Assembly (NCBI GenBank): GCA_003131315.1
Contig: PKUV01000156.1
Location: 1 to 46,939 of the forward strand
DNA length: 46,939 nt
Reading direction: 5' to 3'
Source of the DNA: Acidobacteriaceae bacterium
Lineage (GTDB): Bacteria > Acidobacteriota > Terriglobia > Terriglobales > Acidobacteriaceae
Below the pieces are notes generated by a model, which was not told the origin of the DNA, did not search any database, and was given only the letters and a program-made list of their open reading frames with translations. The translations under genes and the position numbers were made by a program. Shown here in pieces: positions 1-46,939 of the stretch (positions within the stretch are counted from its first letter, which is position 1; each line of letters begins with the position of its first letter).

Positions 1-128
1 ACTACTGCGCTTTTGCATTTTTGGCGAGGGACAGCCGGGTCGCCGAGCGCCTCCTGCGTATGGACGGGAAGGCAAGCGGAACCGTCCAATGATTTGCTAT
101 CCTGATTGAAGTGGTTTCAACCCGGAGC

Positions 129-218
129 GGAGAGATGGCCGAGTGGCTGAAGGCGCGCGCCTCGAAAGCGTGTATACCTTTACGGGTATCGGGGGTTCGA
201 ATCCCTCTCTCTCCGCCA
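129..218 (+). tRNA. tRNA-Ser (anticodon CGA)
   Basis: A full class II cloverleaf can be drawn. The acceptor strand GGAGAGA (129-135) pairs with TCTCTCC before the discriminator G and an encoded CCA ending at 218. The anticodon loop is CTCGAAA on a CGCGC/GCGTG stem, giving anticodon CGA for UCG codons. A long variable arm (ATACC...GGTAT) and a GGTTCGAATC T arm follow. All are serine-tRNA features. A damaged relative lies about 110 bp downstream. Confidence 0.96.
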
Positions 219-330
219 TTACGAACTGTTGGTCTCTGGGACCGGATTTTGGGTGTGCGGTGGAGTGTTTTTCTTGGAATTTTGCACCTTTCTGCACCCT
301 CAGTCGAGACTAAGTGATTGATTTTAATGC

Positions 331-412
331 GGAAAAGGAGTTGAAACGATCCGCCTCGAAAGCGGACATACCTTAACGGGTATCGTGGGTTCAAATCCCA
401 CCCTCTCCGCCA
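331..412 (+). pseudogene. tRNA-Ser(CGA) pseudogene, D arm deleted
   Basis: The 3' two thirds is a good tRNA-Ser: anticodon stem TCCGC/GCGGA around CTCGAAA, long variable arm, GGTTCAAATCC T arm, and CCTCTCCGCCA ending at 412. The 5' part is decayed. GGAAAAG replaces the expected acceptor strand GGAGAGG, and the D arm lacks about 8 nt, so no D stem can form. From the anticodon loop to CCA it is about 85 % identical to the tRNA at 129-218. It is either a decayed gene duplicate or a 3'-end fragment left by an integration event. Confidence 0.75.
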
Positions 413-484
413 CTTAACTGATTCTCCTTCCCTTAAATTCATGGTGTCTGTGACCCTGAGAACCCTGCCTGCCTAGACGCCACC

Positions 485-530
485 ATGTATGTACATATGT
501 ATTGACACGTGCAAACCAGAGGGATATAGT
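485..530 (+). promoter_or_regulatory. brnTA promoter with putative operator
   Basis: TTGACA (502-507) and TATAGT (525-530) are separated by 17 nt, a near-consensus sigma-70 promoter 20 nt before brnT. Overlapping its upstream side is a perfect 10-bp palindrome TATGTACATA (488-497), with ATGTAT repeated at 485 and 497. BrnA-type antitoxins are known to repress their own operon, so this palindrome is the likely binding site (inference). Confidence 0.75.
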
Positions 531-550
531 GTTCTTGCCGTGACCCAGCT

Positions 551-889
551 ATGCGATTTGAGTGGGACGAGAACAAGAATCGGCAAAATCATCGGAAACA
601 TGAGGTTCACTTTGCAACTGCCGCCCTTGTCTTCGACGATCCTTACGCCCTTACGCAACGCGACTACACTTTTGACGATGAAGAACGGTGTATAACGCTC
701 GGAGCCGTGGGACGCGGTTCGATTTTGCTGGTTGTCCCTACTTTTGGTGCGGAAAAGGGTGAGGAAGTCATTCGCATCATCTCAGCTCGCGGTGCCAAAT
801 CGCACGAAAGGAGAGCCTATGAGGAAGCTCACAAAGCAGCAGCAGCGAGACATCCAAGCCATCGCCGCAAGAAAAGACGAGAACATTGA
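551..889 (+). CDS. brnT: BrnT-family toxin (type II TA, DUF497)
   Basis: The N-terminal FEWDENKNRQNHRKHEVHF and the ISARGAKSHERRAYEE segment near residue 90 are the BrnT signature. BrnT is a RelE-fold ribonuclease that blocks translation and is neutralised by BrnA. The protein is 112 aa; typical BrnT ends just after the HERR.YEE stretch. The last 20 residues (basic, HPSHRRKKRREH) are read through the start of brnA, giving a 71-nt overlap. It lies directly downstream of a strong promoter and a palindromic operator candidate. Whether the basic tail matters for function is unknown. Confidence 0.9.
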   Translation: MRFEWDENKNRQNHRKHEVHFATAALVFDDPYALTQRDYTFDDEERCITLGAVGRGSILLVVPTFGAEKGEEVIRIISARGAKSHERRAYEEAHKAAAARHPSHRRKKRREH

Positions 890-1142
890 TTTTTCGGACG
901 CTCCCCCAGTTCTCGACTGGAGCGGAGCCGAAATCGGCAAGTTCTACAGGCCGGTGAAGAAGCCCGTCACGATGCGTCTGGATTCTGATGTAATCGCATG
1001 GCTCAAAGCCGATGGCCGCGGCTATCAGACCAAGGCGAATTGGCTCCTGCGACATGCAATGCTTCACTACACCAGAGGCGATCGCGATGTCGTTCAGCAG
1101 CCCGGCAAGGCTAGACATCAAAAAAGGTACTCTCGCCCGTGA
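819..1142 (+). CDS. brnA: BrnA-family antitoxin
   Basis: I chose the ATG at 819 because an AAAGGAGAG ribosome site sits at 807-813 and the resulting 107-aa protein fits the family. The C-terminal half carries the ribbon-helix-helix block KKPVTMRLDSDVIAWLKADG followed by YQTKANWLLRHAM, typical of BrnA. BrnA binds and masks BrnT and acts as a DNA-binding autorepressor. The gene starts inside brnT, so synthesis is probably coupled. An earlier in-frame start at 732 lies deep in brnT and lacks support. Confidence 0.9.
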   Translation: MRKLTKQQQRDIQAIAARKDENIDFSDAPPVLDWSGAEIGKFYRPVKKPVTMRLDSDVIAWLKADGRGYQTKANWLLRHAMLHYTRGDRDVVQQPGKARHQKRYSRP

Positions 1143-1444
1143 GCGGTCCCCTCCAAACCCCGTTTGATACTGTCGAGAATGCCCACCAATACGTGCGGCT
1201 TTTGGTCGAGGCCATCGCCGAAGCCAAAAACGAGATCGCAGCCGACCTCGGTGCGGCCGCGCAGGCCAAGTCAGAACGCCGGGTACAGGCTCTGCGAATC
1301 GTGCAATTCAAATTAGATAAGCTGGAACAACACCTGAAGACTAGCGGTCGGCTGCTCAACGACCTGCGCACCTTGCGCCGGCTTCTGTTGGACGAACGGC
1401 CCGAACCCACCACGGCCAGCCCCGACCAGAATTCTGAGGAATAG
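1139..1444 (+). CDS. Small coiled-coil protein coupled to brnA
   Basis: This 101-aa protein starts with GTG at 1139, and GTGA overlaps the brnA stop, so it is probably translationally coupled. It is rich in Ala, Glu, Arg and Leu with heptad-like spacing (residues 20-85), and has a low-complexity acidic C-terminus. No domain, signal peptide or membrane segment is recognised. The coupling suggests it is co-expressed with the toxin-antitoxin pair, but no function can be assigned. It could also be an unrelated gene that uses the same promoter. Confidence 0.65.
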   Translation: MSGPLQTPFDTVENAHQYVRLLVEAIAEAKNEIAADLGAAAQAKSERRVQALRIVQFKLDKLEQHLKTSGRLLNDLRTLRRLLLDERPEPTTASPDQNSEE

Positions 1445-1482
1445 ATTTCGACCGCTGTTCGAGCGGGGTCACACGTTCCGGT

Positions 1483-2022
1483 TCACGCTCTCAATTTTTC
1501 GGCAAACTTTTTTTCCAACTTCGCCAGCTTCGGCGAGATCACGAACATGCAATAAGGCTGGCGTGAATTTTCGTTGTAGTAGTTCTGATGGTAGTTTTCA
1601 GCCACGTGAAATTCCTCGGCCGGCTCGACCGCGGTCACGATCGGTTCAGAGAATGCCTCGGCTGCCGTCAACTCCGCAATGGTATTCTCCGCGATCCTCT
1701 GCTGTTCGTCGTCGTTGTAGAAAATCACCGAACGATACTGCTCGCCAGCGTCATCTCCCTGCCGATTGAGCGTGGTCGGATCGTGCACCGCGAAGAATAC
1801 CTCCAGCAGTTCGCGATAGTTGATTTGGTCGGGATCGAAAGTGACGCGCACCACTTCCACATGCCCGGTGTCTCCGTTGCACACCTGGCGATAATTCGCC
1901 TGGCCGGCGCGTCCGCCCATGTAACCGGACTCGACGTGGGTTACGCCGGTCAGACGTTGAAAAACGGCTTCAATACACCAGAAGCATCCGCCGCCGAAGA
2001 CCGCTGTTTGCTCTTTTGCCAT
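1483..2022 (-). CDS. msrA: Peptide-methionine (S)-S-oxide reductase MsrA
   Basis: The GCFWC motif at residues 12-16 contains the catalytic Cys13. The family blocks VESGYMGG, GHVEVVRVTFDP and FFAVHDPTTLNRQGDD all follow. MsrA reduces methionine-S-sulfoxide in proteins in the cytosol, recycling through thioredoxin. The 179-aa length is normal. A second cysteine near residue 158 (PYCMF) probably acts in resolving the disulfide. No MsrB is seen nearby. The gene stands alone, followed on its strand by no close partner. Confidence 0.97.
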   Translation of the reverse strand: MAKEQTAVFGGGCFWCIEAVFQRLTGVTHVESGYMGGRAGQANYRQVCNGDTGHVEVVRVTFDPDQINYRELLEVFFAVHDPTTLNRQGDDAGEQYRSVIFYNDDEQQRIAENTIAELTAAEAFSEPIVTAVEPAEEFHVAENYHQNYYNENSRQPYCMFVISPKLAKLEKKFAEKLRA

Positions 2023-2073
2023 GATGATTGGATGTACCGGCGCGCCCGAAGTTTCGCAGTCATGTCAACAGAC

Positions 2074-2139
2074 GCTGTTAGCTGTTAGCTCTTAGCTGTT
2101 AGCTTTTGGCTAAAAGCCAAAAGCCAAAAGCCAAGAGCT
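2074..2139. repeat. GTTAGCT tandem repeat with 10-bp hairpin
   Basis: Short units (GTTAGCT, CTTAGCT) repeat in tandem and run into a perfect hairpin, GCTTTTGGCT (2102-2111), AAA, AGCCAAAAGC (2115-2124), followed by more CCAAAAG units. It lies just past the mqnE stop. A related TTAGCTCTTAGC stretch occurs at 7961-7998. It may help end the mqnE transcript (inference). Confidence 0.7.
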
Positions 2140-2145
2140 TTGCCC

Positions 2146-3276
2146 TTACACTGACACAGTGAAGGAAGTCTCGGTCCGCGTAACTGGCCGGTAGAGCGTA
2201 TCGCGCTCGATCGGTTCGCGTCCGGCTTCCGTGATCAAGCGCACCAGATCGTGCCGCCGCAAACCCTGGGGAGTGGTCGCTCCCGCATCGTGGTAAATCT
2301 TTTCCTCAACGACAGTGCCGTCAATATCGTCGGCTCCGAAGCGGAGGGAGATCTGCGCGATCTTCGGCGTCATCATCTGCCAGTAGGACTTGATGTGCGG
2401 GAAGTTGTCGAGCACCAGGCGGCTGACGGCAATCTGCTTGATGTCGGTCATGCCGGTGGTCGTAAAAAGATGCTGCAGCGGCGTGTTTGCGGGGTGGAAG
2501 GCCAGCGGGATGAAAGTCTGGAAGCCGCCGGTCTCATCCTGCAGGGCGCGCAGTTTGAGCAGGTGGTCAACGCGGTCCTCGTCGTTTTCGATGTGGCCGT
2601 AGAGCATGGTGGCGTTCGATTTCAGCCCGATCTGGTGCGCAAGGCGCGCGGTATCGAGCCATTGATCGCCGTCAATCTTGTGATCGCAAATAATGTGCCG
2701 CACGCGGTCGGCAAAAATTTCGGCGCCGCCGCCAGGCAGCGAGTCCACGCCCGCTTCTTTCATTTTTTCCAGCGTCTCGCGGATGGTCAGCTTCGACCGC
2801 TTCGCCAGGTACGCGACTTCCACCATGGTAAAGGCCTTCATGTGGACTTGCGGAAAACGCTCTTTCAACCCGGAAACGAGGTCGAGAAAATATTGGAATG
2901 GCAAATCGGGATGCAGCCCGCCGACAATGTGAAACTCAGTGACCGCTTCGGTGTAGCCGGAAGCGGCCGTCTGGAAGGCTTCTTCAAGCGCCATGGTGTA
3001 GGCGCCAGGAGTGTCTTTCTTGCGGCCAAAGGCGCACAAACGACAGGCGGCCACGCAGACATTCGTCGGATTGATATGGCGGTTGACGTTGAAGTACGCC
3101 TTGTCGCCATGCATCCGCTCACGGACCCAGTTGGCCAGCCAACCGACAGCAAGGATGTCACCGGTCCCATAAAGGACAAGCGCATCGGCCTCGTTCAGGC
3201 GTTCGCCCGCAAGCACTTTGTCTTTGATCGGAACGAGGCGCGGATCGTCGGTCTGGAATGGGTGCGAAGCAGGCAT
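2146..3276 (-). CDS. mqnE: Aminofutalosine synthase MqnE (radical SAM)
   Basis: The 376-aa protein has the radical-SAM cluster motif C74-VAA-C78-RL-C81 preceded by YFNVNRHINPTNVC, a hallmark of MqnE. MqnE joins 3-((1-carboxyvinyl)oxy)benzoate to S-adenosylmethionine to form aminofutalosine, the second step of the futalosine menaquinone route. The sister enzyme MqnC has a different lead-in to its cluster, so MqnE is preferred. A UbiA-type prenyltransferase that could serve the same pathway is encoded 1.7 kb away. No strong Shine-Dalgarno is visible before the chosen ATG. Confidence 0.93.
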   Translation of the reverse strand: MPASHPFQTDDPRLVPIKDKVLAGERLNEADALVLYGTGDILAVGWLANWVRERMHGDKAYFNVNRHINPTNVCVAACRLCAFGRKKDTPGAYTMALEEAFQTAASGYTEAVTEFHIVGGLHPDLPFQYFLDLVSGLKERFPQVHMKAFTMVEVAYLAKRSKLTIRETLEKMKEAGVDSLPGGGAEIFADRVRHIICDHKIDGDQWLDTARLAHQIGLKSNATMLYGHIENDEDRVDHLLKLRALQDETGGFQTFIPLAFHPANTPLQHLFTTTGMTDIKQIAVSRLVLDNFPHIKSYWQMMTPKIAQISLRFGADDIDGTVVEEKIYHDAGATTPQGLRRHDLVRLITEAGREPIERDTLYRPVTRTETSFTVSV

Positions 3277-3599
3277 TGCTATTGATGATACCGCAGGAAG
3301 TGATGTAAATCACAGTGGTCTTGGACACTTGGGCGCGTCTTCGGTCATTGTCGACCTTGTTGAAATTTCGGCTGGGCTTCGGCGGGCACATTCGGCGCGT
3401 CTCGGCTCCTGAGGTTGGGTGCCATCCTCGCTCGCCGGCGCTGGGTCGGACGGGTGAGGATGGCTCGCGGAACGAGTGCGGCTCTCGCTTATGAATTGTC
3501 CAGCATTATAGCTCTGGGGTTCTCGGCTGGCGGTGATCCTTTGCCGGGGGAATAGGATCGGGAAACGGCCGTTTTTCTATGCCGCTCTGGGCGCGGGTT
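3277..3599. other. Intergenic region without a gene
   Basis: No credible coding sequence is seen. It holds an inverted repeat GCCATCCTC (3421-3429) / GAGGATGGC (3456-3464) with a 26-nt loop, and a short AAACGGCCGTTT palindrome near 3566. Both lie downstream of the protease gene and upstream of mqnE on the minus strand. Confidence 0.6.
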
Positions 3600-4400
3600 T
3601 CAGGGTTTCCCGGTTGACGCGTCGATCGCATCCAGGACGTGTCGGATGCTGTAGCCGATCATGACTCCGGAGTTAACTAGGTCGCGCGAGTCGATGGCGT
3701 GGCCTTGAAGCAATACCTGGCTGGCTTCGGGCAGGTAGCCGCTGACTACAGCAACGATCTGCCATTTTTTCTTGGTCGCGTCGAAGGCAACGATCGGTCC
3801 CCCTGAGAAGCCTTTATTGTTGAATGCATCGAAGTAGAGGAGATTTGCGTCCTTGTCAATCCAGTCGCTGGCGGAGAGGATGCCTCTCTTAACCATTGGG
3901 AGGTGCTGCCCGGTCTTCGCGAGCGTGGTGTGGAGGCCCACCTCCCGTCCGAAATTCGGGAAGCCGAAAAAGAATACGGCCGACCCGATCGCCTGAGCGG
4001 GTGGCGAGAGCTCGACGGCTGGGTCGAGGGATAGCTTCTCCGGCTTTTCGAAACGGAGAGCTACCGCATCAACTTCGCTGTTTTTGCAGTTCAGAATATC
4101 CGCCCTGAGGTCCGTCCACTGGAAATCCTCAAACAGCTGGATGGTGGCGTCCTTACTCGGCAGGTTCTTCACGAGGTGCTTAGCGGTGACGAGATACTGC
4201 CGTTCTTTGTAGTCAATCACGAAGGCTGTCCCGTATTCCTGCCCCACCCTAACGGGCACGGTGCGGAGGAACATGTACGGCGGCGGCAGGGTTGGATCCT
4301 CTGCAGCTGCTGGTTGTTGCCCGTAGGTCGGTGCTGCAAGGGCGATGGCGATGGTAAGGAGGGATACGAATTTGCCGTGCCAGCTGGTGAAGATTTCCAT
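3600..4400 (-). CDS. Secreted trypsin-like serine protease
   Basis: Starting at 4400 gives a clean signal peptide (basic start, then SLLTIAIALAAPTYGQ) and a 266-aa protein; the in-frame extension upstream lacks such support. The trypsin fold triad is visible: His75 in VTAKHLV, Asp111 in SEVDAVAL and Ser199 in FSGGP. The protein should act in the periplasm or outside. It lacks a PDZ domain, so it is not a standard DegP/HtrA, and it has no membrane anchor after the signal. Substrate is unknown. It is not in an operon with either neighbour. Confidence 0.85.
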   Translation of the reverse strand: MEIFTSWHGKFVSLLTIAIALAAPTYGQQPAAAEDPTLPPPYMFLRTVPVRVGQEYGTAFVIDYKERQYLVTAKHLVKNLPSKDATIQLFEDFQWTDLRADILNCKNSEVDAVALRFEKPEKLSLDPAVELSPPAQAIGSAVFFFGFPNFGREVGLHTTLAKTGQHLPMVKRGILSASDWIDKDANLLYFDAFNNKGFSGGPIVAFDATKKKWQIVAVVSGYLPEASQVLLQGHAIDSRDLVNSGVMIGYSIRHVLDAIDASTGKP

Positions 4401-4714
4401 GGTGTCCGAAATTGTAGTGCTGCCTCGCGTTTCTCGCCACACCGGCGGGTGGGCCACTTAACCGGGAAGTATAACGCGGGTCTGTCTTCTAACATTGACC
4501 GAATAACTTTGGGTGCGCTACTTCTCGCGGCGGGTGGCCGACCCTTTGAACGATATTCACCCGCGCCACCACAACTGAGGGCCCCATCCTTGCGTTCTTT
4601 GGAAGGGTGGGCAGCGATGCCGCCGACACACTGGCAGTAAAGTTGAAAATGTCATTTTATGCTATTTCTTGACATTCTCTGAGAGCCGACGCATCGTACC
4701 CGTAGGAGCCTACG
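4401..4714. other. Intergenic region with inverted repeat before parD
   Basis: No gene is credible here. AATGTCA (4648-4654) and TGACATT (4670-4676) form an inverted repeat about 40 nt before the parD-like start and could be an autoregulatory operator (inference). A TTGACA at 4669 has no good -10 partner at the right distance. Confidence 0.5.
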
Positions 4715-4966
4715 GTGAACATTTCTCTAACACCAGAACTGGAACAGATGGTGGACGACAAGGTAAAGAGCGGACGCTACGCCTCCGCCTCGGAAGTAAT
4801 CCGTGAAGGCCTGCGGCTTCTGGAAGAGCAGGAGCAACTCAAACGGCAGCGGCTTTCAGAAGTGCGCCGGAAGATCGACCGCGGGATCGAGCAATTGGAT
4901 CGCGGCCTCGGTATTCCAGGGCCCGAGGCCAGAGCGCGACTGCGGCAGCGGAGAAGCGCAAAGTAG
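4715..4966 (+). CDS. ParD-like antitoxin, no partner toxin
   Basis: The GTG at 4715 has a TAGGAG ribosome site. The 83-aa product opens with a ribbon-helix-helix segment (NISLTPELEQMVDDKVKSG, then RYASASEVIREGLRLLEEQE), followed by a charged helix, as in ParD/CopG-like antitoxins. Such proteins bind operator DNA and a ParE toxin. No toxin follows: the next gene is on the opposite strand 30 nt downstream. It may be an orphan repressor, an antidote to a toxin elsewhere, or a remnant. Confidence 0.85.
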   Translation: MNISLTPELEQMVDDKVKSGRYASASEVIREGLRLLEEQEQLKRQRLSEVRRKIDRGIEQLDRGLGIPGPEARARLRQRRSAK

Positions 4967-4996
4967 CGGCCTGCGTAAGAGACCATTTCCACCAGG

Positions 4997-5860
4997 CTAA
5001 TGCCTCAGCAGCAAATCTCCTGCGACAAAGAAAAAGAACACCACCGAAATCACGCCGTTCATGGTGAAAAAGGCGGCGTTCAGCTTGCTCAAGTCGTCGT
5101 GACGGACCAGCGTGTGCTCGTAGAGCAAAAGCGCAGCCACGGCAATCACTCCCACCACTGCGAGCTTACCTAATCCGAAAGTTACGATCAGCGCGACCAG
5201 AAGGCCGAGCATCAGGATGTGAAACAAGCGGGCGATAACGAGCGCATTCCTGATTCCGAGATGCCGCGGCACGGAGTGCAAATCATGACTCCGGTCGTAG
5301 TCGTGATCCTGACAGGCGTAGATCACGTCGAATCCGCCGACCCAGAACGTCACCGCGGCGGTGAGCAACAGTATCCGCGGATCGAGCGATCCACGAACCG
5401 CGATCCAGGCGGCGGCGGGGGCAATACCGAGGGCAAATCCGAGAAACAGATGCGACCAGCGCGTGAATCGCTTGGCGTAGGAATATAAAAGAATTACCGC
5501 CAGCGCCACCGGCGAAAGCATCAGCGTCAAGCGGTTCAACTGGGAAGCGGCAAGAACAAAAATTCCGCACGAGACCAGAACGAACGCACTCACAAACGCC
5601 GGCGTCAACAGGCCGACCGGCAGAGCGCGAGTTGCAGTGCGGGGATTGGCTGCGTCAATCGAGGCGTCGGCCAGGCGATTGAAGGCCATCGCGGCGGAAC
5701 GCGCCGAGACCATGGCGACGACGATCCACCCCAGTTGCCGCCACGCCGGCAGACCTCCGGCGGCCAGCATGGCTCCGCAGAGCGCGAACGGGAGCGCGAA
5801 GATCGAGTGCTCCCACTTGATCATCTCCAGCGTGATCTTCAGATTTCGGAGGAGGCCCAC
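4997..5860 (-). CDS. mqnP: UbiA-family prenyltransferase, probable MqnP
   Basis: The protein has 287 aa and about 8 hydrophobic segments. It carries the two UbiA Asp motifs, NRLADASID at 61-69 followed by NPRTATRALPVG, and DHDYDRSHD at 185-193. These bind Mg-prenyl diphosphate. UbiA enzymes attach the isoprenoid tail to an aromatic acid at the membrane. With mqnE close by, the likely role is prenylation in the futalosine menaquinone pathway. By sequence alone a 4-hydroxybenzoate prenyltransferase (UbiA) cannot be excluded. Confidence 0.88.
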   Translation of the reverse strand: MGLLRNLKITLEMIKWEHSIFALPFALCGAMLAAGGLPAWRQLGWIVVAMVSARSAAMAFNRLADASIDAANPRTATRALPVGLLTPAFVSAFVLVSCGIFVLAASQLNRLTLMLSPVALAVILLYSYAKRFTRWSHLFLGFALGIAPAAAWIAVRGSLDPRILLLTAAVTFWVGGFDVIYACQDHDYDRSHDLHSVPRHLGIRNALVIARLFHILMLGLLVALIVTFGLGKLAVVGVIAVAALLLYEHTLVRHDDLSKLNAAFFTMNGVISVVFFFFVAGDLLLRH

Positions 5861-5883
5861 AAATTTAATTGTAAAGCAGCGGT

Positions 5884-5968
5884 CAGTGAATAGTGGTCGG
5901 TGGTCAGTGGTCAGTTAGCGAAGCGTTGATAGATGCGAGTTCACGAGCAACTGACCACTAGCCACTGT
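5884..5968. repeat. AGTGGTCAGTT inverted repeat
   Basis: AGTGGTCAGTT (5906-5916) and AACTGACCACT (5949-5959) are perfect complements, flanked by degenerate GTGGTCAGTG units. The element fills the gap between pcm and mqnP, and its right arm includes the pcm stop codon. Probably an interspersed palindromic repeat. Confidence 0.65.
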
Positions 5969-6620
5969 CCACTGCTCCCTCCACCAGCGGCACAAACCGG
6001 CAACCTTCGAGGATCTTTACCTCGGGCCGTCCGCTGACTTTGTAGATCAATTGCAATTCCTGAATGGAGGGCGGGCCGACCGGCACTATCATGCGTCCGC
6101 CATCGCGCAACTGAGCGAACAGAGCTGGCGGCATTTCGGGGGTTGCGGCAGAAACAAGAATGGCGTCGAACGGCGCGTACTCTGCCCAACCTTGGCCGCC
6201 ATCGCCGACTCTGATCTTCACGTTGCGATATTCCAACCGATGCAGCGTACTTTCCGCCGAGGCGGCCAGTTGCGCGTGGCGCTCCACCGAATACACTTCG
6301 GCGCAGAGCAGCGAAAGCAATGCCGTCACGTAGCCAGAACCGGTGCCGATTTCGAGGATGCGTTCATTGGCTTGAAGAGCGAGGTGCTTGAGCATCGCGG
6401 CCACGATGTAAGGCTGCGAGATGGTTTGGCCCTCGCCGATGGGCAGCGGGTGATCTTCGTAGGCGTCCTGCCGGAAAGACTCCGGGACAAACTCGTGCCG
6501 CGGCACTTTGCGCATGGCGTCAAGCACGCGAAGGTCGCGGATTCCGCGATCGGCAAGCTGCGTGCGAACCATTCTTTCGCGCTGCAGTTGCGGAGAATCG
6601 CGTTGGAAGGGGAAGCTCAT
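5958..6620 (-). CDS. pcm: Protein-L-isoaspartate O-methyltransferase
   Basis: The family motif GEGQTISQP (residues 62-70) and the SAM-binding loop ILEIGTGSGY (88-97) are present, with the closing RFVPLVEG typical of Pcm. The enzyme methylates L-isoaspartyl residues of damaged proteins so that they can be repaired. I use the ATG at 6620 (220 aa), close to family length. A TTG start at 6674 would add 18 residues with no counterpart. No strong ribosome site decides between them. Confidence 0.92.
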   Translation of the reverse strand: MSFPFQRDSPQLQRERMVRTQLADRGIRDLRVLDAMRKVPRHEFVPESFRQDAYEDHPLPIGEGQTISQPYIVAAMLKHLALQANERILEIGTGSGYVTALLSLLCAEVYSVERHAQLAASAESTLHRLEYRNVKIRVGDGGQGWAEYAPFDAILVSAATPEMPPALFAQLRDGGRMIVPVGPPSIQELQLIYKVSGRPEVKILEGCRFVPLVEGAVDSG

Positions 6621-6696
6621 GGCTTCTGTCTTGTGGCGCGGGTACCGTTCCTCTACTCCGTCGAACGCGGACAACCTGCCCGGCTTTCGCCCGGCT

Positions 6697-6718
6697 GGAC
6701 AGCCGAGGGCGGCTGTCC
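6697..6718. repeat. GGACAGCC palindrome
   Basis: GGACAGCC (6697-6704), a 6-nt spacer, then GGCTGTCC (6711-6718), followed by CTAC. A near copy with the same GGCTGTCCCTAC tail occurs at 11373-11397. It lies between pcm and the threonine synthase gene. Confidence 0.7.
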
Positions 6719-6728
6719 CTACACGATT

Positions 6729-7937
6729 TCAGTACGGCCCGATGATTCCACCAATACTGCGTGCAGTGGGCGGCTCTGGTCGCGCCGTTCTTTCTTGCGC
6801 TTCGATCATGTCGAGATACTTGTAGGCCGTTCCCGTATTGAAGAGCACGACTTTGTCTTCGACGCGGAAGAAGCCACTGGCGCGCAGCTTCTGGTACGCA
6901 ACGAGTGATGCGGCTCCTTCGGGCGCGGCAAATACGCCTTCCACGCTGGCCCAGTGCCGCGTGGCCGCGAGGATTTCCTCGTCGGTCGCCGCGACCGCAG
7001 TGCCGTGGCTTTTCTTGAGGATGTCGAGAATCAGGTAGTCGCCATACGCTTTGGGGACGCGCAGGCCGGAGGCAAACGTCTGCGCGCCGGCCCACATTTC
7101 GGAAGCGCTCTTCCCTGCTTCCCAGGCCTTCACGATCGGCGCACAGCCCGCAGCCTGCACGGTGATCATTTTCGGGCGCTCGGAACCGATCCAGCCCAGC
7201 TCCTCCATCTCATCAAAGGCCTTCCACATGCCGATCATGCCCACGCCGCCGCCGGTAGGATAGATGATGCCTTGCGGAAGTTTCCAGCCGAGTTGTTCGG
7301 CAACCTCATAGCCCATCGTCTTCTTGCCTTCGACGCGGAACGGCTCTTTGAGGGTCGAGACATCGAACCATCCTTCTTTTTTGTCTTTGCGCTCGGCCAC
7401 CATGCGGCCACAGTCGCTGATCAAGCCGTCGACCAGCGTGACGTGCGCGCCGTAGTAGTCGGATTCCATGCGATTCGCCATGGGCACATCTTTCGGCATA
7501 AAAATATGGGCTTCGATGCCCGCCGCTGCGGCGTACGCTGCCAGCGCGCCACCGGCGTTTCCGGCCGAAGGAGCAGCCAGTTTTTTCAAACCATAATGTC
7601 GAGCCATCGTCACGGCAGCCGACATGCCGCGCGCCTTGAACGAACCGGTCGGATTCAGCCCTTCGTCCTTGATGAAGACATTCGCGTGTTCGCGGCTGGG
7701 GAGCATGGGCGTAAATCCCTCGCCGAGCGTGACGGGCGAAGCGTCGGGGAGAACTTCGGCGTAGCGCCACATGCTGGCCACGCGACCTGATAAATTTTCG
7801 GGGCGCAATTTCCCTTTCAGGCTGGCGAGATCGTAGCGGACGTAAAGTACTCCGCCGTCTTGGGGACAGATATTCTGCGGGCCATCGGCGGAGAGATGCT
7901 CTCCGCAACGGGTGCATTCGAGGTAGGCAATTCGCAT
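6729..7937 (-). CDS. thrC: Threonine synthase (PLP-dependent)
   Basis: The 402-aa fold-type II PLP enzyme carries NPTGSFKARG with the Schiff-base Lys101 and a glycine-rich phosphate-binding loop (PTGGGVG). A cysteine-containing N-terminus (ECTRCG, then CPQDGG) resembles a small zinc knuckle, as in archaeal-type and Gram-positive threonine synthases. The reaction is O-phosphohomoserine to threonine. I chose the ATG at 7937, where the conserved MRIAYLECTRCG begins; an ATG six codons upstream is possible. No other threonine-pathway gene lies near. Confidence 0.9.
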   Translation of the reverse strand: MRIAYLECTRCGEHLSADGPQNICPQDGGVLYVRYDLASLKGKLRPENLSGRVASMWRYAEVLPDASPVTLGEGFTPMLPSREHANVFIKDEGLNPTGSFKARGMSAAVTMARHYGLKKLAAPSAGNAGGALAAYAAAAGIEAHIFMPKDVPMANRMESDYYGAHVTLVDGLISDCGRMVAERKDKKEGWFDVSTLKEPFRVEGKKTMGYEVAEQLGWKLPQGIIYPTGGGVGMIGMWKAFDEMEELGWIGSERPKMITVQAAGCAPIVKAWEAGKSASEMWAGAQTFASGLRVPKAYGDYLILDILKKSHGTAVAATDEEILAATRHWASVEGVFAAPEGAASLVAYQKLRASGFFRVEDKVVLFNTGTAYKYLDMIEAQERTARPEPPTARSIGGIIGPY

Positions 7938-7960
7938 CGATGGAAAGGATAGCATTTCAG

Positions 7961-7998
7961 CTCTTGGCCATTAGCTCTTAGCCTCGTGTTTCGGCTAA
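7961..7998. repeat. TTAGCTCTTAGC repeat with hairpin
   Basis: The stretch contains TTAGCTCTTAGCC and a hairpin CTTAGCC / GGCTAAG (to about 7998). The same word occurs in the element at 2074-2139. It fills the gap between two minus-strand genes. Confidence 0.55.
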
Positions 7999-8022
7999 GT
8001 ATCGAGTCCCAATTGCGGCGTC

Positions 8023-8760
8023 TCACGAGCCGATGCGCTTGAGCAAATCCTTCGCTCGCCGAAACCACGGCCGCTCGCGTCGTCGCAGGTAACCGGGCAT
8101 GGTGGGCTTCTTATCGAGCACCTTCTGCGCCCATTCGCGGGCTTCGGCGTTGCGCTGCTCGGAGGCCAGCAGATCCGCGAAATTCAAGTACGTCTCTGAC
8201 AACGTCGACGTGATCGTTACTTGCCGGAAGAGCTCCTCGGCTTTTTCTTTTTGCCCGATCTGCGCATACGCGTGGGCGAGCAATCCAGCCGCGCGATGGA
8301 AATCGTAGTCGGGCTCTTTGCCGACCACACGTTCCAAGTCGGGTAACGCTGCTGCCGCGTCGCCTAACTGGATGGCGCAAACTCCGCGCCGGTAAAAGGG
8401 GTCCGGCGTATCGGCGCGGGCGGCGATGGCTTTGTCGAAGGCAGCTCGCGCCAACTGGAGCTTGCCGTCGTCCATGTAGAGGTCGCCGAGTTCTTCATAG
8501 TTCCCAGCCGACGGGTTGTCGTGAATCGCAGCTTCGAGTTGGTGAATGCGCTTGCGGCGCGGAAATACTTTGAAAGACTGTCCCAGCAGTCCAATGTCGG
8601 GAAGCGCCTCAACGACAAGATAGATAATCGCCCCGAGCGGACCGAGAAAAAGAATGACAAAGATCCAGTAGTTATCCGGCCGCCGCCGGATGAAGTGGAC
8701 GATCGCCAGTCCCTGGAGGATGATGCCCCACGGATAAAGAAGGTAGCTCAGAAATCCCAT
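8023..8760 (-). CDS. Membrane-anchored TPR protein with PLDc_N-like N-terminus
   Basis: The 245-aa protein begins with two hydrophobic helices (residues about 3-22 and 32-50; WIFVILFLGPLGAIIYLVV) resembling the PLDc_N membrane module. Three to four tetratricopeptide repeats follow (about 75-225; e.g. GNYEELGDLYMDDGKLQLAR and the FYRRGVCAIQLGD unit). TPR domains mediate protein contacts, so this is likely a cytoplasmic-facing scaffold. It ends in a basic Arg-rich tail. No enzymatic motif is seen. It may be co-transcribed with the downstream threonine synthase gene. Confidence 0.8.
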   Translation of the reverse strand: MGFLSYLLYPWGIILQGLAIVHFIRRRPDNYWIFVILFLGPLGAIIYLVVEALPDIGLLGQSFKVFPRRKRIHQLEAAIHDNPSAGNYEELGDLYMDDGKLQLARAAFDKAIAARADTPDPFYRRGVCAIQLGDAAAALPDLERVVGKEPDYDFHRAAGLLAHAYAQIGQKEKAEELFRQVTITSTLSETYLNFADLLASEQRNAEAREWAQKVLDKKPTMPGYLRRRERPWFRRAKDLLKRIGS

Positions 8761-8840
8761 GCCAATGTTAGTCCTAGCGTGAGATTACACATTTGTGGAA
8801 GATGGAGAAAGTGACTGTCGGGTGGCAGCGGGTCAGAGCG

Positions 8841-8862
8841 GAGACGCGGCAAGCCGCGTCTC
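8841..8862. repeat. GAGACGCGGC palindrome
   Basis: A perfect hairpin: GAGACGCGGC (8841-8850), AA, GCCGCGTCTC (8853-8862). It lies just upstream of the ribosome site of the next gene. A diverged copy (AGACGC...GCGTCT) is at 33850-33869. Confidence 0.8.
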
Positions 8863-8874
8863 TACAGGAGAGTT

Positions 8875-9267
8875 ATGTCGATTGAGAACATTGGGAGTGA
8901 CGAGCGGCAGATTGTGGCGCTGCACGAGGCTGGGGATCGGGCGCTGATGACTGCCGATCTTACCGTGCTGGCGCGGATTTTTGCCGACGACTACGTGCAG
9001 TGCAACGAGGCGGGCGAGGCCTTCACGAAGCAGGATGTGCTGAACAATTTTCGGACGGGAGCGATTCGTTATCCGTCGATTGTTTCGACTGGACGCAAGA
9101 TTCGCGTGTTTGGCGAGATGGCGGTGGTGCATGGGTCCGAGTCGGACGAGGTCGAGGCCGGTGGAAAGCGATTCAGCGTGCGCTACCTGTACCTCGACGT
9201 CCTGCAGAAGCGCAATGGCGAGTGGAAATTAGTGGCGTCGCAGTTGGCGCGGCCAGCGGAGAAATGA
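8875..9267 (+). CDS. NTF2-like (DUF4440/SnoaL) protein
   Basis: The 130-aa protein follows an ACAGGAGAGTT ribosome site. It shows the DUF4440 pattern: an N-terminal helix with a DRALMTADLTVLARIFADDYV block, FTKQDVLNNFRTG, and a strand-rich half ending KRNGEWKLVASQLAR. This is the cone-shaped NTF2 fold used by small isomerases, hydrolases and binding proteins. No signal peptide is present, so it is cytosolic. Substrate is unknown. It is convergent with the DedA gene. Confidence 0.85.
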   Translation: MSIENIGSDERQIVALHEAGDRALMTADLTVLARIFADDYVQCNEAGEAFTKQDVLNNFRTGAIRYPSIVSTGRKIRVFGEMAVVHGSESDEVEAGGKRFSVRYLYLDVLQKRNGEWKLVASQLARPAEK

Positions 9268-9280
9268 CGCCAGACGTACG

Positions 9281-9361
9281 CTTTCCCCTGTGCTCCTCTG
9301 TGTCCCCTGTGGTTCAAGAAAAGTCTTTACCACAGAGGACACAGAGGTACACAAGGGAAAG
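9281..9361. terminator. 33-bp-arm inverted repeat between convergent genes
   Basis: The left arm (9281-9313) and right arm (9329-9361) match at 29 of 33 positions, with a 15-nt loop. The right arm contains ACCACAGAGGACACAGAGG, a word found as an interspersed repeat in many bacterial genomes. It sits between two converging stops and could end transcription in both directions (inference). Confidence 0.7.
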
Positions 9362-9372
9362 CGAGCACCATT

Positions 9373-10002
9373 CTATTTTTCGTCAGCGCTTAGCCGGTTC
9401 TGCCAGTGCGACCAGAGGAACCAGACGATCCCGGCCAGCAGAAACGCGCCGATCACGGCGTCGAACTTGTGGAAGTACTTGCCGAGCGAGCGCCAGTTCT
9501 CGCCGAGTTTCATGCCAAAGTAGGCCAGCGCGAAACACCAGGGCCACGATCCGAGAAAGGTATAGATGTGGAATTTGCCGCGCGGCATGCGAGCGACTCC
9601 GGCAGGCAGCGCGATGAACGTGCGAATCACTGGCAGCAGGCGCCCGATAAACACGGCCATATATCCCCATCGCTGAAAGAATCGATCCGCCCAGTCAAGT
9701 TCACGGCGGCCCATCAGGATCCAGCGTCCGTAACGCTCGACCAGCGGGCGCCCGCCGTAGCAGCCGATTTCGTAGGCGACAAGCGAGCCTAGATTGCAGC
9801 CGATCGCACCGGCCGTTGCCACCCAGAACAGCTTCATCGCGCCGGTATAGACGAGGTAGCCCGCGAAAGGCATGATCAGTTCCGACGGCAGCGGAATGCA
9901 CGCGGACTCAATCGCCATGAGCAGCGTAATGCCGGCATAGCCGGTCGCCGCCACTATGGAACTGATGAAGACGAAAAGTACGGTTAGGATTTTCTCGGTC
10001 AT
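9373..10002 (-). CDS. DedA-family inner-membrane protein
   Basis: The 209-aa protein has about 4-5 membrane segments and the DedA/VTT pattern: IESACIPLPSELIMPFAGYL near residues 31-50, a GAIGCNLGSLVAYEIG region, and FIGRLLPVIRTFIALPAG with the conserved Arg pair. DedA proteins are needed for membrane homeostasis, and some members flip undecaprenyl phosphate or other lipids. The specific substrate here is unknown. Not in an evident operon. Confidence 0.92.
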   Translation of the reverse strand: MTEKILTVLFVFISSIVAATGYAGITLLMAIESACIPLPSELIMPFAGYLVYTGAMKLFWVATAGAIGCNLGSLVAYEIGCYGGRPLVERYGRWILMGRRELDWADRFFQRWGYMAVFIGRLLPVIRTFIALPAGVARMPRGKFHIYTFLGSWPWCFALAYFGMKLGENWRSLGKYFHKFDAVIGAFLLAGIVWFLWSHWQNRLSADEK

Positions 10003-10032
10003 GCGGTCAGGGTTGCAGGATTACGAAAAGCA

Positions 10033-10058
10033 GGTCCTTCGCTTCGCTCAGGATGACA
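10033..10058. repeat. Interspersed repeat CTTCGCTTCGCTCAGGATGA
   Basis: A single copy of the word that forms both inner arms of the palindrome at 38491-38652. It lies in the 91-bp gap between the DedA start and the next minus-strand gene. Confidence 0.75.
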
Positions 10059-10093
10059 ATGGGGAAGGAGATTGGGATGACAAGCGAAGAGCG

Positions 10094-10318
10094 TCAGAAC
10101 GCCCCTTCCTGCGTGAAGCTGAAGCCGGGCAAGGTTACGCCATCCGCCGATTTCGCGACCTTCACTTTCACGACAGGCGCGTCGGGCGCGGTGACCTCGG
10201 CGGGCCGCAGTACCGCGTATTGCGTGAAAACTTCGCTGTAAACCTTGGTGACAAGATGATCCTGGCCGGTTGCATCCTGGCGCCAGACTTGTCCGAGTTT
10301 GATGCTCTTCACGGCCAC
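10094..10318 (-). CDS. Small conserved-looking protein, unknown function
   Basis: The GTG start at 10318 follows an AAAGGAAAAG ribosome site. The 74-aa product is composed of alternating short strands (SIKLGQVWRQDATGQDHLVT, then YAVLRPAE and VVKVKVAKSADGVTLPGFSF). This suggests a small beta-barrel or SH3-like fold. There is no signal peptide, cysteine or membrane segment. It looks like a real gene from its balanced composition and start site, but I recognise no family. It is divergent from nth. Confidence 0.7.
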   Translation of the reverse strand: MAVKSIKLGQVWRQDATGQDHLVTKVYSEVFTQYAVLRPAEVTAPDAPVVKVKVAKSADGVTLPGFSFTQEGAF

Positions 10319-10452
10319 GAGCTTTTCCTTTAGTTCTCAGAGTACTCACCCGGCCGCCAGCCCGTCAATCGCAGCGGAGTTACCTTTGGTGATGTGTGGC
10401 TGCCGCAAGCCAGCGGCTTTGTTACCATGAACCACGGCTCAGGAGGAAACCG

Positions 10453-11340
10453 ATGCCCCGCGGAAATGTGCCGCGTCAACCCAGTCGCAGCGGACGACAG
10501 GAAGGTGCCCGCCGGGCGAACGATGCGCCATTAAAGGGTGCGCAATCGTTGAAGGGTACACAATCGAAGAATACGGCTGCGCGTCCCAGCGCCGGTCGAG
10601 CCTCGCTTAACGCCGGGAAGGCGCCAAAGGCTGCGGTTCTCAAGAAGAAATCTGCATCTGGATATGATCCTTTGGCCCCTGAGCGTGTCCGTCAGATCAT
10701 CGCGGGCCTTGACCATCTCTATCCCGAAGTGACCTGCGCTCTCACCCACCGAAGCGCATGGGAATTGCTGGTGGCGACGATTCTTTCTGCCCAGTGTACC
10801 GACGTGCGGGTGAACATGGTCACGCCCGTGCTATTTGAAAAGTATCCAACCGTCCAGGATTTCGCGGCGCTCGAACCGGAACAGTTGGAGCCGGACATCC
10901 GCTCGACCGGCTTCTTCCGCAACAAGTCGAAGTCGGTGGTGGGCGCGGCGCGGAAGGTGGTGGCAGACTTTGGCGGGAACGTTCCCCAAACGATGGAGGA
11001 GTTGCTGAGCCTCCGTGGAGTGGCTCGCAAAACGGCGAACGTCGTGCTCGGAACGTGGTTCAAAAAGAATGACGGGGTCGTCGTGGATACGCACGTGACG
11101 CGAATTTCACGCCGTCTGGAGCTGACGAAGCAGGAAGACGCGAAGAAAATTGAAGAGGATCTAATGCGGATCATCCCTCGCCAGCGGTGGACAGGCTTTT
11201 CTCACGAAGTGATCTGGCACGGGCGGAAGCTCTGCGTGGCACGCGGTCCGAAGTGCGCCGATTGCGCGCTGGAGAAGCTGTGTCACGCCGCCGACAAAAC
11301 GTGGTCGACAGTTGAGATTCACCCTGGGGCGCAGCCTTAG
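10453..11340 (+). CDS. nth: Endonuclease III with long basic N-terminus
   Basis: The ATG at 10453 follows AGGAGGAAA. The core (residues about 75-280) has the helix-hairpin-helix LLSLRGVARKTANVV with catalytic Lys193, Asp212 in VVVDTHVTRIS, and the [4Fe-4S] cysteines C261-x6-C268-x2-C271-x5-C277. The enzyme removes oxidised pyrimidines from DNA and cuts the abasic site. E. coli Nth has 211 aa; here 295, the excess being about 70 residues of Lys/Arg/Ala/Ser-rich, probably disordered N-terminus. An earlier in-frame start at 10396 has no ribosome site. Confidence 0.95.
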   Translation: MPRGNVPRQPSRSGRQEGARRANDAPLKGAQSLKGTQSKNTAARPSAGRASLNAGKAPKAAVLKKKSASGYDPLAPERVRQIIAGLDHLYPEVTCALTHRSAWELLVATILSAQCTDVRVNMVTPVLFEKYPTVQDFAALEPEQLEPDIRSTGFFRNKSKSVVGAARKVVADFGGNVPQTMEELLSLRGVARKTANVVLGTWFKKNDGVVVDTHVTRISRRLELTKQEDAKKIEEDLMRIIPRQRWTGFSHEVIWHGRKLCVARGPKCADCALEKLCHAADKTWSTVEIHPGAQP

Positions 11341-11372
11341 GTCGCCGATGGCGTTCGAGCTGCGGTCGGCTT

Positions 11373-11427
11373 GGGCAGCCGGGGGCGGCTGTCCCTACGT
11401 AAACCGGGGACGGGCGAGGACGCCCGT
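11373..11427. repeat. Two adjacent palindromes (GGCTGTCC and GACGGGCG types)
   Basis: GGGCAGCC / GGCTGTCC (11373-11394) is a variant of the element at 6697. It is followed by a perfect GACGGGCG-AGGA-CGCCCGTC (11408-11427), a family seen again at 27282-27338. They separate the convergent nth and phosphatase genes and may act as terminators. Confidence 0.7.
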
Positions 11428-11444
11428 CACTCCACTAGCCAAAC

Positions 11445-13091
11445 TTAGCTGCCGGTGTAGGCCAGTTCTACTACGGTGCAATCGTCATTGAGCGGTGTGC
11501 CTCCGCAAAAATCGGCGACCGCGCTGAACACGTCCTCCATCGAAGCGCTCTTCCCTGCCACCTGTTCGAGGCGTTCGCTATCGAACATGTCTCCGCGGGC
11601 GTTCTCCGCTTCGGTGACGCCGTCGGTCACCAGGATCATCCGATCTCCCGGCCTCATCTGGCAGCGGTCGCTCGAGTAGGTCGCGTCGGCAATCAGGCCT
11701 ACGGGCAGGTTGCCGTGAGATGGCCGGAGCACTTCGTTACCACAGATCCACACCGGTGGAATGTGTCCGCAGTTGACGTATTCCAGATCGCCGTCGCTGC
11801 GCAGGCGCGTAATGATCATGGTCGCGTATTTCTCACCGATGTGCTTGTAGGTGAAGAAGCGATTGACTGCGTCGACGATCTCCGTGAGTGGCATACCCGA
11901 AATCAGTTGAGAGTAGACCATCCCCTGGAGAATGGAAGCGAGCAGTGCCGCCGAGACTCCTTTGCCGCTGACGTCCGCGAGCACGACAGCGAGGCCTTGG
12001 GGCGTGTTCACGGCTTCGAAGAAATCGCCTCCGATTTCCTTACAGGACATATTGCGTCCGTTCACCCGCGCAAAAGGAACTTCGGGAAGAGTCACCGCTA
12101 ACAGACGCTGCTGAATGGACGCTGCGATCGACAGTTCCTGCTGGTAACGCCGCCCGGCTTCTTCGGCCTGCACCAGGCGCGCGTTCTCGATCAGCTGGGC
12201 AGCTTCAGTCGCGATCGCCCGCAGAATATCGCGGCTTACGCCGGCGATATCGCGCGAGGCGAAGCGCGAATCGACATAAAGCGCGCCCATCACTTCCCCG
12301 CCGGCCGGCTGCTCGGCGCGGGTGGTCTGCACCAGCGGCTTGCGCAATGGCATACAGATCACGGTCCGAAGGTCAAAGGCAACGATGCTCTGCCGCCCCT
12401 TCACATCGAGCTCCTTACTGGTGTCAGTGACCAGGTACTCGGAGTTCGAGGTCAGCGCACCGTCCAGCACCGAACGAGAAATTGTGGTGTCGTCGAGCAG
12501 CGGCTCACCCTTCGAGTTTCGCCCGGCGGCGAGCGTCAGGGTGCCGTCGTTATCGCGAAGAAAGATGTACGCGCGTTCGGCGAGGGTCAGTTTCAGCGTG
12601 GCTTCGAGCAGCGTAACCAGGATTTCGTCGAGCACGCCGATGGTGTTCAGCTTGCGCGCCGCGTCCATGAAGAGCGTGAGTTTCTCGAGGTCGCTGGCCT
12701 CGGGGGCGATCTGAATGCCGGAGATCTGGCTCAGGAATTCCCGCGCCGTGTTTGAGCTCGTGTGCAGCGGGTGGAAGATCAGGTAGGCGACATCGCGCCC
12801 GCCAAATTCCAGCCGGTCGTTGCGTTGCAGCTTGCGGCGGTCCACCTTCTCGCCATTGACGAAGGTGCCGTGTTTGCTGCCCAGGTCTACGACAAAAAAC
12901 TCGCCGTCTTCCGAGACGATCGAAGCATGCTCGCGAGACACGCGCGGGTCGGCGATCACCAGGTCGCGATCCACCTTGCGGCCCACGGTGTAGGGGGTGT
13001 GATTCAGCGACAGCGTCTGCTGATCACTTCCCGATACAAAGATCGCGATGGGAAAGATGCTGGATATGCCCGAATGCGACGAAGCCGACAT
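11445..13091 (-). CDS. FHA-GAF-SpoIIE (RsbU-like) serine phosphatase
   Basis: Starting at 13091 (AGGAG about 12 nt upstream) gives 548 aa with three domains. An FHA domain at about 27-105 has GRKVDRDLVI, SREHA and GSKHGTFVNG, and binds phosphothreonine. A GAF domain spans about 150-320. A SpoIIE/PP2C-type phosphatase spans about 345-548, with IGGDFFEAV, ADVSGKGVSAALLA, TDGVTEAEN and a closing NDDCTVVEL; its Asp residues bind two metals. Such proteins couple a Ser/Thr-kinase signal to dephosphorylation of an anti-sigma antagonist. No partner kinase or STAS gene is adjacent. Confidence 0.92.
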   Translation of the reverse strand: MSASSHSGISSIFPIAIFVSGSDQQTLSLNHTPYTVGRKVDRDLVIADPRVSREHASIVSEDGEFFVVDLGSKHGTFVNGEKVDRRKLQRNDRLEFGGRDVAYLIFHPLHTSSNTAREFLSQISGIQIAPEASDLEKLTLFMDAARKLNTIGVLDEILVTLLEATLKLTLAERAYIFLRDNDGTLTLAAGRNSKGEPLLDDTTISRSVLDGALTSNSEYLVTDTSKELDVKGRQSIVAFDLRTVICMPLRKPLVQTTRAEQPAGGEVMGALYVDSRFASRDIAGVSRDILRAIATEAAQLIENARLVQAEEAGRRYQQELSIAASIQQRLLAVTLPEVPFARVNGRNMSCKEIGGDFFEAVNTPQGLAVVLADVSGKGVSAALLASILQGMVYSQLISGMPLTEIVDAVNRFFTYKHIGEKYATMIITRLRSDGDLEYVNCGHIPPVWICGNEVLRPSHGNLPVGLIADATYSSDRCQMRPGDRMILVTDGVTEAENARGDMFDSERLEQVAGKSASMEDVFSAVADFCGGTPLNDDCTVVELAYTGS

Positions 13092-13149
13092 GTACGGTGA
13101 ATTCTCCTGCGGCCAATATGCCAGCGGCTGGCACGGACCCCACAGCATT

Positions 13150-14469
13150 CTACGACGGGCGCGGCCCTGCCGGCGCAGCAAAAGTCGTCTGATAATAATG
13201 GACCAGCATCAGGGCAGCCACTCCCACGGGGATCTGTGTCACCGTCCAAATTGGGAGTGCCCAGGCTCGCTCGACCGTCTCCGGCGGCAAAACGAAGGAA
13301 AGCCCTGCCAGCGCTGCGCCCGAGAGCCAAGGCCACGCCAGTAATGCGGTAACCATGATCAGGAGGGCGCGGCTGACGAAGTTCCCTTCCCAGATCGTTC
13401 GTCGATCTCGGACGATCAGGAGGATGGCGGGAAGCAGAAGCACTTGATTATAGAGAGAAAAAGTGGGCACCGCGAGTACGGTCAGCGCCAGCACAAGACA
13501 GATGGATGACTGGAAGGCGCCGGTATTTTCCGGCTGTTGGCGTCGCTTAAAGCAAGCCACCGCGGTGGTTCCCGCAAACAACGCTTCCAGAAGTCTGCCC
13601 CAAGGGTGGGGCAGGATTGCCTCCAACATGGGGACAGCCTGGGCATATTGCCAGTACTCGCCAACCGCGTGCCAAAAGCTTCCGATCCAGTGCGGCAGAA
13701 GCCACTCCGAAGCGGCGCAGAGAACAGTCATGACGATCAGAAATGAGGCAGCCCAGCGGTAGCGGTGCCGCAGGTCGCCGAGGCTCCAGACGGCGAGCCA
13801 CAGCAGCAGAGGCAGCAGGAGTTGAGGCTTGATGGTCGCCAGGGACAGCAGAATACCCGCGGCAATCGGACGGCCCGCGGCCAGCAGCGCCATCGCCGCG
13901 GCGCACATGGCTGCAACGAGCAGAGTCAGTTGCTGGAGTTTGAGTCCCTGCAGCACCGGCATACTGCCCAGGGTCAAGGCCAGCATGGCGGCCTGAACCG
14001 AAGGAGCGACCCGCCAATCCAACAGGCGAAGCCAGAGAAGAACGCTGGCCGCCGTTATGCCGACCAGAATCCAGAAGAATGCCTTTTGGACGATTCCAAA
14101 ACCAAGACGGACGGTAGGCGCCAAATAAAAAACGACGTACACCGGATAAGCGAAAGCTTGCTGGTCCTTTGGGTCTGCGGGGCGCGAAGAATCGAGCGGG
14201 CGGCCGTAGTATCCGGCTTGAATTTTGCGCGTGACGTCGGGGCTGTAAGGGTCTCGGCCATGCAGAAGAAGTTCCTGCGCCCCGATCCAACGGGGATAGA
14301 GGTCGGAAAGATTCCCGCGGGGCCGGTCATGCGCGGCGGAATCGGAAATCTGGTGCGGAACCAGCACACGGTTGGCGTAAGTCCACGTGCCGACAGCACA
14401 GAGGATCGCAAACAACGGCAACGTCCAAGAACGAAGCTGGAGCAAGCGCGAAGCCGGGACGGTGTTCAT
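13150..14469 (-). CDS. GT87-like (DUF2029) polytopic membrane protein, second of a pair
   Basis: The start at 14469 overlaps the previous gene's stop as ATGA, so translation is coupled; the longer in-frame start would run far into that gene. The 439-aa protein has about 10 hydrophobic helices. An extracytoplasmic-type N-terminal loop contains DLYPRWIGAQELLLHGRDPYSP, typical of GT87 (DUF2029) polyprenol-phosphate-dependent mannosyltransferase-like proteins. The donor would be a lipid-linked sugar and the acceptor is unknown. It lies next to the Tad locus, but on the opposite strand. Confidence 0.78.
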   Translation of the reverse strand: MNTVPASRLLQLRSWTLPLFAILCAVGTWTYANRVLVPHQISDSAAHDRPRGNLSDLYPRWIGAQELLLHGRDPYSPDVTRKIQAGYYGRPLDSSRPADPKDQQAFAYPVYVVFYLAPTVRLGFGIVQKAFFWILVGITAASVLLWLRLLDWRVAPSVQAAMLALTLGSMPVLQGLKLQQLTLLVAAMCAAAMALLAAGRPIAAGILLSLATIKPQLLLPLLLWLAVWSLGDLRHRYRWAASFLIVMTVLCAASEWLLPHWIGSFWHAVGEYWQYAQAVPMLEAILPHPWGRLLEALFAGTTAVACFKRRQQPENTGAFQSSICLVLALTVLAVPTFSLYNQVLLLPAILLIVRDRRTIWEGNFVSRALLIMVTALLAWPWLSGAALAGLSFVLPPETVERAWALPIWTVTQIPVGVAALMLVHYYQTTFAAPAGPRPS

Positions 14470-15722
14470 CCTGGCCCGCCCGGCACCGGTGCCCTTCTCT
14501 CTGCTCCCACTCCCGTGCTTGCGTCGTGCAGCCTGCGTGCCCAGGCGAGACCGAGAGCTAGCACGGGCAGTGTCATTAGGCATTCGGCCTTAAGTTGCAC
14601 TCTAGCAAACCAGTACACGGGCGTGAGAAGCAGCAACAATAATCCGGCGGCCTCGAGATAGCGAGTGACCCGATCTGCTTTGGGAGCGTCTGCCGCTCGG
14701 GCACGCATCGCGAGCAGGGGGACGATTAGCAAGAGCAGATCATATTCATAGGCGTAATAGCTGGTGATGATGGCGACAATCAGCCCCAGCCCAAAACCCT
14801 CCGCCAATAAGCGATCTCCCGCTTTTCGCCAAAGGAGACCCGCGGACACAATGGCTGCGAGCGCCACTGGCGCCAACGCCCAATGGATGCGTCCGGGATA
14901 GGGTATGCGCCCGACCACAAAAATGAGCAGCCCACGGAGATTCATCTGGTTTTCAGGCGTGATCAGTCCGACGCCCGTTGCCTGGTTCAAAGCCAGCAAA
15001 TCGCGAGGATACTGTAACAAGCCCCTCCAGCCCACGATGCCATCTGAAATGGCAAGAACAGCGATGGCGGACGTGGCAAAGCCGGGTAACACCCGTTTGC
15101 GACCGGCGATCCACAGCGCAATGATGAAAGGTATCACCAGTTGAAACTTGAAGAGCGCCAGGCCGAGAGTGAAGCCGGCGCCCACATCCCGGTCGGTTGC
15201 AAGCTGCCAGTAAGAAATCGCAAACAGGAAGGCCAGCAGCGGTGCATCCTGGCCCAAGAGCAGATCCATAAACTCGGGAAATGTGCCGAGGGTGAGGAGG
15301 CCCACTGCCCAGAGTGGGATTTGTTCCTTCCATGATCGCCCCTGGACCACGACGAACGGAATGGCCGCGAGGAGCGCAAGTTTGAGGGCGGTCCAGAGGA
15401 GCAGGGCTATGACATAAGGCCACCTGGCGAATACGGAAAAGAGTAAGGCTTCGAACGGGGGCCGAATGTAAGGCAAAGGGCCTTGGCGAATTTCCACTTC
15501 GGAAGCAAATTCCTGCTGCACTTTCCACTGTGCTTTATGATTGTAGAGCTCGGCACCGAGTCCCCTGCGAACCAGAGTGCCGGCGGTGTAAAACGACGCA
15601 AAATCGCCATAGCCGTGCCGGATCTGAACTCGCGTATTCCATAAGATGACGCCGTTGTTAACCGCCATCCAGAGGAGTGCTGTGGCCAGGAGACAACTGC
15701 GCAGTCTCGGTGTGGTAGGCAT
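14466..15722 (-). CDS. GT87-like (DUF2029) polytopic membrane protein, first of a pair
   Basis: 418 aa with an N-terminal membrane anchor, then the loop GYGDFASFYTAGTLVRRG typical of GT87-like proteins, LYNHKAQWKVQQ, and YIRPPFEALLF, followed by about 9 more helices. The family transfers sugars from polyprenyl-phosphate donors outside the cytoplasmic membrane. The 4-nt overlap with the next gene shows a two-gene operon. It is divergent from the polytopic protein at 15845, with a 122-bp shared promoter region. Confidence 0.8.
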   Translation of the reverse strand: MPTTPRLRSCLLATALLWMAVNNGVILWNTRVQIRHGYGDFASFYTAGTLVRRGLGAELYNHKAQWKVQQEFASEVEIRQGPLPYIRPPFEALLFSVFARWPYVIALLLWTALKLALLAAIPFVVVQGRSWKEQIPLWAVGLLTLGTFPEFMDLLLGQDAPLLAFLFAISYWQLATDRDVGAGFTLGLALFKFQLVIPFIIALWIAGRKRVLPGFATSAIAVLAISDGIVGWRGLLQYPRDLLALNQATGVGLITPENQMNLRGLLIFVVGRIPYPGRIHWALAPVALAAIVSAGLLWRKAGDRLLAEGFGLGLIVAIITSYYAYEYDLLLLIVPLLAMRARAADAPKADRVTRYLEAAGLLLLLLTPVYWFARVQLKAECLMTLPVLALGLAWARRLHDASTGVGAERRAPVPGGPG

Positions 15723-15812
15723 GGTTCGAATGGAATGGTTATTCTATCCACATTCCGTTCTATTCGTGCGCCCAAGCCCAATTGGCAGCCGCGCCAGAGC
15801 CGCGTGCATTCT

Positions 15813-15844
15813 ATAATCGCGACGGACCATAATCGCGACAGACC
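15813..15844 (+). repeat. Tandem 16-bp repeat abutting a start codon
   Basis: ATAATCGCGACGGACC (15813-15828) and ATAATCGCGACAGACC (15829-15844) differ at one base and end immediately before the ATG at 15845. The first unit also overlaps a TATAAT-like word (15812-15817). No Shine-Dalgarno is visible in the usual place. Confidence 0.85.
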
Positions 15845-17356
15845 ATGCGACGAATCCTCCAAACGCCGCACACCACGCAGATAGCGTTCGCAGCTATCCT
15901 GCTGTTCGGCCTATTGGCGATGACGGCGCGCAACGCGACCGATCCCGATCTCTGGTGGCATCTGCGCACTGGGCAGTGGATCGTGGAAACCGGCCACCTC
16001 CCCCACTCCGACCCTTTTTCCTTCACTCGCGCCGGGCACGCCTGGGTGTCGCATGAGTGGTTGTCGGAGGTCGTGTTTTACGAGCTCTGGAAAGACGCTG
16101 GCGCCGCCGGACTGATCGTATTCTCCGCGATCATTACGACCGCCGGCTTTATGCTGCTCTATCTGCGCTGTCCCGGAAAGAAGCACTGGGCAGCCGCAGC
16201 GACAGTTTTCGGGGCTTGGGCTTCGGCTCCCTCCTGGGGCGTGCGGCCTCAGATGTTCACGATTGCGCTCGCCAGCCTGCTTCTATGGCTGCTCGAAGGT
16301 GGCGAAGATCGGCCCAGACTTCTGTTTTGGATACCACCGCTGTTTCTGCTATGGCTGAATCTGCACGCCGGATTCGCGCTCGGCCCTGCGCTGTTGTTTG
16401 CTTACGGTGTCGGCCTGCTTTTCGAAACCGCCGCCGGCAGCACGCCTTGGCAGCAGGCACGCCCCATCCTCCTGCGGATTTTGTTGCTCTTGCTGGCTTG
16501 CTTGGCGCTCGTTCCTCTCAACCCCAGCGGCGCGCAACTCTATCGCTATCCGTTCGATACTTTACGCTCGGCGGGAATGCGCTCGTTCATTGTGGAGTGG
16601 TTCTCGCCGGATTTTCATGAATGGCTCTATCGTCCATTCTTATTGGTGTGCCTGCTGGTTCTGGTCGCTCTCGCCAGTTCCCGCTCGCGGCCCAGGGGAC
16701 GTGTGATCGTACCCTTGCTCCTGACCTTTTTCGCTGCCTTGGACGCCGTCCGCCACATTCCAATTTTTGTTTTGGTGGCGATACCCGTGATCGCCGCGGC
16801 TCTCCCGGTCGCTTCAGCGTCCTCAGCGGTCTCACAACGGCGTCCAGACTCCTCGCGGTTCCGGCCACTTTTCATCGGGGCTGTCCTCATTCTGATCGCT
16901 GTGTTTGCATTGGTGAAGTGGGTCAGTCTTGCCCGCAACCAGGATGCCCGCGAGGCGGAGCAGTTTCCCCGAAAAGCTGTCGCGTTCTTACGGGCCGGCG
17001 ACTATCCCCGGAGAGTTTTCGTTTACTACGACTGGGGAGGCTATGCCATCTGGGAACTTTATCCCGAATATCGCGTATTCGTGGACGGCCGCGCGGACCT
17101 CTATGGCGACGACCTCCTGCGCCAGTTTAAGACCGCTGTGCACCTCCGGACCGGCTGGCGAGACGTTCTTGACAGATGGAAGGTGGAGGCGATACTTGTG
17201 CCCCCTTCGTGCGCGCTAGCCCAAGCCCTCCTTCTCGACCCCAATTGGCATGCTGCATTCAGCGACTCTAAGGCGATGATCATGGTCCGGAAGCATCCCG
17301 CCGTCGAAAATGCCGACATTTTCCAGCGACCCATCGTCAGAGGGGCAAGAATGTGA
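15845..17356 (+). CDS. Polytopic membrane protein, GT-C-like, unknown acceptor
   Basis: 503 aa with about 10 helices. A first large loop has DPDLWWHLRTGQWIVETGHL then PHSDPFSFTRAG, and a soluble C-terminal segment has YDWGGYAIWELYPEYRVFVD then GRADLY. It shares both blocks with the protein at 40845-42440, so they are paralogues. The Asp-rich first loop and the helix count recall GT-C glycosyltransferases, but I do not see a diagnostic family motif. It lies just upstream of the Tad operon on the same strand, with a 114-nt gap before the pilin gene. Confidence 0.75.
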   Translation: MRRILQTPHTTQIAFAAILLFGLLAMTARNATDPDLWWHLRTGQWIVETGHLPHSDPFSFTRAGHAWVSHEWLSEVVFYELWKDAGAAGLIVFSAIITTAGFMLLYLRCPGKKHWAAAATVFGAWASAPSWGVRPQMFTIALASLLLWLLEGGEDRPRLLFWIPPLFLLWLNLHAGFALGPALLFAYGVGLLFETAAGSTPWQQARPILLRILLLLLACLALVPLNPSGAQLYRYPFDTLRSAGMRSFIVEWFSPDFHEWLYRPFLLVCLLVLVALASSRSRPRGRVIVPLLLTFFAALDAVRHIPIFVLVAIPVIAAALPVASASSAVSQRRPDSSRFRPLFIGAVLILIAVFALVKWVSLARNQDAREAEQFPRKAVAFLRAGDYPRRVFVYYDWGGYAIWELYPEYRVFVDGRADLYGDDLLRQFKTAVHLRTGWRDVLDRWKVEAILVPPSCALAQALLLDPNWHAAFSDSKAMIMVRKHPAVENADIFQRPIVRGARM

Positions 17357-17470
17357 AAAAATGTTTCCCAGAGCCATCCCGAATCTGCGAAACTAGGGCG
17401 CATACTAGGACTGGTTCCAACGCTCGTCCTGGATGGGGAGTTTCTAGCCTAAAACTGGAAGGAGTCTGGA

Positions 17471-17635
17471 ATGACAAATTTGGCTAAGCTCTTGTGGCGC
17501 AATGAGGAAGGGCAGGACATCGCAGAATACGCGGTGATGCTGGCCGTAATTTTGGTGATCGTGATCGGCACCGTCCGTCTGATCGGCGGCAATGCGAACA
17601 ACGTATTCTCGTCGGTAGCCAGCGAAATCAAGTAG
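17471..17635 (+). CDS. flp: Flp-type pilin (Tad pilus major subunit)
   Basis: A 54-aa gene preceded by GGAAGGAGT. The peptide has a short charged leader ending EEG14, then QDIAEYAVMLAVILVIVIG. This is the Flp prepilin pattern: cleavage between G14 and Q15, Glu at +5 and Tyr at +6 of the mature protein, then a hydrophobic helix. Mature Flp is about 40 aa and polymerises into Tad pili. It heads the operon, as usual. No TadV/CpaA prepilin peptidase gene is in the window, so it must be encoded elsewhere. Confidence 0.93.
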   Translation: MTNLAKLLWRNEEGQDIAEYAVMLAVILVIVIGTVRLIGGNANNVFSSVASEIK

Positions 17636-17726
17636 GCCAGCGCGACCGCAGGAAGTGCGTCACACTCGCGGAGATTGAGTCCGCCGTGGCAACGAATCAG
17701 TCCGGAGTGGTCCCGGAAGGAGAGGA

Positions 17727-18557
17727 ATGAACCGAAGCCGTTTGTTGATGATCGGAGGCTTGGCACTGGCTGTCGGCCTGCTCGTCAGCTATACCGTCTA
17801 TAACCGGCTGCGGACCTTTGCGGGCTCAAGCAACAATGAGCGCGGAGTGCCGGTCGTGGTGGCTGCCGACGACATTCAGGTCGGGGCCAAGTTAGAAGGT
17901 CATGATGTGGGCCTGGTCACTATCCCGCAATCGGCGGTTCCACCGGGCGCCTTCTCCGACAAATCGAAGGTCCTGGGCCGCGGCGCAGTTCTGCCGGTAA
18001 GCAAAGGCGAATTCATTCTGCCGAGCAAACTCGCGGCGGTGAACGCTGGAGCCGGCCTGCCCTCGATGATCCCGCAGGGAATGCGCGCAGTTTCCGTGCG
18101 TGTCAACGATGTGGTTTCGGTGGCGGGCTTCGTGCAACCGGGCACGCGCGTGGATGTGCTGGCCACTGGTGGTCAAGGCGGCAACGACCGTCAAACCACC
18201 ACCGTCCTGGAAAACGTCGCGGTCATCGCCGTGGGCAAAAGCTTGGACCGGAATGCTTCCGCAGATGCGCAAACCGCCCCGGTGATTACGCTCCTGGTTT
18301 CTCCGGACGACGCGCAGAAGCTGGCGCTGGTTTCGCAGGAAGGACGGATTCAGCTCTCTTTGCGCAATCCGCTGGACACAAAAAAGGGAGGCATCGGCGC
18401 GACGCGGACAAGTTCGCTGTACTTGGGCGATAAACCGGTGGCGACCGAACCCAAACCTAAAATCCGCAAGGTGGCAGCAAAAGTTCCGGCGCCTCCACCA
18501 GCGCCCTATGCGGTAGAAATGATCCGTGGCAGCAAACGGGATGAAACCAAGTTTTGA
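17727..18557 (+). CDS. cpaB: Tad pilus assembly protein CpaB/RcpC
   Basis: 276 aa, start after GGAAGGAGAGGA. It has an N-terminal membrane helix (residues 7-25), then a SAF-like domain (VPVVVAADDIQVGAKLEGHD at about 41-60; LPVSKGEFILPSKL). A RcpC-type middle part follows, with VSVRVNDVVSVAGFVQPGTR and VDVLAT, and a Pro/Lys-rich tail. CpaB/RcpC is a periplasmic factor of the Tad system that associates with the secretin. It lies 91 nt after flp. Confidence 0.93.
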   Translation: MNRSRLLMIGGLALAVGLLVSYTVYNRLRTFAGSSNNERGVPVVVAADDIQVGAKLEGHDVGLVTIPQSAVPPGAFSDKSKVLGRGAVLPVSKGEFILPSKLAAVNAGAGLPSMIPQGMRAVSVRVNDVVSVAGFVQPGTRVDVLATGGQGGNDRQTTTVLENVAVIAVGKSLDRNASADAQTAPVITLLVSPDDAQKLALVSQEGRIQLSLRNPLDTKKGGIGATRTSSLYLGDKPVATEPKPKIRKVAAKVPAPPPAPYAVEMIRGSKRDETKF

Positions 18558-18651
18558 GCCGTCGATACCGCAACCATTCGCGTCCGCTCATTGCCTCGAT
18601 GGATCTGCCCTCGATGGATTTGCTCGTGCATCCTCGCAGAGGTCCGAATTC

Positions 18652-20085
18652 ATGAAAGCTCCTACGCTCGTCGCAGCCGCTTTACTTCTTTGTGCGACAA
18701 CGATGTTCGCGCGCACCGTGGCTACCGACGGCAATCCACCGGCCGCTCCGGCAACGGCTTCTTCTCAGAACCAAGACAGTGCGCCCGCCGCGCAACCCTC
18801 CACTACGGCCACGTCTGCATCCGGCCAGAGCGTTATGGCGGGTGCAGCTCCGCTGCGCGTGATGGTGGGCAAGTCCCTCCTGATTAACACTACCGAAAGA
18901 CTGAAGCGCGTCTCGGTAACGGACCCGGCGGTAGCGGATGCGCTGGTCGTCACGCCAACGCAAGTCCTGGTCAATGGACTCGCTCCGGGCGAGGTTTCAC
19001 TGCTGATCTGGGACGAACTGGAGCGCTCTCGCAGCTTCGATCTTCGGGTGGATGTCGATATCACTGCGGCTTCGGAAGAAATGCATCGCCTTTTCCCGGA
19101 TGAGCAGATCAACGTTACGCCTTCGCGTTCCGCGATTGTTCTCTCTGGCCACGTAACCACCGAGGACGTCTCCAAGCATGCTGGCGCGCTGGCCTTGGCG
19201 TATTCCAAGAATGTCGTGAACGTGCTGACGTTCGGGCCGGTCGGGGCAGAGGAAGTGCTTCTGGAAGTCAAGTTTGCTGAAGTGGATCGCAACGCTTTGA
19301 CCCAACTTGGCGTCAATGTGTTTTCCACCGGCATTGGGAACACGCTCTCGGGCATAACTACCGGCCAGTACGGCGGAACCAAGATCGGGACCCTCAGCGA
19401 TTCGACAGCAGGATCTGGCCCGCTTACCAGTACAACGACGATAAATGACTTACTCAACATGTATTTCTTTAACCCCCAGATTCACTTGGGCGGAGTCATT
19501 AAGGCTCTTCAGGCAAAGAATCTGTTGCAGATTCTTGCCGAGCCCAACCTGATCGCGGTCAATGGCAAGGAAGCCAGCTTCCTGGCCGGAGGAGAGTTCC
19601 CCTTCCCCGTGGCGCAGCAGGGCGCAGGCGGACTGTCAACGGTGACCATTCAGTTTCGCGAGTTTGGTGTACGTCTGAAGTTCACCCCCGTGATTCAGCC
19701 GAACGGGAATATCCACCTGCACGTGGTTCCTGAGGTGAGCACCTTGGACTTCGCCAATGCGGTCACGGTTTCTGGAACCACCGTGCCCGCCATCAGCACG
19801 CGCAAGGCGGACACGGAATTCGAACTGCAAGATGGCCAGAGCTTCGTCATCGCCGGCCTGATGGATAACCGGGTGACAAATCTTGCGAACAAGGTTCCCT
19901 GGCTGGGCGATATCCCGATCCTCGGCAATTTTTTCAAAAGCAAGAGCGCGCAAAAGAGCAACTCGGAATTGATGGTCCTGTGTACGGTGCGCCGGGTTTC
20001 GCCCAGTGCCCAGTCGCCGAAGGGCCCGGCGAACCCGGAGCCGTATCTGGATCAGGGCAAGTTCGATGGCAAGAAAGCGAACTGA
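18652..20085 (+). CDS. cpaC: Tad outer-membrane secretin CpaC/RcpA
   Basis: The ATG at 18652 opens a clear signal peptide (MKAPTLVAAALLLCATTMFA); the open frame extends upstream but overlaps the cpaB end without support. The 477-aa protein has a low-complexity linker, a pilus-secretin N-domain (LRVMVGKSLLINTTERLKRV, 65-130), then the secretin core with VPAISTRKADTEFELQDGQS and the family end VPWLGDIPILGNFFKS. It forms the outer-membrane channel for the pilus. Confidence 0.94.
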   Translation: MKAPTLVAAALLLCATTMFARTVATDGNPPAAPATASSQNQDSAPAAQPSTTATSASGQSVMAGAAPLRVMVGKSLLINTTERLKRVSVTDPAVADALVVTPTQVLVNGLAPGEVSLLIWDELERSRSFDLRVDVDITAASEEMHRLFPDEQINVTPSRSAIVLSGHVTTEDVSKHAGALALAYSKNVVNVLTFGPVGAEEVLLEVKFAEVDRNALTQLGVNVFSTGIGNTLSGITTGQYGGTKIGTLSDSTAGSGPLTSTTTINDLLNMYFFNPQIHLGGVIKALQAKNLLQILAEPNLIAVNGKEASFLAGGEFPFPVAQQGAGGLSTVTIQFREFGVRLKFTPVIQPNGNIHLHVVPEVSTLDFANAVTVSGTTVPAISTRKADTEFELQDGQSFVIAGLMDNRVTNLANKVPWLGDIPILGNFFKSKSAQKSNSELMVLCTVRRVSPSAQSPKGPANPEPYLDQGKFDGKKAN

Positions 20086-20087
20086 GA

Positions 20088-20152
20088 CATTGAGTCATTG
20101 AAAATCGCGCTCGGGGTTTTTAGTGATTCAATGCCTCAATGATTCAATGGCT
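20088..20152. repeat. ATTCAATG-type inverted repeat between cpaC and cpaE
   Basis: CATTGAGTCATTGA (just after the cpaC stop) is an imperfect complement of TCAATGCCTCAATG about 40 nt later, and ATTCAATG words repeat. The 93-nt cpaC-cpaE gap is otherwise without sense. It could reduce read-through or stabilise the upstream mRNA. Confidence 0.6.
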
Positions 20153-20178
20153 TTAGAAAGGGCGGTGGGGAACGAGTC

Positions 20179-21351
20179 ATGCCGGAATTGTCAGTAGCCG
20201 TATTCGCCACGGACAACGACCAGCGCGCGGTGCTTCAGGTTCTGGTGGATGGCACCAGCGTGGCTCGCACCGTGTGCGGCAATGCGACCATGCCGCTGGC
20301 CGCCAACGACCTGGTCATCCGCAGAACTCAAGTCTTTGCGCCCGACGTGGTTCTGGTGGATATCGCCGCCGATGGCATCGCCTCGGCGCTACGGGCCATT
20401 GAGTTGCTGCACCAGGGACTTCCCGATGCAGCCGTGTTCGCCGTCGGCCCCATGACCCAACCGCAGTTGATTGTCAGTGCCATGCGGGCAGGCGTGCGCG
20501 AATACATTGAGCGCCCGACCACCACGACCGATCTGCTGGAAGCCTTCGTCCGCCTGACGGCAACTCGCCGCAAGCCCGGGCGCGAAAGTTCACGGGGAAA
20601 GGTGTTCACGATCGTGAACGCCAAAGGCGGCAGCGGCGCCACCACCGTCGCCGTCAATCTGGCTCTTGCCTTGCAGTCGATTCACCACAGCACGGCGCTA
20701 GTGGACTTGGCGCCCCTGGGTCACTGCGCCTTGCATCTTAATCTCAAGCCAACGTTCACTGTCTCGGACGCAATCACGAACCTGCACCGCCTGGACTCGT
20801 CCCTGCTCGACAGCTTCATGGCCCGTCACGATCGCGGCTTGCAGGTGCTGGCCGGCGCTGCGACTCCCACGGCCATTGAACCCTCCGCTTCCGACTTTGC
20901 CCGCCTGTTTGACACGATGGTCGGCCTGTTTCACTACATCGTGGTGGACGCTTCTTCCCGGCTCGACAGCGCCACTCGTCTGGTCAGCAACCTGTCGGAG
21001 AAAATTCTGCTCATCGCTCACGCCGATGTCGCTTCCCTGTGGAGCGCCGGAAGAGTGGCCCAGTATCTCGGCGAGAGCGGCTCACGGGACCGTTTTGCAT
21101 TGGTGTTGAACCGCTATCGCAAGGTAGCTGGCTTCAATGAAGCGGAGACCGAGGCCGCCATCGGGGCCCCGGTGCTCTGGCGGATTCCCAATCAGTACTT
21201 CGCGGTCTCGACCGCGATCGATCGCGGCGTTCCCTTGATGCAGCAGGGGAACACCGAAATTGCCCGCTCCATTACCGGGCTGGCGGAATACTTGACCAAG
21301 GACGATTTGGAAGTGAAGCGCACTGCCTGGTCGCTGTTTAAGACGGTTTAG
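20179..21351 (+). CDS. cpaE: Tad localisation ATPase CpaE/TadZ
   Basis: 390 aa. Residues 1-130 form a receiver-like domain without a clear phosphorylation consensus (VLVDIAADGIASALRAIELL). A MinD/ParA-type ATPase follows, with the deviant Walker A KGGSGATT at about 148-155 and LVDLAPLG. CpaE/TadZ places the Tad machine at a cell site. The final arm ends KRTAWSLFKTV. The start follows a GGGCGGTGGGGAACGAGTC stretch. Confidence 0.92.
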   Translation: MPELSVAVFATDNDQRAVLQVLVDGTSVARTVCGNATMPLAANDLVIRRTQVFAPDVVLVDIAADGIASALRAIELLHQGLPDAAVFAVGPMTQPQLIVSAMRAGVREYIERPTTTTDLLEAFVRLTATRRKPGRESSRGKVFTIVNAKGGSGATTVAVNLALALQSIHHSTALVDLAPLGHCALHLNLKPTFTVSDAITNLHRLDSSLLDSFMARHDRGLQVLAGAATPTAIEPSASDFARLFDTMVGLFHYIVVDASSRLDSATRLVSNLSEKILLIAHADVASLWSAGRVAQYLGESGSRDRFALVLNRYRKVAGFNEAETEAAIGAPVLWRIPNQYFAVSTAIDRGVPLMQQGNTEIARSITGLAEYLTKDDLEVKRTAWSLFKTV

Positions 21352-21449
21352 AGATGCGTCGTTCGCTGTTCGCTTTTCGCTAAGACGGGCGAACCGTAGG
21401 GACTGGCGATTAGCGAACGACGAATAGCGAACGACGGCTTCCCGCATCT
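21352..21449. repeat. Large palindrome between cpaE and cpaF
   Basis: AGATGCG (21352-21358) pairs with CGCATCT (21443-21449). Inside, CGTCGTTCGCT...TTCGCTAA pairs with TTAGCGAACGACG...AGCGAACGACG (about 23 of 28 positions). The 118-nt gap between cpaE and cpaF is thus almost wholly one hairpin. It may act as a partial terminator or an RNA-processing site. Confidence 0.75.
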
Positions 21450-21469
21450 GTGAAAGTGGTTTAGAAAAC

Positions 21470-22765
21470 ATGGCCAATCTGCAAGCCTTCGAACGGAGCG
21501 AGTACCAACAGGTCAAGGCGGACCTGCACCGCAAGATCCTCGACCGCCTCGACCTGGAAAAACTCGGCCGCTCAACCGGAGATTCGGCGCGCGAAGAAGT
21601 TCTCGTCCTGATCCGCAGTTCGGTGAACAGCGAGGCGGTTCCTCTCAGTTTCGCCGAGCGCGAGCAGTTGTCGCGGGAGATCCTCGACGAAATCTTCGGC
21701 CTTGGCCCGCTCGAACCGCTCCTCAAAGATCCCACCATTTCCGACATTCTCGTCAACCGCTTCGACCGCGTATACGTCGAGCGCGCCGGCAAGCTTGAGA
21801 TCACGGGCTTGTCGTTCAAGGACAACCAGCACTTGATGCAGATCATCGACCGCATCGTGTCCCGCATTGGGCGGCGCGTGGATGAGTCTTCGCCTATGGT
21901 CGATGCCCGCTTGCAGGATGGCTCTCGCGTCAACGCCATCATTCCGCCGCTGGCGCTCGACGGAGCCTGCCTCTCGATCCGCCGCTTCGGCCGGGATCCG
22001 ATAACCGCGCGCAACATGCTCGACAACAAGACCCTGACCGAGCCCATGCTGGAACTGCTCTCGGCCATGGTCAAGGGCCGCCTGAACCTGCTCATTTCAG
22101 GAGGAACGGGCGCCGGCAAGACGACGGTCCTCAATGTCCTTTCCGGTTACATCCCGAATTCGGAGCGCATCGTAACCATTGAAGACGCGGCCGAATTGCA
22201 GCTCAAGCAGGAACACGTAGTCCGGCTGGAAACCCGCCCTCCCAACATCGAGGGCAAAGGCTCGGTCCGCATGCGCCAGCTCGTCATCAACAGCCTGCGC
22301 ATGCGTCCCGATCGCATTGTGGTGGGCGAGGTGCGCGGCGAAGAAGCCTTCGACATGCTTCAGGCCATGAATACCGGTCACGAGGGTTCGCTCACCACCG
22401 TACACGCCAACTCGCCGCGCGACGCCCTGGCTCGCGTCGAAAATATGGTTTCCATGGCCAACCTGAACATTCCCGAGCGTGCGATTCGCCAGCAGATCGC
22501 CAACGCTGTCCACGCCGTAGTCCAGGTTGCGCGTCTCTCGGACGGTTCGCGCAAGGTGCTCACGATTTCCGAGGTCACCGGAATGGACGGAGACATGATC
22601 ACGATGCAGGACGTTTTCGTTTTTGAACGCACCGGCATTGACGAGAGCGGGAAGGTGCGCGGCGTCTTCCGTTCCACTGGCCTCCCGCCACATTTCGCTG
22701 AGCGCCTCGCCACCGCCGGTTGCCGCCTGAGTCCCGCGCTCTTCGAGTCCCGGATGGAGGTCTAG
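21470..22765 (+). CDS. cpaF: Tad secretion ATPase CpaF/TadA
   Basis: 431 aa. The Walker [11 protein letters not shown] is at about 210-219, the Walker B-type [14 protein letters not shown] at about 282-295, and the Asp and His boxes lie between and after ([28 protein letters not shown]). The N-terminal domain ([20 protein letters not shown]) is typical of CpaF. This hexameric ATPase powers pilus extension, and in some systems retraction. It lies 118 nt after cpaE and 3 nt before tadB. Confidence 0.96.
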
Positions 22766-22768
22766 CGG

Positions 22769-23734
22769 ATGCCGTTCGCTATCGCTTTGCTGGTGTTTGT
22801 GGTGGTCACCCTGGCGGTCTTTGCCGCCATGTCTTTGTATGATCAGCGCAAGGCCCAGGCCCGCATTCTCCGCGATCGCCTCTCCACCGTTCAGAAACCA
22901 ACCGAACAACCAGCGCCGGCTGTCGCTCTGCTTCGCGACGAAGTGCTCAGCCGGATACCGGCTTTCGACACCTTGCTTCGCCGCTCGGAGCGCGTCTCGC
23001 TTCTGCAAAAAATGCTGGCTCAGGGGGACGTCGATGTTCGCGCCGGAAACTTCCTGATGCTTTGCGCCGTGTCGGCCGTGGTCTTCGCCGCCATCGCTTT
23101 CATCGCCGGGGGCAACCTGGTGTTCGGCTGGGCCGGCGCTCTGCTCGGGTTTTTTATTCCGTACGCCTATGCCTCGCACATGCGGACGAGGCGCTTCCAG
23201 AAATTCGAGGAGAAATTTCCCGAGGCCATCGATACGCTCGCCCGCGCCGTTCGCGCCGGACACGCATTTACCACCGCGCTGGAAATGATTGCCAACGAAG
23301 TCTCCGAACCCGTTGCCGGAGAATTCCGCCAGCTCTATGAAGAACAGAAATTCGGGCTCCCGGTACGCGACGCCCTAATCAACTTGGCCGACCGCATTCC
23401 TCTGGTCGACGTCAAGTTCTTCGTGACGGCGGTGATGTTGCAGCGCGAAACCGGCGGCAATCTTGCCGAGATTCTTGACAACCTCTCTTACGTCATCCGC
23501 GAGCGCTTTAAAATCCTGCGCCAGGTCCGCGTCCACACCGCCCAGGGACGCCTCACAATGGTCCTGCTCATGGCTCTGCCGCCCACGATTGTGGTCCTCA
23601 TGCTCCTCCTCAACCCGGGATTCATTCGCCCGCTGTTCACGGACCCGCTGGGGCACGCTCTGATCGTCGGAGGGATCACTTTGCAGACGTTGGGCTACTT
23701 TGTCATTCGCAGAATTATCAGGATCCAGGTCTGA
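22769..23734 (+). CDS. tadB: Tad inner-membrane platform protein TadB
   Basis: 321 aa. It has an N-terminal helix, a pair of helices at about 90-130, then the T2SSF domain (residues about 150-290): FPEAIDTLARAVRAGHAFTT, ALEMIANEVSEPVAGEF, VTAVMLQRETGGNLAEIL. Two C-terminal helices follow. TadB with TadC forms the platform on which CpaF works. It is 3 nt after cpaF and 3 nt before tadC. Confidence 0.95.
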   Translation: MPFAIALLVFVVVTLAVFAAMSLYDQRKAQARILRDRLSTVQKPTEQPAPAVALLRDEVLSRIPAFDTLLRRSERVSLLQKMLAQGDVDVRAGNFLMLCAVSAVVFAAIAFIAGGNLVFGWAGALLGFFIPYAYASHMRTRRFQKFEEKFPEAIDTLARAVRAGHAFTTALEMIANEVSEPVAGEFRQLYEEQKFGLPVRDALINLADRIPLVDVKFFVTAVMLQRETGGNLAEILDNLSYVIRERFKILRQVRVHTAQGRLTMVLLMALPPTIVVLMLLLNPGFIRPLFTDPLGHALIVGGITLQTLGYFVIRRIIRIQV

Positions 23735-23737
23735 TTC

Positions 23738-24646
23738 ATGGCGCTGGCGCTGTCCATTTTCGTTTTTCTCACCATCGTGGTGATCGTGTTCGCCTTTGGA
23801 GCGGCCACGGTTGCGCCTTCGTCGGTGCTCGGATCACGCCTGCGCGAAATCGGCTGGCAGCGCCCCAAAGCCCAGGCAAAACCCGCCATCCGCGAACGCA
23901 TCCAGCAGGCCCTCGATCCGCTGAGCCGCGCCTTGCCGGTCTCGCCTACCGACGTTTCGCAAACCCGGGCTTGGCTGATTCAGGCGGGATATCGCAACGC
24001 CCAGCACGTTACCATCTATCGTGGTTTGCGCGTCCTGTTCGCCGCACTTGGTTTCTTCTCTGTTTTTCTGTTCACCGGATTCGATTCGCCCCTGCTGCTT
24101 TGCGGCATGCTCGCGTTCGGCTTTTTTATCCCGCGATTCTTGCTAAAAAAGAAACTGAAGGAACGGCAGCGCCGGATTCGCCTCGGCCTTCCCGATGGAC
24201 TGGATTTGACCGTGATCTGTGTGGAAGCCGGCTTGTCTCTCGATCAGGCCATGATGCGAGTAGGTCAGGACCTGAGCCACGCGCACCCGGAACTGAGCGC
24301 TGAATTCCATCTCTTCGACCTCGAAACTCGCGCCGGAAAACCTCGCGTCGAGGCGCTACGGAATCTGGCCGAGCGCACTGGGGTCGATGACCTTCGCTCG
24401 CTGGTGGGAACCCTGATTCAGACCGACCGCTTCGGAACCAGCGTTGCCCAGGCCTTGCGCGTGCATTCCGATTCCCTGCGTACCGAGCGCCGCCAGCGTG
24501 CCGAAGAGCAGGCCGCTAAAACTACCGTCAAAATGATCATTCCCCTCGTCCTCTTTGTGATGCCCTCCCTGATTTTCGTCACCGTCGGGCCGGCCGTAAT
24601 TCAGTTGATGCACATATTCCTCCCCGTTGCTGGAGGAAAACGGTGA
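23738..24646 (+). CDS. tadC: Tad inner-membrane platform protein TadC
   Basis: 302 aa with the same plan as TadB: an N-terminal helix, a helix pair at about 95-130, a T2SSF domain with GLPDGLDLTVICVEAGLSLD, QAMMRVGQDLS and TLIQTDRFGTSVAQAL, and a closing helix pair. It is the second platform subunit. Genes for TadD (TPR), TadE/TadF/TadG minor pilins and the prepilin peptidase are not found after it, so this is a reduced operon. Confidence 0.95.
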   Translation: MALALSIFVFLTIVVIVFAFGAATVAPSSVLGSRLREIGWQRPKAQAKPAIRERIQQALDPLSRALPVSPTDVSQTRAWLIQAGYRNAQHVTIYRGLRVLFAALGFFSVFLFTGFDSPLLLCGMLAFGFFIPRFLLKKKLKERQRRIRLGLPDGLDLTVICVEAGLSLDQAMMRVGQDLSHAHPELSAEFHLFDLETRAGKPRVEALRNLAERTGVDDLRSLVGTLIQTDRFGTSVAQALRVHSDSLRTERRQRAEEQAAKTTVKMIIPLVLFVMPSLIFVTVGPAVIQLMHIFLPVAGGKR

Positions 24647-24673
24647 ATCCCTAAACCCAATTGAGGAGTTGTC

Positions 24674-25069
24674 ATGCCCCCGCGCGGGCCCAAGGGATAC
24701 GCTTTTAACCGTACACGCACCACCTACCTCGCGACCGATCTCCTGATCGCACGCACCCACTGGTCCCGTTTTCGCGGCCTCATGGCCACCGACTCGTCCC
24801 GTTTCTCCCGCGGCCAGGGACTGTGGATTAACCCTTCCCACGGCATCCACACCTTCGCCATGCGCTTTCCGATCGACGCCGTGTACCTTGACCGGGAACG
24901 AATTGTCATCCACATTGAAGAGGGCCTCAAGCCCTGGCGCCTGGCTGCTGTTCGCGTCCTCGCCGCTTCCGTGCTTGAGCTTCCCACTGGCGCCGTCCGC
25001 GAGTCCCTGACCGTGCTCGGCGACCAAGTGGATATTTTTCTAGAACATCCTCTTACTAAGGCTGCTTGA
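24674..25069 (+). CDS. DUF192 family protein
   Basis: 131 aa, start after TTGAGGAGTTG, 27 nt beyond tadC and on the same strand, so probably the same operon. The DUF192 pattern is present: RTHWSRFRGLMATD, then GLWINPSHGIHTFAMRFPID, VYLDRERIVI, and VLELPTGAVRESL. The fold is a small beta-barrel; its biochemical function is unknown. No signal peptide is seen here, although many homologues have one. Confidence 0.88.
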   Translation: MPPRGPKGYAFNRTRTTYLATDLLIARTHWSRFRGLMATDSSRFSRGQGLWINPSHGIHTFAMRFPIDAVYLDRERIVIHIEEGLKPWRLAAVRVLAASVLELPTGAVRESLTVLGDQVDIFLEHPLTKAA

Positions 25070-25098
25070 ACCATCGAAGCTAATGAACACCGAGTCTA

Positions 25099-27255
25099 AT
25101 GAACAACGTTGATACCATTCCGGAAAGCGTCACCCAATGGCCCCAGCCGCCGCGCCTGCTGGTGGAATGGTCGTCGCCATGGGAAGAGTTCAAGTCTGCT
25201 TTGCGCCCGGCGCTCGCCCGCCCTCCGAAGCGCCTGGCCGGAGAAGCGCCCATTGGCATGTTCCCGTATCGCGGCATACTCTTCTGCTGGCTGCTCGAAT
25301 GCCTTCTGCTGATCGCGATCATCGTGCTCCCCGAGCGCTTTGCGAGTCTTCAACTCCCCGCTCCTCCAACTCGTCCCCAATGGGACGTCATCTATTACTC
25401 CGGCGACGAGTTGCCGCGAACGGAAGACCGGGGCGGCGCGCAATCCGGCAAGTCGGGACGCGCCGGTGGCCAGCAAGCCCACCACCACACGCAGACCATC
25501 CGCGTAGCGCGCGGCGACAAGCCCAGCGAGAAAGTTGTGGACGCTCCCAAGGTAAATCTGCCTCATTCCGATTCCGCGGTCGCCAATCTGCTCGCGTTCA
25601 AACCGAATCCCGGACCGCCTCCCGCCGAAGGCCTGCGTTCTTCTCTCACCGCACCAACGCTGCCTGCGATGAGCGCGGTGCCGCCTTCGCCGGAATTGAA
25701 TTCATCGGCAAGCCGCACTCCAAACATTCTGACAACTAACATCATCCCTCCCGCGCCCGAAGTTTCTCACGCCAGCACGCGCACTTCGCCAACATTGAGC
25801 GCAGCAATCGTGCCGCCCGCGCCGAATGTCTCGCGCGACAAAATGCGAACCGCAAACCCGCTCGCGCCTACCGTCATCGCACCGGCTCCACGGGACACGC
25901 AGCGCGACTTGGCCAGTTCCCGCGTCCCACTGACGCAAACCGTCGACGTGGTTGCGCCACCGGTCTCTGCGCCCCCGCGCGACGTGTCGTCCACGCCGAA
26001 GCTGTCGCTGCCGGCCCCCGCCGTCGTGGCCCCGCCGCCGTCGCAGGTCAGCCGCGATCTGAACAGTTGGGGAAGCTCCGCCACTGGCGACTTGCGTGCA
26101 AAGCCTGTGCCTCCTCCACCCACCGCATCCGGCGGAGGATCACTCGGAAGATCTGGCGTTGGCGCGCTTGCGCCGCAGGTGGTGCCACCTCCGGCCAGCA
26201 TCGACGGCCACGGCTCCCAGAAAAACGGCTCTCAGGGAAACGGCGGTCGCTCCGCTCAATCCGCAGGTTCGCTCCTCGGGTCCGCCGACGTCGTGCCACC
26301 TCCACTGGGCCTGGGCGGCGGCAAAGCCCTCTCTGGCAGCGGACGAGGCAACAAGGGAGCCGGTGCCGGCGGTCCGCTCGACTTGGGTTCTTCCGTAGCT
26401 CCACCGAGTAATGCCGGAGGGAACGCTGCCGGCTCCGGGGTCGTCGTCTCTAACCAGCCGGGAACAAAAGTTGGACTACCGAACTCCACCGGCGCTGGCG
26501 TTGTCGCCATGTCGCCCAGCGGCACGGCAAAAAGTGGTCTCGGTGGCAGCGGCGGCGGATCGGGCATCGGCAAAGGCAATGGCCCCGGCAGCGGGTTGCA
26601 AGGAGAAGGTTCAGGCGCGGGGAAAGAAGGCACGGGACGCGGCTCCGATCCAAACGCACGCGGCGGCATTTCGCCGTATCCCGGACCCGGTGGCGCGGGA
26701 ACCGGCACCAGCGGCGCGCCCGCTATGCCCGGCGTATCCGTGCAAGGCGGCACGACCACCATCACGCTCCCCAGTTTCGGGTCTCCCGGCGGCGACGCCC
26801 CATCGACCGGCCCCGGTCGTTCTTCCACCAGCGCCCACAAAGGATCGGGCATTATGATCGAAGCGACTCCTCGCTCCGGTGGCGTGTTCGGATACTACGG
26901 TGTTTTGAAAGGCGACCGCAATTACTCCATCTACATCGAGACATCGCTGGGCACGGCGGTGATGCAGTACGCGGACGCCGCATCGGCAGCGCATCCTTCT
27001 TCGGAAAAATTAAGCGCCCCCGAACCCATGCGCAAAGATCTACCCGATGGGCTGCGGCCCACCCACGTGGTATTCGTCTGCACCCTCGACCGCTCCGGAG
27101 TTCTCAAAGACCTGAAGGTACTCGAACCTGGCGTCGCCGAAACTACCTCAAAGATTCTGGTGGCTCTGCACAGTTGGAAATTCCGTCCAGCATTTCGGGG
27201 GAATGAGCCGGTGGAGGTCAATGCGATTTTGGGGTTTGGGGTGGATACGCGGTAA
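25099..27255 (+). CDS. Gly/Pro-rich TonB-like protein ending the Tad operon
   Basis: 718 aa in three parts. Residues 1-52 are cytoplasmic-type. A single membrane helix at about 54-75 (GILFCWLLECLLLIAIIVLP) is followed by PPTRPQWDVIYYSGDELPRT. A long low-complexity stretch (about 95-600) first holds degenerate 25-30-aa units built on IVPPAP..SRD..., then a Gly/Ser/Asn-rich tail (GSGGGSGIGKGNGPGSG). The C-terminus (about 640-718) is TonB-like: DGLRPTHVVFVCTLDRSGVL, ILVALHSWKFRPAFRGNEP, VEVNAILGFGV. It probably spans the periplasm. No ExbB/ExbD genes are adjacent. Confidence 0.85.
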   Translation: MNNVDTIPESVTQWPQPPRLLVEWSSPWEEFKSALRPALARPPKRLAGEAPIGMFPYRGILFCWLLECLLLIAIIVLPERFASLQLPAPPTRPQWDVIYYSGDELPRTEDRGGAQSGKSGRAGGQQAHHHTQTIRVARGDKPSEKVVDAPKVNLPHSDSAVANLLAFKPNPGPPPAEGLRSSLTAPTLPAMSAVPPSPELNSSASRTPNILTTNIIPPAPEVSHASTRTSPTLSAAIVPPAPNVSRDKMRTANPLAPTVIAPAPRDTQRDLASSRVPLTQTVDVVAPPVSAPPRDVSSTPKLSLPAPAVVAPPPSQVSRDLNSWGSSATGDLRAKPVPPPPTASGGGSLGRSGVGALAPQVVPPPASIDGHGSQKNGSQGNGGRSAQSAGSLLGSADVVPPPLGLGGGKALSGSGRGNKGAGAGGPLDLGSSVAPPSNAGGNAAGSGVVVSNQPGTKVGLPNSTGAGVVAMSPSGTAKSGLGGSGGGSGIGKGNGPGSGLQGEGSGAGKEGTGRGSDPNARGGISPYPGPGGAGTGTSGAPAMPGVSVQGGTTTITLPSFGSPGGDAPSTGPGRSSTSAHKGSGIMIEATPRSGGVFGYYGVLKGDRNYSIYIETSLGTAVMQYADAASAAHPSSEKLSAPEPMRKDLPDGLRPTHVVFVCTLDRSGVLKDLKVLEPGVAETTSKILVALHSWKFRPAFRGNEPVEVNAILGFGVDTR

Positions 27256-27338
27256 ACCATCTTCGTTTGTCAAAGATGGAGAGACGGGCGTCCCCGCCCG
27301 TCTGCGGATAGGCCGGTGGCCGGGCGAGGACGCCCGGC
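27256..27338. terminator. Cluster of three hairpins between convergent genes
   Basis: In order: CCATCTT/AAGATGG (from 27257), AGACGGGC-GTCCCC-GCCCGTCT (27282-27303) and GCCGGGCG-AGGA-CGCCCGGC (27319-27338). The last belongs to the same family as 11408-11427. They sit between the TonB-like gene and the converging dehydrogenase gene, a natural terminator position, although no T-run follows. Confidence 0.65.
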
Positions 27339-27355
27339 GCTCCATCATGTCTGAG

Positions 27356-28342
27356 TCAGTAGCCTTTGTGCTTATCTACCACGGCCAGCAGCGGCTTGGC
27401 GCTCAGATAGCGGCGCAGGTTCTCCGAGAACAGCGCATAGTGCCGCTCCCATAACTTGTCGGTCAGCGCGGCTGTGTGCGGGGTGATCAGCAGAGTGGGT
27501 ACGTCCCACAGCGGCGAGTCGGCGGGGAGCGGTTCTTTCGGAAAAACATCGAGCGCAGCGCCGCCAATTTTCTTTCCGCGCAGAGCGGCGGCCAGCGCGG
27601 TTTCGTCCACCAGCGGGCCGCGGCCGACGTTGATCAGGCAGGCATCGAGTTTCATGAGCGCCAAGCGTTCGGCGTTCGCAATTGCCTTCGTGCTGGCCGT
27701 GACTGGCGCTGCCAGCACTATGTAATCGGCTTGCCGAAAGACTTCGTCGATTTGAGCCGGACCGAATACGGCGTCTGCGCTCTCACTTCCCTTCTCCGGA
27801 TGCTCGCGCACAGCGATCACCCGCATGCCCAGAGCTTTCGCACTCTTGGCGACCGCGCGTCCGATGCTGCCGAGGCCTATGAGACCAACGGTTGCGCCTG
27901 CGACCTCACGCACGCGCGGCAGTTCGTCCCACAGGATCTGCTGCCCCCAAACGTGCTTCTCCTGCAGGCGAACCGAGCCCGGGATTTTCTTGGCCAGCGC
28001 AAAGATGAGCGCGATGACATGCTCCGCTACCACCGGCCCGTGCACTTCGCGCGCGTTGGTGAGAACAATGTCGCTGTTGACAAGTTCCGGAAATATCAGT
28101 TGATGAACCGCTGCCGCTGGAGAGTGAATCCATCGCAGTTTCTTTGCCGCTGCGATCTGCTCGGGGCGGATCGACCAGGCAATGACGATTTCAGCATCGA
28201 CGATTTCTTCATCCACGCGCTTGTAGTCGGGAAGATGAACGATTGCAATCTGCGGGAACTCGCGCCGCAATCGCTCGGGAAACCACAAGGGGGCGTTCCA
28301 CTGGTCAAAAGGATGGCGAACACAAATTAGAAGTTTGCGCAT
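27356..28342 (-). CDS. D-2-hydroxyacid dehydrogenase
   Basis: The start at 28342 (MRKLLICVRHPFDQW, 328 aa) is preferred. The open frame upstream reads through an interspersed repeat (translated as [11 protein letters not shown]) that is not part of the family. The Rossmann motif GLIGLGSIGRAVAKSAKALG, LINVGRGPLVDE and the catalytic His in TPHTAAL are present. The family reduces 2-keto acids (glyoxylate, hydroxypyruvate, phosphohydroxypyruvate) with NAD(P)H. The substrate cannot be set. It lies 71 nt downstream of gpmI on the same strand. Confidence 0.88.
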   Translation of the reverse strand: MRKLLICVRHPFDQWNAPLWFPERLRREFPQIAIVHLPDYKRVDEEIVDAEIVIAWSIRPEQIAAAKKLRWIHSPAAAVHQLIFPELVNSDIVLTNAREVHGPVVAEHVIALIFALAKKIPGSVRLQEKHVWGQQILWDELPRVREVAGATVGLIGLGSIGRAVAKSAKALGMRVIAVREHPEKGSESADAVFGPAQIDEVFRQADYIVLAAPVTASTKAIANAERLALMKLDACLINVGRGPLVDETALAAALRGKKIGGAALDVFPKEPLPADSPLWDVPTLLITPHTAALTDKLWERHYALFSENLRRYLSAKPLLAVVDKHKGY

Positions 28343-28387
28343 CGGGTGATCGGATGATCGGGTCATGGGGTGATCAAGAGACATCTT

Positions 28388-28415
28388 CTCGGCGTCCTCT
28401 GCGTCTCGGCGGTTC
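28388..28415. repeat. Interspersed repeat CTCGGCGTCCTCTGCGTCTC
   Basis: A GC-rich word continuing GGCGGTTC lies in the 71-nt gap between gpmI and the dehydrogenase gene and touches the gpmI stop. Similar GACGC-AGAGGACGC words are common repeats in bacterial genomes (from memory). Confidence 0.55.
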
Positions 28416-30024
28416 AAGATTTTCGTAGTGTCCGCAAATCCGCACCCGTCATTTCTTTCGGCTCGGTAATCCCCAGCATGCCGAGCATCGTCGGCGAAAT
28501 ATCTCGCAGCGAGCCGTTCGGATTGAGCGTGAATTGCTTCGCATCTTCCGCCATCACGATCAACGGCACCGGATTCGTCGTATGCGCCGTGTGCGGACCG
28601 CCGGTTACGGGGTCAATCATGAGTTCCGCATTACCGTGGTCGGCAGTAATCAACATGGCCCCGCCCTTGGCGCGCACAGCTTTCTCAATCTCGCCCAGAC
28701 AGGCATCGACGGTCTCGACGGCCTTGATGGTGGGTTCGATCTTGCCCGAGTGCCCGACCATGTCGGCGTTGGCGAAGTTGACAATGATCACGTCAAACGT
28801 GCCGTCATTCGTGGCTTTGACGACGGCCTCGGCAATACCCGCGGCGCTCATCTCCGGCTTTAGATCGTAGGTCGCGACCTTCGGCGACTGCACCATCACG
28901 CGATCTTCTCCCGGGAAAGGCTGCTCCACGCCGCCATTAAAAAAGTACGTCACGTGCGCATATTTCTCTGTCTCCGCCACGCGCAGGTTGCGCATGTTCA
29001 GCCCGCCCATGACGTTCGCCAGGATGTTCGACATCGACTCCGGCGGAATCACCACCGGCAAGTTGAAGTTCTTGTCGTACCGGGTCATGCACACGTACTT
29101 CAAGTTCTTAGGCGCGCGGTCGCGTGGGATGGTTGCATCGAGATCCGCAGCGCCCGGCAAATCGCTCCCGCCCTTCTCGTTCAGCCCGCTGTTGCGGCAC
29201 AGCGCGCGCGTCATCTGGCGCACGCGGTCGGCGCGAAAGTTAAAGCAGATGCACGAATCGTCGTCGCCGATCCCAGCCAGCGGTTCGCCGCGATTGCCGG
29301 TGCAGACGAACGGCAGAACGAACTCGTCGGTCACGCCCTTGTTATAGGACTCTTTCATACCCTGCACCGCGTCCGCTTGGGTGCCACCCTCGGCTTTGCC
29401 ATCGACCATCGCGCTGTAGGCCTTGGCGATGCGTTCCCAGCGGCGGTCGCGATCCATGGCGTAATAACGGCCGTTGACGGTCGCGATTTTGCCGGAGTTG
29501 TACTCGCGCATCTTCTGCTGCAGCTGTTCGAGATAGCCAGCGCCGTTGGTGGGCAACGTGTCGCGGCCATCCATGAAAGCGTGCACGAACACACGATCCA
29601 CGCCGTTCTGCTTAGCCATCTTCAGGAGGGCGTACAGGTGCTCCTGTCGCGAGTGCACGCCGCCGTCCGATACCAGCCCGAACAGATGCAGCTTGCGTCC
29701 ACCCAAGCGGGCGTTCTTCATCGCTTCGAGCAGCACGGGATGCGAGAAGAACTCGCCGTTCAGGATCATCAGGTCGAGGCGCGTGATGTCCATGTGAACG
29801 ATGCGCCCGGCGCCCATATTCAAATGGCCGACTTCGCTGTTCCCCATCTGTCCTTCGGGCAGTCCGACAAACGGTCCGCTGGTGTGAATCAGCGTGTTCG
29901 GATACTCGCGCAGCAGCCGGTCGTAGATCGGCTTGCGCGCAAGCGCGATGGCGTTGCCCTTGGTTTCGGCTCGGTATCCCCAGCCGTCGAGGATGATGAG
30001 AACTAGAGGTTTGGGACGAGGCAT
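28414..30024 (-). CDS. gpmI: 2,3-BPG-independent phosphoglycerate mutase
   Basis: 536 aa, the usual length. The metal-binding [10 protein letters not shown] (Asp13) and the catalytic serine loop [17 protein letters not shown] (Ser63) are present, together with [31 protein letters not shown] and ITADHGNAE. The cytosolic Mn-dependent enzyme interconverts 3- and 2-phosphoglycerate in glycolysis and gluconeogenesis. The next glycolytic enzyme, enolase, is encoded about 2.5 kb away on the same strand but not in the same operon. Confidence 0.97.
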
Positions 30025-30279
30025 AAATTCGCTTCTGGCTCCTGGCTGCTAGCTGCTGGCTTCCGAAAAAATCCACCACGGAGGCACTCTTCGTCTACGC
30101 TCAGTGCAGGCTCCCACGCAGAGAAAAATGGGTGAAAGAAGAATCTATAGGAGAAATCAAGAGGTTTCAAACTCGCAGTCGAAGATGAATTGTTTCACGG
30201 TTGGGTCATCGCGTGAGTCGAATACCCGGTAAGAGCATCCAACAATATCGGCGTTACACTCAACCCTCTGGAGGATCTC

Positions 30280-30783
30280 ATGCCTGTCAGCGAACTTTTG
30301 CTGGTCGAATTCGATGAAGAAATGAAAAAGACGCGCACGATGCTGGAACGTGTTCCGGAAGACAAGAAAGACTTCGCGCCGCATCCCAAGTCCATGCCGC
30401 TCGGCAAGCTCGCGCCGCACGTGGCGGAGTTGGCTGGCTTCGGTCTTTCGGTGCTCACAACTCCCGAACTTGATTTCGGAAAAAGCAGCTACAAGCCTCT
30501 GCCCTTTGAGTCTGTGGCGCAGTTGGTCGGCGTTCTTGACGAAGGCGCTGCCAAGGTGCGCGCCGCCATTAAGAGCACGCCGGATGAAGCCTGGAAACAA
30601 AACTGGAAGCTCAGCTTTCAGGGCAAGCCTGTCTTCGAAGGCTCGCGCTTCCTCGCCTACCGCCAGATGTTTCTGAACCACCTCGTCCATCATCGCGCAC
30701 AGCTCGGCGTCTATCTGCGCCTGAACGACAAGCCGGTGCCTGCAACCTACGGGCCATCGGCGGACGAGACGCTGGGATTTTAA
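30280..30783 (+). CDS. DinB-like four-helix protein
   Basis: 167 aa following TGGAGGATCTC. It has DinB/YfiT features: an N-terminal helix LLLVEFDEEMKKTRTMLERV, the first metal His in LAPHVAELAGF (about residue 47), and the HLVHHRAQLGVYLRLND helix with the two further His residues (about 137-141). This gives the three-His metal site of the superfamily, whose members include bacillithiol- and mycothiol-dependent transferases. A bshC gene lies elsewhere in the window, so a thiol-transferase role is possible but not shown. Confidence 0.83.
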   Translation: MPVSELLLVEFDEEMKKTRTMLERVPEDKKDFAPHPKSMPLGKLAPHVAELAGFGLSVLTTPELDFGKSSYKPLPFESVAQLVGVLDEGAAKVRAAIKSTPDEAWKQNWKLSFQGKPVFEGSRFLAYRQMFLNHLVHHRAQLGVYLRLNDKPVPATYGPSADETLGF

Positions 30784-30815
30784 CTGAGAGCAATTCTATA
30801 AATGGTTCCGGGAAG

Positions 30816-30835
30816 GGCACGGCTTCAGCCGTGCC
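30816..30835. terminator. GGCACGGCT hairpin between convergent genes
   Basis: Perfect hairpin GGCACGGCT-TC-AGCCGTGCC 33 nt after the DinB-like stop and before the converging HicB-like gene. It resembles interspersed palindromes seen in related genomes (from memory). It could end transcription from either side. Confidence 0.65.
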
Positions 30836-30926
30836 GCCCAGGGCTAATCAAAGACGAGGACTTCAGCCCCTGAGGGATCCGGCGATCTACTCCATCGGTT
30901 CATTATGAGATGGCTTCTGACACCGA

Positions 30927-31220
30927 TCACCAGAAAAGGTCTTCGATCTCCTTGGGCAGAGGATCGTTGAAATCATCTGGAACCGTAAACTCACCCTTTG
31001 CGGAACCGAGGACACGCCTGTTGGTGGCCCACACCTCCTCGAACTGAATCAATGGCAACTTCGTCCCTTCTCCAAAGTGACAGCGCACCACCTCACGCAC
31101 ATTCACTTTCAACTCATCCAAGGTGTCAGCTTGCGTGAAGATGTCGCAGCCGAGGGCGCGGGCTTCATAGCCACCCTCAGGCGACTCTTTCACGGAGAAA
31201 ATGATCTCAGCCTCTGGCAT
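30927..31220 (-). CDS. HicB-like small protein without a HicA
   Basis: The ATG at 31220 follows GGGCAGGA; the GTG upstream would add four residues. The 97-aa protein opens with the HicB-type fold pattern EIIFSVKESPEGGYEARALG, CDIFTQADTLDELKVNVREV, VRCHFGEG. Proteins with this block are often labelled 2-oxoisovalerate dehydrogenase in databases, which I regard as a misnomer. The rest (VWATNRRVLGSAKGEFTVPD) is not family-typical. No HicA toxin frame flanks it, so it is an orphan. Confidence 0.7.
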   Translation of the reverse strand: MPEAEIIFSVKESPEGGYEARALGCDIFTQADTLDELKVNVREVVRCHFGEGTKLPLIQFEEVWATNRRVLGSAKGEFTVPDDFNDPLPKEIEDLFW

Positions 31221-31338
31221 ATTCCTGCCCACATTTTACTCTATCGCCAGCATGCTGGAACGCCGCATTCCGGTTTGCCCAAAAGAGCTGTATCGGTGAT
31301 CACAGACACCAGGTCTCCTGTAGCATTAACTCTTTGAA

Positions 31339-31575
31339 ATGGCAGAAGAGAGCTCCAGCTCTGGCGTGCAAGACGACAGAACGATCGTTCTGTATTGTGA
31401 GACCGGGCATAAGAAAGAAATCAGCCGAGAGTATTATCTCGATTGGAAGTCTCGGCGCGGCCCTGGCACAGTGATGCTTTGCAAAAAGTGCAGCACCGTT
31501 CTCGTGCCAGAGGATGAGATTCCCGCTCCTCACCTGAAGTCTATCAAGGGGCGAATTAGGAATGACCAGGAGTAA
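31339..31575 (+). CDS. Small Cys-containing protein, possible zinc ribbon
   Basis: 78 aa. After a Ser-rich start it has IVLYCETGHKKEISREYYLD and VMLCKKCSTVLVPEDE. The cysteines (C, then H, then CKKC) could form a small zinc site of type C-x3-H...C-x2-C, but only four ligands are visible and none is proved. No known family is recognised. It ends 3 nt before the next gene's ATG, so the two form an operon. Confidence 0.65.
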   Translation: MAEESSSSGVQDDRTIVLYCETGHKKEISREYYLDWKSRRGPGTVMLCKKCSTVLVPEDEIPAPHLKSIKGRIRNDQE

Positions 31576-31578
31576 ATC

Positions 31579-32100
31579 ATGCGGCAAGCCGTTCTTGCGA
31601 TCGCTGTCTTGCTGTCGTTGTGCTTATCCTGTTTTGCGCAATCCAAACCACGGGTCGCCTTAGATATTGGGTCGGTCACGGTCTACTTAGGCATGCCGCG
31701 CGAAGACTTCATCAAGAAATGTGCGACCGCCGGGTACAAACAGTCTATCGCGGACAAGGACACAATCACGCTCCAAATCGGCGGCGCCATCGAATCCTAC
31801 ACTGTTCAATTCCGAAACGACCGGATCGTGTATGCAGACCGCGAGTGGTATTTGACGAAGGGAGACTTGGATGCCTTCGAGAGCACAATCGCTGCTCTAG
31901 GGTCGTTGGCAGACAATGAGAAATCTCCTCTGTGTATCGTTTCTCAGGTCCCCGTACACACACCTGATGGGAGTTCAGACAACATATTCATCAGCTGTGG
32001 CCAGAGAACCATTACGCTGTCTCGGGTCCATCTCAACAGCGTGGCTAAAACCGGTTACAGCGTACGGGAACAGATTGGGGAAATGCTACCCGCCAAGTGA
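31579..32100 (+). CDS. Secreted protein of unknown function
   Basis: 173 aa with a clear signal peptide (MRQAVLAIAVLLSLCLSCFA). LSCFAQ could be read as a lipobox-like L-S-C, so lipid attachment is possible. The mature part is an alpha/beta domain with VALDIGSVTVYLGMPREDFI and KKCATAGYKQ. SmpA/OmlA-like folds have a related G.....V...lG block, but I cannot confirm this. It is 3 nt after the putative zinc-ribbon gene. Confidence 0.75.
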   Translation: MRQAVLAIAVLLSLCLSCFAQSKPRVALDIGSVTVYLGMPREDFIKKCATAGYKQSIADKDTITLQIGGAIESYTVQFRNDRIVYADREWYLTKGDLDAFESTIAALGSLADNEKSPLCIVSQVPVHTPDGSSDNIFISCGQRTITLSRVHLNSVAKTGYSVREQIGEMLPAK

Positions 32101-32123
32101 GGCGAAATCGCCCAACTCGTCGC

Positions 32124-32414
32124 TCATGCGGCTCGGATTCTCTCTAAATCCAGAACGCGCCCCCTGATGGTCGGGGAGATTGGGGGCCATGGGTCCGCTT
32201 TGGCGTAATCGCTGGTGGTCGCAGGCAGATCACACCAGTGCGTGATTTCTGCTGGTGCTTGGCCCACTGGAAATGCCGTGATTACCCACTCACCCTTCAT
32301 ATCCAGCCAGCCCACCGCGTGAGCGCAATCCTTGTTGGTAGCCGCACATTTCAACCCGACTTGCACTTGAGCAGGGGGACGCTCTCGTTCAACGGGTATC
32401 CATTCATCTCTCAT
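32124..32414 (-). CDS. Small DUF551-like protein
   Basis: The ATG at 32414 gives 96 aa; a TTG seven codons earlier is possible. DEWIPVERERPP at the start and EITHWCDLPA in the second half match the DUF551 pattern (W-I-P.......P and .THW..LP) often seen in phage-associated proteins. Function is unknown. No ribosome site is evident and the gene sits alone, so confidence is moderate. Confidence 0.5.
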   Translation of the reverse strand: MRDEWIPVERERPPAQVQVGLKCAATNKDCAHAVGWLDMKGEWVITAFPVGQAPAEITHWCDLPATTSDYAKADPWPPISPTIRGRVLDLERIRAA

Positions 32415-32497
32415 TTGCAAAGAATACACCCGCAAACGCCTTGGATGTGCGCCCCAGATGAATTTCGTACGGATCCGCTTCCCAGATCGGGAACTAG

Positions 32498-33997
<1,500 letters not shown>

Positions 33998-34014
33998 TTA
34001 AAGTCGAACTCAAC

Positions 34015-34509
34015 ATGAAGAACCGCACCGAAACTCTGGAGATCGGATCGCGCGCCCCAGACTTTTCCCTGGGAGCAGCCAACCGCGAGGGCACATTCAC
34101 TCTCGGTAGTCTGCTCGAGCGGGGCACGCTGATTATCGAGTTTCTGCGCGGCACTTGGTGACCAAACTGCGCGAAGCGCATGACTCAGTTTGAGTCGCGG
34201 AGACCGGAACTTGAAACAGCGGGAGCACAGTTGGCGTTTATTGCTGCCGAAAAACGGGATGGCGTGTGGAGGCCGGGAAAATTCCTGGAGAAGCATCCCA
34301 TCGCTAGCGTCTTTCTGCTCGATGAGGATCGGGCCGCGACTAAAGCCTACGGGCTCCATCACGCGCTCGGCACCGATGCGATCAACATCGCGCACCCGGC
34401 AACTCTCGTAATCGATCGCGGAGGCTTGGTGCGCTACATCTATCGCGGCGATAACCAGCTCGACCGCGCGCCGCTGGATGAAGTCCTTGGAGCTTTGCTT
34501 AGACTTTGA
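34015..34509 (+). CDS. Candidate selenoprotein: peroxiredoxin-like, UGA as Sec49
   Basis: The frame from ATG 34015 runs 48 codons to TGA at 34159-34161, then continues in the same frame to a stop at 34507-34509. Read through, the protein is 164 aa with the AhpC/TSA plan: LEIGSRAPDFSLGAANREG, LLERGTLIIEFLRGTW, then U-PNC, KRMTQFESRRPELETAGAQL, FLLDEDRAATKAYGL and ATLVIDRGGLVRYIYRG. Family members read RG.WCP.C here, so the TGA replaces the peroxidatic Cys and leaves UxxC with Cys52. The alternative is a TGC to TGA nonsense mutation. There are no frameshifts or other stops. The start lacks a strong ribosome site. Confidence 0.75.
34162..34199 (+). promoter_or_regulatory. Putative bacterial SECIS element
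   Basis: Right after the TGA are two perfect hairpins: TGCGC-GAA-GCGCA (34168-34180) and GACTC-AGTTT-GAGTC (34182-34196), the latter with an extra T-G pair outside. The second loop begins 25 nt after the TGA, holds five bases and has G in its second position. This fits the published bacterial SECIS pattern (small apical loop with a G in its first two bases, roughly 16-37 nt from UGA). The same bases also encode conserved protein, so chance cannot be ruled out. Confidence 0.6.
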
Positions 34510-34547
34510 ACGAGATACGGAATTGAATTTTGGACGTAAGAGGTAAC

Positions 34548-35171
34548 ATGAAGAAAACATTTTCGCTGACATCGCTCATCCTGATCGCAAGTTTCGCCTG
34601 CGCGCAAACTGCCCTGCCCACCGGCACCGCCGTCAAGATGAAACTCGAAACCACGCTCGCAACCTTCAGCTCGAAAGCCGGAGATCCATTCTCGGCAAGA
34701 GTCACTGAGCCGGTCGTGGTGGACGGCAAAACCGTGATTCCGATCGGCGCCACCGTCGAAGGCCGCGTCACCAAAGCGAACGAACCGCGTCGCATTGCCG
34801 GCAAGCCCACCATCGCCATCTTCCCCGAAAACCTGGTTCTCCCTAATGGAGACAGGTTCATGCTGAACGCCTCGCTGGTTGACACCAACGCTCGCCACGG
34901 CACCGACGTCAACACGGAAGGGCAGTTCAAAGGCGCTGGCCACAACGGCAAAGATCTCACCGAAATCGGCATGGGTACCGGCGGCGGAATGCTCGTCGGC
35001 GGTCTGGCAGGCGGCGGCAAAGGCCTGCTCATCGGCGGAGCCGTCGGCGCCACCGTGACCGTCACGCACTGGCTCGCCAAACACCGCTCCGCGATGCTTC
35101 CCGCAGGCACGGAACTGGTGATGGAATTGAACCGGCCGATGACAATGACTGGCGCCAGCGGCGGCCAGTAG
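34548..35171 (+). CDS. Secreted protein with glycine-rich segment
   Basis: The ATG at 34548 follows AAGAGG. The 207-aa product has a signal peptide (MKKTFSLTSLILIASFACAQ). A beta-rich part follows, with TAVKMKLETTLATFSSKAGD, PFSARVTEPVVVDGKTVIPI, GATVEGRVTKANEP. A glycine-zipper stretch (GTGGGMLVGGLAGGGKGLLI, about 149-168) comes next. The tail ends AGTELVMELNRPM. The beta part vaguely resembles VirB10/TrbI-like C-terminal domains, which I cannot confirm. Probably periplasmic or outer-membrane associated. It starts 38 nt after the selenoprotein candidate. Confidence 0.8.
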   Translation: MKKTFSLTSLILIASFACAQTALPTGTAVKMKLETTLATFSSKAGDPFSARVTEPVVVDGKTVIPIGATVEGRVTKANEPRRIAGKPTIAIFPENLVLPNGDRFMLNASLVDTNARHGTDVNTEGQFKGAGHNGKDLTEIGMGTGGGMLVGGLAGGGKGLLIGGAVGATVTVTHWLAKHRSAMLPAGTELVMELNRPMTMTGASGGQ

Positions 35172-35176
35172 GGAAA

Positions 35177-35293
35177 GAGCCAGGTTTCAAGGTTTCAGGG
35201 TTTCAATGATTCGTCGGGGTTTGTCGCGGTTCGGATTACCGCCCTTTTGGTTTCCTTGAAACCTTGCAACCTTGAAACTTTGAAACCTGGCTC
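35177..35293. terminator. 30-bp-arm inverted repeat between convergent genes
   Basis: The arms at 35177-35206 and 35264-35293 agree at 27 of 30 positions, with GTTTCAA units repeated within each. The loop is 57 nt. It lies between two converging stop codons and may terminate both transcripts. The GTTTCAAGG words are an interspersed repeat type. Confidence 0.7.
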
Positions 35294-35298
35294 TATCG

Positions 35299-37554
35299 TC
35301 ACCCGCTCACTGCCAGCAGATCCTCTTCCGCCAGCAACTCCAGTTCCATCCATCCTTCCACCGGCAATGCGTCGACCGGCAGATGGTTCTGCCACACACT
35401 GAAGCGCAGGCGTAGCCGGACGGTCAGCAGATCCGAGCTTTTCGGTCCTCGCACTTTGTCAATTCCCAGCGGAGCGGCGAGCAGCCACGTCAGGGGCAGG
35501 CGAAACTCAAAATTCCGGACGAGCGCCACCCGCGCAATATCTCTCGAATCCGTCGAATCTGCTAACACCTTGCCCCGCTCCGTCACTTTCCACGACTGCA
35601 TGCGGCCTCCATCCACTGCCGCACCCAACCGCAGTTCGCGCCGGGGCTTGGCTGCATGGTTCGCCCACGACTCCAGATTCACCACCACTTCGAATCCGTC
35701 TTCCGGCACTTTGCCGGCGAAATCCAGCCGGCCGTACACATACTGCTCGTCGATCCCGGCAAACACTTCATCCATCAGAAACTGCTTGCCGTGCATGGCG
35801 CCCGAGCGCTGGTCAGCCGTATAACACGCCGCCCCCATCCACTCGAAGTAGCGCACCATGTCGCCCGAGATCCGGGGATGGATATAGGCGCTCTGCGGCG
35901 TGAACGAAGGCCGCGCCACTCCCTCGGTGATCGGCTGCGCCAGATAATCCGGCGGGGTCCCGCCCAACGCCTGGTAAACATTCGACAGGTGTTTGCGGTA
36001 GAGTTCGTCGAAGTCGCGATCGTTCGCCGAGTGGTGCTCCGGTCCGTACCACCAGTTCCAGTCGCTGCCCTCGGCGATCAAGATCTCTTCAAACGCCAGC
36101 TTGCGTTGTTTCTCGGTTGCTCCCGGTGCCGCCTGCGCGTAGAAATTGCGCGCGTGATACAGGTAGTCCCAAGCCTTGTTGTCCTCCGGCGCTCCAATCC
36201 AAACGTTGAAGTTCGCGTTGATCCACGACCCCGGCGCCAGCGACTTCAGATGACCGGCGTTCTTGTGGCGCGCAATCGCCTCCGAAACCGTCACCGCTTC
36301 GATGCCCGCATCATTCTGCAAAGCGTCATAGAATCTCCGCAAGAATTCTCGCCCCGAATGCGGGTAGTATTCCCAGGCATTCTCGCCGTCCAGAATGATG
36401 GGGACCACGGCATCTTGCCCGTTCGCAACAATCGGCTGCGCCGATTCCTTAATCTTGTGGATGAGATTATTAGCAGCGTCTTGCGGCGGCATTCCCGAAT
36501 ATACGAACCCGATCAGGTCGGAGAGCGTGTGGTCGCGGAACAGCAGATTCATCCGTGTATCGGCATTCTCGTAGCGATAAATCGTGTACAGCCGGTGCGC
36601 CAGATCCGAATTCAGATGACCATAACCGTCGCGTGAGAAATTTGTCCCCAGACTCCGTCCCAGCACGCCTTCGTCGGTCGCCATCCACTGCACTCCAAGC
36701 CGGTGTGCAATCGCCAACGCCTCTTCGGAAACGCTGCCCTCCGACGGCCACACCCCTTGCGGCCGCACCCCAAACACTTTTTTGTGCAGATCCAGTCCGC
36801 GCTGCAATTGCTCGCGAGCGTCCTCAGGATGGCGATAGCGGTTCTGCGGCAAGCCCAGCCCCGGCGAGGAAACCGCCCCCATCTGCGTGTCGCACACCAG
36901 CGGCAGAATGGGATGATAAAAAGGCGACGTCGAAATCTCGATCAGGCCTTTCTTTGCCGCCTCCGCATGCACCGGCAGAACCCGGCTGAGCAGTTCGCTC
37001 TCCCGCGCCATCACAAACCGCTGGTCTTCGAGCGTATAGTTCCGGCCTTTGCGGATCAGTTCCGCTACGTCTTTTTCCGCCAGAAAATACTCGTCGAACC
37101 ATCCAATCTGCGAGAGCACCTGCAAGTCGGTGAGATCCTGAGCCTGAAAATATTTCTCCGCTCGCTCGGGCGTCCCCCCCGCCCCATGAAATTTCTCCCA
37201 CAGCTCGCGGTACCGCGGATAGCGCCCGATTACATTCACCGTATTCGCCTGAAACAAATATTCCAGCGCAAACCGCCGTTCCCCTTCCGTCAGGTCCTTC
37301 GCGGGCTTGCTCGCAACCTGCAGAAAAGGGTCCTGAGCCCCGCCCGAAACATAATCCTGAATCTGCGCGATCAGCGAGGGCACCAGATTGAACGTCTGAT
37401 GCACCTGTGGGAACTCGTCCAGCAGCTTCACCATCCCGTAGTAGTCTTTCAAAGCATGGAGGCGTGTCCAAGGCAGGCGATACTGACCCGTCACCAGGTC
37501 CTTGTAGAACGGCTGGTGCTGGTGCCACAGAACGACAACGCGCAGTTGGGCCAT
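35299..37554 (-). CDS. Glycoside hydrolase family 57 enzyme
   Basis: 751 aa from the ATG at 37554 (CGGAAG upstream). The GH57 motifs are HQHQPF (residues 11-16), GVWPSEGSVSEE with nucleophile candidate Glu272, and ILDGENAWEYYPHSGREFL with acid/base candidate Asp389. GH57 enzymes act on alpha-glucans (alpha-amylase, 4-alpha-glucanotransferase, amylopullulanase). The long C-terminal part (about 550-751) is a beta-rich DUF1925/1926-like or related domain. There is no signal peptide, so it is probably cytosolic. No other glycogen gene is nearby. Confidence 0.9.
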   Translation of the reverse strand: MAQLRVVVLWHQHQPFYKDLVTGQYRLPWTRLHALKDYYGMVKLLDEFPQVHQTFNLVPSLIAQIQDYVSGGAQDPFLQVASKPAKDLTEGERRFALEYLFQANTVNVIGRYPRYRELWEKFHGAGGTPERAEKYFQAQDLTDLQVLSQIGWFDEYFLAEKDVAELIRKGRNYTLEDQRFVMARESELLSRVLPVHAEAAKKGLIEISTSPFYHPILPLVCDTQMGAVSSPGLGLPQNRYRHPEDAREQLQRGLDLHKKVFGVRPQGVWPSEGSVSEEALAIAHRLGVQWMATDEGVLGRSLGTNFSRDGYGHLNSDLAHRLYTIYRYENADTRMNLLFRDHTLSDLIGFVYSGMPPQDAANNLIHKIKESAQPIVANGQDAVVPIILDGENAWEYYPHSGREFLRRFYDALQNDAGIEAVTVSEAIARHKNAGHLKSLAPGSWINANFNVWIGAPEDNKAWDYLYHARNFYAQAAPGATEKQRKLAFEEILIAEGSDWNWWYGPEHHSANDRDFDELYRKHLSNVYQALGGTPPDYLAQPITEGVARPSFTPQSAYIHPRISGDMVRYFEWMGAACYTADQRSGAMHGKQFLMDEVFAGIDEQYVYGRLDFAGKVPEDGFEVVVNLESWANHAAKPRRELRLGAAVDGGRMQSWKVTERGKVLADSTDSRDIARVALVRNFEFRLPLTWLLAAPLGIDKVRGPKSSDLLTVRLRLRFSVWQNHLPVDALPVEGWMELELLAEEDLLAVSG

Positions 37555-37685
37555 GACTTCCGATTCCACTTAATACATCGGCAAATTTTCAGTTTAATTC
37601 ATTCGGCAATTTTCCAGCGTGGTATCGCCAGGCGCAGCCCGGCTTGCGCATCTGACTATTCTCCGGCATTTACAATAAGTCTCCC

Positions 37686-37805
37686 ATGAAAAGCATTCGC
37701 CTGCTGATCCTTTTGATTCCGCTTTGTGTTTTCGCCCAGCCCGGCCAGAAGGCGGATCTCGTCCGTGCCGCCCATAAGGCTCTGGCGCCGAGTAAACTCT
37801 CATGA
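37686..37805 (+). CDS. Short signal-peptide ORF coupled to the HAD gene
   Basis: A 39-aa frame whose first 18 residues (MKSIRLLILLIPLCVFAQ) look like a signal peptide, followed by PGQKADLVRAAHKALAPSKL. The stop overlaps the HAD start as ATGA. It may be a leader peptide, a small secreted peptide or the remnant of a longer gene. A TACAAT word lies 10 nt before the start. Confidence 0.35.
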   Translation: MKSIRLLILLIPLCVFAQPGQKADLVRAAHKALAPSKLS

Positions 37806-38494
37806 ACTCGAAAGTCAAAGTCATCTTCTTCGACGTTGGCAACACGCTGCTGTTCCCCAATCGCGAGCGCATTCACGCGCCTCTCGCCGAACGCGGCTTC
37901 GTGCTCGAGGGCGAGCACCTGCGCGATCTAGAATGCCGAACCAAGAATCGGTTCGATGGAATGATGACCAAGAACGGCAGCACCGACCACAGCTTCTGGT
38001 GCATGTTCTACTCCCAACTGCTCTGCGAGATCGGACTTAACGACGACGCAATCCGCGACCAGCTCGTCGCCAGCATCCGCAATTCCGGCAACTGGGACAC
38101 GATTCGCCCCGGCACCGCGGAACAACTGCATGAGATCGGCGAGCGCTACCGGGTCGCGGTCATCTCCAATGCGGATGGCAAAATCGAAGACGTGTTGCAC
38201 CGGTGCGGTATCGCCCAGTGTTTTCGCACCATCACCGATTCCGGACTCGTCGGATACGAGAAGCCGCACCCGGAAATCTTCCGCCAGGCCCTGAAGAGCA
38301 TGAACGCCGCGCCGGAGGAGAGTCTCTACGTCGGCGACGTCTATTCCGTGGACTACCTCGGCGCCACCGGCGCAGGCATGCAAGCGGTGTTGATGGACGT
38401 CCCGGGCGCATACCGCGACAAGGGAGTGCCGCGAGTTGAATCGCTCGCAGAGTTGCAGATCGTCCTGCGCGACGGAGAATCCACCGCGAGCTAA
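37802..38494 (+). CDS. HAD-superfamily hydrolase
   Basis: 230 aa. HAD motif I VIFFDVGNTLLF has nucleophile Asp11; motif II is ISNADG; Lys occurs in VGYEKPHPEIF; motif IV is YVGDVYSVDYLGATGAGM. The cap is inserted after motif I (subclass I). The residue two after the nucleophile is Gly, not the usual acid/base Asp, so phosphatase activity may be weak or it may be a dehalogenase-like or non-canonical member. Translation is coupled by ATGA to the 39-aa frame. The stop lies inside a large palindrome. Confidence 0.88.
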   Translation: MNSKVKVIFFDVGNTLLFPNRERIHAPLAERGFVLEGEHLRDLECRTKNRFDGMMTKNGSTDHSFWCMFYSQLLCEIGLNDDAIRDQLVASIRNSGNWDTIRPGTAEQLHEIGERYRVAVISNADGKIEDVLHRCGIAQCFRTITDSGLVGYEKPHPEIFRQALKSMNAAPEESLYVGDVYSVDYLGATGAGMQAVLMDVPGAYRDKGVPRVESLAELQIVLRDGESTAS

Positions 38495-38652
38495 TGTGGT
38501 GTCCCGCAAGTTCGCGACATAAGCGTGGAGTGTCATCCTGAGCGAAGCGAAGGACCTATGTATTGGAACTCGCAGCACAGTGCATAGATCCTTCGCTTCG
38601 CTCAGGACGACAGTGTGGATTTGTACCGCGAACTTGCGGGACACGACACTAG
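38491..38652. repeat. 162-bp nested palindromic element
   Basis: Outer arms: CTA-A-TGT-G-GTGTCCCGC...GTTCGCG at the left and its complement ending GACACTAG at the right match at about 24 of 26 positions. Inner arms (38531-38562 and 38581-38612) carry TCCTGAGCGAAGCGAAGGA and match at 29 of 32. The left end includes the HAD stop codon. It looks like a MITE or REP-type element; one inner arm occurs alone at 10033-10058. Confidence 0.8.
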
Positions 38653-38692
38653 TTGCGCTGGCAAGTCGAACAAATTTGAAACAGGAAGCTGA

Positions 38693-40330
38693 CTACACCA
38701 CCTCAATCACCTGGTGATCGTGGCAATCGGGATGGATCTTCCGATAGAGATTCGCGAGCAGTTCCGGCCCATACCGCGCCACAAAGCTCACTCCTGCGAC
38801 CTCGCGCTCCTGGAGCGCCTTGTGCGGGAATACGGCGTGGCTCAAGGCATCCGCGTGCCGCGTGATGACCTCATTGCGTAGCAGTTCCGCCCGTGACGCC
38901 CGCCGATGGAGCCGGTTGATTTGATACCACATCCTCGTCCGGGCGCGGTCCGCCGCTTCGATGAGTGTTGAATCCAGTTTGCCGATCGATTCGCGAACCG
39001 CCGACATCGACTGCTCAACCCTCGCATAGGCTTCCTCAAAGCGAGCCTGCAACTCCGGTGGCAGCGAACGAGCGGCAATAGCTTCTCGAACTTTTTCGGG
39101 GCCGTGAAACAAATCGGGCAGCTCCAGTTGGTAGCGCGTCAGAATGCGCTCGGGCTTGGCTTCGAGCAACGTCGCCGAAAAACGCGGCAGGATCGGCGTC
39201 ACTCGTCCCAGTAGTTTCTCGTAGACGACGGCGGCCTGCGCGAAGTATGCGACTTCGGCCGCTCCGCCGGTATAAACCAGCGTCGGCAGCAGGTAGTCCT
39301 GTACCACGGGACGAAACAGCACATTCGGGTTGAACTTCTCTGGAGCCTCGTCAATCCGGCCAAGCAGCTCTTTAGGCGAGATCCGCTCCTCACCCACGGC
39401 AAACTGGCCGCCGTTGGGGCCATTATTCCCGCGCCGCACTACCGTGCGCGCCCCATTCTTCACTTCAAAAAGCAGCGTGGTCGCCGAAGTCACCTTGACT
39501 TGCTGGTGATATCCCGCCGCCTCGAGCGCCTTGCCCCGCGCCAGCAGTGCCTCGTCGAGTTCGGAGGCGCGTTCGATCGCCGCGCGGAACAGGGGTTTTG
39601 CGAGAGCATGGAAATCTTTGTCTGCCGGATCAAGCAGGACGACGCCCCAATCCGCAAACAGCCGCGCAAACAGCAGGGCAAACGCGCTGCCCAGAGTTTC
39701 ACCCGGACGATACGCCTGGCGCAGCCACGTCGCGACCTCGGAATCTCCCAAAAACGCGGCTGCGCACTCGACCACCGGCTCAATCTCCGGCCCGAACTTG
39801 ACGGTCCCCACAGGCGCATCGGCCACGGCGTTACCGTCAAACGCGCGGCTTTCCACCGCGAACCGTTCCGGAAGACCGTGCTCGGAAAGCAGCGACACGT
39901 GGTTGACCTCGGCCAAATCGTGATCCTCGGTCGCGAGCCAGAAAACTGGGACGCAGTCCACTCCGACCGCCGTCGCCTGTTCCGCGAGCTTGACCGCCGT
40001 CAGCGCTTTGAAGATTGAAAACAGGGGCCCGCCGAAGAGACCGACTTGCTGTCCCGTAACCGCCGTCAGCGCTCCTCGCCTGAGCCGTTCAATATTGGCA
40101 AGCGTCTTCGGAGACGCGCCCCACGCACGATTCTGCCGCTCGAGAATTTCGCTCACCTGGCCGCGACGCGCGGCGTCGTAACCGACGCGCTGGGATTCGT
40201 CCTTCACCCACTCGGAAAAAATCGGTGAACGTGGATACATCCCGCGGACGGAAGGAGTGTAGGAAAGATAATCGAGGAAGAGACGTGTAGTGTGCGGAAT
40301 CTGCTGGAACGGCAAACACTGCGCCTTCAT
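38693..40330 (-). CDS. bshC: Bacillithiol synthesis cysteine ligase BshC
   Basis: The start at 40330 has GGAGAG upstream and gives 545 aa, the family size (the open frame extends further without support). Family motifs are AVTGQQVGLFGGPLFSIFKA (90-109), FWLATEDHDLAEVNHV and LPTLVYTGGAAEVAYFAQAA. BshC adds cysteine to glucosaminyl-malate in the last step of bacillithiol synthesis. BshA and BshB are not in the window. The C-terminal coiled-coil helix (about 420-510) is also typical. Confidence 0.94.
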   Translation of the reverse strand: MKAQCLPFQQIPHTTRLFLDYLSYTPSVRGMYPRSPIFSEWVKDESQRVGYDAARRGQVSEILERQNRAWGASPKTLANIERLRRGALTAVTGQQVGLFGGPLFSIFKALTAVKLAEQATAVGVDCVPVFWLATEDHDLAEVNHVSLLSEHGLPERFAVESRAFDGNAVADAPVGTVKFGPEIEPVVECAAAFLGDSEVATWLRQAYRPGETLGSAFALLFARLFADWGVVLLDPADKDFHALAKPLFRAAIERASELDEALLARGKALEAAGYHQQVKVTSATTLLFEVKNGARTVVRRGNNGPNGGQFAVGEERISPKELLGRIDEAPEKFNPNVLFRPVVQDYLLPTLVYTGGAAEVAYFAQAAVVYEKLLGRVTPILPRFSATLLEAKPERILTRYQLELPDLFHGPEKVREAIAARSLPPELQARFEEAYARVEQSMSAVRESIGKLDSTLIEAADRARTRMWYQINRLHRRASRAELLRNEVITRHADALSHAVFPHKALQEREVAGVSFVARYGPELLANLYRKIHPDCHDHQVIEVV

Positions 40331-40530
40331 CGGCAGCTCTCCGGACATATCTCGATACACCGGCGTATTCTTGCGATCCGCATAGATTCTCAGTCTCTCA
40401 AAAGCCAATGCCCGGGAGTTTTCGCGCGCTTTCAAAAGTAGCACTTCCCAGGCAGCTAGCGCCAAACTCAACTACATCTGATGATGCAGAAGCGCTCAGG
40501 TTGCAGAGAGTGGGAGAAATTCGGGTAAGG

Positions 40531-40797
40531 CTACGACGGTTTCCCGTAACTCCTTTGAAGTTTATCGAGCAGCTCTCGAACCTCTGCTTTGGACAAGAGG
40601 AACTGCGGGTCATCTTCAGAGTCAGATAGAAAAGCCCATTGCAATTCTTGTAGAACGTCGGGGTACCCAGCGGGAATGTCCGCTGTGTTGGTCCACTCAG
40701 CATCTATAACGAAACGATGCACGTCGTCCCAACTTTTCTTATCCGCGAGAAAATCACGGATAAGCGATTCGAACTGGTCAACGGGAAAATCGGCCAT
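40531..40797 (-). CDS. Small acidic protein, unknown
   Basis: 88 aa, start ATG without a clear ribosome site. It is acidic and helical, with FPVDQFESLIRDFLADKKSW, HRFVIDAEWTN, and a Leu-rich C-terminus (SKAEVRELLDKLQRSYGKPS). The size and the acid-rich composition recall immunity or antitoxin proteins, but no motif is diagnostic. It might be a decayed or orphan gene. Confidence 0.5.
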   Translation of the reverse strand: MADFPVDQFESLIRDFLADKKSWDDVHRFVIDAEWTNTADIPAGYPDVLQELQWAFLSDSEDDPQFLLSKAEVRELLDKLQRSYGKPS

Positions 40798-40844
40798 AAA
40801 TTGTGAGTTTACAACGAAGGTGCCTCGACCCTATTGCCCGATAT

Positions 40845-42440
40845 CTAGCGTCTCTCAAACACGACCGCCACTTTGTCTTCGTACGTGACACGCCAATCTC
40901 GTGGAAGTTCGCGGAGCAGGTTGGCTAGTGTCGACCCGGCGGGCAGGAGCGCGGTCCGAATTTGCCACTCTTCTAGCACGCTCTGCCATCCCGGCTCTGC
41001 CTGGGTTAGGATCAGGTACTGGCGAATCCGGCCTGAGCCGTAGAGATCGTGACGGTCATCTACCACGACCTTCCGCTCGGGATACATCCGGTAGATGAGA
41101 TAGCCTCCCCAGGCATCGGTTGAGAAAACCGGCTCCGTGCTCGGTTGCTTCCCCTGGAATTCTTTTTGCAGGAAAGTCACCGCCGCGACCGGCACTCTCT
41201 GCGGATCAAACCGCGCATGAATCAACTGCCGCGAGCCGAGCCATCCTCCTTGAAGACAAATCGCGAATGCCACGGCCACCGAGACAACCGGCCACAGGTG
41301 CCCGCGAATCTCCATTTCCTGCGCGCCCATGCGATCGGAGAATTGTGAAATTCGGGCGGTTCCGTTGCGCACCCATTGCCAGGCGCCCGGCTTATCCGCC
41401 AGTGAAGCGAAGCTTTCCCACAGGATCGGCCCGGCCACCAGCACCAGCAGCATCGACGAAACCGGAAGGTTGCGCGACGAATAGAACCCCGCATACGCCG
41501 CCAGCAGCACGATCAGCAGGTGGCTGAGCCGCAGTTTTTTGCGATTGCTCGCAAACGCAATCAGCACAAGCACCAGGATGACCGCAAAACAGCGCTGCGC
41601 CCAGCCGTGAAAATCAGGCGATTTAAATTCGTCGATGCGGTTCATCAGGTAACGATCGCCTAGATAGAGATAGATGTGCGCGTGCAGCCGCCCGCCAAAC
41701 GGGTTCACGAGCGTCGCCACCGCCGACGCCACCCAAGCCGCAGCCATGGCGCGAGCCCGATGGGCGGCGCGAATCGCAGCGAACGCATCCTGTGCGCGAG
41801 CACTCTCGACGAATGCCGCGAAAGTGTAGATTCCCAGCAGCGCCATTCCAAAGAGCCATCCGCCATGCAGATTTACCCAAAGCAACATCGAGGCGGGGAA
41901 GAACCAGGGCATCCATCGGGGCGGGCTCGCGTGCTCGCATCGTTCCCACCGATCCAGCGCAACAAACCAGAGCAGAGAGAAAAGCCAGCTCACAATGTGC
42001 GGGCGCGCGTACAGATGAATCGTCGCTGCGGCCTCCGCCAGCAGCATCAGCACGATCGCCAGCGGCAGACCGGTCCCACGCTTCACCAGCTGCGAAAGCA
42101 GCAGCGCGAAAATCGCAGCTACCAGCAAGGCGCACAACCAAACCACTCCGTTCAGTCCGCAAGCCTGGTGCAGAATCCCGAGCAGTATGTCGTACAACCA
42201 CTCCCAGGCAAACCAGGGCTGACCCTGCATGGTGGAAGAGAACGGATCGGTGCGGGGAAGGGAGTGCGTCGCCAGAATCTGCTCGCCGGTTCGGATATGC
42301 CATCCGATATCCGCATCCGCCAGCGGCCGATTCGACAGGGATCCCGCCAGCACCGACCAGAAGAGGAAAGTGAAAATGATGTCGCGGACGGAAGGCAGGA
42401 GAAAACGCAGGGCTGACGAACTGGGCTGCGCCGGGGTCAT
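40845..42440 (-). CDS. Polytopic membrane protein, paralogue of 15845-17356
   Basis: The start at 42440 gives 531 aa; the longer frame upstream reads non-family sequence. It has about 10 helices, a first loop with DADIGWHIRTGEQILATHSL then PRTDPFSSTMQG, and a soluble C-terminus with DAWGGYLIYRMYPERKVVVD then DRHDLY. Both blocks match the 15845 protein. A GT-C type sugar transferase acting outside the membrane is a reasonable guess, not shown. It is divergent from the TPR/nfeD pair. Confidence 0.75.
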   Translation of the reverse strand: MTPAQPSSSALRFLLPSVRDIIFTFLFWSVLAGSLSNRPLADADIGWHIRTGEQILATHSLPRTDPFSSTMQGQPWFAWEWLYDILLGILHQACGLNGVVWLCALLVAAIFALLLSQLVKRGTGLPLAIVLMLLAEAAATIHLYARPHIVSWLFSLLWFVALDRWERCEHASPPRWMPWFFPASMLLWVNLHGGWLFGMALLGIYTFAAFVESARAQDAFAAIRAAHRARAMAAAWVASAVATLVNPFGGRLHAHIYLYLGDRYLMNRIDEFKSPDFHGWAQRCFAVILVLVLIAFASNRKKLRLSHLLIVLLAAYAGFYSSRNLPVSSMLLVLVAGPILWESFASLADKPGAWQWVRNGTARISQFSDRMGAQEMEIRGHLWPVVSVAVAFAICLQGGWLGSRQLIHARFDPQRVPVAAVTFLQKEFQGKQPSTEPVFSTDAWGGYLIYRMYPERKVVVDDRHDLYGSGRIRQYLILTQAEPGWQSVLEEWQIRTALLPAGSTLANLLRELPRDWRVTYEDKVAVVFERR

Positions 42441-42557
42441 CACAGTGTGTAGGAGCAAAGTGTGAAGAAGCAGTGTATGCGGAGGTTGGGCGAGGAAGCC
42501 AGCGGAATGGTGCGAGGCCGAACTGCGCTCGGCTGGGACGGGGCAGATCCCCGTATG

Positions 42558-42576
42558 GGCGGGTCGGAGACCCGCC
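42558..42576. repeat. GGCGGGT palindrome in divergent promoter region
   Basis: GGCGGGT (42558-42564), CGGAG, ACCCGCC (42570-42576). The CTCGGCTGGGACGG word just before it (from 42529) recurs at 46744, near the right repeat of the parD/parE region. Confidence 0.55.
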
Positions 42577-42663
42577 TCCACACAAACGGAACCACTGAGC
42601 CAGACGTTCCCGCAGGCCAGCGGCACGCGTGATGCGCCATCCTGCCGATATAATCAACTTGTC

Positions 42664-44280
42664 GTGAAACGCGCCGCTGTTTTCGTCTTTCTGGTTTCGC
42701 TGCTTTTCTGCCCGTCGCTTCGTGCCCAGGACAGCCCCGCCTCCGGCCCAACTGTGGTCGGTCGGACCATGGTCGTAATTCCCTTCGAGAATGCTTCTCC
42801 GACCCCAGGCCTGGAATGGCTCGGCGAATCTTTTCCCGAAACCTTCCACGAACAACTCAATTCTCCGGTGCTGTACGTAACCAGCCGCGACGAGCGCCTC
42901 CGGGCCTACGATCGCCAGGGCGTTCCGGCCGGCGTGCACGCTTCGCGCGCCACCCTCTACCGCCTCGCCGAGCAGATGGATGTCGATTATGCCGTGCTCG
43001 GCTCTTATAAGTATGACGGCGCGCGCCTGACTGCAATCGCCCAGTTGCTCGACATGCGGGCGCAGAAACTCTCGCCCGCCGCCACCGAGTCTGGACCACT
43101 GGCCGATCTTGGCACGCTGCAATCCGCACTGGCTTGGGATTTGCTTCGCCTGATCCGCGCCGACTTCCCCGTGCCCAAGGACAAGTACATCGCCAGCGTT
43201 GTTCCCGTGCGCCTGGACGCCCTGGAAAATTACATTCGCGGCATGCTGGCCACTACTGCCGAAGAAAAAGTGCAGCACTATCGAGAAGCGGTCCGCCTTA
43301 ATCCGGATTATGCGCAAGCCTGGCTGGGACTGGGTAAGACCTACTACGCCCAGCGCGCTTACGAACTGGCGATCACTGCCCTGGGCCAAGTCCAGCATTC
43401 TTCCGCAGTCGCCCGCGAGGCAAATTTCTATCTCGGTCTCGCCGCCTACGCTCACGGAGACTTCGCGAAATCGGAAAGCGCCTTTGGGTTCGTCGCCGCC
43501 CGCCTGCCTCTGGCCGAGGTCTATAACAACCTTGGAGTGGTCGCCGCCCGCCGCGGCCAGAAAAAGGCCGGCGACTATTTCGAGAAGGCGATTCAGAACG
43601 ATCCGAGCGATCCTGACTATCACTTCAACTTGGGAGTGACTCTTACCCAGGCTGGCGATCGCGCCGGCGCGGCCCGCGAACTGCATACGGCGCTCGATCG
43701 TCGCCCGAACGACGCCGAGGCTAAAATGTTGCTCGACTCCCTGACGCCTCCTGCTGGCGGTATCGTTCCGAGCAGCGCGACGTCGAAGGCGCCCTTGGAG
43801 CGCATCAAGCGCAACTACGAGGAAAACGCCTTCCGCCAAATGACCACGCAAATGGGAAGCTGGGCCGAGCAGCAATTTGCCCGATCCGATCCACGCGCAC
43901 ACGCGCGCTTTCACATCGAACTCGGCAAAGAACTCCTGGCCCACGGATTCACTGCCGAAGCGGAGGCCGAATTCCGCCATGCGGCCGCGGTCGATCCGTC
44001 GAGCAGCGCGCCCCTCACCGCCCTGGCTGAAGATTACGACGCTCGCGGCGACGCCCGCGAAGCTCGCGCCCAGGCCGAGGCCGCACTCCGCATTCGCGAG
44101 TCGGCTGAGGCTTACCTGGTTCTTGCGCGGCTCGATTTGAGAGAAAATAGAATAGAAGCGGCCGCCCAGAACATCAATCGGGCGCTGCAACTGGAACCCG
44201 GCAATCCCGCGGGCCAGGACTTGAAGCGCACCCTAGCAGCCAAGCTTGCGGAGAAAGCGCAGCCGCTGTCACAACCATGA
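42664..44280 (+). CDS. Secreted TPR protein with TolB-like N-domain
   Basis: 538 aa from GTG. It has a signal peptide (MKRAAVFVFLVSLLFCPSLRA). A domain at about 30-170 opens VVIPFENASPTPGLEWLGES and resembles the FlgO/TolB-like fold. Multiple TPR units follow between about 190 and 365 (VQHYREAVRLNPDYAQAWLG; LAEVYNNLGVVAARRGQKKA; DPDYHFNLGVTLTQAGDRAG), and a second set at about 410-530. A periplasmic scaffold is likely. Its stop overlaps the nfeD start as ATGA. Confidence 0.83.
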   Translation: MKRAAVFVFLVSLLFCPSLRAQDSPASGPTVVGRTMVVIPFENASPTPGLEWLGESFPETFHEQLNSPVLYVTSRDERLRAYDRQGVPAGVHASRATLYRLAEQMDVDYAVLGSYKYDGARLTAIAQLLDMRAQKLSPAATESGPLADLGTLQSALAWDLLRLIRADFPVPKDKYIASVVPVRLDALENYIRGMLATTAEEKVQHYREAVRLNPDYAQAWLGLGKTYYAQRAYELAITALGQVQHSSAVAREANFYLGLAAYAHGDFAKSESAFGFVAARLPLAEVYNNLGVVAARRGQKKAGDYFEKAIQNDPSDPDYHFNLGVTLTQAGDRAGAARELHTALDRRPNDAEAKMLLDSLTPPAGGIVPSSATSKAPLERIKRNYEENAFRQMTTQMGSWAEQQFARSDPRAHARFHIELGKELLAHGFTAEAEAEFRHAAAVDPSSSAPLTALAEDYDARGDAREARAQAEAALRIRESAEAYLVLARLDLRENRIEAAAQNINRALQLEPGNPAGQDLKRTLAAKLAEKAQPLSQP

Positions 44281-45608
44281 AGCCGTCTCGATTTTTCGCC
44301 TCTCGTTTCTCCTCCTTGCTGGTTCGCTGGCTTGCAGTGGTCCTTCTTTTCGCCCTTTTCGCCGCCCTCTGCTCCGCCGACGTCTTGAAGATCGTGATCA
44401 ACGACAACATCCAGCCCGTCACCGCCGAATACATCGGCCGTGCCCTCGAGCTGGCAGCCGCCAACCACGATCAAGCCGTCCTCATCGAGATCAACACTCC
44501 CGGCGGACTGGTCGATTCGACGCGCGAAATCATCGAAAAAATCGTGGCCTCGCCGGTGCCGGTCATCATCTACGTGACGCCCAGCGGCAGCCGCGCCGCA
44601 TCGGCTGGCTTCTTCATCCTGGAATCAGGGGACGTTGCGGCGATGGCGCCGGGAACCAATACCGGCGCCGCGCATCCCGTCATTTTGGGCGAAAAGATGG
44701 ACGACGTGATGAAACAGAAAATGGAGAACGACGCCGCAGCCCTGATGCGCTCGGTCGTTGCCAAGCGCGGTCGCAATGTCGAACTGGCGGAGAGCGCCGT
44801 ACGCGAGTCAAAATCCTTTACCGACCAGGAGGCGCTCGACAAGAAACTGATCGAGTACATCGCTCCGAGCGAGCAGGACCTGTTCCACCAATTGAACGGG
44901 AAGAGCTTCAAACGATTTAACGGCACGACCGTCACGCTCAGCCTCGCCGACCAACCGGTGCGCGACTACCGGATGACGCTCAAGCAGCGCATCCTTTCCT
45001 ACATCATGGACCCCAACGTGGCGTTCATCCTGCTGGCCATCGGTGCGATGGCGCTGTATGCCGAATTCAACCACCCCGGTGCGGTCATTCCTGGAACCGT
45101 GGGCGTGGTCTTCATCCTTCTGGCGGCGTTCGCGTTGAACCTGCTGCCGGTGCGCTTCGCGGCGATTGCTATGATCATCGGCGCCTTTGCGCTGTTCGCC
45201 GCGGAAGCCAAGTTCGCCAGCCACGGCGTGCTCACCACCGGCGGGATTGTCCTGTTGACGATGGGCGGCCTGTTCCTGGTTGACGCTCCCATCCCCGAAA
45301 TGCGCGTCCACCTCGCGACCGCGCTCGCCGTCAGCATCCCGCTCGGACTTATCACGGCCTTCCTGATGAGCATCGCCGTGCGCGCCCGCCGCAACAAGAT
45401 TGTCACCGGCAAACAAGGATTGATCGGCGAAATCGGAATTGCGCAATGCACGCTCGCGCCCGCCGGAAAAGTGTTCGTGCACGGCGAGCTTTGGGACGCC
45501 GTCTCCTCAGTCCCCATCTCCGCCGGAGAAAGCATCGTCGTGCGCCAGATTGACGGGCTTACGCTGCGAGTCGATCCCGTAGCAGCGGCGAGAACAGTGA
45601 TGGCATAA
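44277..45608 (+). CDS. nfeD: NfeD/ClpP-class membrane serine protease
   Basis: 443 aa. A signal or anchor helix is followed by a ClpP-like protease domain (about 35-225): LIEINTPGGLVDSTREIIEK, YVTPSGSRAASAGFFILESG with the catalytic Ser in ASAGF, and FTDQEALDKKLIEYIA. Next come about five membrane helices (240-370) and an OB-fold-like C-terminus (GLIGEIGIAQ, HGELWDAVS). These are NfeD1b-type membrane proteases thought to work with stomatin/SPFH partners, of which none is adjacent here. It is coupled to the TPR gene. Confidence 0.93.
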   Translation: MKPSRFFASRFSSLLVRWLAVVLLFALFAALCSADVLKIVINDNIQPVTAEYIGRALELAAANHDQAVLIEINTPGGLVDSTREIIEKIVASPVPVIIYVTPSGSRAASAGFFILESGDVAAMAPGTNTGAAHPVILGEKMDDVMKQKMENDAAALMRSVVAKRGRNVELAESAVRESKSFTDQEALDKKLIEYIAPSEQDLFHQLNGKSFKRFNGTTVTLSLADQPVRDYRMTLKQRILSYIMDPNVAFILLAIGAMALYAEFNHPGAVIPGTVGVVFILLAAFALNLLPVRFAAIAMIIGAFALFAAEAKFASHGVLTTGGIVLLTMGGLFLVDAPIPEMRVHLATALAVSIPLGLITAFLMSIAVRARRNKIVTGKQGLIGEIGIAQCTLAPAGKVFVHGELWDAVSSVPISAGESIVVRQIDGLTLRVDPVAAARTVMA

Positions 45609-45690
45609 CTTTTCGGGGTTGCGAGGGTGAGCAATTTTCGCCTCTTATGGATCGATATCACAATTCTACGGTTGGCAAAGATTGCCAATG

Positions 45691-45822
45691 TATGGGTACC
45701 CCCCTCCCCCCGGTCTTTTGGAATCATAGGGTTAGGAGGAAATTCCCGCTAGATCTTTGAGTTTAAATGACTTAGAGGTAAAGTCTTTATTCGTCAATGA
45801 CTTAGCTCGCTTCTTCGCTCGC
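45691..45822. repeat. C-rich tract plus TCTTT...ATGACTTAG double repeat
   Basis: GGTACCCCCCTCCCCCCGG begins near 45695. Two 22-nt units then appear: TCTTTGAGTTTAAATGACTTAG in two pieces (45754-45763, 45764-45775) and the diverged TCTTT...TCAATGACTTAG (45784-45805), 30 nt apart. I recall similar C-rich plus CTTAG repeats in other Acidobacteriota intergenic regions. No gene is seen in 45609-46010. Confidence 0.55.
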
Positions 45823-46010
45823 TCGGGGGTTTGGCGGCGGGCTGACTACCGCTCATTTTCCCAAATTGGTGTTTTCAAAGAGCGCCCACCAGTGGGGGCT
45901 GGGGCAGCTTCGAGGGGCGTCTTGGTTGACGGGCACAGCTCGGCCCTGCCACAGGTCGATCTCCATTGTCGCCGACGGCCGGTTAGAAGTCTGTGACGCG
46001 TGGCCCGGGC

Positions 46011-46110
46011 GTTTGTGATGAAAAAGGGTAGAAGTCAGATTGCGGCGGTCAGCGAGAAATCCCAGGCTGTGGGCGGACGTGGAATCCCACCCTTCAAAAA
46101 ACGAAGGGTG
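46011..46110. repeat. Left direct repeat flanking parD/parE-like pair
   Basis: About 100 bp beginning GTTTGTGATGAAAAAGGGTA and ending with a hairpin CACCCTTC-AAAAAAC-GAAGGGTG. It matches 46773-46871 at about 90 % of positions in the same orientation. Confidence 0.85.
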
Positions 46111-46160
46111 CGGCACCCGGCACCTTGTAACAAGCGAGGGTTTATCGTATCTTGAAGGCG

Positions 46161-46409
46161 ATGGAAGTGCATTTCACCCCCGACGTTGAAAAGCAGCTCA
46201 GCGACCTCGTAGCGCAGAGCGGACGCGGGACCAACGAGTTTTTGCAAGATGCATTGGCCGCATATTTCGACGAACTGACGCAAACGCGGGAAATGCTCAA
46301 CAGCCGCTATGACGAACTGAAAAGCGGCAGGGTGAAGCCCCTCGATGGTGAAGAAGCCTTCGCCCGCCTGCAAGCGAAAACCGAAGCACAGCGCAATCGC
46401 CCGCTGTGA
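46161..46409 (+). CDS. ParD-like antitoxin
   Basis: 82 aa from the ATG at 46161 (a TTG three codons earlier is possible). It opens MEVHFTPDVEKQLSDLVAQS, then RGTNEFLQDALAAYFDEL, a pattern seen in antitoxins encoded before ParE toxins. The C-terminal half (REMLNSRYDELKSGRVKPLD) would wrap the toxin. Its stop overlaps the next gene's GTG as GTGA. Such proteins neutralise ParE and repress the operon. Confidence 0.82.
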   Translation: MEVHFTPDVEKQLSDLVAQSGRGTNEFLQDALAAYFDELTQTREMLNSRYDELKSGRVKPLDGEEAFARLQAKTEAQRNRPL

Positions 46410-46719
46410 GCAGTGGCTACGCGCTCCACCCGGAAGCCTTCGCCGACCTCAACGAAATACGCGATTTCATTGCGCAGGAAAACCCGGACGCAGCCGACCG
46501 GGTCATGTTGGAGATTTTTGACGCCATTCGCGGACTTGTGCCTTTTCCCCATCGGGGCCACCGCCGCCCCGACCTCAGTTCGCGGCCTTTGCGGTTCACT
46601 CTTGTACGGGAATATCTGATTGCCTACGCGCCAGAGGAAAGACCCTGTGGGTTGCCGCGGTAATGCATGGACGCCGCAACCCCCGCATCATGGCCGCGAT
46701 CCTGAGAGGCAGGGAATAA
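46406..46719 (+). pseudogene. ParE/RelE-type toxin, frameshifted
   Basis: The frame from GTG 46406 encodes YALHPEAFADLNEIRDFIAQ and the later VREYLIAYAPEERP, typical of RelE/ParE toxins. It then runs out of frame at CCC (46643-46645) to stop at 46663. Inserting one C at this point restores LWVAAVMHGRRNPRIMAAIL then RGRE and a stop at 46717-46719, exactly the family C-terminus. The lesion deletes the catalytic C-terminal strand. It may be true inactivation or a sequencing error in a short C run. Confidence 0.88.
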
Positions 46720-46772
46720 CCCCCCCGCCCAGAACATAAGGCGCTCGGCTGGGACGGGCCGGGGCACACGGC

Positions 46773-46871
46773 GTTTGTGATGAAAAAGGGTAGAAGTTAG
46801 ATTGCGGCGGGCGGCAAAAAATCCCAAGCAGTGGGCGGACTGGAATCCCACCCTTCAAAAAACGGAGGGTG
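46773..46871. repeat. Right direct repeat flanking parD/parE-like pair
   Basis: About 90 % identical to 46011-46110, same orientation, one gap. Its terminal hairpin is CCCACCCTTC / GGAGGGTGGG. With the left copy it encloses a 662-bp segment holding only the antitoxin and broken toxin genes. Confidence 0.85.
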
Positions 46872-46904
46872 GGGCGGAGTCGAACGGTGTCGGCTGTTCG
46901 GCAG

Positions 46905-46933
46905 GCCACTTCTCGAAAAGCGCGAGAAGTGGC
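46905..46933. repeat. 11-bp hairpin GCCACTTCTCG / CGAGAAGTGGC
   Basis: A perfect 11-bp stem with a 7-nt loop at the very end of the window. No gene is seen after 46719, so its role (terminator or interspersed repeat) cannot be judged. Confidence 0.7.
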
Positions 46934-46939
46934 GCACCC

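Follow-up and report, generated by a model that had tools for sequence, protein, structure and literature searches.

The locus at 34015-34509 (+) raises the question of whether a gene with a TGA in the middle of its reading frame is a broken gene or the gene of a selenoprotein. The window, as the whole stretch of 46,939 nucleotides analysed here is called, is contig 45 of the genome of a soil acidobacterium, an assembly of 6.0 Mb that is 99.7% complete. Translated from its ATG start, the locus comprises 164 codons; codon 49 (34159-34161, +) is the only internal TGA, and the terminal stop is TGA as well. The Pfam matches, to Redoxin over residues 11-158 (70.1 bits) and to AhpC-TSA over residues 10-142 (65.1 bits), both cross the internal TGA, which bears out the earlier note on this DNA, where one in-frame TGA was said to divide a coherent peroxiredoxin-like frame of the thioredoxin fold. 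In the list of open reading frames the gene is split into 33859-34161 (100 aa, TTG start) and 34180-34509 (109 aa, ATG start); a fragment of either 48 or 109 aa had been predicted, and the latter was found as such while the former was listed as the frame of 100 aa. At the aligned start position most near relatives have ATG as well, and L063 and L066 have GTG. Ordinary gene calling is likely to read such a gene as broken, and its product will probably be split or dropped in annotation because no NCBIfam model reaches its cut-off on this protein; the best match, the SelL-related redox protein NF040769, scores 38.8 bits over residues 26-118 against a cut-off of 120 bits.

Homologues were searched in 399 genomes of the class and 396 genomes of the phylum, with at most nine candidates scored per genome. 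Among the matches listed, every one above 90 bits holds exactly one TGA, 22/22 in the class sample and 17/17 in the phylum sample, the two sets overlapping in five genomes. A scan of the contigs of named genomes (Acidobacteriaceae, Terriglobales and Terriglobia MAGs) yielded 14 loci of 68-88% identity, 13 of them with the TGA at the same place. The exception is L071, whose frame breaks at an ambiguous base in a draft contig, and it is also the only one of the 36 close homologues (35-88% identity, the gene of the window included) without TGA in the column of codon 49. A core set of 35 rows, consisting of the 22 class matches and 13 named loci, was chosen by score and intact frame, and TGA at this column in 35/35 rows follows from that choice; neither TAA nor TAG occurs there. 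The preceding RGTW is invariant in the core set, and the residues that follow are Pro50 (34/35), Asn51 (34/35) and Cys52 (35/35; codon at 34168-34170, +), the last being the second Cys three residues on, from which a UxxC motif had been proposed, and the expected resolving Cys. Forms without TGA first appear, among the matches listed, at 89.1 bits in the phylum and 88.2 bits in the class, and forms with Cys in the column of codon 49 were met only among the weaker homologue matches. Close relatives thus keep the in-frame UGA where other homologues have Cys, the pattern that the earlier note had named as support for selenocysteine. The matched stretches carry no other stop, L071 with its ambiguous base on a draft contig being the exception, and additional disabling mutations of this kind, which would have spoken for a pseudogene, were not seen.

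Coding constraint was estimated from the gene of the window and 12 near relatives. Upstream of the TGA (codons 1-48) the dN/dS ratio is about 0.16 and downstream (codons 63-164) it is 0.14, and pN is lower than pS in 78/78 pairs in both parts alike. Purifying selection acts on both sides of the TGA, in agreement with the claim that the frame is intact on either side, and a pseudogene is thereby excluded.

The machinery for selenocysteine (Sec), proposed earlier as a check, is complete in the host genome, with selB at 381 bits (cut-off 242), selA at 535 bits joined, selD at 363 bits joined and tRNA-Sec at 68 bits with the anticodon UCA, the last also found by ARAGORN. The selD gene (G000:C12, locus L022, outside the window) has one in-frame TGA of its own, in a UASK context as read by eye. 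Table 1 of PMC13188914 lists the motif UxxK for Sec-SelD, which UASK matches, and because of its in-frame TGA in this context the host selD is probably itself a selenoprotein gene. Carriers were compared in the form of the 21 other class-sample genomes with a homologue match above 90 bits. All of these have tRNA-Sec over the cut-off (21/21) and 19/21 have selA over it, the two misses being G034 (88% complete) and G067 (81% complete). selB was assigned to 20/21, with 14 over the cut-off among the matches listed, G061 found separately and a further five deduced from E values of at most 5.3e-99. In G386 (locus L031, 99% complete) the gene, selA and tRNA-Sec are present and a full-length selB was not found; given its selA and tRNA-Sec, an assembly gap and a recent loss of selB are both possible. 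As selB is over the cut-off in 282/399 genomes of the class, its presence in the carriers is a consistency check and weak as a test. In G236, which belongs to the genus of the host genome, selB is present with no close homologue of the selenoprotein gene (best E 1.2e-10), and the gene was thus lost or missed there.

A SECIS element had been expected inside the coding region just after the UGA. Synonymous conservation is in excess in the 13 codons that follow the TGA: where two core sequences share the amino acid, they also share the codon in 76% of cases over codons 50-62, compared with 40-52% in the eight other blocks. At columns 23-28/34-39 from the TGA, RNAalifold chose a hairpin UGRCUC-AGUUN-GAGYC(R), which in the gene of the window reads UGACUC-AGUUU-GAGUCG (34181-34197, +; loop G at 34188). 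It is paired in 96.6% of the cells of the core alignment with a covariation score of 0.225, values reached by 0/500 shuffles, and two of the five measures do not exceed the shuffles (pairs changed on both sides, 121/500; further pair types, 500/500); the covariation counts are inflated by relatedness, and it was from this very alignment that the structure had been obtained. The pair 25-37 covaries, being AU in 15, GC in 10 and GU in 9 of the 34 distinct rows and never broken. Residues 57 and 61 of the core rows are Thr-Ser (16), Ala-Ser (9), Ala-Pro (9), Val-Pro (1) and Thr-Pro (0), as if the RNA pairing limited the amino acids.

The published SECIS model comprises a loop of 3-9 nt, a stem of 4-16 bp, a spacing of 16-37 nt and an energy of -7.5 kcal/mol (PMC13188914, legend of Fig. 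2), and has a G as the first or second loop nucleotide, in most cases with G or U after it (PMC13188914). A scan with the geometric criteria of this model, an uninterrupted stem and -5 kcal/mol or better detected a hairpin in 32/35 core rows and 19/22 outer Sec homologues, compared with mean fractions of 5% (core) and 11.7% (outer) when the codons were reshuffled synonymously 200 times. The loop, stem and spacing agree with the model at any energy in the gene of the window and in 33/35 core rows; L029 and L041 lack an uninterrupted hairpin, L034 reaches -4.2 kcal/mol, and the outer Sec rows that miss the threshold are L081, L085 and L097. After the Cys codon of the eight Cys homologues tested, a hairpin of -5 kcal/mol or better was found in 0/8, with L056 at -4.7 kcal/mol. 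The expectation of a SECIS within the coding region is therefore supported by the hairpin at 34181-34197 (+). In the outer members the stem may differ wholly (UCGCGC-AGUU-GCGCGA in L079) with the G/U loop kept, and an acidobacterial set of changing stems and constant loop could help SECIS prediction. By itself the hairpin of the gene in the window has -6.2 kcal/mol against -7.5 kcal/mol in the published model, and the 45-nt region folds at -16.5 kcal/mol into another fold. Hairpins at least as good follow 52/1254 TGAs of the window (4.2%); the lone hairpin is not significant, and the SECIS signal consequently rests on the alignment. The motif pattern, with one mismatch allowed, occurs a single time in the 6.0 Mb genome, at the selenoprotein gene. 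One further candidate, the TGA at 6729-6731 (-), separates two ORFs of one frame (5958-7955, -) and has a good hairpin; it was set aside because by eye it looks like the junction of two ordinary neighbouring genes, and it indicates that hairpins alone give false positives.

Three other readings of the TGA and its RNA were weighed against this evidence. A pseudogene, in which a nonsense mutation has struck the gene of a normal CxxC protein, or an error of sequencing or assembly would account for fragments in the ORF calling, for a TGA that would end ordinary translation and for the one homologue, L071, whose frame is lost at an ambiguous base, but not for the same TGA in the 22 class matches listed above 90 bits and in 13 of the 14 named loci, across genera and families, with dN/dS near 0.15 on both sides and no TAA or TAG at the codon in the core rows; it was rejected on TGA conservation and dN/dS and keeps virtually no probability. 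Reading of the UGA by a near-cognate tRNA such as that for Trp, or a regulatory stop, in either case with no Sec, is highly improbable even though compatible with the sequence alone, since a SECIS-like hairpin accompanies the Sec form and tRNA-Sec is present in every one of the other carriers; reassignment of the stop to Trp in particular is disfavoured because homologues with WCPxC have Cys rather than Trp in this column and because TGA also serves as the terminal stop of the gene. The remaining alternative concerns the RNA element. A longer helix (34160-34169 with 34186-34196; 34160-34196, +) excludes the short hairpin, and it belongs to the MFE fold of the window RNA alone and is paired in 91.5% of the core cells. 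Most of this pairing falls on the codons of Asn51-Cys52 and Gln58-Phe/Leu59, its covariation score is 0.080 against 0.225 for the hairpin, and it is the G[GU]-loop hairpin that recurs, at shifted places and with other stems, in the outer members, so that the long helix is quite unlikely to be the SelB-binding element.

From the machinery, the conservation of the TGA and the SECIS, we infer with high confidence that Sec is inserted at codon 49, and these three lines of evidence equally support the 164-aa product with Sec49 that was proposed for the locus. SelD and SelA would make Sec-tRNA-Sec(UCA), which would be carried by SelB, and SelB would be recruited by the SECIS hairpin inside the coding sequence, with its stem UGRCUC/GAGYC and a loop of 3-5 nt that has G followed by U or G and starts about 25 nt past the UGA. 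Codon 49 would then be decoded as Sec to give a protein of 164 residues with the motif RGTW-Sec-P-N-Cys.

In a profile search against solved structures, the best matches of this protein were the Bcp peroxiredoxin 2cx3 (74 bits) and ResA (3c71, 62.6 bits). Sec49 falls on the Ser of FSPVC in the alignment with 2cx3, and Cys52 falls on its Cys, which we take to be the peroxidatic one; in the alignment with 3c71, a ResA variant, Sec49 falls on the first Cys of GTWCPHC. In ResA the first Cys of CxxC is the attacking residue. The claim that Sec stands in place of the peroxidatic Cys was thus not upheld, because the residue aligned with Sec49 is Ser in Bcp (SPVC) and the first Cys in ResA, and the Cys of Bcp is matched by Cys52. 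True peroxiredoxins have a conserved catalytic Arg, presumably the Arg of Bcp that aligns with position 128 (34396-34398, +), where the window gene has Pro128 and the core set has Pro, presumably the cis-Pro, in 31/35 rows and Arg in 4/35. An AlphaFold model from 13 sequences (pLDDT 75.7, falling below 50 at residues 1-6 and 116-126; pTM 0.78) has residue 49 directly ahead of helix 50-61, and the first Foldseek matches include Bcp4 (3hjp) with TMq 0.81 and the thiol-disulfide oxidoreductase 4nmu with the lower TMq of 0.67. The protein combines the PF08534/PF00578 domain with a UxxC motif. PMC13188914 gives PxxxTxxC or PxxxTxxU as the active-site motif of peroxiredoxins; residue 42 is Glu, Val or Ile and residue 46 is Gly in 35/35 core rows, and Sec49 therefore does not end such a motif.

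The profile alignments, Pro128 and the AlphaFold and Foldseek results point to a peroxiredoxin-like fold with an active site that looks thioredoxin/ResA-like. Since Sec49 aligns with the first Cys of ResA and Cys52 with the Cys of Bcp, we regard the product as a probable UxxC redox enzyme of thioredoxin-like type, built on a peroxiredoxin-like fold. A mechanism as UxxC oxidoreductase is the favoured reading, held with fair confidence: the Sec49 selenol, at the start of the helix, would attack a disulfide or a peroxide, Cys52 would resolve the intermediate as a selenenylsulfide, and a thioredoxin-type reductant would reopen it. That the selenoprotein acts instead as a peroxidase, with Sec49 or Cys52 reacting with peroxide, is rather unlikely; the Bcp-type proteins are its best sequence and fold matches, their Cys aligns with Cys52 and Arg does occur at position 128 in four core rows, but the PxxxTxx(C/U) pattern is missing around Sec49, with Gly at residue 46 throughout, and Pro in 31/35 rows where Bcp has Arg fits ResA-type oxidoreductases better, on the roles assumed above.

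ResA and related thiol-disulfide oxidoreductases (3c71, 1st9, 4nmu) have a similar fold, and their GTWCxxC aligns with GTWUPNC, the difference being Cys where this protein has Sec. ResA is also membrane-anchored, and no leader is seen by eye in this protein. Among selenoproteins, Table 1 of PMC13188914 catalogues a UxxC Redoxin family (PF08534) and a Prx-like thiol:disulfide oxidoreductase (PF00578; UxxC, UxxU), Prx-like 1 and Prx-like 3 are listed in Table 2 of PMC2398784, and UxxC Prx-like/Redoxin-family members are catalogued also in PMC1088965. These bacterial families have the same Pfam Redoxin/AhpC-TSA domain and a Sec-first UxxC; the present clade is set apart from them by description, through RGTWUPNC and its occurrence in Acidobacteriota. 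It has no Cys member above 90 bits among the matches listed, whereas 2,740 and 2,608 Cys homologues are given for the marine families (PMC2398784, Table 2). For Acidobacteria, a count of 2006 gave four selenoproteins of three families (PMC1794560), and one acidobacterium with three known selenoproteins is recorded (PMC12013277); the available portion of PMC5029168 does not name Acidobacteriota. No title on this acidobacterial clade was found in the literature searched, which lay outside the subscription literature. The UxxC Prx-like selenoprotein as a type is already known, and the Acidobacteriota clade, Sec-only in the samples searched, looks new; the gene adds to the acidobacterial selenoproteins.

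For the history of the clade a tree was built from 68 rows, of which 58 are Sec and 10 are Cys, with L071 left out. Forty-five rows, all of them Sec, group with the gene of the window (support 94/61), and adjoining this group is the Cys pair L050/L051 (RGTWCPFC), with a support of 97/88 for the joint clade. The Sec/Cys labels need five changes in total, two of the 17 phylum matches (L085, L086) fall outside the 45-row group, and the deep part of the tree is uncertain because of long branches. On plasmids no Cys orthologue was found; the best identity is 33.1% (best 15 of 66 records) and all 66 are below 60%. As a rule, Cys forms outnumber Sec forms. We tentatively consider, at somewhat less than even chances, that the UxxC redox enzymes with RGTWUPNC and its allies form an ancient clade within Acidobacteriota that is Sec-only and in which Sec was kept across several families with no reversion to Cys; if so, Sec would be required for the chemistry of the clade.

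No linked redox partner was seen near the selenoprotein gene. The divergent neighbour is an enolase gene (32498-33796, -; Pfam Enolase_C/N). Downstream lies an ORF of 207 aa (34548-35171, +) with an N-terminus that is signal-peptide-like by eye and with no Pfam match for the frame 34530-35171, followed by a GH57 glycoside hydrolase gene (35299-37569, -; Pfam Glyco_hydro_57). In the 35 core loci, the own locus included and many of them short, a match was obtained for enolase in 24, for the downstream ORF in 21 and for GH57 in 20; the numbers are 7, 8 and 8 in 12 wider regions, one per genome. All three are missing from the regions of L111 and L112, which belong to another family. The bacillithiol biosynthesis gene bshC (38693-40471, -) lies about 4 kb from the selenoprotein gene, and a bacillithiol link was dropped, bshC being found in 0/12 of the relatives' regions of 13-18 kb (tblastn, E 1e-10).

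Other Prx-like genes with one in-frame TGA, for example with YRGxWUPYC, were also encountered in Acidobacteriota (L052, L054, L055, L057, L085, L086, L089, L090, L093, L094 and L097-L099), most of them with hairpins of other sequence, and the phylum seems to be rich in Prx-like selenoproteins.
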